DNA of 64,000 nt from Acidobacteria bacterium Mor1 (lineage in GTDB: Bacteria; Acidobacteriota; Polarisedimenticolia; Polarisedimenticolales; Polarisedimenticolaceae). This document shows positions 1-64,000 of the stretch, piece after piece. The stretch spans positions 5,027,275-5,091,274 of the forward strand of contig CP011806.1 of assembly GCA_001664505.1 (NCBI GenBank), written 5' to 3'. The position numbers and the translations under genes were made by a program. Position 1 is the first letter of the stretch. Every line of letters begins with the position of its first letter. The notes under the pieces are model-generated. The model searched no databases, was not told the DNA's origin, and worked only from the letters and a program-made list of their open reading frames with translations.

Positions 1-1
1 C

Positions 2-115
2 GAGGCAGCCAACACCACCGGGCTGTCGGTCAGCGAGGGGGATCCGGAGCTCAACTGGCCGACCCTGACCCTCAAGGTCTCCCGGGGCCTGGGTTCGACC
101 CACATCTACGACTAG
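2..115 (+). CDS. C-terminal fragment of an unidentified protein
   Basis: An open frame enters from the left edge and stops with TAG at 113-115, giving 37 residues that end in GSTHIYD. The codons are GC-rich at third positions like the neighbours, and no other frame fits better. The amino-terminal part lies outside the window, so no function can be assigned. The fragment is polar and looks like a globular or beta-rich carboxy terminus, with no membrane segment. It is followed by about 110 bases without a gene before the next start. Confidence 0.45.
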   Translation, partial: EAANTTGLSVSEGDPELNWPTLTLKVSRGLGSTHIYD

Positions 116-225
116 GGGATCCTTCGCATCGGGGGCCCGAGGGGGCTTCCCGGCGGGTGAGTAGCGCCGGGGCAGGCCGGCGCCCATACTTGACCCAGGG
201 TGCTCTCTGCCCCGCGGAGGTTACG

Positions 226-774
226 ATGTCGTATTCGCGCACGATCCGCCTCATGATGCTCGCCGCCGCCCTGGCTCTGCCGATGGGCGCCGTCGCCGAA
301 GACTCCAAGGACGCGAAGAAGAAGCCTGCGGCCAAGCCCGCCGCCAAGGCCAAGCAGGCCGAGGCCAAGCGGGAAGCGCCGATCGTGATCACCAACGACA
401 TGTTGGAGCAGCGCTTCGGCCCCTCGGCGGCTCCCGCGCCGACCCCGGCCCCAGCCGCCGGCCCGGCCGGCGCCGCCGCGCCCGGTGCCGCCGCACCCGG
501 AGCGCCGGGGCAGAAGCCGGTCAAGCCGGGCGGCAAGGCCGCCAAGCCGGCCACTCCCGAGGAGAAGGCCCAACGGGTGGCCGCCATCGAGAACGAGCTC
601 GAGCAGCTCCGCAAGCGGGTGCTCTCGATCAAGAACCCGTATCTCGCCGGCGTGGCCAAGGCCAGCGAAGTCGAGACCGAAGGCTCGAACAACGCCGAGC
701 GCCTGGCCCAGGTCCAGCAGCGCATCGCCGAGCTGGAAAAAGAGCTCGTCGGCCTCCGCGGCCCCGCCCGCTAG
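226..774 (+). CDS. secreted Ala/Pro-rich coiled-coil protein, unknown function
   Basis: The start is the ATG at 226, preceded by GCGGAGG at 214-220; the longer frame from 157 would put residues in front of the signal peptide. The 182-residue product starts with MSYSRTIRLMMLAAALALPM and a likely signal peptidase I site after AVA. A lysine/alanine-rich stretch follows (about residues 27-50), then a low-complexity Ala-Pro-Gly segment (about 72-110). The last 65 residues are a charged coiled-coil-like helix rich in Glu, Leu and Arg. The composition suggests an exported protein with a flexible linker and a helical tail, perhaps cell-wall or envelope associated. I do not recognise a family. Confidence 0.7.
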   Translation: MSYSRTIRLMMLAAALALPMGAVAEDSKDAKKKPAAKPAAKAKQAEAKREAPIVITNDMLEQRFGPSAAPAPTPAPAAGPAGAAAPGAAAPGAPGQKPVKPGGKAAKPATPEEKAQRVAAIENELEQLRKRVLSIKNPYLAGVAKASEVETEGSNNAERLAQVQQRIAELEKELVGLRGPAR

Positions 775-888
775 CCTTCCCTAGGGATGCCCTTCCCAGG
801 GCTACCCCCTGTTCGTTTGACCCCGCGCTCCGGTCAGGGCAACCTGGGAGCAGTGCGTCCGCAGTGAAGCGGCGATTGCGGAGGTCTC

Positions 889-2010
889 ATGAGCGACTCC
901 ACTCGCACCAGGCCGTGCACGCCAACCAAGGCCCTGGTAGCCATCATGGTTCTTCTCGGACTCGTCGGTCCGGTGGCCGCAGCGGAGCGAATGCTCTATG
1001 CAACGCAGCCGGCGCCCGACGCCGAGCGCAAGAACGACTCGGAGCTGGTGCGCTATCACTTCAAGGATGGACTGCTGGTAGGTCAGGAACTGCTCGGCCG
1101 ATTCGATCCGTCTTTTCTCGGTAGCGCGATCATTGACGGTCGGTACTGGGTTGCAAACGGCCGGCAGCCAATCGACCTGAAAACAGGGGCTGCACTGCCT
1201 ATCGAGCTGGGCACGATTCGTGGCATAAATGGCGTGCGGCTCGTTCACGAGACTCGTCGACAATGGCCTCCCGTGGTTCGCGAGGTCGACCTCGCCGAAG
1301 GCACTGAGCGCCGACTCTCCGAGGGTTCCGTCTGGACCGTGTTCGACGTCTGGTCCGAGGTCGTCGAAGTATCCCCAGACGGTGCTCTCGTCGCAAGTGT
1401 CGCCCATATCGAGGGGCTGGGGGACTCCAAGTTCGAACGGCGCCTGGTGGTCAAGGATGCGGGTGGCGCTGAGCGACTCGTCGGTCCGGTGCTCGATGTG
1501 CGGTTGGCGCCCTACGCGTCAACCTTTCCCCGTCCACCGATATTCTGGCTGGACGACGCGCGAATTCTCACGCACTTGGACAACGGCAGGCTTGCCGTTG
1601 TGCAGCTGGACGGCCGGGTGCAGGCACTCGAAACAACGGAGATCCTCCCACTAGGGTCTAATCCCTCGATCTACCGCGATCTTGGCGGGAACGTCATCTA
1701 CTCCGCAGGCAGCCGCTATCGCGTCGATCTCGACGAGATGACGCTGGATCCGACCGACAGAGTTGAACTGGGTCACCGATTCTCCATCGAAGAAGGCGCC
1801 GACGGAGCCCGGTTGTTGCACGACGGAAACGCACTGGGCGCTTGGGACGATGCACACTCTCTCTCCGCCACTACGGACGCAGGCCGCATTGCTCTAGAGG
1901 TGCGCCTTCGAAGCGGTGCCGGAAAGGTCGCGATGATGGTGTGGACCGAAGAAGCTGGCCGCTGGATCGAGCTCTCCGACGTGGACGAGTTCCTCGCCTG
2001 GTATCCCTAG
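889..2010 (+). CDS. secreted protein of unknown function, possible beta-propeller
   Basis: The 373-residue product has an ATG at 889 with GGAGG at 878-882. Residues 1-32 form a signal peptide (hydrophobic core around ALVAIMVLLGLVGPVAA, cleaved after AAA). The mature part is rich in short beta-strand-like blocks with Asp/Gly turns, such as VSPDGALVASVAH and WLDDARILTHLDNGRLAVV. These resemble WD40/TolB-like propeller repeats, though no diagnostic motif is seen. The stop TAG at 2008-2010 shares one base with the GTG start of the next gene, so the two are probably co-translated. Function unknown; it may be an exported sensor or scaffold. Confidence 0.7.
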   Translation: MSDSTRTRPCTPTKALVAIMVLLGLVGPVAAAERMLYATQPAPDAERKNDSELVRYHFKDGLLVGQELLGRFDPSFLGSAIIDGRYWVANGRQPIDLKTGAALPIELGTIRGINGVRLVHETRRQWPPVVREVDLAEGTERRLSEGSVWTVFDVWSEVVEVSPDGALVASVAHIEGLGDSKFERRLVVKDAGGAERLVGPVLDVRLAPYASTFPRPPIFWLDDARILTHLDNGRLAVVQLDGRVQALETTEILPLGSNPSIYRDLGGNVIYSAGSRYRVDLDEMTLDPTDRVELGHRFSIEEGADGARLLHDGNALGAWDDAHSLSATTDAGRIALEVRLRSGAGKVAMMVWTEEAGRWIELSDVDEFLAWYP

Positions 2011-2516
2011 TGGATCGTGCCCACAGGATACTTCTGGCCATTGGCGTGGGTCTCGTTGCGAACCTCGGCGCCGCGGCATGGGCCTGCAGTTGCTTGCCGC
2101 CGGAGCCTCCCCTGGTTGCCGCCGAGGAATCGACTGCTGTCTTCATCGGAGCGGTCGTCGGTATTGATGAAGTGCACGATCGCGGCGACGGGGCAGTCGG
2201 CAAATGGTTCAAACGACGGCTGCCCCGAACCGTGCGCGACGCCCTGAATGCGGATATCGATCCCGGCAGGCGCTACCTCAACGTGGAGTTTGAAGTCTCC
2301 TCCTGGTTCAAGGGAGGCGGCACGGCCCGGGTGACGGTTCAGACAAACACTTCCGGCAGCGCCTGCGGATACGGGTTCCAGCACGGCGAAGCCTACCTCG
2401 TCTATGCCGGAGGAGACGAAGGCGACCTGGGCGCAAGTGCCTGTTCGCGCACCAGTTCCCTGGTGGGCGCCGAGGCCGAAGTCGCCGTGCTGCGCGGTGC
2501 CTATCCGGCCCCCTAG
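2010..2516 (+). CDS. secreted TIMP/NTR-like protein with mature CSC amino terminus
   Basis: The GTG at 2010 overlaps the previous stop (TAGTG) and gives a 168-residue protein whose first 23 residues are a signal peptide. Upstream in-frame starts would only add residues antisense-like to the previous gene. Cleavage after AWA would expose CSCLPPEPP as the mature amino terminus. A free N-terminal Cys in a CxC motif is the hallmark of tissue-inhibitor-of-metalloproteinase and netrin-like domains, where it chelates the catalytic zinc. Two or three further cysteines (in GSACGYGF and ASACSRT) could form disulfides. The segment VEFEVSSWFKGG followed by VTVQTN fits an OB-fold. Family assignment rests on the amino terminus and cysteines only, and metalloprotease inhibition is inference. 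The adjacent protease is a serine protease, not a metalloprotease. Confidence 0.6.
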   Translation: MDRAHRILLAIGVGLVANLGAAAWACSCLPPEPPLVAAEESTAVFIGAVVGIDEVHDRGDGAVGKWFKRRLPRTVRDALNADIDPGRRYLNVEFEVSSWFKGGGTARVTVQTNTSGSACGYGFQHGEAYLVYAGGDEGDLGASACSRTSSLVGAEAEVAVLRGAYPAP

Positions 2517-2525
2517 GGGTATCTC

Positions 2526-5252
2526 CTAGGGCATCTCTCCCGAATCGCCAGCCGCGTTCTCCGCGGCGACCAGGTAGAAGAGCGTCGACGGATCGCCGCC
2601 GGCATCCACGTGGAACGGCGCCTGGGATTGTCCCGCCTCGCCGAAGCCGATATCCGGTGTCGCCGAGGTGAAGACCCGGTAGAGGGTCGCCGGATCGTGG
2701 CTCGCGTCGGCGGCCGGTTCCTGCCAGTCCAGCCGAAGGTCGCCGTTGGGGTCCAGGCTCACCAGCAGGCTGTTGCCCACCGGGTTCGGCGGGTTGCCGC
2801 TGCCACTGGCCGAGAAGCTGTCACACTCGATGCGCTCGCCGTCGATCATGACCTCGTCGACCAGCCCCTCGACCACCGATTCGATCACGACCAGCGGATC
2901 GTCGGCGACCTCGAAGCGGATCTGGAGCCCCGGGCCGAACGCGTTACTCGGGAGCGGTAGCTGGACCTGTTGCCAGGGATGCCCCTCGCCGATCTCGTCG
3001 ATGGTGTTCCAGTTGCTGCCGTCCCGGCTCCACTGCACCCGGAAGAAGTCCGACGCCGGCACGGTGCCGGGCACCGCATGGAAGAAGCGCCAGAAGCTCA
3101 GGGTGGCGTTGTCGAAGTCGGTGGCGTCCATCGCCGGCGAGACGACGAAGGCACTGCCGCCGTCCACGTCGCCGTCGCCGGGGACGGTGCTGCCGTTGCC
3201 GGTGACCCAGCAGACGCTGCCCGGATCGGCGGTCACGTCGTCTTCGGGCTGCACCACGTTGCCGGCGTTGGTCACGCCGACGGGGTCTTCCAGCACGAAG
3301 CCGCCGCTGGTCGCGGTGCTCGACGCGGTCCACCCCCGGTCGCTCTCGAAGTCGTCGGCCATCAGCTGGCGGTCGAACGCGCTGCCGACCCGGATCGAGA
3401 AGCTGCTGCTGGTGACCCGGTCGTCGTACTCCAGGGTCATGTTGAAGTCGACCCGATAGTTGCAGCCGTTTTCGATGCGCACCGAGAAGTGGGGCGCATG
3501 GGAGACCGCGGTATCCAGTGGCGCGATGTCGTCCCAGGTGGCGTAGTCGTGGACCAGGGTCACGCCGGGTGTGGTGGTCTCGATGTGGGCCCGCACGTTG
3601 GTCGAGGTCAGGTCGTCCCGCTGGTTGCGCAGGGTCACCGCCAGGGTGACCAGCTCTCCGGTGTCGACGCCTCCGTCGGCGTTGCCGTAGTTCGGGTCGC
3701 TGTCGACGACCTCGACCTCTTCGAGGCGCAGCCCGAAGACCTCTTCCACCGCGGCGAAGGCGTCCACCCGGCCGCTGCCGAAGGTGTTGTCCTTGCCCGG
3801 AGCGCCCCGGTCGATGGAGGTCAGTTCCAGCGCGCTCTTGATCTCGTCATGGGTCAGGCCGGGGTTGACCGACTTCATCAACGCCACGGCGCCGGCCACG
3901 TGGGGGGTGGCCATCGAGGTGCCGCTCTTGAGCGAGTAGCCGGTGCAGATGTTGTGGCTCTCGGTGCTGACCCCGGGCGCCGAGACATCCGGCTTGATCA
4001 GGCCCGGCGGGTAGGGGTGGTCGTTGAACGGCGCGACGTTCTGCCAGGTCACCGGTCCGCGGCTGGAGAAACCGGCGGCGGCTTCGTCGCAATCGACGGC
4101 GCCGACGCTGATGATGCGCGGAACGTCGCCGGGGGTGCGGACGTTGTCCGGTTCGTTCCCCGAACTCTCGTTGCCGGCGGCGATGACCATGGTGGTCCCC
4201 GCCTCGATGGTGTTCTCCGAGTTCTGCCGCCAGGTGGCGCGGTCGGGGTTCTGGTTGTGGGGCCAGCCGAGGCTCATCGAGATGGCGTCGGCGCCGTTCT
4301 CGGCGGCGTACTGCATCGCGTTCCAGACGTCGACCTCGTCGGAGAAGGTCAGGCCGACGCGGAGGATCATGATCTCGGCGTCCGGCGCCATACCCGCCTG
4401 GGTTCCGGCGGTGCCGTCACCGGCGACGGTGCCGGCGCAGTGGGAGCCGTGGGAGTTGTCGTCGCTGGGGCGGTTGTCGTTCTGTTCGAAGTCCCAGCCG
4501 ACCAGGTCGTCGACGAAACCGTTGCCGTCGTCGTCGATGCCGTTCTCGTCGTCGGGATCCATCACCTCGCCGTCACCGTCCAGGTCTTCGCCGGGGTTGA
4601 CCCAGACCTGGTTGACGATGTCCGAGTGGCTCCAGCAGACGCCGCTGTCGATCACGGCGACGACGGCACCTTCGCCGGTGGTGCCCAGTTCGTTCCACAC
4701 CCGCGGCGCGTCCATCTGTTCGACGCCGCACTCGATGGCGGAGACCCCCAGCGGGCCCAGCGGGCGTTCGGCCTGGAGGTCGTCGGCGGGATCATGTCCC
4801 AGTTCGACGTTGACCTTGGGGTTGTGGTTGACCCAGGCGACCTCGGGGCGGGCGGCGATGCGCCGGATCAGATCCGGCGTGGCGTCGACGCCGATCACGT
4901 TGCCGATCCAGAGCGGCCGCAGGCGGGCGATCCGGCCCGAGGCCTGTTCCAACCGCAGGGTGTCCAGCAGCGGTCCCTGGTGGGCGGCGGCGGTGCGCTT
5001 CAGAAGCGCAAGCGCGGCTCCCCGGGCCTCTTCGCCCCGCAGGCCGGCCGTGGCCAACCGAATCGACTCCAGCGAGGTCTGTTCCTTGAGCACGATGCTG
5101 ACCGGGACCCGCTCGCCGGGGTCCGCCTGTTCGAGGACGTCACCCAGCGGCGGGCGCAGTCCGCCGGGGTATTGCCCATCTCCGGCCAGGGCAAAGCCGG
5201 CGATCAGGATCGACAGGGTGAACAGGACGGCGGTTCGCTGGGTGAACGGCAT
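2526..5252 (-). CDS. secreted subtilisin-like serine protease (S8)
   Basis: The start is the ATG at 5252 with GGAGAGG just upstream; a longer frame adds ten residues before the signal peptide. The 908-residue preproprotein has a signal peptide (1-23), an I9-like propeptide (about 48-150) and a peptidase S8 domain (about 190-490). The catalytic residues are Asp202 (VIDSGV), His268 (NSHGSHCAGT) and Ser446 (SGTSMATPH), with oxyanion Asn361 (AAGNE). An Asp/Asn/Gly-rich insert between Asp202 and His268 (about 221-250) looks like calcium-binding loops. The last 400 residues are beta-rich (CARDB-like, then MAM/jelly-roll-like), ending in a fibronectin-like segment. The enzyme probably degrades extracellular protein and is self-activated by propeptide removal. 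It converges with the TIMP-like gene, with 9 bases between the stops. Confidence 0.95.
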   Translation of the reverse strand: MPFTQRTAVLFTLSILIAGFALAGDGQYPGGLRPPLGDVLEQADPGERVPVSIVLKEQTSLESIRLATAGLRGEEARGAALALLKRTAAAHQGPLLDTLRLEQASGRIARLRPLWIGNVIGVDATPDLIRRIAARPEVAWVNHNPKVNVELGHDPADDLQAERPLGPLGVSAIECGVEQMDAPRVWNELGTTGEGAVVAVIDSGVCWSHSDIVNQVWVNPGEDLDGDGEVMDPDDENGIDDDGNGFVDDLVGWDFEQNDNRPSDDNSHGSHCAGTVAGDGTAGTQAGMAPDAEIMILRVGLTFSDEVDVWNAMQYAAENGADAISMSLGWPHNQNPDRATWRQNSENTIEAGTTMVIAAGNESSGNEPDNVRTPGDVPRIISVGAVDCDEAAAGFSSRGPVTWQNVAPFNDHPYPPGLIKPDVSAPGVSTESHNICTGYSLKSGTSMATPHVAGAVALMKSVNPGLTHDEIKSALELTSIDRGAPGKDNTFGSGRVDAFAAVEEVFGLRLEEVEVVDSDPNYGNADGGVDTGELVTLAVTLRNQRDDLTSTNVRAHIETTTPGVTLVHDYATWDDIAPLDTAVSHAPHFSVRIENGCNYRVDFNMTLEYDDRVTSSSFSIRVGSAFDRQLMADDFESDRGWTASSTATSGGFVLEDPVGVTNAGNVVQPEDDVTADPGSVCWVTGNGSTVPGDGDVDGGSAFVVSPAMDATDFDNATLSFWRFFHAVPGTVPASDFFRVQWSRDGSNWNTIDEIGEGHPWQQVQLPLPSNAFGPGLQIRFEVADDPLVVIESVVEGLVDEVMIDGERIECDSFSASGSGNPPNPVGNSLLVSLDPNGDLRLDWQEPAADASHDPATLYRVFTSATPDIGFGEAGQSQAPFHVDAGGDPSTLFYLVAAENAAGDSGEMP

Positions 5253-5275
5253 GGCCTCTCCTCGACAGGCTGGAG

Positions 5276-5291
5276 GACGCACAGGTGCGTC
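5276..5291. repeat. 16-bp palindrome in the subtilase leader
   Basis: GACGCAC at 5276-5282 and GTGCGTC at 5285-5291 are perfect inverted arms separated by two bases. The element lies between the predicted transcription start and the subtilase start codon, so it could be a protein-binding operator or a small RNA hairpin. No regulator is assigned. Confidence 0.4.
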
Positions 5292-5317
5292 TCATATCGG
5301 GAGGGGGGAATGACCTG

Positions 5318-5346
5318 TGTATACCGCGATAAAAGGGGCAAGTAAA
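5318..5346 (-). promoter_or_regulatory. predicted sigma-70-type promoter of the subtilase
   Basis: On the minus strand a -35-like TTTACT (5346-5341) is followed by a 17-base spacer and a -10-like TATACA (5323-5318). Each hexamer matches the consensus at four of six positions, and the stretch is markedly AT-rich against its surroundings. Transcription would begin near 5311, giving a leader of about 60 bases. The subtilase therefore probably has its own promoter rather than depending on the permease gene 164 bases upstream. Confidence 0.45.
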
Positions 5347-5416
5347 GTGACAGAAGGGCCACCGGAACGGGGCACTGCTGATGGCGGGGTGCAGCGGCCG
5401 GGACGCCGGGCGGCAA

Positions 5417-6481
5417 TCAGGCGGTTCCGAGCTTGCGGTCTTTCTTGCGGGGGTTGGCGTCGAGCAGCACCGCGACCCAGCGCAGATCTTCGGTGTTCTC
5501 GAGCATGATCTTGACCACCATGGTCATCGGCACCGAGACGAGCATGCCCACCGGCGGCCAGACCCAGCCCCAGAAGATCACCGAGGCGAAGACCACCAGG
5601 GTTGAGATACCGAGCCGGCGACCGAGCAGCTGCGGCTCGAGGAAGCTTCCCAGCAGCAGGTTCACCGAGAGGAAGACCGCGGCGACGGCCAGGGCCGGGC
5701 CGAGCCCCTCGAACTGCACGATGGCCAGCATGATCGGGGGGATCGAGGCAAAGATCGAACCGAGGGTCGGGATGTAGTTAAGCACGAAGGCCAACAGGCC
5801 CCACAGCACCGGGAAGTCGATGCCGATGGCCCACATGGCCAGGCCCACCAGGATGCCGGTGGCCAGGCTGACGGCGGTCTTGACCGAGAGGTAGCGCTGG
5901 ATCTCGAGCTGGATATGGCGGAAGCGGGCGGAGCTGCGGCCGCTGCGGCCGAAGGCTCGTTCGAGCTTGGCCGGGAAGCCGGCGACCTCGGCCAGCATGA
6001 ACACCGATGCCAGGAACACCAGCACCGCGTTGGAGAGCACCGCCACCGCGCCGCGCATGGAGCTGGTGACCCAGCCGAACAACTGGCCGGGGTCGATCCA
6101 CTCCCTGGCCTGGTCCCGGGAGACTTCGATGCCGTAGTTCTGTAGCAGGGTGATGATGTCGTCGGCCCGCTGGCGCAGGATCGCCTCGTAGCGGGGCACG
6201 GCGTCGATGAACGCCTGGATCGAACCGCCGACCAGCACGATCACCGCGCCCAGGACCAGCAGGTCGGCGCCCACGGTCAGCAGCATCGCCAGCGCCGGAT
6301 GCATGTACTTGCGCAGCCAGTTAAGCATCGGCAGGCTGACCATCGTGATGAACACGGCGATCAGGAAGGGCTGCAGCAGGGCCGCGGCCGCCTTCATCCC
6401 GGCGATCAGCACGACGAAGCAGGCCAGGAGCAACAGCGCTCGGCCGCCACGATCGGCTGCTGCGGGGATCGGCAGATTCAT
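5417..6481 (-). CDS. AI-2E family (PerM/TqsA-like) transporter
   Basis: The start is the ATG at 6481 (MNLPIPAAADRGG); the longer frame adds 48 arginine-rich residues with no sense. The 354-residue protein has about eight membrane segments in the AI-2E/PerM arrangement: two near the amino terminus, a soluble stretch around residues 80-140, then paired helices. Family signatures are visible in the region WGLLAFVLNYIPTLGSI and in SFLEPQLLGRRLG near the carboxy end. Members export or take up small molecules such as autoinducer-2, or act as Na+/H+ antiporters, so the substrate cannot be told here. The last 25 residues form a basic cytoplasmic tail. It lies 37 bases downstream of the MATE gene on the same strand, so the two are probably co-transcribed. 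Confidence 0.9.
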   Translation of the reverse strand: MNLPIPAAADRGGRALLLLACFVVLIAGMKAAAALLQPFLIAVFITMVSLPMLNWLRKYMHPALAMLLTVGADLLVLGAVIVLVGGSIQAFIDAVPRYEAILRQRADDIITLLQNYGIEVSRDQAREWIDPGQLFGWVTSSMRGAVAVLSNAVLVFLASVFMLAEVAGFPAKLERAFGRSGRSSARFRHIQLEIQRYLSVKTAVSLATGILVGLAMWAIGIDFPVLWGLLAFVLNYIPTLGSIFASIPPIMLAIVQFEGLGPALAVAAVFLSVNLLLGSFLEPQLLGRRLGISTLVVFASVIFWGWVWPPVGMLVSVPMTMVVKIMLENTEDLRWVAVLLDANPRKKDRKLGTA

Positions 6482-6518
6482 GTAGCTATCTTTATCCGGC
6501 GCCGGGCCGGCGGCAACA

Positions 6519-7808
6519 TCAATTGAGGGCCGGGCGGGCCGCCCAGCCCAGGGTGACCGTCCGGGCGAGCATGAACGCCGCCATCGCCGCCCACAGGCCC
6601 CAGGCACTCTCGAACCGGAGCGCAAGCAGCGCCGCGGGCAGGAAGACCACGAGGGTGCTGACCAGCATCGCCCGGCGCAGGGTGGGACCTGCGGTGAGTC
6701 CCAGGAAGAACCCGTCGAGCATGTAGGCCAGGGCGCCGAAGACCAGCACCGGGATCAGCCAGGGGCTCAGTTCCACCGCCCGGTCGATCACATCGCCGTG
6801 GGAGGTCAGGAGCCCCAGCAGCGGGCGGGGAGCGATGAGCACCACCGCCAGCACCGCCACGGCGAAGCCCTCGCCGACCCACAGCGACAGCCGCAGCAAT
6901 CGCCGCAGGCCGGCCCGGTCGCCCCGGCCGTGCAGGATGCCGGCGATGCTCTCGGTGGCGAAGGCGGCGCCGTCGATCAGGTGCGCCGCCAGGGTCAGCA
7001 CCCGCAGCAGGATCGTGTTGGCCGCCAGGAGCTGCACACCGAGCATCGCGCCGAAGTTGGTGAAGACGGCGAAGCTCGAGACCAGGCAGAGGGTGCGGAT
7101 CAGGATGTCTGCGTTGAGCTTCATCACCTCGGTAAGCCGGGCCCGGTCGAGCACCTCGCTCCAGATCCAGCGGCTGCGCCGGCGGCGGCTCAGCAGGATC
7201 AGCCCGGCGCCGAGGGAGAGGTACTGGCTCAGCATGGTGCCGAGGCCTGCGCCCCGGGCGGCCCAGCCGAGCTCGACGATGAACAGGTAGTTGAAGGCGA
7301 CGTTGCCCAGGTTGGCCACGGCGGTCATCGCCAGGGCGGCCCGGCCCTCGGCCCGGCCGAGGAACCAGCCGACCAGGGCGAAGTTGCAGAGCGCGGCCGG
7401 GGCACCCCAGACCAGCGCATCGAAGTAGTCCCGGGCCGCCTCTTCGACCCCGGGGTCTCCCTGCAGCACCGCCAGGCCCAGCTCCCGCAGGGGCCACTGG
7501 AGCAGCAGGATCACGCCCGAGATGGCGACGGCCAGCGCCAGGGCGCGATAGAGCACCAGGCTCAGTTCCCGCTCATCCCTCCGGCCCAGGGCCTGGGCGG
7601 CGGTGCCGGTAGTGCCCATCCGCAGGAAGCCGAAGGTCCAGTAGATGTACTCGAACAGGATCGCCGCCAGGGCCACCCCGGCGAGAAAGCGGATCTCGTC
7701 CAGGTGCCCCAACATCGCCGTATCCACCAGACCCGCAAGGGGAACGGTCAGATTCGAGAGGATGTTGACCGCGGCCAGCCGGCCGTAGCGGCGAAGAAAA
7801 TCGGGCAA
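6519..7808 (-). CDS. MATE family efflux transporter (DinF-like)
   Basis: The 429-residue protein has about twelve predicted membrane helices and the two-fold repeat of MATE proteins. The amino-terminal half has SNLTVPLAGLVDTAMLGHL, the conserved start of the DinF/NorM type. A matching second half begins around residue 235 (ADILIRTLCLVSSF). MATE transporters are inner-membrane drug or metabolite:Na+/H+ antiporters; DinF-branch members often export oxidised or toxic organic compounds. The start is the ATG at 7808, with few alternatives. Together with the AI-2E gene 37 bases downstream it forms a likely two-gene export operon. No specific substrate can be inferred. Confidence 0.93.
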   Translation of the reverse strand: MPDFLRRYGRLAAVNILSNLTVPLAGLVDTAMLGHLDEIRFLAGVALAAILFEYIYWTFGFLRMGTTGTAAQALGRRDERELSLVLYRALALAVAISGVILLLQWPLRELGLAVLQGDPGVEEAARDYFDALVWGAPAALCNFALVGWFLGRAEGRAALAMTAVANLGNVAFNYLFIVELGWAARGAGLGTMLSQYLSLGAGLILLSRRRRSRWIWSEVLDRARLTEVMKLNADILIRTLCLVSSFAVFTNFGAMLGVQLLAANTILLRVLTLAAHLIDGAAFATESIAGILHGRGDRAGLRRLLRLSLWVGEGFAVAVLAVVLIAPRPLLGLLTSHGDVIDRAVELSPWLIPVLVFGALAYMLDGFFLGLTAGPTLRRAMLVSTLVVFLPAALLALRFESAWGLWAAMAAFMLARTVTLGWAARPALN

Positions 7809-7863
7809 TCCTGAGCGCTCCGGAATAAGGGGGGAACCTCAGCCGTTCTCCTGGGCGTCACGA

Positions 7864-7913
7864 GCGAGAGGTAATCCGCCGTTTACCCCCTCTGAGGCAG
7901 GGTTGCCTCTCGC
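7864..7913. other. nested inverted repeats in a 237-base gap
   Basis: GCGAGAGG at 7864-7871 pairs with CCTCTCGC at 7906-7913. Inside it, GGTAA/TTACC (7870-7874 with 7883-7887) and GAGGCA/TGCCTC (7894-7899 with 7904-7909) can form two smaller hairpins that compete with the outer stem. The element sits between the MATE start and the isocitrate dehydrogenase stop, so it may be part of the MATE leader on the minus strand. No known RNA family was recognised. Confidence 0.3.
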
Positions 7914-7941
7914 GCCATCCATCCCAAGTGACAGAGCAGGT

Positions 7942-7965
7942 TGTCCCACGAATCCTCGTGGGACA
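7942..7965 (-). terminator. hairpin downstream of isocitrate dehydrogenase
   Basis: TGTCCCACGA (7942-7951) and TCGTGGGACA (7956-7965) form a perfect 10-bp stem with a four-base loop; CAGG/CCTG just outside can lengthen it. It lies about 80 bases after the stop of the isocitrate dehydrogenase gene on the minus strand. No T-run follows, so it would be an atypical terminator or a 3'-end stabilising hairpin. Confidence 0.4.
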
Positions 7966-8045
7966 GCCCTGTTCGCTCCCCCTCCGCCGACGGAACAGCG
8001 CACCCGAGGCGGCACCCTCCCGTGGCCCGTCCGGGCGAAAGAGGG

Positions 8046-9053
8046 CTAGAGCTTCGCCACGATCGCGTCGGCGAACCCCGACGTCGTTCCCTGGCCGCCG
8101 ATGTCGCGGGTCAGCTGCTCCGGGTTTCCCTCGGCGAGCACGGCGTTGTAGGCCTCCTTGGCCCGGGTCGCCGCTTCCCGCTCACCGATGTGGTTGAGCA
8201 TCATCACGCCGCTCATGATCAGCGCCAGGGGGTTGGCCAGGTTCTGGCCGGCCAGGTCCGGGGCGCTGCCGTGGACCGCCTCGAAGATCGCGAAGTCCTT
8301 ACCGATGTTGGAGCCGGGGACCACGCCCAGCCCGCCGACCAGTCCGGCGCACAGGTCGCTGACCACGTCGCCGTAGAGGTTCTCCAGCAGCAGCACGTCG
8401 AAGCGGGAGGGATCACGCACGATCTGCATGCAGCCGTTGTCGATGATCAGTTCCTCGTACTCGATGTCCGGGGCCTCGGTCTCGTGGATGTGCTTGGCGA
8501 CCTTGATGAACAGGCCGTCGGACAGCTTCATGATGTTCGCCTTGTGGAACACCGTGACCTTCTTGCGTCCACGCTGGCGGGCGTAGTCGAAGGCGAAGCG
8601 GGCGATCCGTTCGCAGCCGGCCTGGGTGGCGATCTTCAGGCTCTCGACCACCCCGGGGACCACCTCGTGCTCCAGGCCGGAGTAGAGGCCCTCGGTGTTC
8701 TCACGGATCACCACCAGTTCGACGTCGTCGAACCGGGTCTTGACGCCGGGCAGCGAACGCACCGGACGCACGGCGCCGTAGAGGTCGAACTTCTTGCGCA
8801 GCTGGACATTGATGCTGCGGAAGCCGCGTCCCACCGGGGTGGTGATCGGGCCCTTGAGCGCCAGCCGCACCTCTTCGAGGGTCTTCAGGGTCTTCTCGGG
8901 CAGGACGTCCCCGTGGCGCTCCAGGGCGCCGGCGCCGGCGGGCAGGGAGAGCCATTCGATGCCGGGACAGGCGGCGTCGATCACCTTGCGGGCGGCGTTG
9001 CTGACCTCGGGGCCGATGCCGTCCCCGGGAATGAGGCAGATGGTGCGAGACAA
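8046..9053 (-). CDS. NAD-dependent isocitrate dehydrogenase
   Basis: I chose the TTG at 9053 because GGAGG lies five bases before it (9059-9063); a longer frame to 9104 has no ribosome site. The 335-residue product is a beta-decarboxylating dehydrogenase of the isocitrate/isopropylmalate family. Visible signatures are IPGDGIGPEV at the amino end, a substrate arginine region (NVQLRKKFDLYGAVRPV), the RENTEGLYSG block and the metal-binding stretch ENLYGDVVSDL. A carboxy-terminal HGSAPDLAG loop binds the cofactor adenine. The SINVQLRK and ENTEGLYSGLEHE blocks resemble mitochondrial-type NAD-IDH more than LeuB, so it probably converts isocitrate to 2-oxoglutarate. It is 93 bases downstream of the squalene synthase gene, so read-through from the hopanoid operon is possible. 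Confidence 0.88.
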   Translation of the reverse strand: MSRTICLIPGDGIGPEVSNAARKVIDAACPGIEWLSLPAGAGALERHGDVLPEKTLKTLEEVRLALKGPITTPVGRGFRSINVQLRKKFDLYGAVRPVRSLPGVKTRFDDVELVVIRENTEGLYSGLEHEVVPGVVESLKIATQAGCERIARFAFDYARQRGRKKVTVFHKANIMKLSDGLFIKVAKHIHETEAPDIEYEELIIDNGCMQIVRDPSRFDVLLLENLYGDVVSDLCAGLVGGLGVVPGSNIGKDFAIFEAVHGSAPDLAGQNLANPLALIMSGVMMLNHIGEREAATRAKEAYNAVLAEGNPEQLTRDIGGQGTTSGFADAIVAKL

Positions 9054-9146
9054 GGGAACCTCCGTGCTGCGATTCGGTGTGGTCCGTACGGGCCGAGCAG
9101 ACACCTTAGCGCAGGAGGCGGAAGTTGGCAGGGGAGGGGAGGAGGC

Positions 9147-10067
9147 CTAGCGGAAGGGGCTCTTTCCCAGGGTCAGATCGGCCTTCATCGCGGCCACGAT
9201 TCCGGCGACCTTGAGCCTGCTGATCTTGGCTCCGGGGCCGTGCTCTTCCACGGCGTCGAGGGTGGCCCAGGCCAGCAGAACCGGCAGGGCGGTGAACTCC
9301 ACGGTGCCCCGGGGGGCGTCATGGCGGCGGAGCAGCTCGACGTACTCCTGGGCCACCGCCAGGTCCCGGCGGGCCAGGGCGAACACCTCCCCGCGATCGC
9401 AGCCGCCGAGAAAGTCCCGGCCCTCGACCACGTCGGTGGCGGTGTCCTTGAGGATATTGACCAGCTGGAGCGCCTCGCCGAAGGTCGCGGCTCGGGAGCG
9501 CAACTCTTCAAGTGTGTCCTGGAGCGGCGGCGCGCCGAGGATGAACAGCTCGGTCAGCATCTCGCCGACGATCCCCGCCACGGCGTAGCAGTAGCGCTTG
9601 AGTTCGTCGATCGACTCGAGCTCGAGCACCCGGTCGTCGTTTTGCCGGGCGCAGAACCCGGCCATCAGCTCGGTGGTGCGTATGGTGTGGGGCAGCACCT
9701 GCTCCAGGGCAGCGGGCGCCAGTTCCAGGGAGGCGGCGATGACCAGCGGGGTCTCTCGCATCAGCTCCATGTAGTCGTCATGTTCCAGCGGGGGCTCGGC
9801 GCTCCAGCGGTCGGCCAGCCGCCGCGCCTCGTCGGTCGAGGGCTTGCGCAACAGATCGGCGAAGGCGTTCAGTTCGTCGACCTGCCGCTCCTTGCTCCAG
9901 AGCGTCGCGTCTTCCAGGGTGTCGGCGATGCGGAACAGCAGGTAGGCCAGTTCGACCTCGTGGCGGGTCGGCTCGCGCAGCAGCGGAATCGAAAGGGCAA
10001 AGGTGCGGCTGGTGCGCTCCAGCAGCTCCGCCAATCGTTCCCGGGAGATCTCAGCGTTCCGGCTCAT
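9147..10067 (-). CDS. squalene synthase (farnesyl-diphosphate farnesyltransferase type)
   Basis: The start is the ATG at 10067 (MSRNAEISRER); the longer frame runs into the ipk end. The 306-residue protein belongs to the trans-isoprenyl diphosphate synthase head-to-head family. Two aspartate-rich motifs bind Mg-diphosphate: DTLED (residues 49-53) and DTATD within NILKDTATDVVEG (208-212). The block SRTFALSIPLL and the segment YCYAVAGIVGEMLTELF resemble single-enzyme squalene synthases of the eukaryotic/ERG9 type. It should join two farnesyl diphosphates into squalene for the cyclase in this operon. No HpnE-like oxidase or second synthase paralogue is present in the window. A phytoene-synthase activity is possible but less likely in this context. 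Confidence 0.9.
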   Translation of the reverse strand: MSRNAEISRERLAELLERTSRTFALSIPLLREPTRHEVELAYLLFRIADTLEDATLWSKERQVDELNAFADLLRKPSTDEARRLADRWSAEPPLEHDDYMELMRETPLVIAASLELAPAALEQVLPHTIRTTELMAGFCARQNDDRVLELESIDELKRYCYAVAGIVGEMLTELFILGAPPLQDTLEELRSRAATFGEALQLVNILKDTATDVVEGRDFLGGCDRGEVFALARRDLAVAQEYVELLRRHDAPRGTVEFTALPVLLAWATLDAVEEHGPGAKISRLKVAGIVAAMKADLTLGKSPFR

Positions 10068-10093
10068 TCGAGGTCCTCGGTTCCCCCCTGCAG

Positions 10094-10110
10094 GGCCGCC
10101 CAGGGCGGCC
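10094..10110 (-). other. small hairpin between ipk and squalene synthase
   Basis: GGCCGCC (10094-10100) and GGCGGCC (10104-10110) form a 7-bp GC-only stem with a three-base loop in the short gap between ipk and the squalene synthase gene. This is the widest gap in the run from fni to this gene, so the hairpin could slow or trim the transcript. There is no direct evidence of function. Confidence 0.3.
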
Positions 10111-10116
10111 ACCGAC

Positions 10117-10923
10117 TCATGGTACGACATGCGTCCCGGGAACGTCCTTGCCGGCCAGGGCCCGGCCCAGCCTACCGCGGACCCGGCCGTCGCAGATCAG
10201 CGACGGAATGTCCCGGGCCGCCAGCCGTCCGGCGGCGTCGAGCCTGTGGGCCATGCCCCCGGTGACGTCGGTTCCCCGGGAGCCGCCGACGGCCGCCCCC
10301 AGTCCCCGGAGGTCTTTGCGCCGCAGCCGGGAAAGGGTACGCCCCTCGCTGTCGTAGATCCCTTCGGTCTCGCCGAGCCAGAGCGCCCGTTGGATGCGGT
10401 AGCCCTTGCGCTGAAGCCGCGGCGCCAGGGCCAGGAACAGGTTCTCGGTGGAGCAGATCGAGGCGCCCCACGCCTCGTCCTGGACCACGTCCCCGTAGAT
10501 CACCGGCAGCATGCCCCGGTCGAGGGCGCCGCAAAGGGCGTCGAGGCCCACGGTGCGCGGTTTGCCGCTGCGGGAAGTCAGAAAGCTCGAAGGGGCCAGG
10601 GAGAAGGTGGGCGCTCCGGCGCGCAACAGCGCCGCGATCACGATGCGGTGCAGTGCGGCGGCGCGGTCCTGGGTCCGGGCCGCGCCCCGCAGGCCGCGGG
10701 CGTCCAGCGGCCCCTTGCCGACGCCGTGCTTGCGGGCGGCCACGTGGCCGAAGGAGCCGGCGCCGTGGCCGATCAGAAGCCCGCCACGAAGTTTGGGCAG
10801 CGCGCGGGCGATCTCCCGGGCCAGCCGATCCAGGGCATCCTGGCGAACCGACTCGACTCCGGTCTTGTCGGTGATCAGGCTGCCGCCCAGCTTGAGCAGG
10901 GTCAGGCGCGGCGTGCGGCTCAC
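10117..10923 (-). CDS. ipk: isopentenyl phosphate kinase
   Basis: The GTG start at 10923 overlaps the upstream stop by four bases (GTGA). The 268-residue protein is an amino-acid-kinase-fold enzyme. It has the nucleotide loop LKLGGSLIT (10-18), the glycine-rich loop GHGAGSFGH (52-60) and the acidic block YGDVV. A histidine closing the GAGSFGH loop is the catalytic residue that separates isopentenyl phosphate kinases from other members of the fold (His60 here). The carboxy-terminal half has the ATP-binding region around GTDVTGGMAHR. The reaction is isopentenyl phosphate plus ATP to IPP plus ADP, in the cytosol. IPK is typical of archaea, plants and some Chloroflexi. Its place beside a mevalonate decarboxylase and far from a phosphomevalonate kinase implies a biosynthetic rather than salvage role. 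Confidence 0.92.
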   Translation of the reverse strand: MSRTPRLTLLKLGGSLITDKTGVESVRQDALDRLAREIARALPKLRGGLLIGHGAGSFGHVAARKHGVGKGPLDARGLRGAARTQDRAAALHRIVIAALLRAGAPTFSLAPSSFLTSRSGKPRTVGLDALCGALDRGMLPVIYGDVVQDEAWGASICSTENLFLALAPRLQRKGYRIQRALWLGETEGIYDSEGRTLSRLRRKDLRGLGAAVGGSRGTDVTGGMAHRLDAAGRLAARDIPSLICDGRVRGRLGRALAGKDVPGTHVVP

Positions 10924-11924
10924 GCCAGATGCTCGTCGGAGAACCGGGGGCCGCGGCCGACGCCGTCGCGGATCACGCCGGCGATCCCCGGCACCCGGGA
11001 GACCGCATCGAAGACCTGCTCCTCGGATTCGGCCGGACAGATCACGTGCACGTTGGGCCCGGCGTCCATGGTGGCGGCGGCGGGGCAGCCCGCTTCGCGA
11101 AGCTCGCGCACCGTCTCCAGGATCGCCAGGGTAGGCGGCTTCCAGTAGAAGATCGCCGGCCGGGAGGACATGGCGATCAGGTGCAGCTCGATCGCCTCCT
11201 CTTCCAGCACCGGGGCCAGCAAGTCGAAGTCCCGTTCGGCGATGGCGCGGCGGGTCGCGTCTAATCGCGCCGGCAGCAGCTCACGGCGGCGGGCGAAGTG
11301 GGGGCTCGAGGCCGCCCGCCGATGGCCCTCCCGGGACGAGACCTTCTTCTCGCTGCTGTCGGCGAGGACCACCACGTCCTTGAGGTCCCAGTGATCCGCC
11401 GAGGCGATGACCTTGGCGTGGCAGCGATCGCCGCTTCCCTCCGCCGGCCACTCCAGGTAGCCGCCGGAGACCGAGCGGGAGGCCGAACCGGATCCGCTCA
11501 TACGCGCCAACTCCGATAGTTCGTCCTCGTCCGGTTCCAGACCCAGCGCCCGCGTTGCGGCGATGGCCAGCGCCGAGAAGCCCGAGGCGGAACTGGCGAT
11601 GCCCGCGCCCATGGGGAAGCTGTTGGCGGTGGCGATGCGGAAGCGGCCGCTGCGGCCGGTGTGCTCGCGAATCCGGTCGAGGTGGTTGCGCACGCCGCGC
11701 ACGAACGACTCGGGCGCATCGGTCAGGCTGCCGTCGGGCTGGGCCAGATGCACCTCGTCGTCGCCGCTCCCGTCGACGTGCTCGGCGGTGCAGCGGCTGT
11801 GGCAGGCGTCGAGGGTCATCGAGATCGACGGGTTGGTCGGGATCGCCCGGTCGAAGTCCACCGCGCCCCAGTACTTGATGAAGGCGATGTTCGCCGGCGA
11901 GATCACCGTCGCCTTGCCGCTCAT
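10920..11924 (-). CDS. mevalonate phosphate decarboxylase, predicted monophosphate-specific
   Basis: The start is the ATG at 11924, overlapping the mevalonate kinase stop by four bases (ATGA). The 334-residue GHMP-fold protein has the mevalonate-diphosphate-decarboxylase signatures NIAFIKYWG (12-20), the P-loop FPMGAGIASSASGF (103-116), SGSASRSVSGGY and MDAGPN, with catalytic Asp287. Two features differ from the classical enzyme. The lysine that follows KYWG, which I recall contacting the substrate diphosphate in Staphylococcus (Lys21), is Ala21 here. The usual S-x-GM block reads SSREGH, although Arg198 seems kept. With ipk next door and no phosphomevalonate kinase, I predict decarboxylation of 5-phosphomevalonate to isopentenyl phosphate, as in Roseiflexus. 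The classical MVA-PP decarboxylase remains the alternative. Confidence 0.85.
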   Translation of the reverse strand: MSGKATVISPANIAFIKYWGAVDFDRAIPTNPSISMTLDACHSRCTAEHVDGSGDDEVHLAQPDGSLTDAPESFVRGVRNHLDRIREHTGRSGRFRIATANSFPMGAGIASSASGFSALAIAATRALGLEPDEDELSELARMSGSGSASRSVSGGYLEWPAEGSGDRCHAKVIASADHWDLKDVVVLADSSEKKVSSREGHRRAASSPHFARRRELLPARLDATRRAIAERDFDLLAPVLEEEAIELHLIAMSSRPAIFYWKPPTLAILETVRELREAGCPAAATMDAGPNVHVICPAESEEQVFDAVSRVPGIAGVIRDGVGRGPRFSDEHLA

Positions 11925-12985
11925 AGGATCTCCAGCGTGAGTCCCGGGGCACCGAGAGCCACGGGATGGGCCTGGAACCGTTCGAGGAACGGCCACGGCC
12001 CGGGTGACTGCGGATGGTAGACCAGAAGGCAGCCTGCCGCCGAGCCGGTCAGGGTGCCCGCGCCGGTGATCTTGGCGGCCCCCCCTTCGGCTTCACAGCG
12101 GCGCACGATTTCGACGAGTTCCCCGGGGACCACGCCGAGGGATTCGAGCCCGCGCTGGAAGGTGCGGATTGCCTCGACGACCTCCCGGGTGTCGCCCCCC
12201 TCGGTCAGCCGGTCGCGCAGGGTCCGGGTTGCTCCGCCCATCCGTTCGAAGAGTTCGCGGCCCTGGTCGGGAAGCGTTCGCAGCCGGTCGCGCACGGTGC
12301 TGACCACCTGTCCGGTGCTCTCCGCCGGGCGGCCGGTGTCGTAGACCCGCATGCCGGCCAGGATGCCCCGGTCGGCGATCGCCAGCGGCCGGGCGGCCAG
12401 GGCGTCCCCGTCGCGCCGGGCCCACAGCGCGCCGCCGAGCAGCACCGTGGCGTGGTCGACCCCCGAGGGCATGCCGTGCTGCCGGCGCTCGACCTCCAGC
12501 ACCAGCGGGTCGAGGGTCGCGGCGTCGTGGGCCTTGCCGAGCCATGCGCGAAGGGCGCCGACGATGGCCACCGACGCGGCGGCGGAGCTTCCGAGGCCAC
12601 CCCCGATGGGGATCCCTGAATCGACTCTCAGTTTCAGCGCGGCGTCGACCTCCCCGGCGGCTTCGCCCAGGGCGATCTTGGTCAGGTGCGCCGGGTCGCC
12701 GTGTCCGACCTCGGCGAAGGCCTCGGCGCTGGGGTTTGCCGCGTAGCGCTCCCAGGCTTCCCGTGCTCGCCGGGTGTAGTCGCGGATCTCCTGCCAGTCG
12801 AGATCGAAGGCCATGTCGAGCTGGGGCAGATTGACCGCCACTCCGGGTTCGCTGCCCGGCTCGAGGGTCACGTCGAGGCGCAGGTCGACGGCGGTGGTCA
12901 GGGCGGGGTAGCCGTAGACCACGGCGTGCTCACCCATCAGGATGAGTTTCCCCGGGGCCGAGGCCCGCACGCGACGGTTTTGCAT
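11921..12985 (-). CDS. mvk: mevalonate kinase
   Basis: The 354-residue GHMP kinase starts at ATG 12985, 20 bases after the HMG-CoA reductase stop. It shows SAPGKLILMGEHAVVYG near the amino terminus (Lys13 in the substrate loop). The phosphate-binding loop is PIGGGLGSSAAAS (126-138), with a likely catalytic Asp177 in GMPSGVDHAT. The carboxy-terminal motif is KITGAGTLTGSAAGC. It phosphorylates mevalonate at O5 to give 5-phosphomevalonate. The GEHAVVYG block is the classic mevalonate-kinase form rather than phosphomevalonate kinase or mevalonate-3-kinase. Tight coupling with the decarboxylase (ATGA) supports balanced synthesis of the two enzymes. It is the only kinase of this fold in the window. 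Confidence 0.95.
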   Translation of the reverse strand: MQNRRVRASAPGKLILMGEHAVVYGYPALTTAVDLRLDVTLEPGSEPGVAVNLPQLDMAFDLDWQEIRDYTRRAREAWERYAANPSAEAFAEVGHGDPAHLTKIALGEAAGEVDAALKLRVDSGIPIGGGLGSSAAASVAIVGALRAWLGKAHDAATLDPLVLEVERRQHGMPSGVDHATVLLGGALWARRDGDALAARPLAIADRGILAGMRVYDTGRPAESTGQVVSTVRDRLRTLPDQGRELFERMGGATRTLRDRLTEGGDTREVVEAIRTFQRGLESLGVVPGELVEIVRRCEAEGGAAKITGAGTLTGSAAGCLLVYHPQSPGPWPFLERFQAHPVALGAPGLTLEIL

Positions 12986-13005
12986 GAGCCCCCGGCCCTC
13001 TTCGG

Positions 13006-14280
13006 TCAGGGGCGCGGCCCCTGCTTGTCGGTATCGACACCCCGGGCCAGCCGCTCGTGGGCGCTGGTCAGATCGCCCGAAGTGATCGCCGCCAGCAGCG
13101 AGAGTTCACCGGCAAGCACGATGCCGCCGAGGATCTCGGCCAGGCGCATGGTCGCCGCTCCGGGTTGAGCCGGATCGGGATCCACGTCGAGCAGCGACAG
13201 CGCCTCGCGTTGGGTGTCCAGCGCCGTTCCGCCACCGACGGTTCCCAGCGGAACGTCGGGCATCATGATCGAGAACAGCGCGCCGCCGTCCTCGATCGGC
13301 TCGATCATCGTCACGCCCATCGATCCCTCGCCGACGTGGGCCACATCCTGGCCGGTGGCGATGAAGAAGGCGGCAACGATGTTGGCGTAGTGGGCGTTGA
13401 AGCCCAGGGCCCCTGCGGCGATGGAGCCGAGCAGGTTCTTGCGGTACTGCATGTCGACGAATGCGTCCCGGTTGACCTTGAGGTTCTTGCGCAGCACCTC
13501 GGCCGAGAGCCGCACCTCGCAGTGGATCCGCTTGCCGCGGCCCTCGAGGAAGTTGATCGCCGCCGGTTTCTTGTCGACGCACTGGTTGCCCGAAAGGGCC
13601 ACGCACTCGATGCCGGTCTCGGGGTAGATCAGGTTGCGCACGACCCGGTCGCAGGCGATGGTCGCCATGTTCATGCCCATGGCGTCGCCGGTGGCGAAGC
13701 GGAAGCGCAGATAGACCGTCGAGCCCATGATCGTCGGGCGGATTTCCTTGAGCTTGCAGAAGCGGCTGGTGCCCTCTGCTACTTCGCGAATGCGATCGTG
13801 GTTGGCCTCGACCCAGGTGACGAAGTCCTCGCTCTCCGCGATACCGCCGGTGCGGAACACCGGCGCGCGGGTCATGCCCACATCCTCGACCCGGGAGACA
13901 ACGCCGCCGGCGGCGCGAATCGCCGAACAGCCGCGGTTGATGCTGGCCAGCAGCGCCCCTTCGGTGGTGGCCAGGGGCACGTAGATGCTCTGGTCGCGAT
14001 CCCGTCCGCGAACCCGCAGGGGCCCGGTGACTCCCAGGGGGATCTGGGCCACGCCGACGAAGTTCTCGCAGTGGCGCCCCGAGGCGCGCTCGGTGTCGAG
14101 GGAGTGGGTGCCGACGTGTTTCAACGTCTCCCCGGAGATCTCCTCGAGGAACTGGCGGCGGATCTCAGCCCGCTCGGCGGCGGAGAGATACTTGGGCAGG
14201 GCGTGGAGCCGCATCTCGCCGCGGACCACCGCTTGCACCAATTTGTCGAGCCCATCCCGGTTGCTGACGGCGATTTTCAT
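13006..14280 (-). CDS. hydroxymethylglutaryl-CoA reductase, class I type
   Basis: The 424-residue protein is HMG-CoA reductase without the membrane anchor. It has ENFVGVAQIPLGVTGPL, the catalytic glutamate in TTEGALLAS (Glu107) and the NADP-binding DAMGMN (199-204). The catalytic lysine is in VDKKPAAIN (237/238), the aspartate in ATGQDVAH (Asp312), and a carboxy-terminal His408 lies in SAHERLARG. The DAMGMN form and the terminal histidine loop match class I enzymes (archaea and eukaryotes), usually NADPH-dependent, rather than the class II enzymes of Pseudomonas type. It makes mevalonate from HMG-CoA and is the committed step of the operon. The ATG at 14280 overlaps the fni stop by four bases. 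Confidence 0.96.
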   Translation of the reverse strand: MKIAVSNRDGLDKLVQAVVRGEMRLHALPKYLSAAERAEIRRQFLEEISGETLKHVGTHSLDTERASGRHCENFVGVAQIPLGVTGPLRVRGRDRDQSIYVPLATTEGALLASINRGCSAIRAAGGVVSRVEDVGMTRAPVFRTGGIAESEDFVTWVEANHDRIREVAEGTSRFCKLKEIRPTIMGSTVYLRFRFATGDAMGMNMATIACDRVVRNLIYPETGIECVALSGNQCVDKKPAAINFLEGRGKRIHCEVRLSAEVLRKNLKVNRDAFVDMQYRKNLLGSIAAGALGFNAHYANIVAAFFIATGQDVAHVGEGSMGVTMIEPIEDGGALFSIMMPDVPLGTVGGGTALDTQREALSLLDVDPDPAQPGAATMRLAEILGGIVLAGELSLLAAITSGDLTSAHERLARGVDTDKQGPRP

Positions 14281-15311
14281 CGATTCACCTCACTCCAGGA
14301 ACGCACCTCGACCTGTTTGAGTTCCGTCACATTGCGGGCGCCGCAGCAGAACATCGAGATCTTGAGTTCCCGGACGGTCTGCTCGATCTTCTCGACCACC
14401 TTCTCGGTGGACTCGTTGGCGGCCAGCAGGAACTGGTAGGCCATGCCGACCAGGTCGGCACCGAGAGCGATGGACTTGGCGGCGTCGATGCCGCTGCGCA
14501 GCCCGCCGCTGCCGATCACCGTCATGCCGTCGATGGCGGCCAGCTCGCGGATCGAGCGGGTGGTCGGCACCCCCCAGTTGGCGAACAGGTCGCCGATGGC
14601 GATGTCCTCGGCCCGGTGACCCTCGATACGGGACCAGCTGGTGCCGCCGAGCCCGGCGGTGTCGATCACGCGGATGCCGGCGTCATGCAGCCGGCGGGCG
14701 GTCTTGCCGGAGATACCGCAGCCGATCTCCTTGATGATGATCGGGACCTCGAGCTGGGAAGCGATCTCGCCGATACGCTCGACCAGCCCCTTGAAGTTGC
14801 ACTGTCCCTCTGGCTGGATCGCCTCCTGCAGCACGTTGAGGTGCAGGTAGAGCGCGTCCGCCTCGATCATCTCCACGGCGCGGCGGCACTCCTCGATGCC
14901 GAAGCCGTAGTTGAACTGCACGGCGCCCAGGTTGCCCAGAAGCGGCACGTTGGGAGCCAGGGGGCGGATGCGGAAGCTCTCCTCGGTGGAGGTGTCTTCC
15001 AGCGCCTTGCGCTGGGAGCCGACGCCGCAGGCCACGCCGCACTGTTCGGCGGCGGCGGCCAGGTTGCGGTTGATCCGGGTCGCCTCGCCGGTGCCGCCGG
15101 TCATGCAGGAGATCAGGAGCGGCGCCGAAAGCGTGTGGCCCAGGAACTCGACGGAGGTGTCCACCTCGGCCAGGTCGATCTCGGGCAGCGCTTCGTGCTC
15201 GAGATAGATCTCGTCGAAGAACTTGCGCTCGAGCTGGTTCTTGGGGTCGAGGGCCAGCTCGATGTGCTCGGCCTTGCGATCGCGCTCTTCCATGGTGTCC
15301 ACGGGCTTCAC
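14277..15311 (-). CDS. fni: isopentenyl-diphosphate delta-isomerase, type 2 (FMN)
   Basis: The GTG start at 15311 has GGAG six bases upstream; an internal ATG six codons later is an alternative. The 344-residue protein is a TIM-barrel FMN enzyme with type 2 isomerase signatures. These are R-K-x-E-H-I near residue 12, SCMTGGTGE (flavin binding), GVGSQRKALED, LHLNVLQEAIQPEG (with the Mg-binding Glu region), KEIGCGIS and GSGGLRSGIDAAK. It interconverts IPP and DMAPP using reduced FMN, and so makes the allylic starter for farnesyl diphosphate. No polyprenyl diphosphate synthase is in the window, so that step must be encoded elsewhere. Confidence 0.95.
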   Translation of the reverse strand: MKPVDTMEERDRKAEHIELALDPKNQLERKFFDEIYLEHEALPEIDLAEVDTSVEFLGHTLSAPLLISCMTGGTGEATRINRNLAAAAEQCGVACGVGSQRKALEDTSTEESFRIRPLAPNVPLLGNLGAVQFNYGFGIEECRRAVEMIEADALYLHLNVLQEAIQPEGQCNFKGLVERIGEIASQLEVPIIIKEIGCGISGKTARRLHDAGIRVIDTAGLGGTSWSRIEGHRAEDIAIGDLFANWGVPTTRSIRELAAIDGMTVIGSGGLRSGIDAAKSIALGADLVGMAYQFLLAANESTEKVVEKIEQTVRELKISMFCCGARNVTELKQVEVRSWSEVNR

Positions 15312-15348
15312 GATGTTCTCCGTCTCTCCCGCCGGCCGCGGCCGGCAA

Positions 15349-16047
15349 TTACCGATTCTGCTCGCCTCGTTCCAGCCACTCGACGGCGAAATCCGCCAGC
15401 CGCTCCGAGGCCTCTTCGACCCGTCGCTTCAGCCGCAGCATTTCGCCGATCCGTCCCGGCCGCAGCAGCGCCTGCCGGACCACCGCGCCCCGGCGGATCC
15501 GGCCGTCGGCGTCGGAACATGCCGCCGGGTCGAAGGGCAGCGTCTCCTCGGCCGCGTCGCTGACCACCCGGGCGACCAGCATCTCGGCTCCGGCCGCCGT
15601 TGCTTCCCGGGCCAGGGTCGACGACTCGATGTCCACCACCGCCGGCTCGGCGTGCCGGCCCAGAACCCGTTGTTTTTCGGCCGCTGTGGCCAGCACTCGC
15701 CGGACCGAAACCACGGTTCCGCCCCGGACACCCGAGCAGCCTAGCGCACGCTGTAGCAGGGCGCGATTCGGCGGCGGGAGTGGTTCCTGTTCATCGTACA
15801 GGTTCTCGGCCACGATCAGGGCCCCGGGGCGCAATCCGGGCGAAAGCCCCCCGGCGACGCCGAGCACCGCGACGGTGGCGCCGGGCAGGGCGGCCAGGGC
15901 GGTTCGCAGGCCGGCGGCAGCCCGTTCCCGGCCATCTCCGGTGACCGCCAGCAGGGCAGGGTGGCCGGAGATCGCGCATTCGGTCAGCCGGCAGTCGCCG
16001 CTACGGGATTCCCGGGCCCCGGTCGCCCGGCTCCGCAGGACCGCCAT
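15349..16047 (-). CDS. hpnG: HpnG-like hopanoid nucleosidase/phosphorylase
   Basis: The protein is of the purine nucleoside phosphorylase/MTA nucleosidase fold. It has VLGVAGGLSPGL-type glycine loops, the stretch VVDIESSTLAREA that carries the active-site glutamate, and a carboxy-terminal helical tail. Beside hpnH and shc it fits HpnG, which removes adenine from adenosylhopane to give ribosylhopane. The 232-residue frame from ATG 16047 may be too short: in the same frame upstream lies LTGPVLFVSPLPEEM, which looks like the first beta-strand of the fold. There is no ATG, GTG or TTG before it, only a CTG at 16089-16087 that overlaps the hpnH stop (CTGA). The true start is therefore uncertain. 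Confidence 0.8.
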   Translation of the reverse strand: MAVLRSRATGARESRSGDCRLTECAISGHPALLAVTGDGRERAAAGLRTALAALPGATVAVLGVAGGLSPGLRPGALIVAENLYDEQEPLPPPNRALLQRALGCSGVRGGTVVSVRRVLATAAEKQRVLGRHAEPAVVDIESSTLAREATAAGAEMLVARVVSDAAEETLPFDPAACSDADGRIRRGAVVRQALLRPGRIGEMLRLKRRVEEASERLADFAVEWLERGEQNR

Positions 16048-16085
16048 CTCCTCGGGGAGTGGCGAGACGAAAAGGACGGGGCCGG

Positions 16086-17087
16086 TCAGCCGAGGAAGTT
16101 CCAGGCGGCGAGGCGCACCATGTCCTTGGGGCTCTTGCGCGACTCGGCGACCACCGACGCCTCGAACCCGCTGTGCATCGCGCAGTTCTGGCAGAGGTCA
16201 TCCTTGCGCGACTCCCAGTAGTCCCAGTCGGTGTCGTTCCAGAACTCTTCCCAGGAGTGGGTGTACTGCTTGCCGATCAGGTAGCAGGGGCCCTTCCAGC
16301 CGTTGGGCGTGAAGGTCACCGTGCTCCAGGGTGAGCAGTTGTAGTCGCGCATGCCGGCGGCGAACTCGAGGAACTGCGGCGTCGAGGTGATGCGGTAGTG
16401 CTTCGAGAAGCCGAGAATCTTCTTGAACTTGGCGTGGATGTCGTCACGGGCGAGGAACATGTCCCGCTGGACCGACTCGTACTGGTAGCCGGGCGAGATC
16501 AGCATGCCGTCGACGCCGAGGCTCTTGGTGTACTCGCAGAGTTCGCGCACCTCGTTGACGTCGGTCTCCTTGAAGACCGTGGTGTTGGTCATCACGTGGT
16601 AGCCGCGAGCCTTGGCCTGCTTGATCATCTCGATGGCGTGATCGAAGACCCCTTCCCGGGCACAGACGTGGTCGTGAGTCTCGCGCATCCCGTCGAGGTG
16701 CACGTTGATCGTCAGCCGTTTGTGGGGCGCGACCTTGTCGAAGACGTGCTTGTCGAGCAGCAGGGCGTTGGTGCACAGGTAGATGTGCCGCTTGCGGTCG
16801 ATGATGCCCTCGACCAGTTCCTTGAGCTCGGGGTAGATCGTCGGCTCGCCGCCGCAGATCGAGACCACCGGAGCCTCGCTCTGGTCCACCGCCTCGAGGC
16901 AGCGTTCCAGGGGCAGCCGGTCCTTCAGCTTGCCGGTGTGCCGTTCCACCGCGCAGCCCAGACAGGCCAGGTTGCAGGTGTAGAGCGGCTCGAGCATCAG
17001 CACGTACGGGTAGCGCTCGCGTCCGCGCATGGCCATCCGCGTCTGGTGCTTCATCATGTCGGTCGTGATGTGAATCGGGAATCGCAT
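16086..17087 (-). CDS. hpnH: adenosyl hopene transferase HpnH (radical SAM)
   Basis: The 333-residue protein starts at ATG 17087 with GAGAGG upstream. It is a radical SAM enzyme with the CxxxCxxC cluster motif at Cys38, Cys42 and Cys45 (TCNLACLGC). The SAM-binding GGEP motif follows (ICGGEPTIYPE). A carboxy-terminal cysteine pair (DLCQNCAMHSGFE) ends the family-typical domain. HpnH adds a 5'-deoxyadenosyl radical to diploptene, forming adenosylhopane, the first step of C35 extended hopanoids. Length and motifs match the family closely. It lies 14 bases downstream of shc and directly upstream of hpnG, so cyclisation and side-chain addition are encoded together. Confidence 0.96.
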   Translation of the reverse strand: MRFPIHITTDMMKHQTRMAMRGRERYPYVLMLEPLYTCNLACLGCAVERHTGKLKDRLPLERCLEAVDQSEAPVVSICGGEPTIYPELKELVEGIIDRKRHIYLCTNALLLDKHVFDKVAPHKRLTINVHLDGMRETHDHVCAREGVFDHAIEMIKQAKARGYHVMTNTTVFKETDVNEVRELCEYTKSLGVDGMLISPGYQYESVQRDMFLARDDIHAKFKKILGFSKHYRITSTPQFLEFAAGMRDYNCSPWSTVTFTPNGWKGPCYLIGKQYTHSWEEFWNDTDWDYWESRKDDLCQNCAMHSGFEASVVAESRKSPKDMVRLAAWNFLG

Positions 17088-17101
17088 GCTCGTTCCTCTC
17101 C

Positions 17102-19036
17102 TCAGGCGGTTTCCGCGACCAGCGGAGTCGCTGCCTCGCCGCGCCGGGCCTTGGACCAGGTCGCGAGGGCGAGCAGGGGGAAGTAGTTCGAGTAGAGGTG
17201 GTAGCGCAGGTAGAAGACGCTTGGGAACCCGGTGCCGGTCCAGCTTTCCTCGGCCCAGGAGCCGTCGTCGTGCTGGTTGCGAACCAGATAGTCCACCGCC
17301 CGTTGGGCCGCTTCGGAGCGTTCGTCTCCGGCGGCACAGAGCCCCATCAGCGCCCAGGCGGTCTGGGAAGGGCTGCTCGGGCCGCGGCCCTTGAGCATCG
17401 GGTCGTCGTAGCTCAGCGGTAGTTCACCGAAGCCGCCGTCGTCGTTCTGGCATTCCCGCAGCCAGGTGACCGCGCGATCCCGCCACTCACCGGCCATCTC
17501 GACACCGATGTAGCGCAGGCCCCAGAGGGACAGCCAGGTGCCGTACAGATAGTTGCAGCCCCAGCGTCCGTACCAGGAGCCGTCGGACTCCTGCTCGCGG
17601 CGCAGGAACTCGATGGCCATCCGCGCCGGAGGGTACTCGGGGCCGTGGCCCATGTGGGCCAGGGTCTCGAGGCCGCGGGCGGTCAGATCCGAGGTGCTCG
17701 GATCGATCATCGCGTTGTGATCGGCAAAGGGAACGTGACAGAGGATCTCCTTGTCACAGTCCTTGTCGAAGGCACCCCAGCCGCCGTCCTTGTTCTGCAT
17801 GCTCACATGCCAGACGTGGCCTTCGTAGATCGCCTGGATGCGTTCGGCTTCTTCGGCCCCCTCGCTCAGGCGCACCTTGCTCAGGGCGGTGAGCACCTGG
17901 CTGGTGGTGTCGCAGTCCGGGTAATAGGGGTTGGCGTACTCGAAGAACCAACCGGGAGCCTGACTCCGGCCGTCCTTGAGCTTGATCTTCCAGTCGCCGG
18001 CGTCGTGGCCGCGGCGGCTCATCATCCAGCGGGCGGCCTTTTGAAGCCGCGGGTGATCTTCAGGCAACCCGGATTCGGCCAGGGCGTTGACCGAGATCGC
18101 GGTATCCCACACCGGCGAGAAGCAGGGCTGTACCCGCAGGGTGTCCCCCTCTTCGATGGTCAGCCGCTGCAGTTCCTTGTACTGGTCCTGAATGACCGGG
18201 TGATCCAGGGGGTAGCCCATGGCGCGCAGGCCGATGATCGTGTTGACGATCGGCGGGAAGATCGCGCCGAGGCCGTGGCTGCCGTCGAGGCGCTCGAGGA
18301 CCCAGCGTTCGGCGGCCTTGAGGGCGATCTGCCGGGTCGGCTTGACCGGGAGTTTCTCGAGAATCTTGAGTCCGCGGTCCACCGCCTGGAAGAAGGCGCC
18401 CCACAGGCCGGTCTTGGCCGGGACCGCGCGCCCGCCCCGCAGCTCGGGAATCTGCGCGTGGGCCGGCACCGGGCAGTGGGGCTTGAGCGCCCAGATCATG
18501 CTCAGCGGCACCACGATCGCCCGGGACCACGAAGACATCTCGTAGATGTTGAAGTAGAACCAGCGGGGCAGCAGGATGATCTCCGGCGGTACCGCCGGGG
18601 CGTTCTTCCACTCGTACTGGCCGAAGATCGACAGATAGAGCTTGGTGAACGAGTTGCAGGCGTCGAGTCCGCCGAGATCGAGGATCTTGCGCCGCGCCCG
18701 CTGCATGTGCGGGGACTCGGGATCGTCCCCCACCAGCTTCAATACGAAGTAAGCCTTGGCCGATGCGCTGACCTCGGCGGGACCGCCGGGGTAGATCGAC
18801 CAACCGCCGTGATCGGCTTGTTGTTGTCTGAGATTGTTCGCCGCTTTTCGCACTCTGGGGTCTTCGGTCTTCCCCATGAAGTGCATGGCGAGGATGTACT
18901 CGGACTCGAGGATCGTGTCGCCCTCGAGCTCTCCACACCAATGACCGTCTTCTTTCTGGATCGAAAGCAGATAGTCCTGCGCCGATCGAATGGCGCGCTG
19001 GGCCTCAGGGTCCAGATTGAGATGGGGAACGCTCAC
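17102..19036 (-). CDS. shc: squalene-hopene cyclase with altered DXDD motif
   Basis: I chose the GTG at 19036 because GGAGG (19049-19045) lies eight bases upstream; the frame opens six codons earlier at 19054. The 644-residue terpene cyclase has repeated QW motifs, NIYEMSSWSRA, GSWYGRWGCNY and a carboxy-terminal GFPSVFYLRYHLY carrying the aromatic active-site residues. The catalytic acid motif reads D374-C375-D376-T377, where A. acidocaldarius has DVDD at the same numbers. The proton-donating Asp376 is kept and the last Asp is replaced by Thr. The DNA reads GAC TGC GAC ACC, with no sign of error. It should cyclise squalene to hopene or a related triterpene at the membrane. It opens the operon and lies divergent from TetR. 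Confidence 0.95.
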   Translation of the reverse strand: MSVPHLNLDPEAQRAIRSAQDYLLSIQKEDGHWCGELEGDTILESEYILAMHFMGKTEDPRVRKAANNLRQQQADHGGWSIYPGGPAEVSASAKAYFVLKLVGDDPESPHMQRARRKILDLGGLDACNSFTKLYLSIFGQYEWKNAPAVPPEIILLPRWFYFNIYEMSSWSRAIVVPLSMIWALKPHCPVPAHAQIPELRGGRAVPAKTGLWGAFFQAVDRGLKILEKLPVKPTRQIALKAAERWVLERLDGSHGLGAIFPPIVNTIIGLRAMGYPLDHPVIQDQYKELQRLTIEEGDTLRVQPCFSPVWDTAISVNALAESGLPEDHPRLQKAARWMMSRRGHDAGDWKIKLKDGRSQAPGWFFEYANPYYPDCDTTSQVLTALSKVRLSEGAEEAERIQAIYEGHVWHVSMQNKDGGWGAFDKDCDKEILCHVPFADHNAMIDPSTSDLTARGLETLAHMGHGPEYPPARMAIEFLRREQESDGSWYGRWGCNYLYGTWLSLWGLRYIGVEMAGEWRDRAVTWLRECQNDDGGFGELPLSYDDPMLKGRGPSSPSQTAWALMGLCAAGDERSEAAQRAVDYLVRNQHDDGSWAEESWTGTGFPSVFYLRYHLYSNYFPLLALATWSKARRGEAATPLVAETA

Positions 19037-19404
19037 GAACAGGTCCTCCAGCACACGTTGACTCGCGAAAGTTTGCCCACCGGGCCGCAGTGGTTACCCC
19101 CGGATTCCAGCCTGATCCAAGGCAATCCGGTATGAAGGTCCCCGATTAGACGGATTTGCCCACCGCGTTGTTTCAAAACCTCGCCGCACCGCTTGGAATT
19201 CCCACCGGTTTTGGCGCGAACGTCGAAAAGACTATACACGATTCTGATGCGGAATCATCCGCGGCTGTGAGGCTAACCCCGTTAACGCTGTACACGTTAC
19301 GGCGACGACCGCGAGAGCTTTCAACACTTCGCACTCCCCGGCCGGAGGGGACCGGGGACCGGGGCGGGCCCCCGGCATGGGTTTGACGCTATGCTGAGGG
19401 CCGT
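19037..19404. other. 368-base divergent intergenic region between shc and tetR
   Basis: No open frame with coding character lies here. The stretch is less GC-rich than its neighbours, especially 19160-19260, as expected for promoters facing both ways. On the minus strand TTGAAA followed 20 bases later by TCTAAT (about 19150-19180) is a poor promoter match. The best structured element is the imperfect palindrome around 19291 described separately. I saw no riboswitch or tRNA. Confidence 0.5.
19280..19301. promoter_or_regulatory. candidate TetR operator
   Basis: The right arm ACACGTTACG (19292-19301) is the exact reverse complement of the left arm once two single bases (T at 19283 or its neighbour, and C at 19288) are removed. 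The centre is the palindrome TGTACA (19289-19294). Palindromes of about 20 bases between divergent genes are typical TetR sites. The unequal arms weaken the case. Confidence 0.35.
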
Positions 19405-19986
19405 ATGAGCACCGGGAACCTCAGAGACCGCATATTCGAGGCCGCCGAGGACCTCTACCTGCGCGAGGGGCCGGAGGCGCTGTCCATGCGCCGGGTGGCC
19501 GAGGCGGTGGGCGTCAGCGCCCCCGCGATCTACCGCTACTTCGAGAACAAGGAAGAGCTGCTCAACGAGATCGTGATGCACGGTCTCAAGATCCTCGAGA
19601 GCTACATGGAGCCGGCCCTGGCAGCCGATACTCCCTTCGGCGTGCTGACCCGGGTCATCGAGCAGTACCTGGAGTTCGGCCTGGCCCAGCCGCGCTACTT
19701 CGATTTCGCCTTTCTCGCGCCCAGCCGCGACATTTCCATTGCCGGCGACAACGTAACCCAGCACAACTGGTCCACCTTCAAGCAGGTTCGGGACACCGTT
19801 GCCGCCTGCATCGAGGACGGCACCCTGCGGGAGGGGTCGTCGATGGAGGTTGCGATCACCATCTGGGGCGAGGTCCACGGACTGATGATCCTGTGGCGCA
19901 CCGGGCGGCTGGGTCCCGATGAGGCGCTCTTCCGCAAGACCTACCACAACTGCGTTCAGCGGATGTTCGCCGGCCTCAAGGCCTGA
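19405..19986 (+). CDS. TetR family transcriptional regulator
   Basis: The 193-residue protein has a TetR helix-turn-helix at residues 7-53, with the family block MRRVAEAVGVSAPAIYRYFENKEEL. An all-helical ligand domain with no recognisable subfamily follows, roughly residues 60-190. The start is ATG 19405, preceded by GAGGG. It is divergent from shc, the first gene of the isoprenoid/hopanoid operon, and a GC-stem terminator follows its stop, so it is a monocistronic local regulator. I infer that it represses the operon and senses a lipid, acyl-CoA or isoprenoid, but nothing in the sequence identifies the ligand. Autoregulation through the shared intergenic region is likely. Confidence 0.9.
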   Translation: MSTGNLRDRIFEAAEDLYLREGPEALSMRRVAEAVGVSAPAIYRYFENKEELLNEIVMHGLKILESYMEPALAADTPFGVLTRVIEQYLEFGLAQPRYFDFAFLAPSRDISIAGDNVTQHNWSTFKQVRDTVAACIEDGTLREGSSMEVAITIWGEVHGLMILWRTGRLGPDEALFRKTYHNCVQRMFAGLKA

Positions 19987-20005
19987 TCCCGCGAGGCCGC
20001 GTGCC

Positions 20006-20027
20006 CCCGGCTGTCCTGCCGGGTTTT
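20006..20027 (+). terminator. rho-independent terminator after tetR
   Basis: CCCGGC (20006-20011) and GCCGGG (20018-20023) form a 6-bp GC stem with a six-base loop, followed directly by TTTT (20024-20027). It is 19 bases after the TetR stop and separates it from the symporter gene. Confidence 0.6.
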
Positions 20028-20101
20028 GCCCACGACCGTGTTAGCATTCGGCGGTTTGAACGCGGCCACAGAGGGGTTGCAGCCGCGTACTTGGGGGTAA
20101 C

Positions 20102-21520
20102 GTGAAGCTCGAGGACATCCGACACGCACTCGTAGAGTTCGCAGACACCTACCTGGCGCCCGCTGCCGAGTTCCTCGACAGCTACGTCTGGGGCTGGCCC
20201 GAAGACGTGCCGCTGGTCGCGGCGGTCCTGGTGTTGACCGGTCTTTACGTCACCACCCGATTGGTCTTCATCCAGATTCGCGGGTTCAAGCACGCGGTGG
20301 CGATCACCCGCGGCGTCTACGACAACCCAGAGGATGAAGGGGATCTCAGTCACTTCCAGGCGTTGACCACGGCGCTGTCGGCGACGGTCGGCATCGGCAA
20401 CATCGCCGGCGTGGCCATCGCCATCCGCATGGGCGGGCCGGGCGCGCTGTTCTGGATGTGGTTGACCGCCTTCTTCGGCATGGCGCTCAAGTACACCGAG
20501 TGCACCCTCGCGGTGAAGTACCGCACGGTGCACGGCGACGGTTCGGTCTCCGGCGGCCCGATGTACTACATCGAGCGGGGCCTCGGAAAGAACTGGAAAT
20601 GGATGGCGATCCTGTTTGCCATCTGCGGCACCGTGAGTTCTTGCGGCAGCGGGTGCATGAACCAGTCCAACACCCTGGCGGTGCGGATGGAGTCGAGCTT
20701 CGGCGTGCCGACCATCGTCAGCGGCCTGATCTTCGCCACCCTGGTCGCCGCGGTGATCATCGGCGGCATCAAGCGCATCGGCCGGGTGACCTCGATCCTG
20801 GCACCGAGCATGGCGCTGATGTACGTCGCCGGCGCTTTGTTGATCCTGCTGTTCAACTTCGCCGCGATCCCCGGCGCCTTCTCGACGATCCTGACCCAGG
20901 CCTTCGCGCCCGAATCGCTGGAAGGGGGCGCCGCCGGGTCGTTGCTGCTGACGATCATGTGGGGTATCCGCCGCGGCCTCTTCAGTAACGAGGCGGGGCA
21001 GGGTAGTGCCCCGATCGCTCACGCCACCGCCAAGACCGACTATCCGGTGCGCGAAGGGTTGGTCGCCTCCCTCGAACCGTTCATCGATACCCTGGTGATC
21101 TGCACCATGACCGGTCTGGTGATCGTGACCACCGGCGTCTACAAGACCATGCCGGACCTGACCGGCGCGGATCTGACCGCGGCCGCCTTCAGCCAGGGCC
21201 TCCCCGGGACATGGGGGCAGCATCTCGTCACCATTGCCGTGATCCTGTTCGCCGTCTCCACCGGCGTGTCCTGGTCGTACTACGGCGACCGCATGGTCGA
21301 GTACCTGGTCGGCCCCAAGGCGATCAAGTTCTATCGCTGGGCCTTCGTGCTGTTCTTCTTCTTCGGGGCGATCCTGCCGCTGGAAGCGGTCTGGCTCTGG
21401 GGTGACGTGGCGCTGGGGATGATGACCTTCCCCAACCTGATCGCCATCCTGCTCCTGACCGGTCAGGTCGTCCGTATGACACACGAGTATTTCGCTATCG
21501 ATCACAAACGCTACAAGTAG
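20102..21520 (+). CDS. alanine/glycine:cation symporter (AGCS family)
   Basis: The GTG at 20102 follows a GGGG-type ribosome site and gives a 472-residue integral membrane protein with about eleven helices. AGCS signatures are clear: ATVGIGNIAGVAIAI (about residue 100), the GGPMYYIERGLG loop (about 157), and GIRRGLFSNEAGQGSAPIAHA (about 290), the most diagnostic stretch of the family. These symporters take up alanine or glycine with Na+ or H+ across the inner membrane. The stop is 16 bases before the S9 peptidase start on the same strand. Peptide hydrolysis and amino-acid uptake are therefore probably co-expressed, which makes sense for a protein-degrading heterotroph. Confidence 0.95.
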   Translation: MKLEDIRHALVEFADTYLAPAAEFLDSYVWGWPEDVPLVAAVLVLTGLYVTTRLVFIQIRGFKHAVAITRGVYDNPEDEGDLSHFQALTTALSATVGIGNIAGVAIAIRMGGPGALFWMWLTAFFGMALKYTECTLAVKYRTVHGDGSVSGGPMYYIERGLGKNWKWMAILFAICGTVSSCGSGCMNQSNTLAVRMESSFGVPTIVSGLIFATLVAAVIIGGIKRIGRVTSILAPSMALMYVAGALLILLFNFAAIPGAFSTILTQAFAPESLEGGAAGSLLLTIMWGIRRGLFSNEAGQGSAPIAHATAKTDYPVREGLVASLEPFIDTLVICTMTGLVIVTTGVYKTMPDLTGADLTAAAFSQGLPGTWGQHLVTIAVILFAVSTGVSWSYYGDRMVEYLVGPKAIKFYRWAFVLFFFFGAILPLEAVWLWGDVALGMMTFPNLIAILLLTGQVVRMTHEYFAIDHKRYK

Positions 21521-21536
21521 CGTGGGAGCCCCCTGC

Positions 21537-23576
21537 ATGCGTTACCTGCTGTTGATCTCCATGATGCTGGCCGCCGGCGCCGTGTTCGCGACCTTGTCGG
21601 CGGATACGCACCCGTTCTCGGTGCGCGACATGCTGGCGATGAAGCGCATTTCCGATCCGCAGATTTCCCCCGACGGTCAATGGGTGCTGTTCGGACTGCG
21701 CGAGACCGATCTCGAGGCGGATCGCGGACGCACCGATCTGTGGCGCATGCGGGTCGACGGTTCGGATCTCCAGCGGCTTACCACCGACGCCGGTTCCGAG
21801 TACAACGCGCGCTTCTCGCCCGACGGCAGCGCGGTCTACTTCCTTTCCGGCCGCTCCGGTTCGGCCCAGGTCTGGAAGCTGCCGCTGACCGGGGGTGAGG
21901 CCCAGCAGGTGACCGACCTGCCGCTGGGCGTGGGCAACATGGTGATCGCTCCCGGGGGGCGCCACCTGGCGTTCACCATGGAGGTCTTCGTCGACTGCGA
22001 CACGGTGCAGTGCACCGTCGACCGGCTGAAGAAGCGTGAAGAGCAGAAGCACAGCGGCATGGTCTACGAGAACCTGCTGTTCCGGCACTGGGATCACTGG
22101 AAGGATGGCCGCCGCTCACACCTGTTCGTGATGCCGCTTTCCGGGGGTGACCCGGTCGATGTGACCAAGGGGATGGATGCCGACACTCCCTCCAAGCCCT
22201 TCGGTGGTCCCGAGGAGATCACCTTCACTCCCGACGGCCGGGGTGTGGTCTTCGCCGCCCGGGACGTCGGGCGGGAGGAGGCCTGGTCCACCGACTTCGA
22301 TCTGTTCGTCGCGCCGGTCGACGGTTCGAGCAAGCCGCGGAAACTGACGAAGGACAACCGCGCCTGGGATACCGGCCCGGCGTTCTCGCCTGACGGCAAG
22401 ACCCTGGCGTACCTGGCCATGGCCCGGCCCGGGTTCGAGTCCGATCGCTTCCGCATCAAGCTGATGTCCTGGCCCGACGGCAAGACCCGCACCCTGACCG
22501 AAGCCTGGGATCGTTCGCCCGGCTCCATTGCATGGGCCCCCGACGGCCGTTCGATCTACGCGGTTGCGGCCAACCTCGGACAGCGTTCGCTGTTCCGGAT
22601 CGACGTCGAGAGTGGGGCGGTGACCACGGTCGTCGAGCAGGGCGCCGTGCGCTCCATCGGTTTCTCGGGCAAGCACGTGATCTACGGCCGCGACCACCTG
22701 AACTCTCCGGTGGAGCTCTACCGCGCCGGGATGGACGGCAGCAACGTCGAGCGGATCAGCGGGATCAACGATGCCGCGGTGGCCGCCGCCGAGATGGGTG
22801 AGCCCGAGCAGTTCACCTTCAAGGGCTGGAACAACGAAACGGTCCACGCCTACGTGGTCAAGCCGCTGAACTTCAATCCCAAGAAGAAGTACCCGGTGGC
22901 GTTCCTGATCCACGGCGGGCCCCAGGGCTCCTTCGGCAACAACTTCCACTACCGCTGGAATCCCCAGGCCTACGTCGGCGCCGGCTACGCGGCGGTGATG
23001 GTCGACTTCCACGGATCGATCGGCTACGGCCAGGCCTTCACCGATTCGATCAGCGGAGACTGGGGCGGCAAGCCGCTGGAAGACCTGCAGAAGGGACTCG
23101 CCGCGGCGCTCGAGAAGTATCCCTGGCTCGACGGCGAACGGGTCGGCGCGTTGGGTGCCTCCTACGGCGGCTACATGATCAACTGGATCGCCGGCAACTG
23201 GCCCGATCGATTCAAGTGCCTGGTCAACCACGACGGCAATATCGACGAGCGAATGGCCTACTACGACACCGAGGAACTCTGGTTCCCCGAGTGGGAGCGG
23301 GGTGGCACGCCGTGGGAAGTGCCCGAGGCCTACTCCAAACACAACCCGATCGACCATGTGGCCAAGTGGAAGACGCCGATGCTGGTGATCCACGGCGCGC
23401 TCGACTACCGCGTCGTGGACGTCCAGGGGATGGCGACGTTCACCGCCCTTCAGCGCAAGGGGATCCCGAGCAAGTTCCTCTACTTCCCCGACGAGAACCA
23501 CTGGGTGTTGAAGCCGAACAACTCGATCTTCTGGCATGACACCGTGATCGGCTGGCTGGATCGCTGGGTGAAGTGA
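21537..23576 (+). CDS. secreted S9 family peptidase (acylaminoacyl/dipeptidyl-peptidase type)
   Basis: The start is ATG 21537 with GGGAG eight bases upstream; a GTG five codons earlier is unlikely. The 679-residue protein has a signal peptide (MRYLLLISMMLAAGAVFATLSA). A TolB-like beta-propeller with several SPDG blades follows (about 40-420), then an alpha/beta-hydrolase domain. The catalytic triad is Ser542 (GASYGGY), Asp623 (HGALDYRV) and His655 (DENHW). The HGGPQG oxyanion block is also present, near residue 460. The family cleaves small peptides from the amino terminus, and the propeller gates access. It sits immediately after the amino-acid symporter. The last codons and stop are partly duplicated just downstream. 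Confidence 0.95.
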   Translation: MRYLLLISMMLAAGAVFATLSADTHPFSVRDMLAMKRISDPQISPDGQWVLFGLRETDLEADRGRTDLWRMRVDGSDLQRLTTDAGSEYNARFSPDGSAVYFLSGRSGSAQVWKLPLTGGEAQQVTDLPLGVGNMVIAPGGRHLAFTMEVFVDCDTVQCTVDRLKKREEQKHSGMVYENLLFRHWDHWKDGRRSHLFVMPLSGGDPVDVTKGMDADTPSKPFGGPEEITFTPDGRGVVFAARDVGREEAWSTDFDLFVAPVDGSSKPRKLTKDNRAWDTGPAFSPDGKTLAYLAMARPGFESDRFRIKLMSWPDGKTRTLTEAWDRSPGSIAWAPDGRSIYAVAANLGQRSLFRIDVESGAVTTVVEQGAVRSIGFSGKHVIYGRDHLNSPVELYRAGMDGSNVERISGINDAAVAAAEMGEPEQFTFKGWNNETVHAYVVKPLNFNPKKKYPVAFLIHGGPQGSFGNNFHYRWNPQAYVGAGYAAVMVDFHGSIGYGQAFTDSISGDWGGKPLEDLQKGLAAALEKYPWLDGERVGALGASYGGYMINWIAGNWPDRFKCLVNHDGNIDERMAYYDTEELWFPEWERGGTPWEVPEAYSKHNPIDHVAKWKTPMLVIHGALDYRVVDVQGMATFTALQRKGIPSKFLYFPDENHWVLKPNNSIFWHDTVIGWLDRWVK

Positions 23577-23607
23577 TCGCTCGTAGGGCCACTGGGTAAG
23601 TGATCGC
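23564..23607 (+). repeat. direct repeat duplicating the end of the S9 gene
   Basis: CTGGGTGAAGTGATCGC at 23564-23580, which contains the stop codon of the S9 gene, recurs at 23592-23607 with one G missing. The copies start 28 bases apart and lie directly before the long palindromic element. They may record slippage or an insertion event. Confidence 0.5.
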
Positions 23608-23611
23608 CGGG

Positions 23612-23759
23612 GTGGGTGGTCGGGGGTTCGCCTACCGGCTTCGCGGTGCGGCCTCCTCCGCCTTGGCGATTCGCAATCGGGTCCTCTTTGGGTGGCTCAG
23701 AACACTTTTGCGGGGTTGGGCGCACCAAGGCGCCGTACGGCGAACCCCCGACCACCCAC
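23612..23759. repeat. 148-base palindromic intergenic element (REP/MITE-like)
   Basis: The ends GTGGGTGGTCGGGGGTTCGCC (21 bases, 23612-23632; written here only as the outer arm) and its exact reverse complement at 23739-23759 form a perfect 21-bp inverted repeat. Inward, the arms remain partly complementary for another 20 bases or so (GCACC and GCCG blocks). The centre (about 23655-23715) is unpaired. It carries short open frames on both strands that read through the arms, which mimics a small gene, but there is no ribosome site or family. The size and ends suggest a mobile palindromic repeat of REP or MITE type. No other copy is in this window. Confidence 0.6.
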
Positions 23760-23872
23760 GTCGCTCACACAACCAGCGGTCTTGCTCGCTTCTTGGTGGG
23801 AGTCCTGCGGGGGAGTTGCTTTCTGCGTTGCGGTTGAGTGATTGCCTGGGCTGAATCTTGAGTTGGAAAGCG

Positions 23873-23904
23873 AAAGGCCGGCTGTTGGACAGCCGGCCTT
23901 TTTT
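23873..23904. terminator. bidirectional rho-independent terminator
   Basis: AAAGGCCGGCTGT (23873-23885) and ACAGCCGGCCTTT (23889-23901) form a perfect 13-bp stem with a three-base loop, followed on the plus strand by three more T. It lies 30 bases after the stop of the minus-strand CsgG-like gene and about 300 bases after the plus-strand S9 gene, so it can serve both. Confidence 0.85.
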
Positions 23905-23934
23905 GTGTCGTGCTTGCGTTGGAGCGAGCGATGG

Positions 23935-25125
23935 CTACTTCTTGCGTTTGAACATGCCCTTCTTGATTTGCCAGGGTTGGCCGAACTCCAGGGGGGTGGC
24001 CTGGATGTTGGTCTCGATGGGGTCGCCGGCGGCGAGCTGGTTGATGTCGCCGCCACCCATCGGCTTGGCGTAGGACGCGCTGTCGGAGACCTTGATCACC
24101 TGGAGCTTGACCTCGCTCTCGTCGGCGTAGGCGATGATCTCGCCGGTGTCCGGGTTGGTGATCGGCTCGCCGCGCTTGACCGCGGTGACCACGTCGTCGA
24201 CGCTCAGGGTGTCGGAGCCCAGGTTGATGATCACTTGGCCGCCGGCCACCGCGGCGACCTTGCCCGAGGGCGGCCGGTTGCCGACTTCCTTCACCAGTCC
24301 GTAGATGCCGGCGTTGACCGCGGCGATCATCGCCTGGCCGATGGGCGTCTTGGAGTAGTTGCCCATGAAGCCGCCCAGGGCGCCGGCGCTACCCCAACCG
24401 ACGCCGCCGAAGTCGATGGCGCGGCTCTTGAGCCGGACTTCGACCGGTTCCGAGGCCAGGATCTCGCCGCTGTTCATGTCGATCATCTGCATGGTGATCG
24501 AGACGAAGGACTCGGCGTTCTGCCATTTGACTCCCCCGAGCGCGCCCAGCTTGCGGCCGAAGGCGCCGAGGCCGCGCTTCTTGCCCTTGACGTTGGGTTC
24601 GTAGGAGTTGACGACCAGCTTGACGCCGTACTGGGCGCCGAGCAGCTGGCCGGTCTTGGCGGAACTCGCCTTGCGTACCCGGCCGGTGTTGCCCAGGTCC
24701 TGCTCGGCCATGATGGCGTCGAGGCTGTCCCGCTCGACCACCCGGAAGCGGTTGGTCTGGGTCAGGATGTCGCTGACGATGGCGTCGAGGCCCTGGATCG
24801 GCACTTCGCCGGCTTGGCTGTTGACGTTGTAGGAGTAGGTTCCGCCGGGGCCGGTGAACTTGGCTCGGTAGGACCCGTAGCTGGAGTCGTTCTGGGTTTC
24901 CAGCACCCGGATCAGCGACTTGTTGCCGTTGAAGCCTCCCCACTTGACCCGGACCATGTCGGTGGGCCGGTTCTGCATGATCGGGAGCAGGTCTTCGGGG
25001 AGCGGCTTTTCGCCATCTTTCTCGGTCACGGCGTAGGCCACGTACTCCGCGAACAGCGGCGTGGATGCCAGTCCGAGGGTCAGCAGCAGGGCGCAGACGA
25101 TCGCGCCTCGTCGGATCCCTTTCAT
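23935..25125 (-). CDS. CsgG/HfaB-family secreted protein
   Basis: The start is ATG 25125, with GGAGG six bases upstream; an ATG two codons earlier abuts the ribosome site. The 396-residue product has a signal peptide ending in PLFA. It then has a CsgG-like domain with DILTQTNRFRVVERDSLDAIMAEQDLG, AKTGQLLGAQYGVKLVVNSYEP and a later MQMIDMNSGEILASEPVEV, the usual three landmarks. Unlike CsgG it has no lipobox cysteine, so it is probably periplasmic or anchored otherwise. A carboxy-terminal extension (about 255-396) has a beta-rich segment, including VIINLGSDTLSVDDVV, as in FlgT-like C-terminal domains. No curli subunit genes are nearby. It may be an outer-membrane assembly factor of unknown cargo. 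Confidence 0.85.
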   Translation of the reverse strand: MKGIRRGAIVCALLLTLGLASTPLFAEYVAYAVTEKDGEKPLPEDLLPIMQNRPTDMVRVKWGGFNGNKSLIRVLETQNDSSYGSYRAKFTGPGGTYSYNVNSQAGEVPIQGLDAIVSDILTQTNRFRVVERDSLDAIMAEQDLGNTGRVRKASSAKTGQLLGAQYGVKLVVNSYEPNVKGKKRGLGAFGRKLGALGGVKWQNAESFVSITMQMIDMNSGEILASEPVEVRLKSRAIDFGGVGWGSAGALGGFMGNYSKTPIGQAMIAAVNAGIYGLVKEVGNRPPSGKVAAVAGGQVIINLGSDTLSVDDVVTAVKRGEPITNPDTGEIIAYADESEVKLQVIKVSDSASYAKPMGGGDINQLAAGDPIETNIQATPLEFGQPWQIKKGMFKRKK

Positions 25126-25360
25126 CGTCATCCTCCGTGCGGGGCGTCCCCGCGGGTGTTCCTGGTCGTGCCCGGCACGCCGGCGTTCGATGACGCGGGG
25201 CGTGTCGACCGTTCCCGCCTCCGGGCTGATCTGAATATAGCGCAACGGCATCCGGCGGGGATCGCGGGCGTCCCGTTCGCCGGGCCCGCTTTCCGAACTA
25301 TTGGGTCGCCCGGTGGGCCGGGGTGTTACAGGAAGGACGTTTCGCGGGTCGATCCGGGCC

Positions 25361-26233
25361 ATGAGCACTACAATAAGAGGGATGATCGACACCGACGGGT
25401 CCGCCAAGTCCTTTGATATCCAGTACGTTAGCCGGGAGGGCTCCCGGCCGGGCCGGGATTTGCTCGCCGTCGAGGAGCCGATGGAGATCCGCCTCGGCTT
25501 CGGAGCCGAGGGCTCGAGGCAGGCCCGCAGCCTCTCGATCACCATGCGGACCCCGGGCAACGACTTCGAGCTCGCCGCCGGGTTCCTGTTCACCGAGCAG
25601 ATCGTGACCGATCCGGCCCATGTAGGCGAGGTGGCCTTTTGCGGCCCGCCGGCCCCGGGCCGGGAGACCAGCAACATCGTGCGAGTGGAGCTGGGCCCCG
25701 AGGTCGAGGTCGACCTGGGACGACTGCAGCGGCACTTCTATACGACTTCGAGTTGCGGCATCTGCGGCAAGGCCTCGCTGGACGCGGTGGCGGCCCAGGG
25801 GCTGCGCGAGCTGGACCGCGAGCGGCCGCGGCTCTCCGGCGAGGTGATTCACCGGCTGCCGGATCTGCTGCGGGGCAGCCAGCCGGTGTTCGAACGGACC
25901 GGGGGGCTCCATGCCGCCGCGGTCGCCCGGCCCGACGGAACGCTGGTCCACGTCCGGGAGGATGTCGGGCGTCACAACGCCGTGGACAAGCTCCTTGGCC
26001 GGTTCTTCCTCGACGGGCAGACCGATCTCGGGGACTCGATCCTGGTGGTCAGCGGCCGGGCCAGTTTCGAACTGGTGCAGAAGGCGCTGGCCGCGGGATT
26101 GCCGGCGATGGTGGCGGTCGGAGCTCCCTCGAGCCTGGCCGTCGACCTGGCCGAGCGCTACGGCATGACCCTGATCGGCTTCGCCTCGGCCGACCGGTTC
26201 AACGTCTACACCGGCCATGGGCGTATGATCTAG
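25361..26233 (+). CDS. fdhD: formate dehydrogenase accessory sulfurtransferase FdhD
   Basis: The 290-residue protein starts at ATG 25361; ATG 25382 is a possible alternative just after AAGAGGG. It has the FdhD core: an amino-terminal VEEPMEIRLGF strand, TPGNDFELAAGFLFTE, and the reactive loop SSCGICGK with Cys132 and Cys135. It also shows TGGLHAAAVARPDG, REDVGRHNAVDKLLG and SGRASFELVQKAL. FdhD moves sulfur from the desulfurase IscS to the bis-MGD cofactor of formate dehydrogenase, an essential activation step. It is followed two bases later by the formate dehydrogenase genes, so the maturase and the enzyme are in one operon. The assignment is secure. Confidence 0.97.
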   Translation: MSTTIRGMIDTDGSAKSFDIQYVSREGSRPGRDLLAVEEPMEIRLGFGAEGSRQARSLSITMRTPGNDFELAAGFLFTEQIVTDPAHVGEVAFCGPPAPGRETSNIVRVELGPEVEVDLGRLQRHFYTTSSCGICGKASLDAVAAQGLRELDRERPRLSGEVIHRLPDLLRGSQPVFERTGGLHAAAVARPDGTLVHVREDVGRHNAVDKLLGRFFLDGQTDLGDSILVVSGRASFELVQKALAAGLPAMVAVGAPSSLAVDLAERYGMTLIGFASADRFNVYTGHGRMI

Positions 26234-26235
26234 AG

Positions 26236-27777
26236 ATGCTCGAAACCACGGCACAGCGGGAGCGGGTCCTCAAGCTCCTGGAAGAAGAAGGCGGCGTGAC
26301 CGAGGAGTCGGTGCGCCGGGTTGCCCGGGAGGCCAACGTCCCCGAGGCCGAGGTCTGGGGCGCCGGACTCTTCTACACGCTGATCAACAACCCCGGCGAC
26401 CGGGTGCGGGTCTGCGACGGGCTCTCCTGCCAGATGGCCGGTGCGGATGCGCTGACCGAACGGTTGGAGTCCCAAGGCAAGACCTGCGAGCGGGTCAGCT
26501 GCCTGGGCCAGTGCGATCTGGCGCCGGCGACCCTCGACGAGCAGATGAAACTGGTGACCTACGAAGGGCGCCCGACCGGGGTGACTCCCGATGACCCGGA
26601 GCTGCCGATGAACCTCGGCGGCGAGATGGACCGGAGCTACGCCGGTCTGGCCCGGGCCCGGGAGATGGGCGCCGAAGCGGTGATCGACGAACTGGAGGCC
26701 TCGGGCCTGCAGGGTCGAGGGGGCGCCGGTTTCCCGGCTCACTTCAAGTGGCGCTCGCTGCGCAGCCAGGCCGAGACCGAACGCTACATCGTGTGCAACG
26801 CCGACGAGGGCGAGCCGGGCACCTTCAAGGACCGCGAGGTTCTGCTGCGCCAGCCGCACCTGATGCTCGAGGGGCTGGCGATCGCGGCTTGGACCGTCGA
26901 GGCCAAGGACATCTACATCTACATCCGCGGCGAGTTCGGCAACGAGCGCCGCAACCTCGACCGGGCGATGGAAGAGGCTCGGGAGCAACTCTCCTGTTTT
27001 AACTGGCACGTGGTCGACGGCCACGGCGCCTACATCTGCGGTGAGGAGACGGCGCTGCTCGAATCCCTCGAAGGGAAGCGGGGGATGCCGCGGCTGAAGC
27101 CGCCCTTCCCCACCGAGCAGGGTTTCCGCGGCAAGCCGACATTGATGCAGAACGTGGAGACCCTGGCCTGTATCCCCGCGATCCTAAGTCGCGGCGGCGC
27201 CTGGTTCAAGGGGCTGGGCCGCAACGAGCCGGGGACCAAGCTGTACTGCATCTCCGGCCATGTGAAGACGCCGGGAGTCTACGAGTTGCCGCTAGGGGTG
27301 ACCCTGGACGAACTGGTCGAGGCCGCCGGAGGCTACGAGGGCACGCCGATGGCGTTCAGTCCCGGCGGAGCTTCCAGCGGCTTCCTGCCGATGGATCAGC
27401 GCGAATTGCCGCTGGACTTCAAGAGCCTGGCCGGCGCCGGCTCGATGCTCGGCAGCGCCGGCGTCGTGGTGCTCAACGACACCGTCGACATGGCGGTCGC
27501 CTCGGCCTGGCAGCTGGTGTTCTTCGAGCGGGAGAGCTGCGGTCAGTGTGCGCCATGCCGCATCGGCACCCGCTATCTGCGCCGCCAGCTCGACCGCTAC
27601 GTGCAGATCGGCGACCCCGCCTCCTTGGCCCAGGCCGACGACGTCGGTTGGGAAATGGAAGAGGGCTCGATCTGCGGCCTGGGCATGGTTGCGGCCAAGC
27701 CGCTGGAAGCGGCGCGCAAGTATTTTCCCGAAGCATTCGAAACCCGGAACTCCAACGGGTCGTCCAAGCGTGGGTGA
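26236..27777 (+). CDS. NAD-dependent formate dehydrogenase beta subunit (NuoE-NuoF fusion)
   Basis: The ATG at 26236 is two bases after the fdhD stop. The 513-residue protein fuses a NuoE-like thioredoxin-fold domain (about 1-120, [2Fe-2S] ligands Cys60, Cys65, Cys89, Cys93) to a NuoF-like domain. The second domain has the NADH loop GRGGAGFPAHFKW (160-172), the FMN loop NADEGEPGTFKDRE (188-201) and the SLBB-like region. Its carboxy-terminal [4Fe-4S] site is SCGQCAPC (Cys435, Cys438, Cys441) with Cys480. It passes electrons from the catalytic subunit to NAD+. The arrangement corresponds to FdsB with FdsG fused. It is followed five bases later by the alpha subunit. Confidence 0.95.
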   Translation: MLETTAQRERVLKLLEEEGGVTEESVRRVAREANVPEAEVWGAGLFYTLINNPGDRVRVCDGLSCQMAGADALTERLESQGKTCERVSCLGQCDLAPATLDEQMKLVTYEGRPTGVTPDDPELPMNLGGEMDRSYAGLARAREMGAEAVIDELEASGLQGRGGAGFPAHFKWRSLRSQAETERYIVCNADEGEPGTFKDREVLLRQPHLMLEGLAIAAWTVEAKDIYIYIRGEFGNERRNLDRAMEEAREQLSCFNWHVVDGHGAYICGEETALLESLEGKRGMPRLKPPFPTEQGFRGKPTLMQNVETLACIPAILSRGGAWFKGLGRNEPGTKLYCISGHVKTPGVYELPLGVTLDELVEAAGGYEGTPMAFSPGGASSGFLPMDQRELPLDFKSLAGAGSMLGSAGVVVLNDTVDMAVASAWQLVFFERESCGQCAPCRIGTRYLRRQLDRYVQIGDPASLAQADDVGWEMEEGSICGLGMVAAKPLEAARKYFPEAFETRNSNGSSKRG

Positions 27778-27782
27778 CGGAT

Positions 27783-30530
27783 ATGAGTGAAGCACGACAA
27801 CTGCCGGAAGACGAACTCTTCGAGGTCGAGATCAACGGCCGGACCTGCGAGGCCCGGGAGGGGGAGACCGTCTTCGAGGTCGCCGCCCGTCAGGGCGTCG
27901 AGATCCCGGTCCTGTGTCATGACACCCGGCTCGAACCCGCCGGTGCCTGCCGGGTTTGCCTGGTGGAAGTCGAGGGTCAGCGGCGTCTGCAGCCCGGATG
28001 CGCCTGGAAGGTCTCGGCGGGGATGAAGATCACCACCGAATCCGACCGGATCGAAAAGCATCGCCGCGTGCTCTACGGCCTGTATCTGGCCGATCACAAG
28101 CTGGACGACGCCGGCTTGCCCGTGGAGACGGCCAACGCCAACCAACTGCGGATGCTCGCCGAGAAGACGCCGCCGCTTCAGCTCGAGGCGGTCGAGGCGC
28201 CCCGGCGGGGCCGGCCCGAGGACGAGAACCCCTACATCAAGTTCGATCCCGAGCTTTGCATCCTCTGCGCCCGCTGCACCCGCTACTGCGATGAGATCGA
28301 GGCGGTCAACGCCATCACCCTGGCCTGGCGGGGTTCCGAGACGACGATCTCCACCGCCGGCGAGCGGGGACTGCTGGACACCAGTTGTGAACTCTGTGGC
28401 GGCTGCATCGACACCTGCCCGACCGGCGCGCTGATCGAGAAGAAGGCGCCGCAGATTCTTCCGGCCCACGCCGAGAAGGTGCGCAGCACCTGCAATTTCT
28501 GCGGCGTCGGCTGCCAGCTGGATCTCCATGTGGTCGACGGCAAGGTGGCAAAGGTCACCAGCCCTCCTGTGGGCGAGACCGTCAACGACGGGAATCTCTG
28601 CGTCAAGGGACGCTTCGCCTACGACTTCGTGCATCACGAGGACCGGCTGACCGAGCCGCTGATCCGCCGCGAAGATGGTGAGTTGCATCCGGCCAGCTGG
28701 GAAGAGGCGATCGAGGTCGCGGCCAAGGGGTTGCTCGGCGTGAAGGAACGCCACGGAAGCGACGCCATGGGCTTCGTCTCGTCGAGCCGCTGCACGGTGG
28801 AAGAGAACTACCTGATGCAGAAGCTGTCGCGCACCGCCTTCCGAACAAACAACATCCATCAGTGTGCCGCTACGTGACACGCGCCCACGGTCGCCGGTCT
28901 GGTGACCATGTTCGGAGCGGGCGCGATGACCAACTCGATCGACGAGATTCGCGACACCGAAATGATGTTCGTGATCGGGTCGAACACCTCCGAGGCTCAT
29001 CCGATCATCGCGATGGAGATGAAAAAGGCGGTCGGGCGCGGTTCGCGGCTGATCGTCGCCGACCCCCGTGCGATCTGGATGGCGGGTATCGCCGAGAAGC
29101 ACATGCAGCTTCATCCGGGGACCGACGTGTGGCTGCTCAACGCCATGGCCCACGTGATCGTCACCGAGGATCTGGTTGACCACGACTTCATCGCCGCCCA
29201 CACCGAGCGCTTCGAGGAGTACCGGGAGTCGGTGCTCAGCTACACCCCCGAGGAGGCGGAGAAGATCACCGGTGTGCCGGCCCAGGATATCCGCGACGTG
29301 GCCCGGCTCTACGCCACCACCGAGAAGGCGGGGATCTACTACACCCTGGGCATCACCGAGCACACCCACGGCACCGACAACGTCTACGCCCTGGCGAACC
29401 TGGTGTTGATGACCGGGCATCTGGGGAAGCCCTCCGCCGGCATGAACCCGCTGCGGGGCCAAAACAACGTCCAGGGGGCCAACGACGCCGGGGCGACGCC
29501 GGTGTTCTACCCGGGCTACCAGAACGTGACCGACCCCGCGGTGCGCAAGAAGTTCGAGCAGGCCTGGGGGGTGGAACTCGATCCCAACGACGGTCTCAAC
29601 CTGAACGTGATGATGAAGGAACTGGCCAAGGGCAAGATCAAGGGCATGTACGTGATGGGGGAGGACATCGTCATCTCCGAACCAAACGTGTCCCAGATCG
29701 AGAAGGGCCTGAACCAGATCGAGTTCCTGGTCTGCCAGGAGATCTTCCACAACCTGACGACCCAGTACGCCGACGTGGTGTTCCCGTCCTCCTGCTTTGC
29801 CGAGAAGGACGGCGTGTTCACCAACAGTGATCGCCGGGTCCAGCGGGTGCGCAAGGCGGTGGATCCGCCGGGCAACGCCCGGGAGGACTGGCGCATCCTG
29901 GCCGACATGGCCCGTGCCTGCGGCTACCCGATGCCCCACTACGAAAACCCGGGCGAGATCTACGACGAGATGGCGGCGTTGACGCCCAAGGTCGCCGGGA
30001 TCTCCCACGAACGCCTGGACGAACGGCCCAGGGGGCTGCAATGGCCCTGCACCGATTCCGACCACGAGGGCACGCCGACGCTGCACCAGGACGGTCCCAT
30101 CGTGGGCAAGGCCGGCTTCCAGCCGGTGGCCTACCGGCCCAGTGACGAGATGCCCGACGACGAGTACCCGCTGGTGCTTTCGACCGGCCGCACCCTCTAT
30201 CACTACAACGCCGCGACCCAGACCCGCCGTTCGGCAGGCCCGGTGGCCAAGCAGGCGCGCAACTTCATCGAGATCCATCGGAAGGACGCCGGCAAGCTCG
30301 GCATCTCCGACGGTGAAACCGTGCGGGTTTCCTCTCGCCGCGGTTCCGTCGAGGCGATGGCGATGGTCTCGCCGCGGCCCCGCCGGGGCTGCGTGTGGAT
30401 GCCGATGCACTTCGCCGAGTCGCGGGCCAACGAGCTGACCAACGATGCCGGCGACCCGATCACCCAGACCGCCGAGTACAAGGTCTGCGCGGTGCGCGTC
30501 GAGGCATTGACGCCGGAGCCGGTCGGCTAG
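27783..30530 (+). CDS. formate dehydrogenase alpha subunit, selenocysteine-containing
   Basis: The ATG at 27783 opens a frame that is interrupted only by TGA at 28875-28877 and then runs to 30530 (915 residues counting selenocysteine 365). The amino-terminal [2Fe-2S] site is Cys45, Cys56, Cys59, Cys73. Two [4Fe-4S] sites follow (Cys159/162/165/169 and Cys202/205/208/212). The molybdopterin domain has its own cluster (Cys237, 240, 244, 273). The UGA lies in CAAT-U-HAPTVAGL, exactly where formate dehydrogenase H has Cys/Sec before HxPxVAG. A SECIS hairpin follows it. The enzyme oxidises formate to CO2, or works in reverse, at a bis-MGD Mo/W site and passes electrons to the beta subunit. Automatic annotation would split it into two genes or call a pseudogene. 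Confidence 0.96.
28875..28907 (+). promoter_or_regulatory. UGA(Sec) codon and bacterial SECIS hairpin
   Basis: UGA at 28875-28877 is followed after 18 bases by the loop GGUCU (28896-28900), flanked by stem arms GGUCGCC (28889-28895) and GGUGACC (28901-28907). They pair over seven positions, one of them G-U. The E. coli fdhF element has the same 18-base spacing and the same GGUCU loop, bound by SelB. The hairpin is within the reading frame, as in bacteria. selA, selB and selC must be encoded outside the window. Confidence 0.9.
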
Positions 30531-30555
30531 CCGTGTCGCTCCCTGCCGGGTTTCG

Positions 30556-30585
30556 TCCGCCTCGGGACAAGAAGTCCGAGGCGGA
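30556..30585 (+). terminator. hairpin downstream of the formate dehydrogenase operon
   Basis: TCCGCCTCGG (30556-30565) and CCGAGGCGGA (30576-30585) form a perfect 10-bp stem, extendable by three pairs with one bulged G and an AAGAA loop. It lies 26 bases after the alpha-subunit stop. There is no T-run, so termination may be weak or the structure may protect the 3' end. Confidence 0.5.
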
Positions 30586-30601
30586 GGCATAGACCCGGGC
30601 G

Positions 30602-31009
30602 TTGTCGGTGGTCTGGGTCCTCTCGTCGATCCTCGGTCTGATACCCCTGCCTGTCGTCCACGACTGGATCGACGAAGGGACCTCATTCGGTCTCAGGCTG
30701 CTGATCCTGGTTCTAGCCTTCGCGATCTTCGCGTCGTTGATCGGCGGGTACCTGAGCTACGTGGCCACGATCATTCGCTTCTTCTCCCGGGGCATGCCGC
30801 TCGATGCCTCGGTCGGCTACGGGTACCGTTCAGCCTTCGGTGTTTCCAACGCATCCGTGATCCTTTGCTGTATCGGGCTGGATCGCATCCCCGGTGTATG
30901 GCCGGTCTTCTTCGTTGTCGCGGCCTTGGCCGTCCCCTGGCCCGCCCTCCGGCTCTGGTATCGAATCCGCGAGCGGGTCTACGAGAGCCGCCGCATGCTG
31001 CAGCCCTAG
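30602..31009 (+). CDS. small integral membrane protein, unknown
   Basis: The frame opens with TTG at 30602; a GTG two codons later is as likely, and neither has a strong ribosome site. The 135-residue product has three hydrophobic helices (about 1-20, 30-58 and 72-112) and a short basic tail, RIRERVYESRR. The middle helix carries SLIGGYLSYVATIIRFF. No family recognised. It lies after the formate dehydrogenase hairpin and converges with the next gene, 13 bases between stops. Codon use is like the neighbours, so I think it is real, but expression is uncertain. Confidence 0.5.
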   Translation: MSVVWVLSSILGLIPLPVVHDWIDEGTSFGLRLLILVLAFAIFASLIGGYLSYVATIIRFFSRGMPLDASVGYGYRSAFGVSNASVILCCIGLDRIPGVWPVFFVVAALAVPWPALRLWYRIRERVYESRRMLQP

Positions 31010-31022
31010 TCGGTGCGGGATA

Positions 31023-31916
31023 CTACGGGTCGCAGGACTCGCGCCGGCACGCCCCGAGCCGGCTGCGACAGTTCCCCAGATCGGACTCCAGGCAGGAGAC
31101 CTCGTGTTCGGCGCGATCCAGGTCTGCCTGGACCGAGGCGATTTCCTGCTCCGCCGCACGGAGGTCCGACTCGAGGGAGCGTATGTCTCCCTCGGAGGAT
31201 GCCAGTCGCCGCTGAAGCGCGGCTGCCTCGGCCAGGGCCTGATCCCGCTGATGTTTCAGGCTGTTGCGCTCGCTGAGAGCGTCGTCGCGCTCATGCTCGG
31301 CCCGGTTGATGGCGCGCTGCCATTTCTCGGCGAAGGCGTGCCAGTCGATCTCATCGGCGAGCATCCACTCGCCCCGATGCTGCAGATAGCCCCGGGCACG
31401 AAGTGCGATGGCGCGATCTTCTTCCCGGAGGGCCGCCGCTTCTTCCCGGGTGACCCACTCGCCGTCGTAGCGCACGTAGCCGAGGAAGTGGCGGGCCCCT
31501 CCGTGATTCCGGTCGGCTCCCAGCACCAACTCCATGAGTGCTTCGATCTCGTCGTCGGGGAAGCCTCTCTCCCGGGCGTCCCGGGTCAGCCGGTAGAGTG
31601 CCTTTCCGTCGGCGCCCGGTTCCGCTTCCAGGCGCTGGCGAACCCAGGCTTGCCGCCGCTGCCGGGACTCTTCGAGTAGCTCGAGCCGGGTCTTGCCGCG
31701 CTCGATCGAGACCACCTGGGAGCGGGGCAGGATCATCTCGCCGCCGTCGACTTCGACCCGCACGATGTCGTTCTCGATCCGGGCCCGGCCTTCGAGGGTT
31801 CCTCCCGAGGTCAGTTTCACCCGGTCGGCCCAGGCCGCGCCGTACCATCCGGCTGCAAGCAACAGGCTCAATCCGAAGGCTCGCGCCGCGCGCCCGATCT
31901 GATCGCGTCGATTCAT
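31023..31916 (-). CDS. exported coiled-coil protein, unknown function
   Basis: The ATG at 31916 follows GGAGGGG and gives a 297-residue protein with a signal peptide (1-30, cleaved after AWA). The mature amino terminus [33 protein letters not shown] looks like a small beta-domain often found in secreted proteins of Planctomycetes and Acidobacteria (the 20 residues after Ala30 and the next dozen). A helical middle section has two [14 protein letters not shown] / [13 protein letters not shown]-like repeats. The final 100 residues are a long, highly charged coiled coil with three cysteines near the end (CLES, CRSR, CRRESC). No enzyme motif is visible. It is divergent from the large hybrid kinase. 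Confidence 0.75.
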
Positions 31917-32143
31917 GGCACACCCCTCCTCCCCCTTCTGACCGGGGACGATGCAAGGCCCGGACCGGAAGAAAGTCGGCTGTTGCGGACCATTTCTCGA
32001 TCCAGTGGTCGCCGCCGGCGACTCCGTGGGAGGACGCATCGTCGCCGTGGGAGGGCAGGGGAGGCCGAGACTCAAGTCCGGTCGAAGGGCGCCGATCCAG
32101 TGGCCGAGAATCTGTGTCCGCAGCAGCTCGTCGACCGACTTTG
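31917..32143. other. 227-base divergent gap
   Basis: This gap separates the minus-strand coiled-coil gene from the plus-strand hybrid kinase. Open frames enter it from both sides, but without ribosome sites or coding character. No promoter or palindrome of note was found; both genes presumably start from here. Confidence 0.4.
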
Positions 32144-35164
<3,021 letters not shown>

Positions 35165-35242
35165 TCGCCCTCGCGGCCGCCGGCCGATCGCGTTAGGCTT
35201 CTCCCTGCGGCCCGGTCTCGCCGGTCACCGACAGGGGGTACC

Positions 35243-35758
35243 ATGAAAAGTCTCGCTACGGCTTCGGCCATCCTGCTCACGCTGCTCGCCGCGTGCGCGC
35301 CGAGCTCGGAGACCGCTCCGAACAGGGCTCCGCAGCCCGCGGTGGATACCGCCGCCGACGAAGCGATCCTTCGTGAGCTGCACGCCACGGTGATTCGCGC
35401 CCACCTGGAGAACGACGTCGATCGTTGGCTCGCCACCGAGGCAGAGTCCTTCGTCTCGGCGAATCGGGGGGAGATCCGCTATCTCGACGGTGAGACCCGG
35501 CGGCAGATGCGGGAGCCCTACCTGGGGAGTGTGCGTTTCACGACCTACCGCGATCTGCGGGAGCCGATCGTCGAGGTATCCGACGACGGCACCCTGGGCT
35601 GGGTCATCGTCGAGGTCGAGCTGGACGGTACCCACACCGCCGGGGACGGGAGCGAGACCCCGGTGCAGGGTGTGTTTGCCTGGATCGAGCTGTACCGCAA
35701 GATCGACGGGCGCTGGCTCTGTGTGGGTAACGTCTCCAACGCGCGTCCGTCCTCGTAG
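35243..35758 (+). CDS. lipoprotein with SnoaL/NTF2-like domain
   Basis: The 171-residue protein starts at ATG 35243 after AGGGGGTACC. It has a lipoprotein signal peptide with the lipobox LLAAC (Cys18), followed by a short Ala/Pro linker. The rest is a single domain of about 120 residues with an initial helix (EAILRELHATVIRAHLENDVDRWLA) and four antiparallel strands. This is the plan of NTF2/SnoaL or DUF4440 proteins. Such domains bind small molecules or act as adaptors, and no catalytic residues are identifiable. It is probably anchored to the inner or outer membrane. It is 78 bases downstream of the kinase and could be co-transcribed with it. Confidence 0.75.
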   Translation: MKSLATASAILLTLLAACAPSSETAPNRAPQPAVDTAADEAILRELHATVIRAHLENDVDRWLATEAESFVSANRGEIRYLDGETRRQMREPYLGSVRFTTYRDLREPIVEVSDDGTLGWVIVEVELDGTHTAGDGSETPVQGVFAWIELYRKIDGRWLCVGNVSNARPSS

Positions 35759-35874
35759 CTAACGCGAGCGAGCGGGTTACCTCGCCGCCAATCGGGGTTC
35801 TCGCTGGTTGATCGACGGAACCTTCCGAAGTGCCGCTGCGTTTCTTCCCGGACAACCATGAGGAGGAACGTGAA

Positions 35875-36159
35875 TTGGGACTGATCAACTGGATCTTCGA
35901 CTTCTACCAGCAGCACAAGATCAACGAGACCCGCCGGGAACTCGATCAGGCGCGGATGGAAGCCGCCCGGGTGACCCAGGGGGGAACCGTTGACGCCGAG
36001 CGGCTCGAACGGGCGCTCGGCGAGCTGGCCCTGGCGACCAAGACCATTCAGCGTCTGATGGTCGACAAGGGAGTCTGCTCACCCGACGAGTTTCGCAACA
36101 CCCTGCAGCGGGTCGACCTGGAAGACGGCCGCGCCGACGGCCGCAGTCCTATCGGCTGA
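35875..36159 (+). CDS. small helical protein, unknown
   Basis: I prefer the TTG at 35875 because a perfect AGGAGG lies eight bases upstream (35861-35866); a GTG at 35830 would add 15 residues. The 94-residue product MGLINWIFDFYQQHKINE is largely helical and amphipathic. It has an aromatic amino terminus and a charged middle (ETRRELDQARMEAARV) that may form a coiled coil. The tail is acidic. No family recognised; the amino terminus resembles small cytoplasmic proteins of unknown function in other GC-rich genomes. The gene ends 13 bases before the convergent MerR gene. Confidence 0.6.
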   Translation: MGLINWIFDFYQQHKINETRRELDQARMEAARVTQGGTVDAERLERALGELALATKTIQRLMVDKGVCSPDEFRNTLQRVDLEDGRADGRSPIG

Positions 36160-36172
36160 CCGGCCAGCCGGA

Positions 36173-36949
36173 TCAGGGCTGGCCGGCTGCAGCGTCGGTG
36201 TTGGCGCGTATCGCGGCGGCGAGGAAGGTGGTGAGCCCCTCGCCGTGTTCGTCGATGTTCTCGCGGAAGCGCGCGTCTGCCTCGTAGAGATCGGCCAGGC
36301 CGCGATGCATGAACGGACTGCAGGGGTAGAACCAGCGGTCGATCGATAGCCGGTGCCGCTCGGCAATGGCCATCGCCTCGGCGCTCTCCGGCGAGGCTCC
36401 GGCCGCCATGGCCGCGGCCGCGTCGGCATAGATCCGGTCCTGTTCCGCCTTGAGGGTCTTCCAGTCATCGGGGGTGTAGTTGCGGGTGCGGCGGGACGAC
36501 TCCCGGTAGGCATCGGTGGCGCCCCAACGGCGCTCCGCCTCGGCCTGATGTTCCGCCGGTTCGAAGCCGTCGAACAGCTCTTTCATGTCGAAGTCTCCCT
36601 GGGCCGAGCCGTCGAGGCCGGCGATGGCCTTGTCCACGGCGCGGATCATGCGGTCGGTGGCGAGCGCCTGCTCGACGAGCGCCTCGCGCTGAGCGCGGAG
36701 CGCCGCGAGCCGGTCGAAGCCGGGGCGGTCGAGGAACTGCTGGATCTCGGTCAGGGGCAGGCCGAGGGAGCGACCGATCAGGATCTGCTGCAGCCGGATC
36801 AGATCGTCTCCGTCGTAGAGCCGGTAGCCGGCAGCGCTCCGGGCACTGGGGCGGAGCAGGCCGATCTCATCGTAGTAGTGCAGCGTCCGGACCGTGATCC
36901 CGGCAAGCCGTGCCAGTTCCTTGACCTGATAGTGCTTCGCGTCGTGCAT
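36173..36949 (-). CDS. MerR family regulator with TipAS domain
   Basis: The 258-residue protein starts at ATG 36949. The amino-terminal MerR helix-turn-helix and wing (about 6-75) carry VKELARLAGITVRTLHYYDEIGLL. A dimerisation helix follows. The carboxy-terminal half (about 120-250) is a TipA-S domain, shown by FDGFEPAEHQAEAERRWGATDAYRESSRR and WFYPCSPFMHRGLADLY. TipA senses thiopeptide-like or other amphipathic compounds and activates its own promoter. A palindromic site with a 19-base promoter spacer lies just upstream, typical of MerR control. The divergent membrane protein gene may be a second target. Confidence 0.93.
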   Translation of the reverse strand: MHDAKHYQVKELARLAGITVRTLHYYDEIGLLRPSARSAAGYRLYDGDDLIRLQQILIGRSLGLPLTEIQQFLDRPGFDRLAALRAQREALVEQALATDRMIRAVDKAIAGLDGSAQGDFDMKELFDGFEPAEHQAEAERRWGATDAYRESSRRTRNYTPDDWKTLKAEQDRIYADAAAAMAAGASPESAEAMAIAERHRLSIDRWFYPCSPFMHRGLADLYEADARFRENIDEHGEGLTTFLAAAIRANTDAAAGQP

Positions 36950-36955
36950 GGCGCA

Positions 36956-36986
36956 AGTGTGCAGCCTGACGTCGCGTGAGGGTCAA
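36956..36986 (-). promoter_or_regulatory. candidate MerR-type promoter and operator
   Basis: On the minus strand TTGACC (36986-36981) is followed after 19 bases by CACACT (36961-36956). The long spacer holds the imperfect palindrome CCTCACG-CGA-CGTCAGG (36981-36965), six of seven positions matched. Long-spacer promoters with a central palindrome are the usual target of MerR activators. The -10 match is poor. Transcription would start close to the start codon. Confidence 0.4.
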
Positions 36987-37045
36987 GCAAAAAACGTCGG
37001 CGCATACTGATGCGTGCCTATACTCAAAGAAAGGAGGGAGTTGCC

Positions 37046-37573
37046 ATGAACGCATTCGATACCGCTCGCATCGGCTTCAAACTCGTTGCCATCCTGGTGT
37101 TGATCAAGGCGATAGAGATGTTGGGGTGGATACTTGGGGTTGCCGCGATGCCGGAAATCGACGGCTATGAGCAGAGCCTTCCTCTCGCGCTGGCAGCACA
37201 TCTCGTTCCATTCTCCATCTTGCTGTTGTTTGCCGCGGTTTTGCTGCTGAAGTCGTCCGCGTTGGCCTACTTGGCGGTCGGGGAGCCTGAGGAATCGCGG
37301 AATCCCACGGAGGTCGCGCTCTACCCGGCGCTTCTCTCCGCCGTTGGGGCGCTGTTGATCGGGATGTCGCTGACCGGTCTTCCCGAGGTGTTCGTCACCG
37401 TCTCGATCGTCTCCGACGCCAACTTCGCTCCGGAGCGGCTCGATGGTTGGACCGTCAAGCCCGAGACCCGCTACTGGATGTATGGGGTGGTGCTGCAGTT
37501 CGTCGCCGGGCTCGTGTTGCTGCTCGGCAGTCGGAGGATCGCGCCCTGGATCCTCGCTCCGGCCAGGAGGTAG
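37046..37573 (+). CDS. four-helix membrane protein, unknown
   Basis: The ATG at 37046 has AAGGAGGG nine bases upstream, and TATACT at 37019-37024 is a good -10 hexamer. The 175-residue protein has four hydrophobic segments (about 10-32, 46-70, 88-115 and 140-165) with a short soluble loop of about 25 residues between the third and fourth. No family recognised. It is divergent from the MerR-TipAS gene and shares its intergenic region. It may be a membrane protein induced by the same signal. Confidence 0.65.
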   Translation: MNAFDTARIGFKLVAILVLIKAIEMLGWILGVAAMPEIDGYEQSLPLALAAHLVPFSILLLFAAVLLLKSSALAYLAVGEPEESRNPTEVALYPALLSAVGALLIGMSLTGLPEVFVTVSIVSDANFAPERLDGWTVKPETRYWMYGVVLQFVAGLVLLLGSRRIAPWILAPARR

Positions 37574-37614
37574 GGCCGAAGAACTTCATCGTCCGGCGTC
37601 ATGCAGCACCCCGG

Positions 37615-39240
37615 TCAGGAGTCGCGTAGCTGTAGCAGCCGCTGCGCGGCCCGGGCGCCGTCGATGGCGGCGCTCATGATGCCGCCGGCAAATCCCGCCC
37701 CTTCACCCATCGGGTAGAGATTCTCGAACCCGGCGGCGATTCCCGAGTCCCGGTCCCGGGGCAGGCGGATCGGTCCGGAGCTGCGGGACTCCAGGCCGAC
37801 CAGGAGCCCTTCCGGTCCGGCGAATCCCGGAATTACACGGTCGAAGCGGCGCAGGCCGCGAGCGATCGCCGCGGTTGCCGACTGGGGCAGAAGCCGGTCG
37901 ATGCGACCGGGGCAGGTGCCGAAGCTGAAGCTCGAGTGCCGCGGGTTTTTTGTCTCCCGTCCGGCGAGAAAGTCGTCCGCCCGTTGGCCCGGCGCGGTGT
38001 AGTCAGCGCCGCCCGCCTCGAAGAAACGCCGCTCGAGCTCTTCCTGAAAGGCCACCCCGTCGAAGGGTCCGTCGCCGAACTCGGCCGGGCCGAAGGTGGT
38101 GACCAGCGCCGCGTTGGCCCAGGGTGAAGAGTGCCGGGAGTTGCTCATCCCGTTGGTGCACAGCGCGCCGGGGATGTTCACGCTGGCGACGATCTTGCCG
38201 CCGGGGCACATGCAGAAGGAATGGCACGCCGGTCCGTCGGAGCCCGGCTTCGAGACCAGGTTGTAGTAAGCCGGGCCGAGCATCTCGGCTTCGGGCCCTC
38301 GTCCGTAGCGGCCGGCGGTGATCAGCTCCTGGGGATGTTCGACCCGTACGCCGAGCTGGAACGGCTTGGCCTCGACCGCGACCCCCTGATCGTGAAGCGC
38401 GCGGATCGTATCCCGGGCACTGTGCCCCGGCGCCAGGAACAACGCATCGCAGGGAAGCTCTCCGGCCGAGGTGATGGCACCCCTCACCCGGCGGCCGCCG
38501 GGGCCGAGAGCGAGCTTCTCCAGCCGCACGCCCCAGTGAAAGCGGACTCCTTCGGCTTCCATTCGGCGGCGCATCTCGGGAAGGATGCGGTGCAGCTTGT
38601 CGGTGCCGATGTGGGCCCGGGAGTCGAACAGGATCTCCTCGGGCGCACCGCAATCGACCAGCTCCTGCAGGCAGGAGATCTCCAGAGGGTCGTCGACCCG
38701 CGTATAGAGTTTGCCGTCGGAGTAGGTGCCGGCGCCCCCTTCGCCGTAGAGCAGGTTCGACTCGGGGTCGGGGACCCGGGTGCGGCGGAAGCGCACCAGA
38801 TCGCGGCCGCGATCCTTGAGCGCTGCGCCCCGGTCGATCACGTCCACCTGGGCGCCGTTCAGTGCCAGGGTCCAGGCGGCGTAGAGCCCGGCAGGGCCGG
38901 TGCCGACGACGACGGCTCGGCCGCGGTATCCGCCGCAACCCTCCAGGCGCAACGGTTGCGGTGGTCGCGCCTCACGGACCCGTCCGGACCGGAGAGCGCG
39001 TTTGAATTCCTCGCTTCCCACCGCCGTCGAGATGCCGGTCTCGACGTGGACCACGAAACGCAACCGGCGGACGCCCCGATGTTTGCGGGCGTCGATCGAC
39101 TTGCTGACGATCTTCAGATCGCCGAGGGCCTCGTCGGGGACTCCCGCCGCTTCGGCCGCACGCGAACGCAAAAGGAGCTCGGACTCCGCGAGCCCGAGCT
39201 CCAGGTTGTGGATGCGAAAACGCCGCGTCGGTTCGCTCAT
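37615..39240 (-). CDS. FAD-dependent dehydrogenase (COG2509-type)
   Basis: The 541-residue protein starts at ATG 39240. An amino-terminal domain of about 100 residues is followed by the dinucleotide motif VVVGTGPAGLYAAWTLALNG (about 110) and VDVIDRG, typical of NAD(P)/FAD-binding flavoproteins. The block LLYGEGGAGTYSDGKLYTR and the carboxy-terminal GEGAGFAGGIMSAAIDG are characteristic of the uncharacterised COG2509 family. Members are soluble flavoproteins of unknown substrate, often near thiamine or quinone genes in other genomes. The gene ends 41 bases after the convergent membrane protein gene and lies 21 bases downstream of the flotillin gene, so it could be the last gene of the flotillin operon. 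Confidence 0.9.
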   Translation of the reverse strand: MSEPTRRFRIHNLELGLAESELLLRSRAAEAAGVPDEALGDLKIVSKSIDARKHRGVRRLRFVVHVETGISTAVGSEEFKRALRSGRVREARPPQPLRLEGCGGYRGRAVVVGTGPAGLYAAWTLALNGAQVDVIDRGAALKDRGRDLVRFRRTRVPDPESNLLYGEGGAGTYSDGKLYTRVDDPLEISCLQELVDCGAPEEILFDSRAHIGTDKLHRILPEMRRRMEAEGVRFHWGVRLEKLALGPGGRRVRGAITSAGELPCDALFLAPGHSARDTIRALHDQGVAVEAKPFQLGVRVEHPQELITAGRYGRGPEAEMLGPAYYNLVSKPGSDGPACHSFCMCPGGKIVASVNIPGALCTNGMSNSRHSSPWANAALVTTFGPAEFGDGPFDGVAFQEELERRFFEAGGADYTAPGQRADDFLAGRETKNPRHSSFSFGTCPGRIDRLLPQSATAAIARGLRRFDRVIPGFAGPEGLLVGLESRSSGPIRLPRDRDSGIAAGFENLYPMGEGAGFAGGIMSAAIDGARAAQRLLQLRDS

Positions 39241-39261
39241 GGGCGTCTGCCCGCGGACTCG

Positions 39262-40896
39262 CTACGCCGGGTCGGCGGGCTTCTCCCGCGGCGCCGGTGG
39301 AGACGCAGGAGCAGCCTTCTTCACCTTGGCCTTGCTCCCGTCGTCGCCGTCCTCATCCTCGTCGGTCGCCCGAATCTTGCCGAGGACCTCGGGGAGGTCG
39401 ATGCCCGCCTGTTCGGCCAACTCATGAATCGGCGGCAGTGAGCCGATCAGCCCCCGCAGGAAGTTGCTCGTCGAGCCACCCTCCTGGTTGCCGCTCTGTC
39501 CCGAATCCCAGACGGTGATCTTGTCGATCTTCAGGTTCTGGATCGCCTTGACCTGTTCGGCCACCAATTCCGGCAGTTTCTCCACGATCAAGAGCGAAGG
39601 AGCCAGATCCTTCCGCTCGCCGCAGATGTTGATCAGCGATTCGTAGCCCGCCGCCTTGGCGTCGAGCACCTTGCGCAGGCCCTCCGCCTCGGCCTCGTAC
39701 TTGGCCAGCACCGCGTCCGCCTCACCCTTGGCGATGCGGCGCACGCGCTCGGCCTCGGCCTCGGCGTCGATCTCGATCTTCTTGCGCTCGATCATCTGCT
39801 GGGCGATCTGGGTTTTCTCCAGCCGCGCCATCTCCTGCTCTTTCTCGGCGAGCAGGACGTCCCGGGTCGCGTTGGCCATGGCGACTTCACCGCGGCGCTT
39901 CGCGTCGGCGCGGCGCTCGTCGAGCTGGGCCTCGTAGTCCGCGATGTTGGCCTTGGACTGGTTCTCACCCTCGACCGCGGTGGCTTCCAGCGCGGCGATC
40001 TTGATGCGCTGTTCCGATTCGGCGTTCTTGGTGCCCTGGGCGGTAAGCGCCTGTTGTTCGGCAACCACAACGGCCTGCTCGCGCTGGGCGGCGGCCTCAC
40101 CGGAGACACCGTCGGCTTCCAGCTTGGCCACCTCGATGCGCTGGTCGCGCTCGGCCTGCTTCTGGCCCATGGCCGACTGTGCCGTCTGGCGGGCGACCTC
40201 GACCTGCATCTCGCGGTTGGCCGTCGATTCGCCGATAGAGCCGGAGCGGTTGGCCTCGGCGACCTCGACCTTGGCCTTGTTGATCGCTTCCGATGCGGCC
40301 TTTTGACCCAGGGCCTCGATGTAGCCCGACTCGTCCATGATGTCGCGGATGTTCACGTTGATCAGTTCGAGGCCGATCTTGTTGACCTCGGTGCTGACGT
40401 TCTTGTTGACCAGGTCCAGGAACTTCTCGCGGTCCTGGTTGATCTCCTCGATGGAGAGGGTCGCGATGACCAGACGCATCTGACCGAGGATGATGTCCCG
40501 GGCCTGGGCGGCGATCTCCTGGTCGGCCAGGCCGAGCAGGCGCTCGGCGGCGTTGTTCATGATGTCCGGTTCGGTCGAGATGCCGATGGTGAAGGTCGAA
40601 GGGACGTTGACGCGAATGTTCTTCTTGGAGAGGGCGCTGGTCAGCTCGATTTCGATGGTCATCGGCTCGAGGTTCAGATAGTCGAAGCTCTGCAGCAGCG
40701 GAATGATGAACGTGCCGCCACCGTGAAGGCACTTCGCCGCGCGCTCGCCGGCGACCCGGCCGTAGACCACCAGTACCCGGTTTGAAGGACACCGCCGGTA
40801 CTGACGCACCAGCAGCATCATGAAGAAGGCGACGATCAGGATGATCGCGCCGGCAAGCCCCAGCATGCCCAGATTGCCTGTGAGTTCCTCTAACAT
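39262..40896 (-). CDS. flotillin-like SPFH/band-7 protein
   Basis: The 544-residue protein starts at ATG 40896 with GGGAG upstream. An amino-terminal membrane hairpin (about 10-32) precedes an SPFH/band-7 domain (about 40-190). A long Ala/Glu/Lys-rich coiled coil follows (about 195-420) with EEA-like repeats, typical of flotillins and YqiK/FloT. The tail is acidic, ending DEDEDGDD and Ala/Pro. Flotillins scaffold ordered membrane microdomains and bind partner proteins; they are often encoded beside an NfeD protein, as here. The tail after residue 500 is less conserved. The hopanoid operon in this window supplies the sterol-like lipids with which such domains are often linked. Confidence 0.94.
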   Translation of the reverse strand: MLEELTGNLGMLGLAGAIILIVAFFMMLLVRQYRRCPSNRVLVVYGRVAGERAAKCLHGGGTFIIPLLQSFDYLNLEPMTIEIELTSALSKKNIRVNVPSTFTIGISTEPDIMNNAAERLLGLADQEIAAQARDIILGQMRLVIATLSIEEINQDREKFLDLVNKNVSTEVNKIGLELINVNIRDIMDESGYIEALGQKAASEAINKAKVEVAEANRSGSIGESTANREMQVEVARQTAQSAMGQKQAERDQRIEVAKLEADGVSGEAAAQREQAVVVAEQQALTAQGTKNAESEQRIKIAALEATAVEGENQSKANIADYEAQLDERRADAKRRGEVAMANATRDVLLAEKEQEMARLEKTQIAQQMIERKKIEIDAEAEAERVRRIAKGEADAVLAKYEAEAEGLRKVLDAKAAGYESLINICGERKDLAPSLLIVEKLPELVAEQVKAIQNLKIDKITVWDSGQSGNQEGGSTSNFLRGLIGSLPPIHELAEQAGIDLPEVLGKIRATDEDEDGDDGSKAKVKKAAPASPPAPREKPADPA

Positions 40897-41024
40897 ATTT
40901 CTCCCTGCCTGCCTGCCCTCCGTAGCTTCGGCGTCGGAGGGCCCCCGCTAGGAGCCTTCTCTCCCTCGATGCACGATGGAGAGCGCGGGCTCAGTAATGG
41001 AACCGAATCGAGGTTGCCGGCGGA

Positions 41025-41624
41025 TCAGGCGTTGCCGCCCGAAGCCTCCAGCGGCTCGACGAGCAGAACGCCGTCGTCGCGAACCTCGACCACCTTGACC
41101 GCGTCGAAGGCAGGGATCTTCGGTCCCGTGCTCGACGCCGGTAGCACCTTCTTGCGCCCGGAGACGCTCACCTCGACCTGGCCGTCCCCCTTGCCTTGCT
41201 GGGGGATCGTCAGGTAGACCCGGGCCGTGCGGCCGACCGCCGTTTGCAGGTCGTAGTCCACCCGCAGGTTGAGGCGCCGGGTCAGGTACATGAGCCCGGA
41301 AGCGAACGACATCATCAGCACGCCGGTTCCCAGGGAGATCGCCGCCGAAGGCGCGCGGCCGAGATCCCAGTCGAGCCGGCAGGCCAGCCCCATCCAGCCG
41401 GTGCCCATGAAGAACGCCAGCAGGGAAAGGACCGAGAAGAAGGTGAACGAGGCGTCGCTGTCGAAGTCGACGTCGCCGTCACCGACATCTCCGTCGGCGC
41501 CGAAACCGGCGAAAACCAGACGCAGCAGGAACAGGCCGGTGCCGACAATCGCCATCAGGAAGTAGGCCACGGCGTCGAATCCACGCTCAGCCAGCCCTGA
41601 AAAGTCGAACAGCAGGTCCCACAT
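41025..41624 (-). CDS. NfeD-like membrane protein
   Basis: The start is ATG 41624 (MWDLLFDFSGL) after CGGAGC; longer frames add basic residues with no ribosome site. The 199-residue protein has about four membrane helices in the first 120 residues, with an acidic Asp-rich stretch (DGDVGDGDVDFDSD) between the second and third. It ends in a small beta-barrel (about 130-195, OB-fold, with TAVGRTARVYLTIP), the usual NfeD carboxy-terminal domain. NfeD partners flotillins in bacterial microdomain assembly. It is 128 bases upstream of the flotillin gene. TTTATA (41718-41723, minus-strand TATAAA) is a possible -10 element about 90 bases before the start, but no -35 is clear. Confidence 0.88.
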   Translation of the reverse strand: MWDLLFDFSGLAERGFDAVAYFLMAIVGTGLFLLRLVFAGFGADGDVGDGDVDFDSDASFTFFSVLSLLAFFMGTGWMGLACRLDWDLGRAPSAAISLGTGVLMMSFASGLMYLTRRLNLRVDYDLQTAVGRTARVYLTIPQQGKGDGQVEVSVSGRKKVLPASSTGPKIPAFDAVKVVEVRDDGVLLVEPLEASGGNA

Positions 41625-41864
41625 GTAGATCGGTCGCTCCGTATTGCCCATCCGGGGCGGTCTGCCTGGAGGTACGTTCCCGCCAGCCTGCCGGTTCCCT
41701 TCCTGGGTCGAGGGATCTTTATACACGAGTCGGCGCTTTTTCTTCGCGGACACGACAGTTTCCTTGATGACGCAGAGGTGTTGCACGCTTACAGCAGCGT
41801 CGACGGGGACTTGACGGTATGAAGACGGGTAGGGACTACGATCGGGGCAACCGCGGAGGCCGCC

Positions 41865-43967
41865 ATGATCGATCGACTCGGGAAATATCGGATCACCCAC
41901 CTCTGGGCCGGCGCGTGTCTCGCTCTGGCCTGGGTCATTCTCGGCCCGCCGATCCGGGCCGACGACACTCGCTGCGCGGAGTTGATCGAGTCCGCACCGG
42001 CGGACGCGGATGACGTGCGGATCGCCCTCGAGGTCCTGGAGACCTGCCCGGACCGCTACCGGCTGGAGATCCTCTCCGACGAAAGCGAGTACGACCCGTT
42101 CCTGTTCTTCGACGAGCTCGAACCACAAGAAGCGCGGGAGGTGCTGGGGCGGGTCTCGCGCTTCGTCAGCGACGAATCCGATCCGTGGGTGATCTACCTG
42201 ACCGGGGTCGATCTGGCGGAGTGGGTCGACGAGTCCGACGACCTGGATTCGATCTTCGAAACGCTTCTGACCCACCGGGCGCCGGGGGTGCGGCGGTCCG
42301 CCGTGGATTACTTCGGCGAGTACGGTCGGCGGACCGAGCTGCTACGGGACATGTGGGAGAGCGAAACCGACTCGGGGATGTTGAGCGCATTGATCGGAGC
42401 GTTGGCCTACGAAGGGTACGGACTGCCCGGTGTCGACGATCTGATGTGGCACACCGATCAGCGGCTCGCCGCTCGTGCCATCGGAGTGGTGGCCCACGAG
42501 GGCGGGGATGACCGCTACTCGAGGTTGATCGAACGCGCCTCGGCCGGTTCGCCCGAACTACGGCGTCTGGCGATCAGCGAGTTGGGGCTGGTGGTTCGGC
42601 CGGGTGAGTGTCAAGGATGCGCCGATCATGAACTCGACGAGGACACGCTTCGTCAGATCGAGCAACTCGCGGCATCGGTTTGGGAGTCGAGCAAGGACAC
42701 GGGGCTTCGTTCCGAGGTGATGGAGCTCTACACCGCGCTGGACGACGGCCCCGGCCGGGCCATCGCGCTCGCTCGGGAGGAAGCGTGGGTCGGCCCCGGC
42801 GATTCTTCGAGCCAATCGGTCTACCTGCTGACTCTGTCGGAAAGCGAAGCCGACCGGGATCTGTTGATGCGGTTGGCCGTCGAGGCTCCGGCGGAAACCA
42901 GGGCTCAGGCGATCGCGGCAATCGACCGGTTGGTGGCGGGGCCCAAGGTTGAACGGATCATCACCGCGGCATTGGCTCCCGGGCAACCGAGATCCGTGCG
43001 CCACGCGGCGCTGGGGGCGTTGTCCGGCAGCGAGTCGATCGCGGTCTTGCGCATCAAGGCAGGCGTCGACCCGGCACCCCCCAGGCCGACGGTCGATGAA
43101 CACGGTTCCCCGGAGGATTGGGGGCCGAAACAGTTCGCGGCGTTGCGCCTCGCCGGCTTCGGCGAGTTCGATGAAGAACAGCGTGCCGCCGCCCAGGAGC
43201 GCCTCGATCGCGCGCTGTTCGCTGCTCCGCTCCTGCGGCAGCTGGCCGACGACGACCCGGAGGAGTGGGTCCGTGAGCGGGCGGTCGAGGAACTCGAATC
43301 CTTGTTCCCCGAAGACCCCACGACGATTGAGACGGTCGTCCTCTCATGCGGGATGACGGTTCGCAGCAGCCCCGGCACCTGGACCTCGATTCGCGGTGAT
43401 GCGTCGCAACGCTGCATGGCGGGCCCGGGGCACGAGGACGTGAAGGGTGGTATCCGGGCCGCGCCCGGTGAAGTTCTCGGGATCCAGCAGCGGTTCCACG
43501 ACGGAGACCGGCTGTGGGTCTCGGTGTACTCCGAAGAGAGCGATAGCTGCTGGCTGGAGATGGATCGGCTCCGGATCCAGGAGGCCGAGGTCACCGACGA
43601 TCCTGCGGAAGAAGAGCCCGCGGAGCCCACGAGCCCGGTTCGCTGGGAGCTCGATCTCCCGCGTGAACGGATCGCCGGTGCTGCGTTCTCTTCTTTGCTC
43701 GCGGCGGACATCGTCGAAACCTTCGACCCGGGAATCGATGTGGTCGGCGTACGGATCGAGATCGATCCTCGGGATGACCTCGCTCTCGGCGCGCTCAAAG
43801 GCGCGGCGAGCTTGCGGGATACCGCGCTGGACCGGGTCGTCGAGGACCTCCTCGAGCGGCGCTCCCGTCTGGGTCTCGACGTCGCTGGGTGGGAAGCGTG
43901 GAGCGCCGAGCCCGAGGAGTTGCGAGAGCTCGATCCGGTCGAAGCGGGTGGGGAGGCCGGCGGCTAG
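41865..43967 (+). CDS. large secreted protein with HEAT-like repeats, unknown
   Basis: The ATG at 41865 has CGGAGG upstream. The 700-residue protein has a signal peptide (1-32, with LALAWVILGPPIRA) and an acidic mature part. The middle (about 60-480) is built of short helical repeats of HEAT/ARM type. Examples are THRAPGVRRSAVDYFGEYG and APAETRAQAIAAIDRLV. A beta-rich section follows (about 490-580, with cysteines and TVRSSPG) resembling an SH3b-like domain. The last 130 residues are acidic and helical. No catalytic motif is present. It is probably a scaffold or binding protein in the periplasm. The stop overlaps the convergent gene by four bases. Confidence 0.7.
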   Translation: MIDRLGKYRITHLWAGACLALAWVILGPPIRADDTRCAELIESAPADADDVRIALEVLETCPDRYRLEILSDESEYDPFLFFDELEPQEAREVLGRVSRFVSDESDPWVIYLTGVDLAEWVDESDDLDSIFETLLTHRAPGVRRSAVDYFGEYGRRTELLRDMWESETDSGMLSALIGALAYEGYGLPGVDDLMWHTDQRLAARAIGVVAHEGGDDRYSRLIERASAGSPELRRLAISELGLVVRPGECQGCADHELDEDTLRQIEQLAASVWESSKDTGLRSEVMELYTALDDGPGRAIALAREEAWVGPGDSSSQSVYLLTLSESEADRDLLMRLAVEAPAETRAQAIAAIDRLVAGPKVERIITAALAPGQPRSVRHAALGALSGSESIAVLRIKAGVDPAPPRPTVDEHGSPEDWGPKQFAALRLAGFGEFDEEQRAAAQERLDRALFAAPLLRQLADDDPEEWVRERAVEELESLFPEDPTTIETVVLSCGMTVRSSPGTWTSIRGDASQRCMAGPGHEDVKGGIRAAPGEVLGIQQRFHDGDRLWVSVYSEESDSCWLEMDRLRIQEAEVTDDPAEEEPAEPTSPVRWELDLPRERIAGAAFSSLLAADIVETFDPGIDVVGVRIEIDPRDDLALGALKGAASLRDTALDRVVEDLLERRSRLGLDVAGWEAWSAEPEELRELDPVEAGGEAGG

Positions 43968-45103
43968 TTCGCCTGGTGGCTGGCCGTGTCGGTTTCGACC
44001 GTCGTGGGCTCTTCGGGGTCGCCCTCGACTTCGACGGTGAAACAGTGGCGTCCGGCCTCGTGATCCCAGAAGCGGGTTCCACGGCTCAGCCGCGTGCGGT
44101 CCTCGCTGAATTCCGCCTGCTCGAAGGTCGCGCAGATCTGGTACGTCTCATCATCGATTACCCGATACTCGTAGGGTTGCGCGGTATCCGGATCCTCGAT
44201 CGCCGCCAGGTGGACGTTGCGGTCGGCGGATAGGGTCTCCAGATCCTCGGGTAGCCGGCCTACCCGCTCCTCGTAGTAGTCGATGGCGTTGGCGATGCTG
44301 TTGAGGTGCTGCACCCGCCGGTCGTCCATGCGGCCGGCCCGTGCCTTCCCGGGACTTCCCACGGTCCAGAGCCCGACCGCGATGGCGGCGGTCAACGCCA
44401 GGCCGGCGAAGGTGATTCCGGCGCGGAAGGCCGGGGCGGGCCGGGCAGGGGCCTCTCCCTTGCCTTCGGCGGGCGCACGATCGTCCTGCCGCAGATCCCA
44501 ACCGAGAAGCGTGCAGGCGGCGCCGGCGATGCCCCCCACGATCAACGCTTTCAACATGAAGCGTGCCGTCAGCTCGCCGTCGAGCAGGTTGAACAGCAGG
44601 GTGACCAGATCGCCGACCAACACGCTGCAGGCGACGAACAGGGTCAGGTAGGTCAGCCACTTGCGAATCCTGGAGGCGCGGAGGTGCGGCTGTCGAGCCA
44701 GTCCGCGCTGGACGCGCCAGCACATGCCGACGAACAGGGGGGCCGAGATCAGGAGCCATGCCGTGGACCAGCGAATGCCCTCGAGCACGCGCTCGGGGGT
44801 CAGCCAGCCGACGGCAGGGTCGGGCATCGCCAGATCGACAAACAGGAACAGGAGCGAGCCGAGGCTGATCGCCGTGGCGTAGAGCGCCGAAAACAGCAGC
44901 AAGTAGACGAAGGCTTCCCGGGCTGAGACGTAGGGGCGCGGTTTCGGCACGGGCACCGTGTAGGGAACATCGGCGTAGACCGAGAGCGCCTTTTCGACGG
45001 CGTCCCGCCCCCACCGCGCTTCGAGCAGCACCTCTCGGATCGAGCTCCGGCTTTCTCCGGCGCTCAGCGCCCGATGAACGAATTCTGCAAGTCGGTCACT
45101 CAT
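43964..45103 (-). CDS. membrane protein with DUF5671-like helices
   Basis: The 379-residue protein starts at ATG 45103. A short amino-terminal soluble part (about 1-60) contains two helices, EFVHRALSAG and REVLLEARW, like a helical adaptor. Four to five membrane helices follow (about 62-215) with FVYLLLFSALYATAISLGSLLF, the DUF5671 pattern. The protein ends in one more helix (about 240-258) and a soluble domain of about 110 residues that is likely extracytoplasmic. That last part has NVHLAAIEDPDTAQPYEYR, typical of small all-beta domains after membrane proteins. Role unknown. The opposite-strand stops overlap by four bases. Confidence 0.75.
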   Translation of the reverse strand: MSDRLAEFVHRALSAGESRSSIREVLLEARWGRDAVEKALSVYADVPYTVPVPKPRPYVSAREAFVYLLLFSALYATAISLGSLLFLFVDLAMPDPAVGWLTPERVLEGIRWSTAWLLISAPLFVGMCWRVQRGLARQPHLRASRIRKWLTYLTLFVACSVLVGDLVTLLFNLLDGELTARFMLKALIVGGIAGAACTLLGWDLRQDDRAPAEGKGEAPARPAPAFRAGITFAGLALTAAIAVGLWTVGSPGKARAGRMDDRRVQHLNSIANAIDYYEERVGRLPEDLETLSADRNVHLAAIEDPDTAQPYEYRVIDDETYQICATFEQAEFSEDRTRLSRGTRFWDHEAGRHCFTVEVEGDPEEPTTVETDTASHQAN

Positions 45104-45411
45104 GACGACCCCCTCGTCGGTACCGGCTCCGGTGCCGGCGAGTCGAGGATTGCACCTGGGAGCGCAAAGTGCGACCTGTTTCGGTTGAGTCGCGCGATCA
45201 TGCCTCGAAGGGATCGAATAGCGCTACTTTACGGGCGCAGGCCGCGGACGCGGGGCCTGGGCTCGAGGCACCTCCGCGGGGGCTGGGCGATGCCCGTGGG
45301 GGCACCAGAACCCCGAATAGTTCTATCGGTCATAAGTGCAAGGCACATTTCTTGTCCGAATTGATCCGCGGCACCATCTTTCACCGGGTCGGGGGGACGG
45401 AGGGGTCTGTC
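45104..45411. other. 308-base region upstream of the TonB receptor
   Basis: No coding frame with a ribosome site lies here. Two small hairpins are visible: CAGGCC/GGCCTG (45238-45243 with 45254-45259) and GGGC/GCCC (45285-45288 with 45292-45295). A GGGG/CCCC pair follows near 45300-45314. The structured block ends about 100 bases before the receptor start, which fits a leader RNA. I looked for cobalamin, TPP and c-di-GMP riboswitch cores and did not find them. The last 100 bases are AT-richer and may hold the promoter. Confidence 0.4.
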
Positions 45412-47409
45412 ATGACCCATTGGCGTTGGTTTGCTTTGCCGCTGGCCATCTGGCTCGCGGCCGGCGCCGCCGTGGCTGCCGACGACGAGCTGTTCCTCCT
45501 CGAGGACGATCCCGGCTCGATCGACGCGGTCCCGATCTCCGATGCCCCCGGTGCAACGACGGTGATCACCGCACGCCAGATCGAGGCGTCCGGTGCCGCC
45601 AACATCTTTGATCTGCTCCGTACCGTACCCGGCGTCGATGTGCGCTACACCCCGATGGGGGGACACATCTCGATCCGCTCGACCGGGTCGTCCCCCTTCA
45701 CCGAGCAGGTGCTGTTGCTGATCGACGGCACCCCCTACAACTCCTTTGACAAAGGGGGCTTCCCCGGCCATCCCAACTTCAACGGGTTCTACCCGCTGGA
45801 TCGCATCGAACGGATCGAGGTGATCAAGGGGCCGATCTCGGTCGCCTACGGCGCCAACGCCTTCGCCGGAGTGATCCACATCGTCTCGAAGGAAGCGGGG
45901 GATGCGCTCAAGGACCGGGTCGAGGGCCAGGCCTACGGTGCCAAGCTGCGGATCGGCGAGAACAACGTCGCCGAGCGCATGTTCCGCTTCGACTGGTTGG
46001 CCTCGGGGTGGGAAGCTACCCTGGAGCTGGAGAGCAACGACGGGGATATCCCGCTCGAGCTCAGCGGCGACACCCGTCACAGCCGCGAGTCCGCCTATCT
46101 GTCGCTTCAGAGAGGCAACTTCCGGGCGACGCTGATGCGCCGCACCAGTGAGGTCGGCGCCTTTCCGTCCCTGGGCGTCGAGACGTTGCCCTCCCAGCAC
46201 GATGTCGACGTGGTTACCGCGCACTATCAGCAGAGCGTGGGCAAGTTCGTGATGAACATCCACGGATCCCTGTTGCGCTACCGCGGGACGACCTGCTCGA
46301 CCTGCCACAACCCGGAAGGGCTCGCACCCGATGACGGGTTGACCGACAACATCGGTGCCGAGCGGGAAGAGGACACCACCGCCAACGTCAGCATGCGGGT
46401 GGATCGCAGCCTCGGCCGCAACAACGAGATCAGCTTCGGCGTCGAGGCCTCGATGGCCAAGGTAGAGCGCGATGTCGTGCGCTTACCCGACGCTCCCGAG
46501 CAGCTGGGCAGTGCAGGGTTCTTCTTCCAGAACCAGTTCCGCACCAAGGGGGACCGCCTGCGGGTCATCTCCGGGATTCGCTTCGACTACGCCGAGGACG
46601 TTCAGGGTGAAGAGGCGATCTCGCCGCGGGTTGCCGTAGTCTGGCAGCCGGGGGACCGCACTCGCCTGAGGGGATCGATCGCCCGGGCCTTCCGCGCTCC
46701 GACCTGGAACGAGCGTTTCGTGCGCCAGCGTTTTCTGCCGGAAGAGCTGGCGCCAGGATTGATCCTGACCTTTCAGGGATCCCCGGACCTGCAGCGGGAA
46801 CGCAACGATGCTATCGCGCTGGGGCTCGACCACGAGTTCAATGACGCCGTCAGCCTGAGCGTCGACCTCTACCGCAACGACTTCCGCCACTACATCCTGC
46901 GCGCGCCGTCGGAGTTCGTGCCCGGATCGCCCAACGAGGCCCGGGTCTACTACATCAACCGTCCCGACGACTTCTCGATCCCGGGAGGAGAAGTGACCCT
47001 GCGGGCCCGGGTGTCGCCGACGCTCAACGTGACCGCCGGGTTCGCTTACCGGGATGTCGACCTCGATCCTGCCGACGGGACCACGGCCTACTCTTCCAAC
47101 TGGAGAGGCATGCTCAACGTCGACTGGCGGCCGGGCAAGCGTTGGAACCTCAACCTCGCAGCCAGCCACGTGAGTGAGTACGTCGGCTCCCTGCACTTTC
47201 TTGATCCGCAACCGCCGGAGCCGGGCTACGAACTGGTCGACGTCGCGGTGCGCTACCGGGGCGGCGGCGGGCCGCGCTTCCGCTGGACCATCGGGGTGAT
47301 CGGACGGAACGTCCTCGACGCCCAACCTTTCGAAACCTTCTTTGACGATGAAACCGACACCCGCTTGTTGGGTCGGACCATGGTGCTCGAGACCGGATTC
47401 GAATTTTGA
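45412..47409 (+). CDS. TonB-dependent outer-membrane receptor with a CXXCH motif
   Basis: The ATG at 45412 has GGAGG about eight bases upstream. The 665-residue protein has a signal peptide (1-23, cleaved after AVA). A TonB-box-like acidic segment follows, then a plug domain (about 40-160, with VITARQIEASGAANIFDLLRTVPGVDV and IERIEVIKGPISVAYGANAFAGVI). A 22-strand barrel follows, with a terminal strand ending in Phe (ETGFEF). An external loop contains CSTCH at Cys295-Cys298-His299, which matches the c-type haem attachment motif. This is unusual for receptors. The receptor imports an unknown substrate using ExbBD/TonB energy. It overlaps the binding-protein gene by four bases. Confidence 0.94.
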   Translation: MTHWRWFALPLAIWLAAGAAVAADDELFLLEDDPGSIDAVPISDAPGATTVITARQIEASGAANIFDLLRTVPGVDVRYTPMGGHISIRSTGSSPFTEQVLLLIDGTPYNSFDKGGFPGHPNFNGFYPLDRIERIEVIKGPISVAYGANAFAGVIHIVSKEAGDALKDRVEGQAYGAKLRIGENNVAERMFRFDWLASGWEATLELESNDGDIPLELSGDTRHSRESAYLSLQRGNFRATLMRRTSEVGAFPSLGVETLPSQHDVDVVTAHYQQSVGKFVMNIHGSLLRYRGTTCSTCHNPEGLAPDDGLTDNIGAEREEDTTANVSMRVDRSLGRNNEISFGVEASMAKVERDVVRLPDAPEQLGSAGFFFQNQFRTKGDRLRVISGIRFDYAEDVQGEEAISPRVAVVWQPGDRTRLRGSIARAFRAPTWNERFVRQRFLPEELAPGLILTFQGSPDLQRERNDAIALGLDHEFNDAVSLSVDLYRNDFRHYILRAPSEFVPGSPNEARVYYINRPDDFSIPGGEVTLRARVSPTLNVTAGFAYRDVDLDPADGTTAYSSNWRGMLNVDWRPGKRWNLNLAASHVSEYVGSLHFLDPQPPEPGYELVDVAVRYRGGGGPRFRWTIGVIGRNVLDAQPFETFFDDETDTRLLGRTMVLETGFEF

Positions 47410-48329
47410 TTCGACGCCTTGCCATTGTTGTCGCGATCGGGTTGACGGTCGGCGGAGGTCCGCTGGCCGGCGACATCGTGATGCTCTATCCCGATCGCAT
47501 CAACGACTTCGCCGCCACGGCGGAGGCGGCTCGCTCCGCGCTGGGTGAACTCCCCGAGGGCTCCCGCCTGCGGTCGTTCACCGTGCCCCGCGAGGAGCAG
47601 CAGGCCCGACGGGCGATCGCCGAGAGTCCCGAGGTGGTCCTGGCCGTCGGGTCGACGGCGGTCCGGGTCGCTCTCGACGCCGGGGCCGGAGGCGAACATA
47701 TCCCGCTGGTCTACGCCATGGTGTTCCGCCCCGAAGCGCTGAACCTGTCCGAATCCGCGCAGCCCAGGGTGACCGGCGTCAGCATGGAGGTGCCTGCGTC
47801 GATCCAGTTCGCCAGGATCAAGCAGCTGTTGCCGGAGACCCGCAAGATCGGGGTGCTCTACAACCCTGCGGAGACCCAGGAGGCGGTGGTCGAAGCCCGG
47901 GAGGCCGCCGAACGCCTCGACATGAAGCTCGTCACGATTACCGTGCGCAGCCCGGGAGAGGTAGAGAAGAAGGCGCGGCTCCTGGCGCCGCAGGTCGACG
48001 TGATCTGGGCCATGCCCGATCCGACCGTGTTGAACGCGGCAACCGCCAAGCGCTTGATCCTGTTCTCGCTCCGCGCGCGCAAGCCGCTGATCGCGCCCAG
48101 CCAGGGCTACGTCAAACGAGGAGCGCTCTGCGCCATGACCGCAGACCCCCGCTCGGTCGGGGAAGCGTCGGGCCGGATGATGCGCCAGGTGCTGGACGGC
48201 GACGGGATGCCTGCGCCGGAGGAGCCGGCGGAGCTCAAGTCCTACGTCAATCGCAAGTCCGCGGAGCTCCTGGGGCTGGATCTGGACGACGAGGACTACA
48301 GCAACTTCCAGGGGGTGTTCCCCGAATGA
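47406..48329 (+). CDS. periplasmic ABC-type substrate-binding protein (PF04392-like)
   Basis: The TTG at 47406 overlaps the receptor stop (TTGA). The 307-residue protein has a signal peptide (1-22). Two Rossmann-like lobes follow, shown by VVLAVGSTAVRVAL, IPLVYAMVFRPE and the segment LLPETRKIGVLYNPAETQ, the typical block of PF04392 ABC substrate-binding proteins (TrpX-like). Family members bind aromatic amino acids or peptides, but many are associated with sensor kinases. No permease or ATPase is nearby, so here it may be a ligand sensor rather than a transporter component. The stop overlaps the kinase start (ATGA). Confidence 0.88.
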   Translation: MIRRLAIVVAIGLTVGGGPLAGDIVMLYPDRINDFAATAEAARSALGELPEGSRLRSFTVPREEQQARRAIAESPEVVLAVGSTAVRVALDAGAGGEHIPLVYAMVFRPEALNLSESAQPRVTGVSMEVPASIQFARIKQLLPETRKIGVLYNPAETQEAVVEAREAAERLDMKLVTITVRSPGEVEKKARLLAPQVDVIWAMPDPTVLNAATAKRLILFSLRARKPLIAPSQGYVKRGALCAMTADPRSVGEASGRMMRQVLDGDGMPAPEEPAELKSYVNRKSAELLGLDLDDEDYSNFQGVFPE

Positions 48330-50272
48330 AGCAGCTGATCCTCAAAGCCAGCCGCCGGCTGCCGGTCCGCATCGTCGCCCCGATCCTGATGGTCAACATG
48401 CTGGTGCTCGGGGTGGTCGGAGGTGTCCTCGTCGCCTGGACCGGACGGACGGGCATCGAGAGCCTGGAGAAGCGTTTCCAGGTGGTCGCGGACACCGTCG
48501 CCCGCAACGCCGAGCTCCCGATCCTGGCAGCCGACGACGAGTCTCTCTACCGGGTCCTCGCGTCGGTGGAAGAACTGCCCGAGGTCATCGAGGCGATCGC
48601 GACCGACCCCCAGGGGGAGCTGATTCGACGCTACCGCCGCGTCGACCAGTCCGGTGAAAGCGAGGACGTGATCCGGATCAGCCGCAACGTCACCACGATC
48701 CCCAGCGACTGGGAGGACTTCGAGTCCGGCAGCTCCCAGGAAGAAGCCGACCCGTCACTCCTCCAGATCGGACGGGTGGAGCTCCTGGTCTCGTCGGCGA
48801 TGGCCCGGGCGGAAACCCGCAAGATCCAGGCGATGATCTTCGGAGCCTGGGCGCTCTTGTTGATCGCCGGTGTGGGAACCGGCTGGATGATCGCCCGCAA
48901 GGTCGGCGGACCGCTGGAAGCCCTGGTCCAGGCGACCCGGGACGTCGCGGCCGGCGATCTGTCGGTGCGCCTCCCCCCGTCATCGACCGACGAGATCGGC
49001 GAGCTGAGCCGCTCGTTCAGCGCAATGACCGGAGATCTTCAGGCATTCCAGGAGGCGTTGCTCGAGAACCAGGCCCAGCTCGAGGAGCGGGTCCGGGCGC
49101 GAACCGCCGAGTTGGAACGGGCTCAGGCCCAGCTCATCGGCTCGGAGCGGCTCTCGGCGGTCGGGCAGATGGTGGCCGGCGTAGCCCACGAGTTGAACAA
49201 CCCGCTGGCGGTGGTTCTCGGTTACTCGAGCCTGCTGCGCCGGGAGTTCGATCCGGAGAAGGCGGAGCAGAAGCTCGACCACATCGCGGACGCCGCCGAT
49301 CGCGCACGCAAGATCGTGACGAACCTGATGACCTTTGCCCGCAAGCAGGAGAGTGAGCGAGGGCCGGTGCAGCTCAACGAGATCGTCGAGAGCACCCTGC
49401 AGTTGAGAGACTACGAGCTGCGGGATGCGGGCATCCGGGTGGTTTCCCGGCTGGAGCCGGAGCTGGCGATCGTCAACGCCGACGTGCACCAGCTGCAACA
49501 GGTCCTGCTCAACCTGTTGATCAATGCCCAGCAGTCGATCGTGGAATCGGGGGTCGGATCGACCATCGAGGTCGTGACCCGCAACCTGGGCGACGAGATC
49601 CTGATGATCGTGCGGGACGACGGGCCGGGGATGCCCCAGGACGTCCAGGCCCGGGTGTTCGAGCCGTTCTTCACGACCAAGGATGTGGGTGCGGGCACCG
49701 GGCTCGGCCTCTCGATCGTCTACGGCATCATCAGCGACCACGGCGGAACGATCCAGGTCGACAGCGAGCCGGGATACGCCCGGTTCGTGATGCGGCTGCC
49801 GGCGAGAGAGATGCCCGAGTCGCTGCGTCCGGCCAGGAGCACCGAGGACGGCCCTCCGGCAGTGCATCCCGAGCGCCGGCTGTTGGTCGTCGACGACAAT
49901 CCCGAGATTCTGGAGTTCGTGAGCGAGGCTCTCGAGATGCTCGACGTCGAGGTCATCCAGGCCCTCGGGGGGCGGGCCGCGCTGGATTCCCTGGGCTCCG
50001 GCGAACGCTACGACGCCGTGCTCAGCGACATGCGCATGCCGGATGTCGACGGCCGCCAGGTCTACGAGTTCGTTCGTGACCACCGGCCCGAACTGGCCGA
50101 CCGCTTCATCTTCGTGACCGGGGACGTGGCCAATGAGCGCTCCATCGAGTTCATTCAGCGGACCGGCTGCGACCTGCTGGACAAGCCCTTCACCGTCCGG
50201 GCCCTTTGGGACGTGGTCGAGGCCAAGCTGAACTCCGTCCAGGAGCAGAGCGGAACCGGCGCCACCGAGTAG
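48326..50272 (+). CDS. membrane hybrid sensor histidine kinase
   Basis: The ATG at 48326 overlaps the binding-protein stop. The 648-residue protein has two membrane helices (about 15-40 and 171-190) around a periplasmic sensor of about 130 residues. A HAMP domain (about 190-245) and a short coiled coil follow. The kinase domain has His288 in MVAGVAHELNNPL, with N, G1 and G2 boxes ([27 protein letters not shown]). It is of the HPK4/NtrB-like type. A carboxy-terminal receiver carries Asp568 (AVLSDMRMPDVDG). No output domain follows. With the overlapping receptor and binding protein it probably senses the imported ligand, the binding protein acting as co-sensor. The partner is not in the window. 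Confidence 0.95.
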   Translation: MKQLILKASRRLPVRIVAPILMVNMLVLGVVGGVLVAWTGRTGIESLEKRFQVVADTVARNAELPILAADDESLYRVLASVEELPEVIEAIATDPQGELIRRYRRVDQSGESEDVIRISRNVTTIPSDWEDFESGSSQEEADPSLLQIGRVELLVSSAMARAETRKIQAMIFGAWALLLIAGVGTGWMIARKVGGPLEALVQATRDVAAGDLSVRLPPSSTDEIGELSRSFSAMTGDLQAFQEALLENQAQLEERVRARTAELERAQAQLIGSERLSAVGQMVAGVAHELNNPLAVVLGYSSLLRREFDPEKAEQKLDHIADAADRARKIVTNLMTFARKQESERGPVQLNEIVESTLQLRDYELRDAGIRVVSRLEPELAIVNADVHQLQQVLLNLLINAQQSIVESGVGSTIEVVTRNLGDEILMIVRDDGPGMPQDVQARVFEPFFTTKDVGAGTGLGLSIVYGIISDHGGTIQVDSEPGYARFVMRLPAREMPESLRPARSTEDGPPAVHPERRLLVVDDNPEILEFVSEALEMLDVEVIQALGGRAALDSLGSGERYDAVLSDMRMPDVDGRQVYEFVRDHRPELADRFIFVTGDVANERSIEFIQRTGCDLLDKPFTVRALWDVVEAKLNSVQEQSGTGATE

Positions 50273-50290
50273 TCTTGTCTCAGGCGCCGG

Positions 50291-51091
50291 CTAGAACGGA
50301 GTGCCTTGCTGGTTGAGGCGCTTGTCGTAGGCGGGGATCTCCACCCGCGCATTCGCCGGAATCTCGCTTCCCGCGGCGCGATAGCGGTTGATGTACCCGA
50401 GCGCCGTCCGGTCAGGGTGGCCGTTTCGCTCCTGGTCCGCGATGAAATCGCCGGCGAACCAGTCGAAGATCTTGGACAGCCGCACCGTCCCGGCGGCGGC
50501 GTCGAAGCCGACATGCCGCGGGTCGTTGACGAACTCGCGAATCGCCGCGTCCAGCTGAGCATCCAGCGTCTCCCCGCGGAACGGCTCCATGGGTAGCCGG
50601 GGGCAGCCCATCGAGGCGCAGTTCAGCGCGGCGTGGATGCGGGGATCCCGGTACTGTTCCCGGATGATCTTGTTCTCCAGGTCCTGGAGGTTGGTCTTCG
50701 TGCCGCCGACGAGCACCGGCATGTTCGAGAAGAACCCGGCGCCGTCGCCGTTGCCCCAGACGGTGTCGATCCCCGGTTCGAGACCCAGGACCCCTTCGAA
50801 CACCAGGGCGTTGTAGGCGTTGAGGTAGTGGGCCAGTTCATGGTCGCGGGTGGGGAAGGCGTCCGGCGCAGAGTCCGGGCTGACCCGATGGACGAACGCC
50901 AGGTAGCGGTCGAGCGCCTCCCGGTCCTCGGCCAGGCCGATGTAGTCGACCAGTCCCTGCTCGTCCACGTGGGTGCCGAGCGCACGGGCCCAGTCGCCGT
51001 GGGGATCGGCGGGTGCGCCCCCGGCGAAGAGGGGCGAGGCCAGCGCCCACAGCGCAACCAGGATTGCGGGCAGGGTAGCGCGTTGCTGCAT
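50291..51091 (-). CDS. DUF547 domain secreted protein
   Basis: The 266-residue protein has a signal peptide (about 1-23, cleaved after LFA). A single DUF547 domain follows, with the diagnostic segments ELAHYLNAYNALVFEGVL and HAALNCASMGCPRLPMEPF, and carries a conserved Cys pair. DUF547 proteins have a fold reminiscent of papain-like enzymes and are usually exported. Their role is unknown, and some sit beside glutaredoxins or redox regulators. The start is assigned from the frame beginning MQQRATLPAILVAL. The gene lies convergent to the hybrid kinase, with only 18 bases between stops. Confidence 0.85.
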   Translation of the reverse strand: MQQRATLPAILVALWALASPLFAGGAPADPHGDWARALGTHVDEQGLVDYIGLAEDREALDRYLAFVHRVSPDSAPDAFPTRDHELAHYLNAYNALVFEGVLGLEPGIDTVWGNGDGAGFFSNMPVLVGGTKTNLQDLENKIIREQYRDPRIHAALNCASMGCPRLPMEPFRGETLDAQLDAAIREFVNDPRHVGFDAAAGTVRLSKIFDWFAGDFIADQERNGHPDRTALGYINRYRAAGSEIPANARVEIPAYDKRLNQQGTPF

Positions 51092-51215
51092 GACGGATCT
51101 CCGTATCGACTACCAGGCGCTCCGATCGAGCACATGGGTGACAACGCCGCGAGTGCCCGCAACATTCCCATCCGCCCTGGCCGGGCCTGGCCGCGGCCTA
51201 TGCTAACGTCGCTTG

Positions 51216-52130
51216 ATGAAGCTGCGCGTCGCAACCTGTCAGTTCCCGGTCGGCGCCGACGCCCGGGCCAACCGCAACGCCATGATTCGCCAGATGCGCC
51301 AGGCCCGCCGCCGGGGCGCCCATCTGGCTCATTTCTGCGAAGGCGCGATCTCCGGCTACGCGGGAGTCGACTTTCCCTCGTTCCAGGGCTTCGACTGGGA
51401 TGCAGCCGAAAACGCCGCCCGGGATGTCGCACGGGCCGCGGGTGAGCTGGGGCTCTACGTGGTCTTCGGCGGCAACCACCGACGCAGCGGGGGGCTGCGG
51501 CCTCACAACGCCGTCTACGTGGTCGATGACCGGGGCCGCCTGATCGACCGTTACGACAAACGCTTCTGTGCCGGCGCCGGCCCGGGCAAGGACGAGCTCG
51601 CCCACTTCAGTTCCGGCGACCACACCTGCCGCTTCACCGTGCGCGGCGTTCGCTGCGGAGTCCTGGTCTGTCACGAGTGTCGCTACCCGGAGCTCTATCG
51701 TGAAGAGATGGCGGCCGGGGTCGATCTGGTGCTGCACAGTTTTCACGCCGCAAACGTGGGCGCCCGCCGCTACCGGGCGATGCAGGCTCAGGTCGGCCGC
51801 GGCAACCACGGGCGGAACCCCGGTACGACCCTGCCGGAGATCGTCATGCCCGCCCTGGTGCACGCCGCCGCCGCGGCGAATCACCTGTTCATCAGCGCGG
51901 CCAACTCCTCGGCGAAGCAGTGCTGCTTCGGCAGCTTCATGGTGCGCCCCGACGGCGTGATCACCGGCAAGCTGGCGCGCAACCGCGCCGGGGTGTTGAT
52001 CTCGGACGTCGATCCCTCGGCGGACCTCTACGACTCGACGAAAGCGTGGCGCCGCCGGGCGATGAAGGGGCAGTTCCACTCGGGAAGCCTGCGCCGGGAC
52101 CCGCGCTCGAAGGAACGGAAGGCGTTCTGA
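51216..52130 (+). CDS. carbon-nitrogen hydrolase (nitrilase superfamily)
   Basis: The ATG at 51216 is chosen over a TTG one codon earlier. The 304-residue protein has the nitrilase-fold triad Glu42 (FCEGAISGY), Lys115 (YDKRFC) and Cys152 (VLVCHECRYPE). It has a glycine-rich GGNHRR segment near residue 85. Such enzymes hydrolyse amides or N-carbamoyl compounds. The Glu-Lys-Cys motifs are of the general amidase branch, with no sign of a specific subfamily. There is no signal peptide, so it is cytoplasmic. It stands alone between a minus-strand DUF547 gene and a minus-strand saccharopine-dehydrogenase-like gene. Confidence 0.9.
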   Translation: MKLRVATCQFPVGADARANRNAMIRQMRQARRRGAHLAHFCEGAISGYAGVDFPSFQGFDWDAAENAARDVARAAGELGLYVVFGGNHRRSGGLRPHNAVYVVDDRGRLIDRYDKRFCAGAGPGKDELAHFSSGDHTCRFTVRGVRCGVLVCHECRYPELYREEMAAGVDLVLHSFHAANVGARRYRAMQAQVGRGNHGRNPGTTLPEIVMPALVHAAAAANHLFISAANSSAKQCCFGSFMVRPDGVITGKLARNRAGVLISDVDPSADLYDSTKAWRRRAMKGQFHSGSLRRDPRSKERKAF

Positions 52131-52152
52131 GTCGAGGCGGCGGTCCGGCGGC

Positions 52153-53304
52153 CTATCTCTGTGCCGCGGTTTCCGTCCGCTCCCGGTAGGTCACGCCCCG
52201 GGTCTCCAGTTCATCCAGCAGGCGCTGCACGAAGGCGTCGTCGCCGGACAGGGCCTCGGGCGGGTGCACGCCCGGCCCGACCGGAAGGCTGCCGTCGAGC
52301 ATCGCCCGGGCGCAGATCGCGGCAGGAAATCCGGTGGTGCGCGCCATCGAGGTCTCGCCCCGCCGTGGGTCGGTGCGGTCGAACAGATCCCAGACGATGC
52401 GCTGGGTTCCTTCGGTGCCGCCCTCGACCTCGATGCGCATCACGGTGAACTCGTGCGGGGACGCCGGCTGGCTCCACGCCTTGTCCAGCACCGCGAAGGT
52501 GGCCTTGCGCACGTTCACGGCCTTGCCGTCGACGGTGACCTCGCGATCGTCGAACAGTCCCGAGTCCCGCAGCACACGCACGCGGTCGGCATGGCCGGGG
52601 TAGCGCAGGGTCTTCTCTTCGATGTGGGGGCAGTCGATGGTGTCGAGCATCGAGCGCAGGCCGTCGGTGAGGAACCCCTCGAGGGTGCCGACCTGTTCGA
52701 ACTCGAAGTGTTCCAGGTCCGACAGGGCCGGCCGCACCCGCTGTTCGCCGCCGCTGACGAAACGGGCCGGGCGGGTGTACTCCTCGACGACGTCGATGGG
52801 GGAGAACGGAGCCTCGTACTCCCAGGGCAGGCGCCGCTCGAAGGGCAGGCCGCCGACGATGTAGCGGGCGAACCGGGCGGGGGCCAGACGGCGCACCGCC
52901 TGGGCCAGCAGCACGTTACTGGTACCCGGAGCCAGGCCGATGTCGTAGACCACCGGCACGCCGCGGTCCCGTGCCCGGTCGGCCAGGTGCCGCGGATCCT
53001 CGGCCATGAACGAGATGTCGACGTAGCGGGTGCCGGCGTCGATCACCGCCTCCATCGAGCGCAGGCCCATGTCTCCGGGGAGTGCGCCGACGGCCAGATC
53101 GTAGCCCCGGACCGCGGCGTAGACCTCGGCAGGGTCCGACAGGTCGGCGACCTGGGTCTTGAATCCGTGGCGGCCGGCGAGTTCGGCCAGGGTGCCGCTG
53201 CGCACGTCGGCGACGGTGACGTCGAGAGCGGGATCGTCGTGCAGGTCGCGGGCGATGACCCGGCCGACCCGGCCGGCTCCGAGGACGAGAATACGGGAGG
53301 ACAT
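52153..53304 (-). CDS. saccharopine-dehydrogenase-like oxidoreductase
   Basis: The ATG at 53304 follows CAGGAG. The 383-residue protein starts with a Rossmann motif, ILVLGAGRVGRVIARDL (about 5-20), then VTVADV for NAD binding. The central region has GLAPGTSNVLLAQAVRR, and the carboxy terminus has MARTTGFPAAICARAML. This is the plan of the Lys1/LYS9-like family, which includes saccharopine and carboxynorspermidine dehydrogenases. A role in lysine catabolism or polyamine metabolism is possible but not shown. It is 91 bases from the next gene downstream of the MDR gene on the same strand. Confidence 0.88.
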   Translation of the reverse strand: MSSRILVLGAGRVGRVIARDLHDDPALDVTVADVRSGTLAELAGRHGFKTQVADLSDPAEVYAAVRGYDLAVGALPGDMGLRSMEAVIDAGTRYVDISFMAEDPRHLADRARDRGVPVVYDIGLAPGTSNVLLAQAVRRLAPARFARYIVGGLPFERRLPWEYEAPFSPIDVVEEYTRPARFVSGGEQRVRPALSDLEHFEFEQVGTLEGFLTDGLRSMLDTIDCPHIEEKTLRYPGHADRVRVLRDSGLFDDREVTVDGKAVNVRKATFAVLDKAWSQPASPHEFTVMRIEVEGGTEGTQRIVWDLFDRTDPRRGETSMARTTGFPAAICARAMLDGSLPVGPGVHPPEALSGDDAFVQRLLDELETRGVTYRERTETAAQR

Positions 53305-53395
53305 GGATGACTCCTGGGCGGCCGACCGCAGCCGCGAGACCGTCATCCTAGCGCGTCGTTCGGCTCCGGGGCAGCCCCGGTCACCGTTGTCCCGG

Positions 53396-54400
53396 TCACT
53401 GTTGTCCGGGAACCACCACGATCGCCCCGGCGCGGTCCTCGGCCTCGACGAGGCGGTGGGCCTCGGCGATCCGGGGCAGCGGCAGGACACGGTCGACGAT
53501 GGGGACGATCTTGCCGGCCTCGATCATCTCGCGGAGATCGTTCAGTTCATCGACGGTCTCCCCGGCGAAGGCGAAGATCGCCTGTTTCCCTTCCGGGGCC
53601 CGGGTCAGGGAGGCACGGAGCATGTCCCGCAAGCGGGGATTGGCCAGTACGTAGCGGCCGCCGGGGCGCAGGACCCCGAGGCATTCCCCGTAGGACGCTC
53701 CGGCCACGACGCTGAACACCACGTCGTAGCGCTCCGGCCGCGCGCTGAAGGACTCCCGGGTGTAGTCGATGAACCGTTCGACGCCGAGCTCGCGCAGCAT
53801 CTGCTCCTTGCGCGGGTTGTCCACGGCGGTCACCCGGGCGCCCATGCTCCGGGCGATCTGCACCACGTGGGCGCCGATGCTGCCGCCGGCGCCGTTGACC
53901 AGCACAGCGTCGCCGGCCTGGATCTCCGCCTTGCGCATGAAGTGCAGCGCGTTGAGGCCGCCGAGCGGGACCCCGGCGGTTTCGGCGTAGCTCATGTTCC
54001 GTGGTTTGCGCGCCAGAGTCGCGGACTGTGGCAGAACGGCGTACTCGGCGTGGGCCCCGAGGCGCAGACCACAGGAGCCGTAAACCTCGTCTCCCACGGA
54101 AAACCGGTCGACCTTCTCTCCGGTCTCGACCACCTCTCCGGTCAGATAGCCGCCGAGGACCGGCCGCCGAGGACGAAACACGCCGATCACCAGGCGTAGC
54201 GGCAGCCAGAACCAGGTGACCGGGAAACGGAAGGCGCGCAACTCGCAGTCGCCCTTGGTGACCTCGGCGGCGTGAACCCGGATCAGAACCTCGTCGTCAG
54301 CGGGGACGGGTCGAGGCCGTTCGCTCAGTTCCAACACCTCGGGGCCGCCGTAGCGGCGATAGATCACGGCTTGCAAGGGCGCTCCGTCGCGGGTCGGCAC
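53396..54400 (-). CDS. zinc-independent MDR-family oxidoreductase
   Basis: The 334-residue protein has the MDR fold: an amino-terminal GroES-like domain with DEVLIRVHAAEVTKGDCEL and GDEVYGSCG, then a Rossmann domain with AVLVNGAGGSIGAHVVQIA. It lacks the zinc-binding cysteines of alcohol dehydrogenases (no GHE motif). This points to a quinone oxidoreductase or enoyl reductase, NADPH-dependent. The natural substrate is unknown. The start is the ATG at 54400, at the end of a GC-rich stretch. It is the first gene of a small two-gene unit with the saccharopine-dehydrogenase-like gene. Confidence 0.9.
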   Translation of the reverse strand: MPTRDGAPLQAVIYRRYGGPEVLELSERPRPVPADDEVLIRVHAAEVTKGDCELRAFRFPVTWFWLPLRLVIGVFRPRRPVLGGYLTGEVVETGEKVDRFSVGDEVYGSCGLRLGAHAEYAVLPQSATLARKPRNMSYAETAGVPLGGLNALHFMRKAEIQAGDAVLVNGAGGSIGAHVVQIARSMGARVTAVDNPRKEQMLRELGVERFIDYTRESFSARPERYDVVFSVVAGASYGECLGVLRPGGRYVLANPRLRDMLRASLTRAPEGKQAIFAFAGETVDELNDLREMIEAGKIVPIVDRVLPLPRIAEAHRLVEAEDRAGAIVVVPGQQ

Positions 54401-54443
54401 GACCTGATGCGCCGATGTTAGCCGCCTGAGGCCCGTCCGGCCA

Positions 54444-55847
54444 TCAGAGGGTTCCTAGCGCCGCCCGGTAGTCGTTGCGCGCCTCGTAGTACTCGGTCAT
54501 GGCGTCGACCAGGAACACCGCCGCCTGGGCGGACTGCTGCTCGCGGATGTTGAGGCGCAGCAGGTCGCTGTTCCCTTCCTGGACCTGGATCCGCTCGGCA
54601 TCCTCCAGTTCCCGGGCGAGGTCCAGGCTGCGGGAGGCCTGCTCGTAGCGGCGGAAGGCCTGGGTCCATGCGTTGTGCGCTTCCCGTACCTGGGCCTCGA
54701 TGCGATCCTCCAGCAAACGTATCTGCTGGTCGATGCGCCGCAGTTCTCCCTCCCGTTCCCGCAGCTTGCCGGCGGCTTCCCGCCGCTGGATCGGCAGGCC
54801 GAAGGCGATGCCCGCCTTGACCGCGAGCTCGCTCTTGTCGTCGGGGTTGCTCACGATGTCGCCGACGTCCTGGGAGACGTTCAGCTTCAGGTCGATCTTC
54901 GGCTGCAGCTTGTTGCGGGCGCCCCGGGCCTCGAGTTCGAGCTGGCGGCGCTTCTGGCGCAGCAACTGCGGCTCGGGCCGCGAGTCCCGGGCGTTGGCGA
55001 TATCCCCGTCAAGCCGCACGGCAGGTGCATCCAACGGTGGAAAATCCGCCGGCAGTCTCCCGGCATCCACGACCCGGGGATTGCCCTCGCTGTCCCGGTA
55101 GAAGACCGACAGGTCGATGGCCGCATCCTGCAGGCCTCGCTCGGCGGAGATCAGCGAGGCGGTGCGCTCGGCGATCAGCCGTTCGTTATCGACCAGCAGG
55201 ATCCCGGCGATCAACCCTTCCTCCACCGACGCTTCGAGGGCCGACTGGCGGTTCTCGGCCAGCTCCAGCACATCCTCGGCGATGCGGTACTTCTGGCCGG
55301 CCGAGAGCCACTCCCAGTACGCCCGCTCCGCCAGCCGCCGGGCCGAGATGCGCGCTTCGCGAATACGGGGGGTGACCCGTTCGACCTCGATCTCCGCGCT
55401 TTCCAGGGCAACCCGGCGGTCGTCGATTCGCAGGTCCCGGGCCAGGGGCAGCCGCGCGTCCACGCTCCACTCTCCATCCCGGTTGGTCAACAGGTCGCCG
55501 TCGTAGTCGGCGAAGCTATCCCGGCCCAGCCGGTAGGCGGCCTCGATATCTCCGCCCAGCCGGCGCAACGGCTGGCGCACGCCGAGGCTCGCCTGCAGGT
55601 TGTCGTAGAACCCGCTGCGGTCCTCGTAGCCGGCGCGCAGTTCGGTGTCGAAACGGCCGCGACCCGCCTGGAGCTTGCCGGCGGCGATCTCCCGCAGCTC
55701 CTCGGCGGCGAGCAGGCCGGGGTAGTGCCGCTCCACCGAACCCAGCACCTCGCCGAGTCCGAGGGGATTCGCGCCGGGTCGGGTCGCGCCCGTAGCCGTC
55801 GGCTCGGCCAGCAGCATCCCGGAGGAGAGGAGGAGTTCGAGAATCAC
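54444..55847 (-). CDS. TolC-like outer-membrane efflux protein
   Basis: The GTG at 55847 overlaps the HlyD stop by four bases (GTGA); longer frames run antisense-like through HlyD. The 467-residue product has a short signal-like segment (VILELLLSSGMLLA). Two long helical repeats of the OEP type follow, visible in EAEIEVERVTPRIREARISARRLAERAYWEW (about 150-180) and in the second half near 330-440. Sequence in the loop, DGDLLTNRDGEWSVDARLPL, is typical beta-barrel. It forms the outer-membrane channel for the adjacent HlyD/ABC pair, completing a type I secretion or efflux system. The amino terminus is less certain because the signal peptide is short. Confidence 0.85.
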   Translation of the reverse strand: MILELLLSSGMLLAEPTATGATRPGANPLGLGEVLGSVERHYPGLLAAEELREIAAGKLQAGRGRFDTELRAGYEDRSGFYDNLQASLGVRQPLRRLGGDIEAAYRLGRDSFADYDGDLLTNRDGEWSVDARLPLARDLRIDDRRVALESAEIEVERVTPRIREARISARRLAERAYWEWLSAGQKYRIAEDVLELAENRQSALEASVEEGLIAGILLVDNERLIAERTASLISAERGLQDAAIDLSVFYRDSEGNPRVVDAGRLPADFPPLDAPAVRLDGDIANARDSRPEPQLLRQKRRQLELEARGARNKLQPKIDLKLNVSQDVGDIVSNPDDKSELAVKAGIAFGLPIQRREAAGKLREREGELRRIDQQIRLLEDRIEAQVREAHNAWTQAFRRYEQASRSLDLARELEDAERIQVQEGNSDLLRLNIREQQSAQAAVFLVDAMTEYYEARNDYRAALGTL

Positions 55848-57151
55848 GCTTTGCCTTTCGCAGCCGGCGCGGTTTCCACGCTCGGCGGGAAGCCGTTGAG
55901 CTGGCGCCACAGTTCGTATCCGAGCCGCACCTCGTCGAGCAGCACCCAGCCGTTGGCCCGGGCGCCCTGTCTCAGGTAGCGGGACTCCGGCCACGGCTCC
56001 GAGTCCGGGTCCGGGCCGACCAGGATGCGGAATCGTCCGGTACCGTCATCCTGGGCGTCGACGATCAATACCTCGCCGCCGAAGGTGCCCACGGCGACCG
56101 ATGGCCAGCCGCTGAACTGCACGGCGGGCCAACCCTCGAACTGGATGCGAACCTTGCGTCCGGGATCGATCAGCGGCGCGTCATTACCCCGAACCCAGAG
56201 CTCCACGGCGAGCTGCTCGGTGTCCGGCACGAAGTCGATCAGCGGATCGCCCTGCTTCAGCAGGTCCGCCCGGGCGGCCGCGCGGACACGGAACACCCGG
56301 CCGTCCCGGGGAGCGACCACGATCTGGGTCTTCTGGCGTTCGGCGGCGATCACCGCCTCGTTGCGGCCCTTCTCGGCGAGTGCCGACTTGCTCCGCGCCT
56401 CTTCGCGCAGGGTGCGGGTGCTCTCGATCTTGACCCGCAGATCCCGGTCGACCTGGCCGACCCTGGCGCGCTTCGAGGTCTCCTCGTTGAGCGCCTGCTC
56501 CACGGCGGCCCGGGCGGCCTCGACGCTGGCGGCGGCGCTGGCGTGGGCCGCCTCGGCGGTCTGGAAGTCGAGCTCCGAAACCAATCGCCGGGAGAACAGC
56601 CGCCGGCGCCGCTCCAGGTCCGCTTTCTTCTGCACCAGTTCCGCCTCCTTGGCCTGGAGGTGCTGGCGCTTCTCGCGGACCTTCTCGATGGCGACCCGCA
56701 GGTCCGCCTCGGCGGCGGCTACGGCGAGTGCCCGGGCCTCCTCGAGGTTGATCAACTGCTGCTCGTAGGCAGCGATCTGTTGTTCGGCGGCTTCGACCTT
56801 GGCGGCCGAGAGATCGATCTGCTGCTGAAGCCGCGACGCGTACTGGGGGTCCTGGTCGGCCATCTCGACGAGCAGGTCGCCCTTTTTCACCTCTGCCCCT
56901 TCCAGGGCGAAGATCTCGACCACGCGGCCGGTCACCGGAGCCGGGAGCGTCTGGATCCGGTCCAGCGGATCGACCGCGGCGACCCGTCCGCCGGCGGGGA
57001 TGTTCTGACGCCAGGGCGTCACGATCAGCAGAATCGGCAGCACGATCAGGAGCGCCGTCAGCGAGTAGGTCACCATCCGCATTGCCCGGGGCGGAGCCAC
57101 CAGGCCGAGGGCGGGGAGGGGAGCCGTGTTCACGAGGGTTTCGGTCTTCAT
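55844..57151 (-). CDS. HlyD-family membrane-fusion protein
   Basis: The ATG at 57151 overlaps the ABC stop by four bases (ATGA). The 435-residue protein has one membrane helix (about 26-46). A lipoyl-like half (PAPVTGRVVEIFALEGAEVKKGDLLVE, with residues before and after in short blocks) is followed by a long alpha-helical hairpin (about 107-270, highly charged and alanine-rich). A second lipoyl/beta-barrel section with APRDGRVFRV completes it. HlyD-type adaptors connect an inner-membrane ABC exporter to TolC. The order ABC, HlyD, TolC with overlapping starts marks one operon. The cargo is not encoded immediately next to it. Confidence 0.93.
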   Translation of the reverse strand: MKTETLVNTAPLPALGLVAPPRAMRMVTYSLTALLIVLPILLIVTPWRQNIPAGGRVAAVDPLDRIQTLPAPVTGRVVEIFALEGAEVKKGDLLVEMADQDPQYASRLQQQIDLSAAKVEAAEQQIAAYEQQLINLEEARALAVAAAEADLRVAIEKVREKRQHLQAKEAELVQKKADLERRRRLFSRRLVSELDFQTAEAAHASAAASVEAARAAVEQALNEETSKRARVGQVDRDLRVKIESTRTLREEARSKSALAEKGRNEAVIAAERQKTQIVVAPRDGRVFRVRAAARADLLKQGDPLIDFVPDTEQLAVELWVRGNDAPLIDPGRKVRIQFEGWPAVQFSGWPSVAVGTFGGEVLIVDAQDDGTGRFRILVGPDPDSEPWPESRYLRQGARANGWVLLDEVRLGYELWRQLNGFPPSVETAPAAKGKA

Positions 57152-59280
57152 GATGCGTAGGCCTCTTCGGTGGTCATCGCACCGTTCAGGTCGATGACCC
57201 GGTCGCAGCGCTCGAGCACTTCGGGACGGTTGGAGACGATCACCAGGGTCCAGGGGCAAGGCGTATCGCAAAGCGCGTTCAACGCCCGCTCGACTCCCTT
57301 GGGAGACATCCCCTCGAGGGTTCCGTCGATCAGCAGCAGCCGGGGCTGCTGGGAAATCGCTCGGGACAGCATCAGCCGCAGGATCTGCCCCTGGGACAGC
57401 GGCCGGCCCTTGGAGGTCAGCCGGGTGTCGAGCCCGTCGGGCAGGGTGGTGAAGGTGCGCAGCAAGCCGGTGCGGCGCAGCGCATCGTGGAGATCCTCGG
57501 CGGCAAGCGCCCGGCCGAGCAGCACGTTCTCACGAATCGTTCCCTCGAAGACCTCCGGTTCGGAAACCATCGCCACCTGCGTGCGCAGGGTTTCCAGCCG
57601 GAAGCCGCGGAGGTCGATCCCGTCGATCTCCACGCTGCCCTTCTCCGGGATCACGGCGCCGAAGAGCATCTCGATCAAACGGCTCTTGCCGGAACCGCTC
57701 GGTCCCTTGATCCCGATGCGCTGCCCCGGCTCGATGTCCAGGGAGAGGTCCTCGATCAAGGTCCGCCGGTTGTTTCCGTGGAGAGCCACGTCGCGAATGC
57801 GAATCTCGGCGCCCCGCTGGTCCAGGCTCTCGGGGCGGGACCAGGAGTCGCCGCTGGTGCGCTCCAACCGCAGGTCGAGCAGGTTGCCGAGCTTGTCCAC
57901 GGCGGCCATCAGGTCGTAGAACGACTCGAAGTGTTTGCCCATCTTGGCGATGGAGCCGACCACGTAGGTCACGATCAGCTCCGCGGCGACCAGCTGGCCC
58001 AGGGTCAGTTCGCCGCGAATCACGAGGGCGCCGCCGATACCGAGCAGTGCGACGCTGGCGAGTACCTGCAGGCCCAGCATCGCGACGATCTGGCGAAAGA
58101 GCACCCGGTAGTGATCCCGCCGCGCCCGGACGTAGCTGCGGGCCAGTTCATCGGAGCGTTGCAGCACGTACTCCCGGGCCGCCGGGTTCTTGAAGGTGAT
58201 CGGGCTGCGGGCGACATCCTCCAGCCAGCTCGCCATGGCGTATTTGGTCTTGCTCTCACCGATGGCGCTCTTGATCCCGGAACGTCCCATGAAAAACACG
58301 ATGAAGAACATGATGCCGATCAGGATCAGGTCGAACAGCAGCAGCAGCGGGTGGTAGAAGGCCAGCACCAGGAGGCCGATCAGGACTCCCAGGACCACGC
58401 CGATGCCGTCGAGGAGCAGCAGCGAGCTCATCTTCTGCACGGTGATCACGTCGAAGAAGCGGTTGACCAGTTCGGGTCCGTAGGCGCGGTCGTAGGTGCT
58501 GCGGTGCACCCGGGGCAGCCGGTGGGACAGGTCGGTGACCATCCTCACGAAGATCCGGCGCTGCAGCAGCTCCACGGCGAAGGCCTGGAGGGCGCCGAGG
58601 GTCGCGGCGAAGCCGAGACCGACCGCCAGCAGCGCTGCAAGCACGAGCACCGGGGCCATCGCGCCGCCGAAGGCGACGAAGTTGACCAGGGCCTGCACGG
58701 CGATCGGCGTCGCCAGCAACATGGCACCGATGAACGCCGAAAAGATCACCACGGCCCACAGGTCCTGCCGGTCGGGCCGCACGATCGCCAGGAGCCGGGA
58801 GAGCGGTGAGGGTGCCGGCTCGGTCTCGGTCGCCGCGGCCGGTGCGCAGGGGGCTGCCGGGTGGAGGCTCAGGCCGACGACCTCGGATCCGGATCCCGGG
58901 ACCATCGGGGCCAGCTCGTCGAAGGCGATGACGCGGGGCTCCTCATCGGGGGCCTCGATGATTTCCAGTTGGGCGCCGCGCAGGTCGGTCAGGAGCGCGT
59001 ACCCGCCGTCGGCCAGCGCGAGCAGGACCGGGGTGTCCCGGCTGACCGGGGTGGAGTCGAGCAGGCGCTCGGCGGTGACCGGGACGCTGCGCAGGCCCGA
59101 CCGCCGGGCGGCCAGCGCCAGCACGTCCAGGTCCCGGCCGGCCTCCGTGGCGGTTTCCAGCCGGGCGGCCTCGACGCGGCGTGCGACGGTGGCAGGGTCG
59201 CAGGGGAGCCCCAGTCTTTCGGTCAGCAGGGTGAGCCAGCGCTGCTCGTAGTTCGAGGGCTGACGGATTGTTCGGTCCAT
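57148..59280 (-). CDS. ABC exporter with degenerate ATPase motifs
   Basis: The 710-residue protein starts at ATG 59280. An amino-terminal domain of about 130 residues (ERLGLPCDPATVARRVEAA) has the look of a peptidase-C39-like domain without its catalytic Cys. Six membrane helices follow (about 175-450), then a nucleotide-binding domain. Walker A is GPSGSGKS (526-533) and the signature is LSQGQ. Walker B reads LLLIDG, so Asp652 is followed by Gly653 where the catalytic glutamate is expected. The H-loop histidine is Asn684 (VSNRP). Such a domain may bind but hydrolyse ATP poorly. If homodimeric it would be an unusual exporter; otherwise it needs a partner. Confidence 0.93.
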   Translation of the reverse strand: MDRTIRQPSNYEQRWLTLLTERLGLPCDPATVARRVEAARLETATEAGRDLDVLALAARRSGLRSVPVTAERLLDSTPVSRDTPVLLALADGGYALLTDLRGAQLEIIEAPDEEPRVIAFDELAPMVPGSGSEVVGLSLHPAAPCAPAAATETEPAPSPLSRLLAIVRPDRQDLWAVVIFSAFIGAMLLATPIAVQALVNFVAFGGAMAPVLVLAALLAVGLGFAATLGALQAFAVELLQRRIFVRMVTDLSHRLPRVHRSTYDRAYGPELVNRFFDVITVQKMSSLLLLDGIGVVLGVLIGLLVLAFYHPLLLLFDLILIGIMFFIVFFMGRSGIKSAIGESKTKYAMASWLEDVARSPITFKNPAAREYVLQRSDELARSYVRARRDHYRVLFRQIVAMLGLQVLASVALLGIGGALVIRGELTLGQLVAAELIVTYVVGSIAKMGKHFESFYDLMAAVDKLGNLLDLRLERTSGDSWSRPESLDQRGAEIRIRDVALHGNNRRTLIEDLSLDIEPGQRIGIKGPSGSGKSRLIEMLFGAVIPEKGSVEIDGIDLRGFRLETLRTQVAMVSEPEVFEGTIRENVLLGRALAAEDLHDALRRTGLLRTFTTLPDGLDTRLTSKGRPLSQGQILRLMLSRAISQQPRLLLIDGTLEGMSPKGVERALNALCDTPCPWTLVIVSNRPEVLERCDRVIDLNGAMTTEEAYAS

Positions 59281-59347
59281 CGGGATCGGTCTCCGGTGTC
59301 ATGGGGTTTCGAGCGAAGGCAGTGCCAATCTACCGATCGGCTGAATG

Positions 59348-59362
59348 TTCTTCAAATAGGAA
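59348..59362. promoter_or_regulatory. candidate LysR binding box
   Basis: TTCTTCAAATAGGAA is an imperfect palindrome (TTC/GAA ends, four of five arm bases paired) with a T-N11-A core at 59349-59361. It lies directly upstream of the predicted LysR promoter and between it and the divergent exporter operon, where LysR regulators normally bind. Confidence 0.4.
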
Positions 59363-59364
59363 GT

Positions 59365-59393
59365 TTGGAGCCAATTGTTAGGTCTGATAGAAT
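59365..59393 (+). promoter_or_regulatory. predicted promoter of the LysR gene
   Basis: TTGGAG (59365-59370) and TAGAAT (59388-59393) are separated by exactly 17 bases; the -10 matches at five of six positions. Transcription would begin near 59400. That favours the start codon at 59416 over the ATG at 59392. Confidence 0.45.
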
Positions 59394-59415
59394 GAAGCTC
59401 CTACACGGAGAACTG

Positions 59416-60327
59416 ATGATGGAATGGCTTAACTATCACCATTTGCTGTATTTCTGGACCGTGGCCCGGGAGGGGAGTATCGCCAAGGCCTCGAAGAAGC
59501 TTTCGCTGGCCCCTCCGACGATTTCAACCCAGATCCGGGCTCTAGAGGACAGTCTCGGCCACGACCTGTTCGCCCGGAAGGGCCGGGGGCTGGTGCTCAC
59601 CGATACCGGGCGTCTGGTGCTGCACTACGCCGACGACATCTTCGGCCTCGGGCGAGAGTTGCTGACGGCGGTCAAGCAGGGGCCCAGCGAGCGCTCGCTG
59701 AAGCTGAGCGTCGGCGTGACCGATGCGGTGCCCAAGCTGGCCGCCCGGGAGCTGCTCAAACCGGCGATGGGGGGCGAGCACCCGGCCCAGGTCACCATCC
59801 GTGAGGGCAAGCTCGACGCGCTGGTGGCGGAGCTGGCGACCCATCGGTTCGACCTGGTGCTCTCCGACTACCGCTACAGTTCGGCCTCCAGCATCCGCAT
59901 CTATCATCACCGTCTCGGCGAGTGCGGCGTGACCTTCTACGCCGCCCCGCGGCTCGCCGAAAAGTTGGCTCCCGGCTTTCCCGAGTCCCTCGATGGTGCG
60001 CCGGCCTTACTCCAGACCGACAACACCGCACTCCGTGGTTCCCTGGAGGCCTGGTTCTCGGGCAAGGGCATCCGGCCGGTTCCGGTTGCCGAATTCGAGG
60101 ACACGGCGCTACTCAAGGTGTTCGGAAGCGACGGCAGCGGTTTCTTCGCCCTGCCGAGCATCGCCGTGGACGAGGTCAAGCGCAGCCACGGAGTCGAGGT
60201 CATCGGAGAGGCGGAAGATTGCCGCGAGACTTTCTTCGCGCTGACGGCCGAGCGGCGGCTGAAACATCCGGCGGTGCTGCGGATGACACGGGTGGCCCGG
60301 CGGGATCTGTTCGGGGAGAAGGGGTAG
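59416..60327 (+). CDS. LysR-family regulator (NhaR-like)
   Basis: The ATG at 59416 has CGGAG five bases upstream; ATG 59419 is equivalent, and an ATG at 59392 would fall before the predicted transcription start. The 303-residue protein has a winged helix-turn-helix (about 1-60) with YHHLLYFWTVAREGSIAKASKKLSLAPPTISTQI, close to NhaR and relatives. A periplasmic-binding-like effector domain follows (about 90-300). NhaR-type proteins sense Na+ or other ions, but related ones differ. It is divergent from the ABC exporter operon and likely controls it. No second target is obvious. Confidence 0.93.
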   Translation: MMEWLNYHHLLYFWTVAREGSIAKASKKLSLAPPTISTQIRALEDSLGHDLFARKGRGLVLTDTGRLVLHYADDIFGLGRELLTAVKQGPSERSLKLSVGVTDAVPKLAARELLKPAMGGEHPAQVTIREGKLDALVAELATHRFDLVLSDYRYSSASSIRIYHHRLGECGVTFYAAPRLAEKLAPGFPESLDGAPALLQTDNTALRGSLEAWFSGKGIRPVPVAEFEDTALLKVFGSDGSGFFALPSIAVDEVKRSHGVEVIGEAEDCRETFFALTAERRLKHPAVLRMTRVARRDLFGEKG

Positions 60328-60348
60328 CGCCCGCTGCGGCAGCCGGTT

Positions 60349-61626
60349 CTATCGGCGTCCGGTGCAGCTGGCGTAGTAGGTCACGGTGGCCGGCCAGTCA
60401 CTGAAGATGCCGCTGACCTCGACCTCCCGGGCCAGCACGTCCATCAGTTCCATGGTGTCTCCGCTGCGATCGATCGCGTCGGCAATCGACTGGTAGTACC
60501 AACCTCCGGCATTCCCTTCGAGGGCTCCGGAGCGCTCCAGGGTCCAGGTCACGATCTCCAGTCCCGCCTCCCGGGCGGCACGGGCGTAGGCCGACGGCAC
60601 GATCCGCTGCCTGTCGTCGAGGGTCACCAGTACCCAGGTCGGCGGGGCGATGATTCGGACGCCGTCGCCGGCGATCGCCTCGAAGGTCGGAGTCCAGGTC
60701 GCGGGGTCGGAAGGATCGAGCCCGTCGGCGTAGCGACCGTCCAGGTAGATGACCTGCCCCCCGTATTCCGCCGCATGCTCCAGCCAGAACAGCACATCGT
60801 CGTAGTCGAACGACTGTAGCCAGACCCGTTCCGGTGGAATACCGGCATTCCGGTAGTCCGCGACCAGCTGCCGGGCGTAGTCGTGCCGGCCGTAGTCCCC
60901 CTCGAAGGGCATCTCCACCTCAGGCGCCTTCAGTTCCGGGATGAAGCCGGCTCCGAGTTCCTCGATCAGCTCAACGGACTCGGCATGGGTCAAGAGCGTG
61001 CCGCAGCCGGCGTAGAGCTCGGTGCGCCACGGCGGTGTGCCGCCCATGTAGGCCTCGACGGTGGTGGCCGTGGGGTCGAAGGCGTCCATCTTGCCGCAGA
61101 GCCGTTTGAACTCGGCGGTCGTCAGATCGCTCGCGCAGCAGCGAGCCGCAGCCGGCGTGCCGTCCGCGGGGTCGGCCGGGCGGAACGGCTCCCGGCACTT
61201 CGCGGCGAGCTCGGGGATCGCAAGGATGTTCGTCGTCGTATGCAGGTCGCACTGGGCGTGACGACAAACCAATTCCCGGTCCCGGGTGAAGGTCACGTCG
61301 CATTCGATCCGGCCTGCTCCCTGCCGCGCCGCGGCGATGTAGGACTCGCGGGTGTGTTCCGGAAACTGCAGCGGAGCTCCGCGGTGCCCGATGGAAAAGT
61401 CGGTGGGCGAGAAGGGGCCGCCGGCGCACGCGGCCAGCTCGTCCTTGAGTGGGCTCGGGGCCATATCGTCGATCAGGAAGTAGGGGCGTTCACCGACCTG
61501 GGTCAGGCGCTTCTCAGGTGCCGTCGCGTCCGGGTGATCGGCCGGTTCGCACCCGCACGAGATGAGGGCCCCCAGGAAGAGAGCACCGATTGCGAGCCGT
61601 CTTGGCGTGGTCCGTCTCACGTTCAT
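60349..61626 (-). CDS. glycerophosphodiester phosphodiesterase lipoprotein
   Basis: The ATG at 61626 is preferred to a TTG four codons earlier. The 425-residue protein has a lipoprotein signal peptide (lipobox LISC, Cys24 or near). The GDPD barrel signatures follow: [18 protein letters not shown], then [23 protein letters not shown] (paired Glu/Asp and His metal ligands). Further acidic residues lie in PELKAPE. It hydrolyses glycerophosphodiesters to glycerol-3-phosphate and an alcohol, so it recycles membrane lipid headgroups. It contains an unusual insert of about 60 residues with several cysteines (CREPF, CCASD, LCGK), which may form disulfides. It converges with the LysR gene. Confidence 0.92.
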
Positions 61627-61680
61627 AGTTTGCCGCAAATGCCGCGTGAAAAGCCCGCTTTCGGGGGTCTCTACGCATAT

Positions 61681-61703
61681 CCGTCCGGCGAGGTGCCGGA
61701 CGG
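61681..61703 (+). other. hairpin in the leader of the FG-GAP gene
   Basis: CCGTCCGGC (61681-61689) and GCCGGACGG (61695-61703) form a perfect 9-bp stem with a five-base loop, 26 bases before the start codon. The ribosome site GAGGAG lies after it, so it does not block initiation. It could be a small leader hairpin or the 3' part of a regulatory RNA. Confidence 0.35.
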
Positions 61704-61729
61704 CGGCTCTTTATTCGAGGAGACACCCG

Positions 61730-63310
61730 ATGAGGACCTTGCGGACCACCCTTTGCGGCACGCTGTGGCTGATCGCCTCCCTGGCGTCGGCGGAAACCGA
61801 GCAAACCAGCGTCTTCGGCTCGGATGGCGCCCAGTTCGACAACTTCGGCGATTGCGTCGATATCGACGGGGCGCTGATGGTGGTGGGGGCGCCCTTTCAG
61901 GACCCCGGCGGGGTTGACGCGCAGGGTGCCGTGTACGTGTTCGAATCCGATGGGATAGGTGGTTGGAACGAGATCAAGAAGATCGTCGCCCCCGACGGCG
62001 TAGCCTTCGATCAGCTCGGCACCGACGTGGCGATCTCCGGGGACACGATCGCCGCCGGCGCGACCGGGGTCGATGGACCCTCGGGCTTCTCCGAGGGGGC
62101 GGCCTACATCTTTCGCCGGGACGAAGGGGGAGTGAACAACTGGGGCATGGTGCGCAAGGTGGTGGCGTCGACGGTGGTCGACGCCATCGCCGACTACGGA
62201 GCCGCCGTCGATCTCCAGGGGGACACCCTGGTGGTCGGCGCCCGCACCGCCTACAGCTCGGCCAACGGCGGCGCCTTCATCTACGGCAAGGATGTCGGAG
62301 GCACCGATAACTGGGGCATCGTGCAGGACCTGGTCGACGACGTCTTCGACAGCAACGCCAGCTTCGGCGTCGACGTGGCCGTCGACGGCGACGTTCTGGT
62401 GGTCGGTGCCGAGAACCTCGACGAGGTCCAGGGGACCTTCAACAACGAGGGCGGGATCTACATCTTCACCCGCAGCGGCGGGACCTGGACCCAGTCGGCG
62501 AAGCTGTTCGCCAGCGACTCGGAGGACAACGCCCGCTACGGCTCGGCGGTGGCGATCTCCGGCGACGTGATCGTGGTGGGGGCGTCCGGCACCGATGGCC
62601 CGGGGTTCTCCGCGGGGACGGTCTATGTGATCGAGAAGACCGGCCCCGGCGACGGAGACTGGGCCGAGACCGAGGTCCTGTTTGCCGACGTGCGCAATTC
62701 GTCGGACAGCTTCGGCCGGCACGTCTCGGTGCTGGGAGACACCCTGGTGGTCGGCGCTTCAGGCGTGGACAACATGGGTAAGGGATTTCGCTTCGATCGC
62801 AGCGGCAACGACTGGTCGTTGACCACCACCTACACCGCCAGCGACGGGATCAGCGGCGACAACCTCGGGGTCGGCTCGGCGATGGCGCCCGGCGTGATCG
62901 CTCTCGGGGCGCCGCTCACCGACGAGGGTGGGGTTTATCTCTATCCGTTCGCAGCCGTGGGACCAACCGGGCCGGGGAGTATCCCGTCGGTGTCGTTGAC
63001 GGTGGACAAGGCGGCGGTCGCAGGCAATCTGACCCTCAGCTGGGGCGCCAGCTGCGGCGCCGACGCCCGGGATTACGGCATCTATGAGGGGCAGCTCGGC
63101 AACTGGTACAGCCACCAGTCGATCACCTGCACCGACAGCGGCGCGGACCTGACCGAGGAGATCGTTCCGCTGATCGGAGACCGCTACTTCCTGGTGGTTC
63201 CTCTGGGAGATACCGACGAGGGGGGATACGGCACGGACAGCGGCGGGGCGGAGCGGCCGGTGGGAATGCCTGCTTGCGCGGTCAGCCGGCAGAGCGCGGT
63301 CTGCCCCTAG
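61730..63310 (+). CDS. secreted FG-GAP/integrin-alpha-like repeat protein
   Basis: The ATG at 61730 has GAGGAG nine bases upstream. The 526-residue protein has a signal peptide (1-21, cleaved after ASA). About seven repeats follow with the pattern FG-x-x-VDIDGDxLVVGAP-like and VYVFE/YIF strands. This is the FG-GAP/integrin alpha propeller (for example VDLQGDTLVVGARTAYS and VAVDGDVLVVGAENLDE). The last 130 residues form a separate beta-domain with two cysteines (SCGADARDYGIYEG). Such proteins are surface-exposed or released and may bind ligands or glycans. Function unknown. It converges with the AbgT gene. Confidence 0.85.
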   Translation: MRTLRTTLCGTLWLIASLASAETEQTSVFGSDGAQFDNFGDCVDIDGALMVVGAPFQDPGGVDAQGAVYVFESDGIGGWNEIKKIVAPDGVAFDQLGTDVAISGDTIAAGATGVDGPSGFSEGAAYIFRRDEGGVNNWGMVRKVVASTVVDAIADYGAAVDLQGDTLVVGARTAYSSANGGAFIYGKDVGGTDNWGIVQDLVDDVFDSNASFGVDVAVDGDVLVVGAENLDEVQGTFNNEGGIYIFTRSGGTWTQSAKLFASDSEDNARYGSAVAISGDVIVVGASGTDGPGFSAGTVYVIEKTGPGDGDWAETEVLFADVRNSSDSFGRHVSVLGDTLVVGASGVDNMGKGFRFDRSGNDWSLTTTYTASDGISGDNLGVGSAMAPGVIALGAPLTDEGGVYLYPFAAVGPTGPGSIPSVSLTVDKAAVAGNLTLSWGASCGADARDYGIYEGQLGNWYSHQSITCTDSGADLTEEIVPLIGDRYFLVVPLGDTDEGGYGTDSGGAERPVGMPACAVSRQSAVCP

Positions 63311-63356
63311 GGCGCCTGCGGCAAAGCCCGGGATGAAGCTGCGTGTGAAGGAAGAG

Positions 63357-63392
63357 CTGCGCCGCCGGCGTTCGGTTTCGCCGGCGGCGCAG
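63357..63392. terminator. bidirectional terminator hairpin
   Basis: CTGCGCCGCCGGCG (63357-63370) and CGCCGGCGGCGCAG (63379-63392) form a perfect 14-bp stem with an eight-base loop. It lies between the convergent FG-GAP and AbgT genes, 46 bases after one stop and five before the other. There is no T-run on the plus strand. Confidence 0.7.
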
Positions 63393-63397
63393 TCGGA

Positions 63398-64000
<603 letters not shown>

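Follow-up and report, generated by a model that had tools for sequence, protein, structure and literature searches.

The window is a 64,000-nucleotide stretch of the Acidobacteria bacterium Mor1 genome (contig CP011806.1). It contains a squalene-hopene cyclase (SHC) homologue at the head of a set of hopanoid and isoprenoid genes that run in the same direction, next to a divergently transcribed regulator. The genes, and three features within the cyclase gene, are as follows, with codons numbered for the 644-residue window protein and A. acidocaldarius numbering given where it differs.

19405..19986, plus strand: divergent TetR-family regulator, possible operon regulator (PF00440)
17102..19036, minus strand: squalene-hopene cyclase homologue with D-C-D-T replacing DXDD (TIGR01507, SHC Pfam domains, model fold)
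18008..18013, minus strand: clade-exclusive Arg-Gly, codons 342-343 (A. acidocaldarius 344-345), in 0/104 other cyclases
17903..17917, minus strand: D-C-D-T-T motif, codons 374-378 (GAC TGC GAC ACC ACC), T377 being ACC at 17906-17908
17807..17818, minus strand: clade-exclusive His, codons 407 and 410 (A. acidocaldarius 404 and 407), in 0/104 other cyclases
16086..17087, minus strand: hpnH, adenosyl-hopene transferase, radical SAM (TIGR03470, 383 bits, cut-off 225)
15349..16047, minus strand: hpnG-like hopanoid-associated phosphorylase (TIGR03468, 107.7 bits, below the cut-off of 187)
14277..15311, minus strand: type 2 isopentenyl-diphosphate isomerase, idi2 (TIGR02151, 407 bits)
13006..14280, minus strand: HMG-CoA reductase, NADPH type (TIGR00533, 464 bits)
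11921..12985, minus strand: mevalonate kinase (TIGR00549, 163.9 bits, cut-off 163.05)
10920..11996, minus strand: mevalonate (di)phosphate decarboxylase, true start probably inside the ORF (TIGR01240, 219.5 bits; MVD Pfam)
10117..10923, minus strand: isopentenyl phosphate kinase (NF040647, 156 bits, cut-off 120)
9147..10130, minus strand: squalene synthase-like protein (PF00494, 105 bits; best NCBIfam TIGR01559, 86.7 bits, below cut-off)

The genes downstream of the cyclase thus follow in the order hpnH, hpnG-like, idi2, HMG-CoA reductase, mevalonate kinase, decarboxylase, isopentenyl phosphate kinase and squalene synthase-like, separated by short gaps or overlaps. No epoxidase is present in this operon. 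A PADLOC search found nothing.

The cyclase ORF encodes 644 amino acids from a GTG start; an in-frame GTG further upstream, at 19054, would add 6 residues and give a protein of 650. The reading frame is intact and its codon-position GC pattern matches that of the neighbouring genes. In a profile search the protein matches TIGR01507 over residues 12-631 with 691 bits (cut-off 431.1), as a full-length SHC does, and both SHC Pfam domains are present together with a weak prenyltransferase-repeat match. The AlphaFold2 model (pLDDT 89.8) has the two-barrel fold of class II cyclases and superimposes on 1sqc, 2sqc and 3sqc with Z scores of 53-54 and an rmsd of 1.5-1.6 A. It is the only SHC-family gene in the genome, a single contig of 5.985 Mb that is 99.98% complete. 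The oxidosqualene cyclase profile TIGR03463 gives only 249 bits against a cut-off of 851, and the local sequence PDCDTTSQ retains Asp at 374, which the D-C-T-A-E motif of oxidosqualene cyclases lacks. Profile scores and operon content together rule out a drift toward that class. An AstC-type HAD-like cyclase was also rejected, the HAD phosphatase and single beta-type domain architecture being absent from a protein of 650 residues with just SHC domains.

The D-C-D-T at 374-377 reported by the original prediction in place of DXDD is indeed encoded, on the minus strand, which that prediction did not mention. In the phmmer alignment the columns align with D374, V375, D376, D377 and T378 of the A. 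acidocaldarius enzyme (1gsz), so the window numbering and A. acidocaldarius numbering coincide at the motif. The A. acidocaldarius sequence used in the alignments was entered by hand; the 1gsz alignment allows residues 9-627 of it to be verified. The middle aspartate, the proton-donor position, was correctly said to be retained (D376, codon GAC), as is Asp374, both expected of an SHC. The correspondence with the oxidosqualene cyclase motif also holds, with alignment as D376-C377-T378. The ACC codon of Thr377 is two substitutions away from either Asp codon. The presence of the change in four further genomes as well excludes a sequencing error, and the intact frame likewise speaks against a pseudogene. 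Residues D374, D376, T378, W312, D313, D442, D447 and Y495 are retained, as are W489, F365, W169, F601, F605, Y609 and Y612. Apart from a few residues exclusive to the Thr377 enzymes, described below, all tabulated catalytic and cavity residues are identical to those of relatives with Asp377. Position 451, a His in A. acidocaldarius, is Arg both here and in most other bacterial SHCs aligned. Because Thr377 departs from a strict DXDD, the protein is better called a variant that arose within the SHCs than a canonical member.

Thr377 was found in 5 of 109 aligned cyclases, and each of the other 104, which include 20 further acidobacterial ones, has Asp. The carriers are four genomes of one class of Acidobacteriota (the window genome, G016, G019 and G034) and one Planctomycetota MAG. 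The three relatives, out of 60, have DCDTT cyclases at 61-64% identity to the window protein; the planctomycete locus (L011, 8001-9836 in genome G060) encodes a DLDTT cyclase at 64% identity, accompanied by hpnH, hpnA and an hpnG-like stretch. It was found in a scan of 84,980 GTDB species genomes, from which the best 80 of 574 loci were kept. Pattern surveys at genome scale covered Acidobacteriota (396 genomes) and Planctomycetota (392). A strict DNA pattern for the motif, accepting Asp, Glu, Thr, Ala, Asn or Lys at 377, gave 97 sites in 86 of the 396 acidobacterial genomes. Four of these have a Thr (AC) codon, in the same four genomes as above, 93 are of Asp type and no other codons occurred; the 93 begin with GA, which leaves Asp or Glu by the two bases printed, and every one that was translated has Asp. 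Among the planctomycete genomes, for which the Asp377 form was left out of the count, the Thr form was present in 1 of 392, that of L011. A loose YPDxDT pattern gave many matches in the 396 Acidobacteriota genomes, and those fetched from outside the class were not cyclases. G034 holds two hopene cyclases, a DCDTT enzyme adjoining hpnH and a DVDDS enzyme on a short contig (L172 and L174).

The phylogeny of the cyclases does not support the proposal that the site has drifted. In a tree of 37 cyclases built with motif columns 374-380 removed, the five Thr377 enzymes form one clade (100/99), and a single change from Asp to Thr suffices. The branch of the window cyclase has an ordinary length (0.35; median 0.31). 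In an rpoB tree, the window genome groups with G005, G007, G016, G019 and G034 (100/99) within a clade of named Acidobacteriota (100/100), and the genome of L011 groups with named Planctomycetota (100/100). The distribution of Thr377 does not simply follow the species tree, since Asp377 cyclases occur in G005, of the same family as the window genome, and in G007, of the same order. Its presence in a planctomycete indicates either horizontal transfer or a misbinned contig of 266 kb. Besides its Asp377 hopene cyclase, G007 encodes a 1150-residue ORF (L175, 6989-10441, plus strand) that joins squalene epoxidase and oxidosqualene-cyclase-type domains, with the motif WPVSDCTAE.

The clade also shares other residues. 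Of 304 positions that are invariant within it, five carry a residue absent from all 104 other cyclases: R344, G345, T377, H404 and H407 in A. acidocaldarius numbering, corresponding to window residues 342, 343, 377, 407 and 410. At position 344 the 104 non-clade enzymes carry either Glu or Gln without exception. Pro370 was dropped from this set, as two Asp377 cyclases also carry it. All five residues lie within window positions 342-410; given Thr377, the probability that the other four fall so close by chance is about 4e-5. In the secondary structure of the model the motif opens a helix (375-385), both histidines are in the later part of the next helix (394-412), and R342-G343 come after the preceding helix (329-340). 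By topology, the motif, the His pair and the R342-G343 ends should share one face of the alpha/alpha barrel.

The gene neighbourhood is that of a hopanoid producer. HpnH is the adenosylhopane synthase, and its substrate is diploptene. In all five Thr377 lineages hpnH lies directly downstream of the cyclase, and hpnA adjoins hpnH in G019 and L011. A closely matching operon, running from the cyclase to squalene synthase, is found in G007, whose cyclase has Asp377. The window HpnH shows a similarity of 68-75% to HpnH proteins beside Asp377 cyclases and 73-76% to those beside Thr377 cyclases; it is thus equally similar to both sets, and nothing suggests that its substrate has changed. The products of hpnH and hpnG catalyze known steps from diploptene to bacteriohopanetetrol (PMC5462960). 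A homologue of the TetR-family regulator, with 43-44% identity, also divergently adjoins the Thr377 cyclase in G016 and G019, and the gene possibly regulates the hopanoid operon. No clear common palindrome that could serve as a shared operator was found between the cyclase and TetR genes.

The remaining operon genes concern precursor supply. In the 99.98% complete window genome dxs is absent (best partial match 67 bits against a cut-off of 466) and dxr gave no match, and a Gram-positive-type phosphomevalonate kinase was not found beyond a weak match to mevalonate kinase itself. Both dxs and dxr are present in G005, G007, G016, G019, G034 and the genome of L011. Direct reading of the decarboxylase shows Ala after the Gly of KYWG, the place held in classical decarboxylases by Lys21 (residue table, PMC3857490). 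In view of these absences, the isopentenyl phosphate kinase and the decarboxylase Ala, the operon appears to encode an alternative mevalonate pathway that is the only isoprenoid route of this acidobacterium. In 2013 Chloroflexi was the only bacterial phylum with the mevalonate pathway for which isopentenyl phosphate kinase was recorded (PMC3857490), and every genome of a cultivated acidobacterium examined in a 2017 survey was reported to have the non-mevalonate pathway (PMC5462960). The mevalonate block is found in the hopanoid operons of the window genome and G007. In the Thr377 operons of G019 (L170, 3643-5718), which carries a second dxs elsewhere, and G016 (L171, 9744-11696), dxs stands beside squalene synthase in its place. 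Precursor-supply genes thus seem to be exchanged within the hopanoid operon.

In view of the above, we consider it probable that the protein is a working SHC that supplies diploptene to HpnH by means of a compensated DXDT acid motif. A single DXDD-to-DXDT change of the acid motif would have taken place in the ancestor of the small clade. In the DXDD motif of SHCs and diterpene cyclases the acid is cooperative and the proton comes from the middle Asp (PMC11795633). In the variant, D376 would still donate the proton to squalene, and T377, together with T378, D374 and Arg451, may hold and polarise D376 in place of the Asp374/Asp377 pair. R344, G345, H404 and H407 could be second-shell changes, close to the motif in space, that compensate for the lost carboxylate. 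Since the cavity otherwise matches that of the Asp377 relatives, cyclisation is proposed to take its normal course up to the pentacyclic hopenyl cation. The hpnH, hpnA and hpnG neighbours point to hopene as the product. Against this, loss of Asp377 alone is harmful: the D377C mutant of the A. acidocaldarius enzyme has low activity and forms a monocyclic product (PMC6127371). For AstC, a naturally occurring D-x-D-T motif in which the middle Asp is the acid has been reported (PMC13244436).

Three other readings of Thr377 were weighed. That the cyclase is a decaying or inactive paralogue is very improbable: the residue lost is otherwise nearly invariant, but the intact frame, neighbour-like codon-position GC pattern and ordinary branch length speak against decay, Thr377 persists in five lineages (61-64% identity), and the gene heads an intact operon as the sole copy in the genome. 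Thr377 could also be neutral, with Arg451 and its network already keeping D376 acidic and the other exclusive residues being hitch-hikers that compensate for nothing. Shared ancestry could by itself explain why these residues occur together, since the five members descend from one change and are not independent evidence; moreover, functional enzymes have Cys (oxidosqualene cyclases) or Thr (AstC) at this position. However, all 104 other cyclases have Asp377, mostly along with Arg451, so the position is not neutral there, and the exclusive residues are grouped near the motif along the sequence instead of being scattered. Neutrality, to which we assign a minor but real share of the probability, is compatible with hopene as the product and departs from the reading of a compensated acid motif solely in what the extra residues do.

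The original prediction suggested an unusual triterpene as the product. On this reading the enzyme would terminate cyclisation early or in another way, and the triterpene could be monocyclic, of the 3-deoxyachilleol type. The premise that replacing Asp377 in A. acidocaldarius SHC alters the product is accurate, as in D377C monocyclic 3-deoxyachilleol takes the place of hopene and activity falls strongly (PMC6127371), and the near invariance of Asp377 elsewhere fits the same idea. The proposal nevertheless extrapolates from point mutants of another enzyme, and D377C lacks the other clade-exclusive residues. The context argues against it: all five clade members adjoin hpnH in ordinary hopanoid operons, several with hpnA or hpnG, HpnH has not diverged, the cavity residues are those of Asp377 relatives, and the window genome has no second SHC to supply hopene. 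A non-hopane product is therefore unlikely. The further possibility that HpnH extends such a triterpene, giving non-hopane side-chain lipids in Acidobacteriota, is regarded as distinctly doubtful. The clade thus represents a real and conserved DXDT variant that most likely still makes hopene. Neither a DXDT squalene-hopene cyclase nor a product assay of a DCDT/DXDT squalene cyclase was found in the openly accessible literature that was searched.

In SHCs and class II diterpene cyclases, the final Asp of DXDD is regarded as belonging to the catalytic acid. A natural clade that lacks it, with a hopanoid operon and exclusive residues, makes its role and its replacement directly testable, and could serve as a basis for engineering SHCs for acid catalysis. 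A strict DXDD filter would overlook some likely hopanoid producers. Compared with A. acidocaldarius SHC (1sqc, 2sqc, 3sqc, 1gsz; TIGR01507), the window cyclase has the same fold and full length, about 40% identity, and the same D376, D374 and cavity aromatics, but differs in Thr377, R344, G345, H404, H407 and Arg451 (His in A. acidocaldarius). It has lost the same Asp as D377C, although the latter is a laboratory mutant made without the co-inherited changes (PMC6127371). Oxidosqualene cyclases such as lanosterol synthase (1w6k) have the same fold and also lack Asp at the 377 equivalent, which is Cys; the window cyclase differs from them in its D374 and SHC profile match, with no epoxidase in the operon and no second cyclase in the genome. 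The AstC-type HAD-like cyclases, fungal AstC and bacterial AsDMS, share the natural D-x-D-T acid motif reported for AstC, a resemblance in how the acid may work only, as they act on a sesquiterpene diphosphate, have a single beta-type domain fused to a HAD phosphatase and are only remotely similar (PMC13244436).
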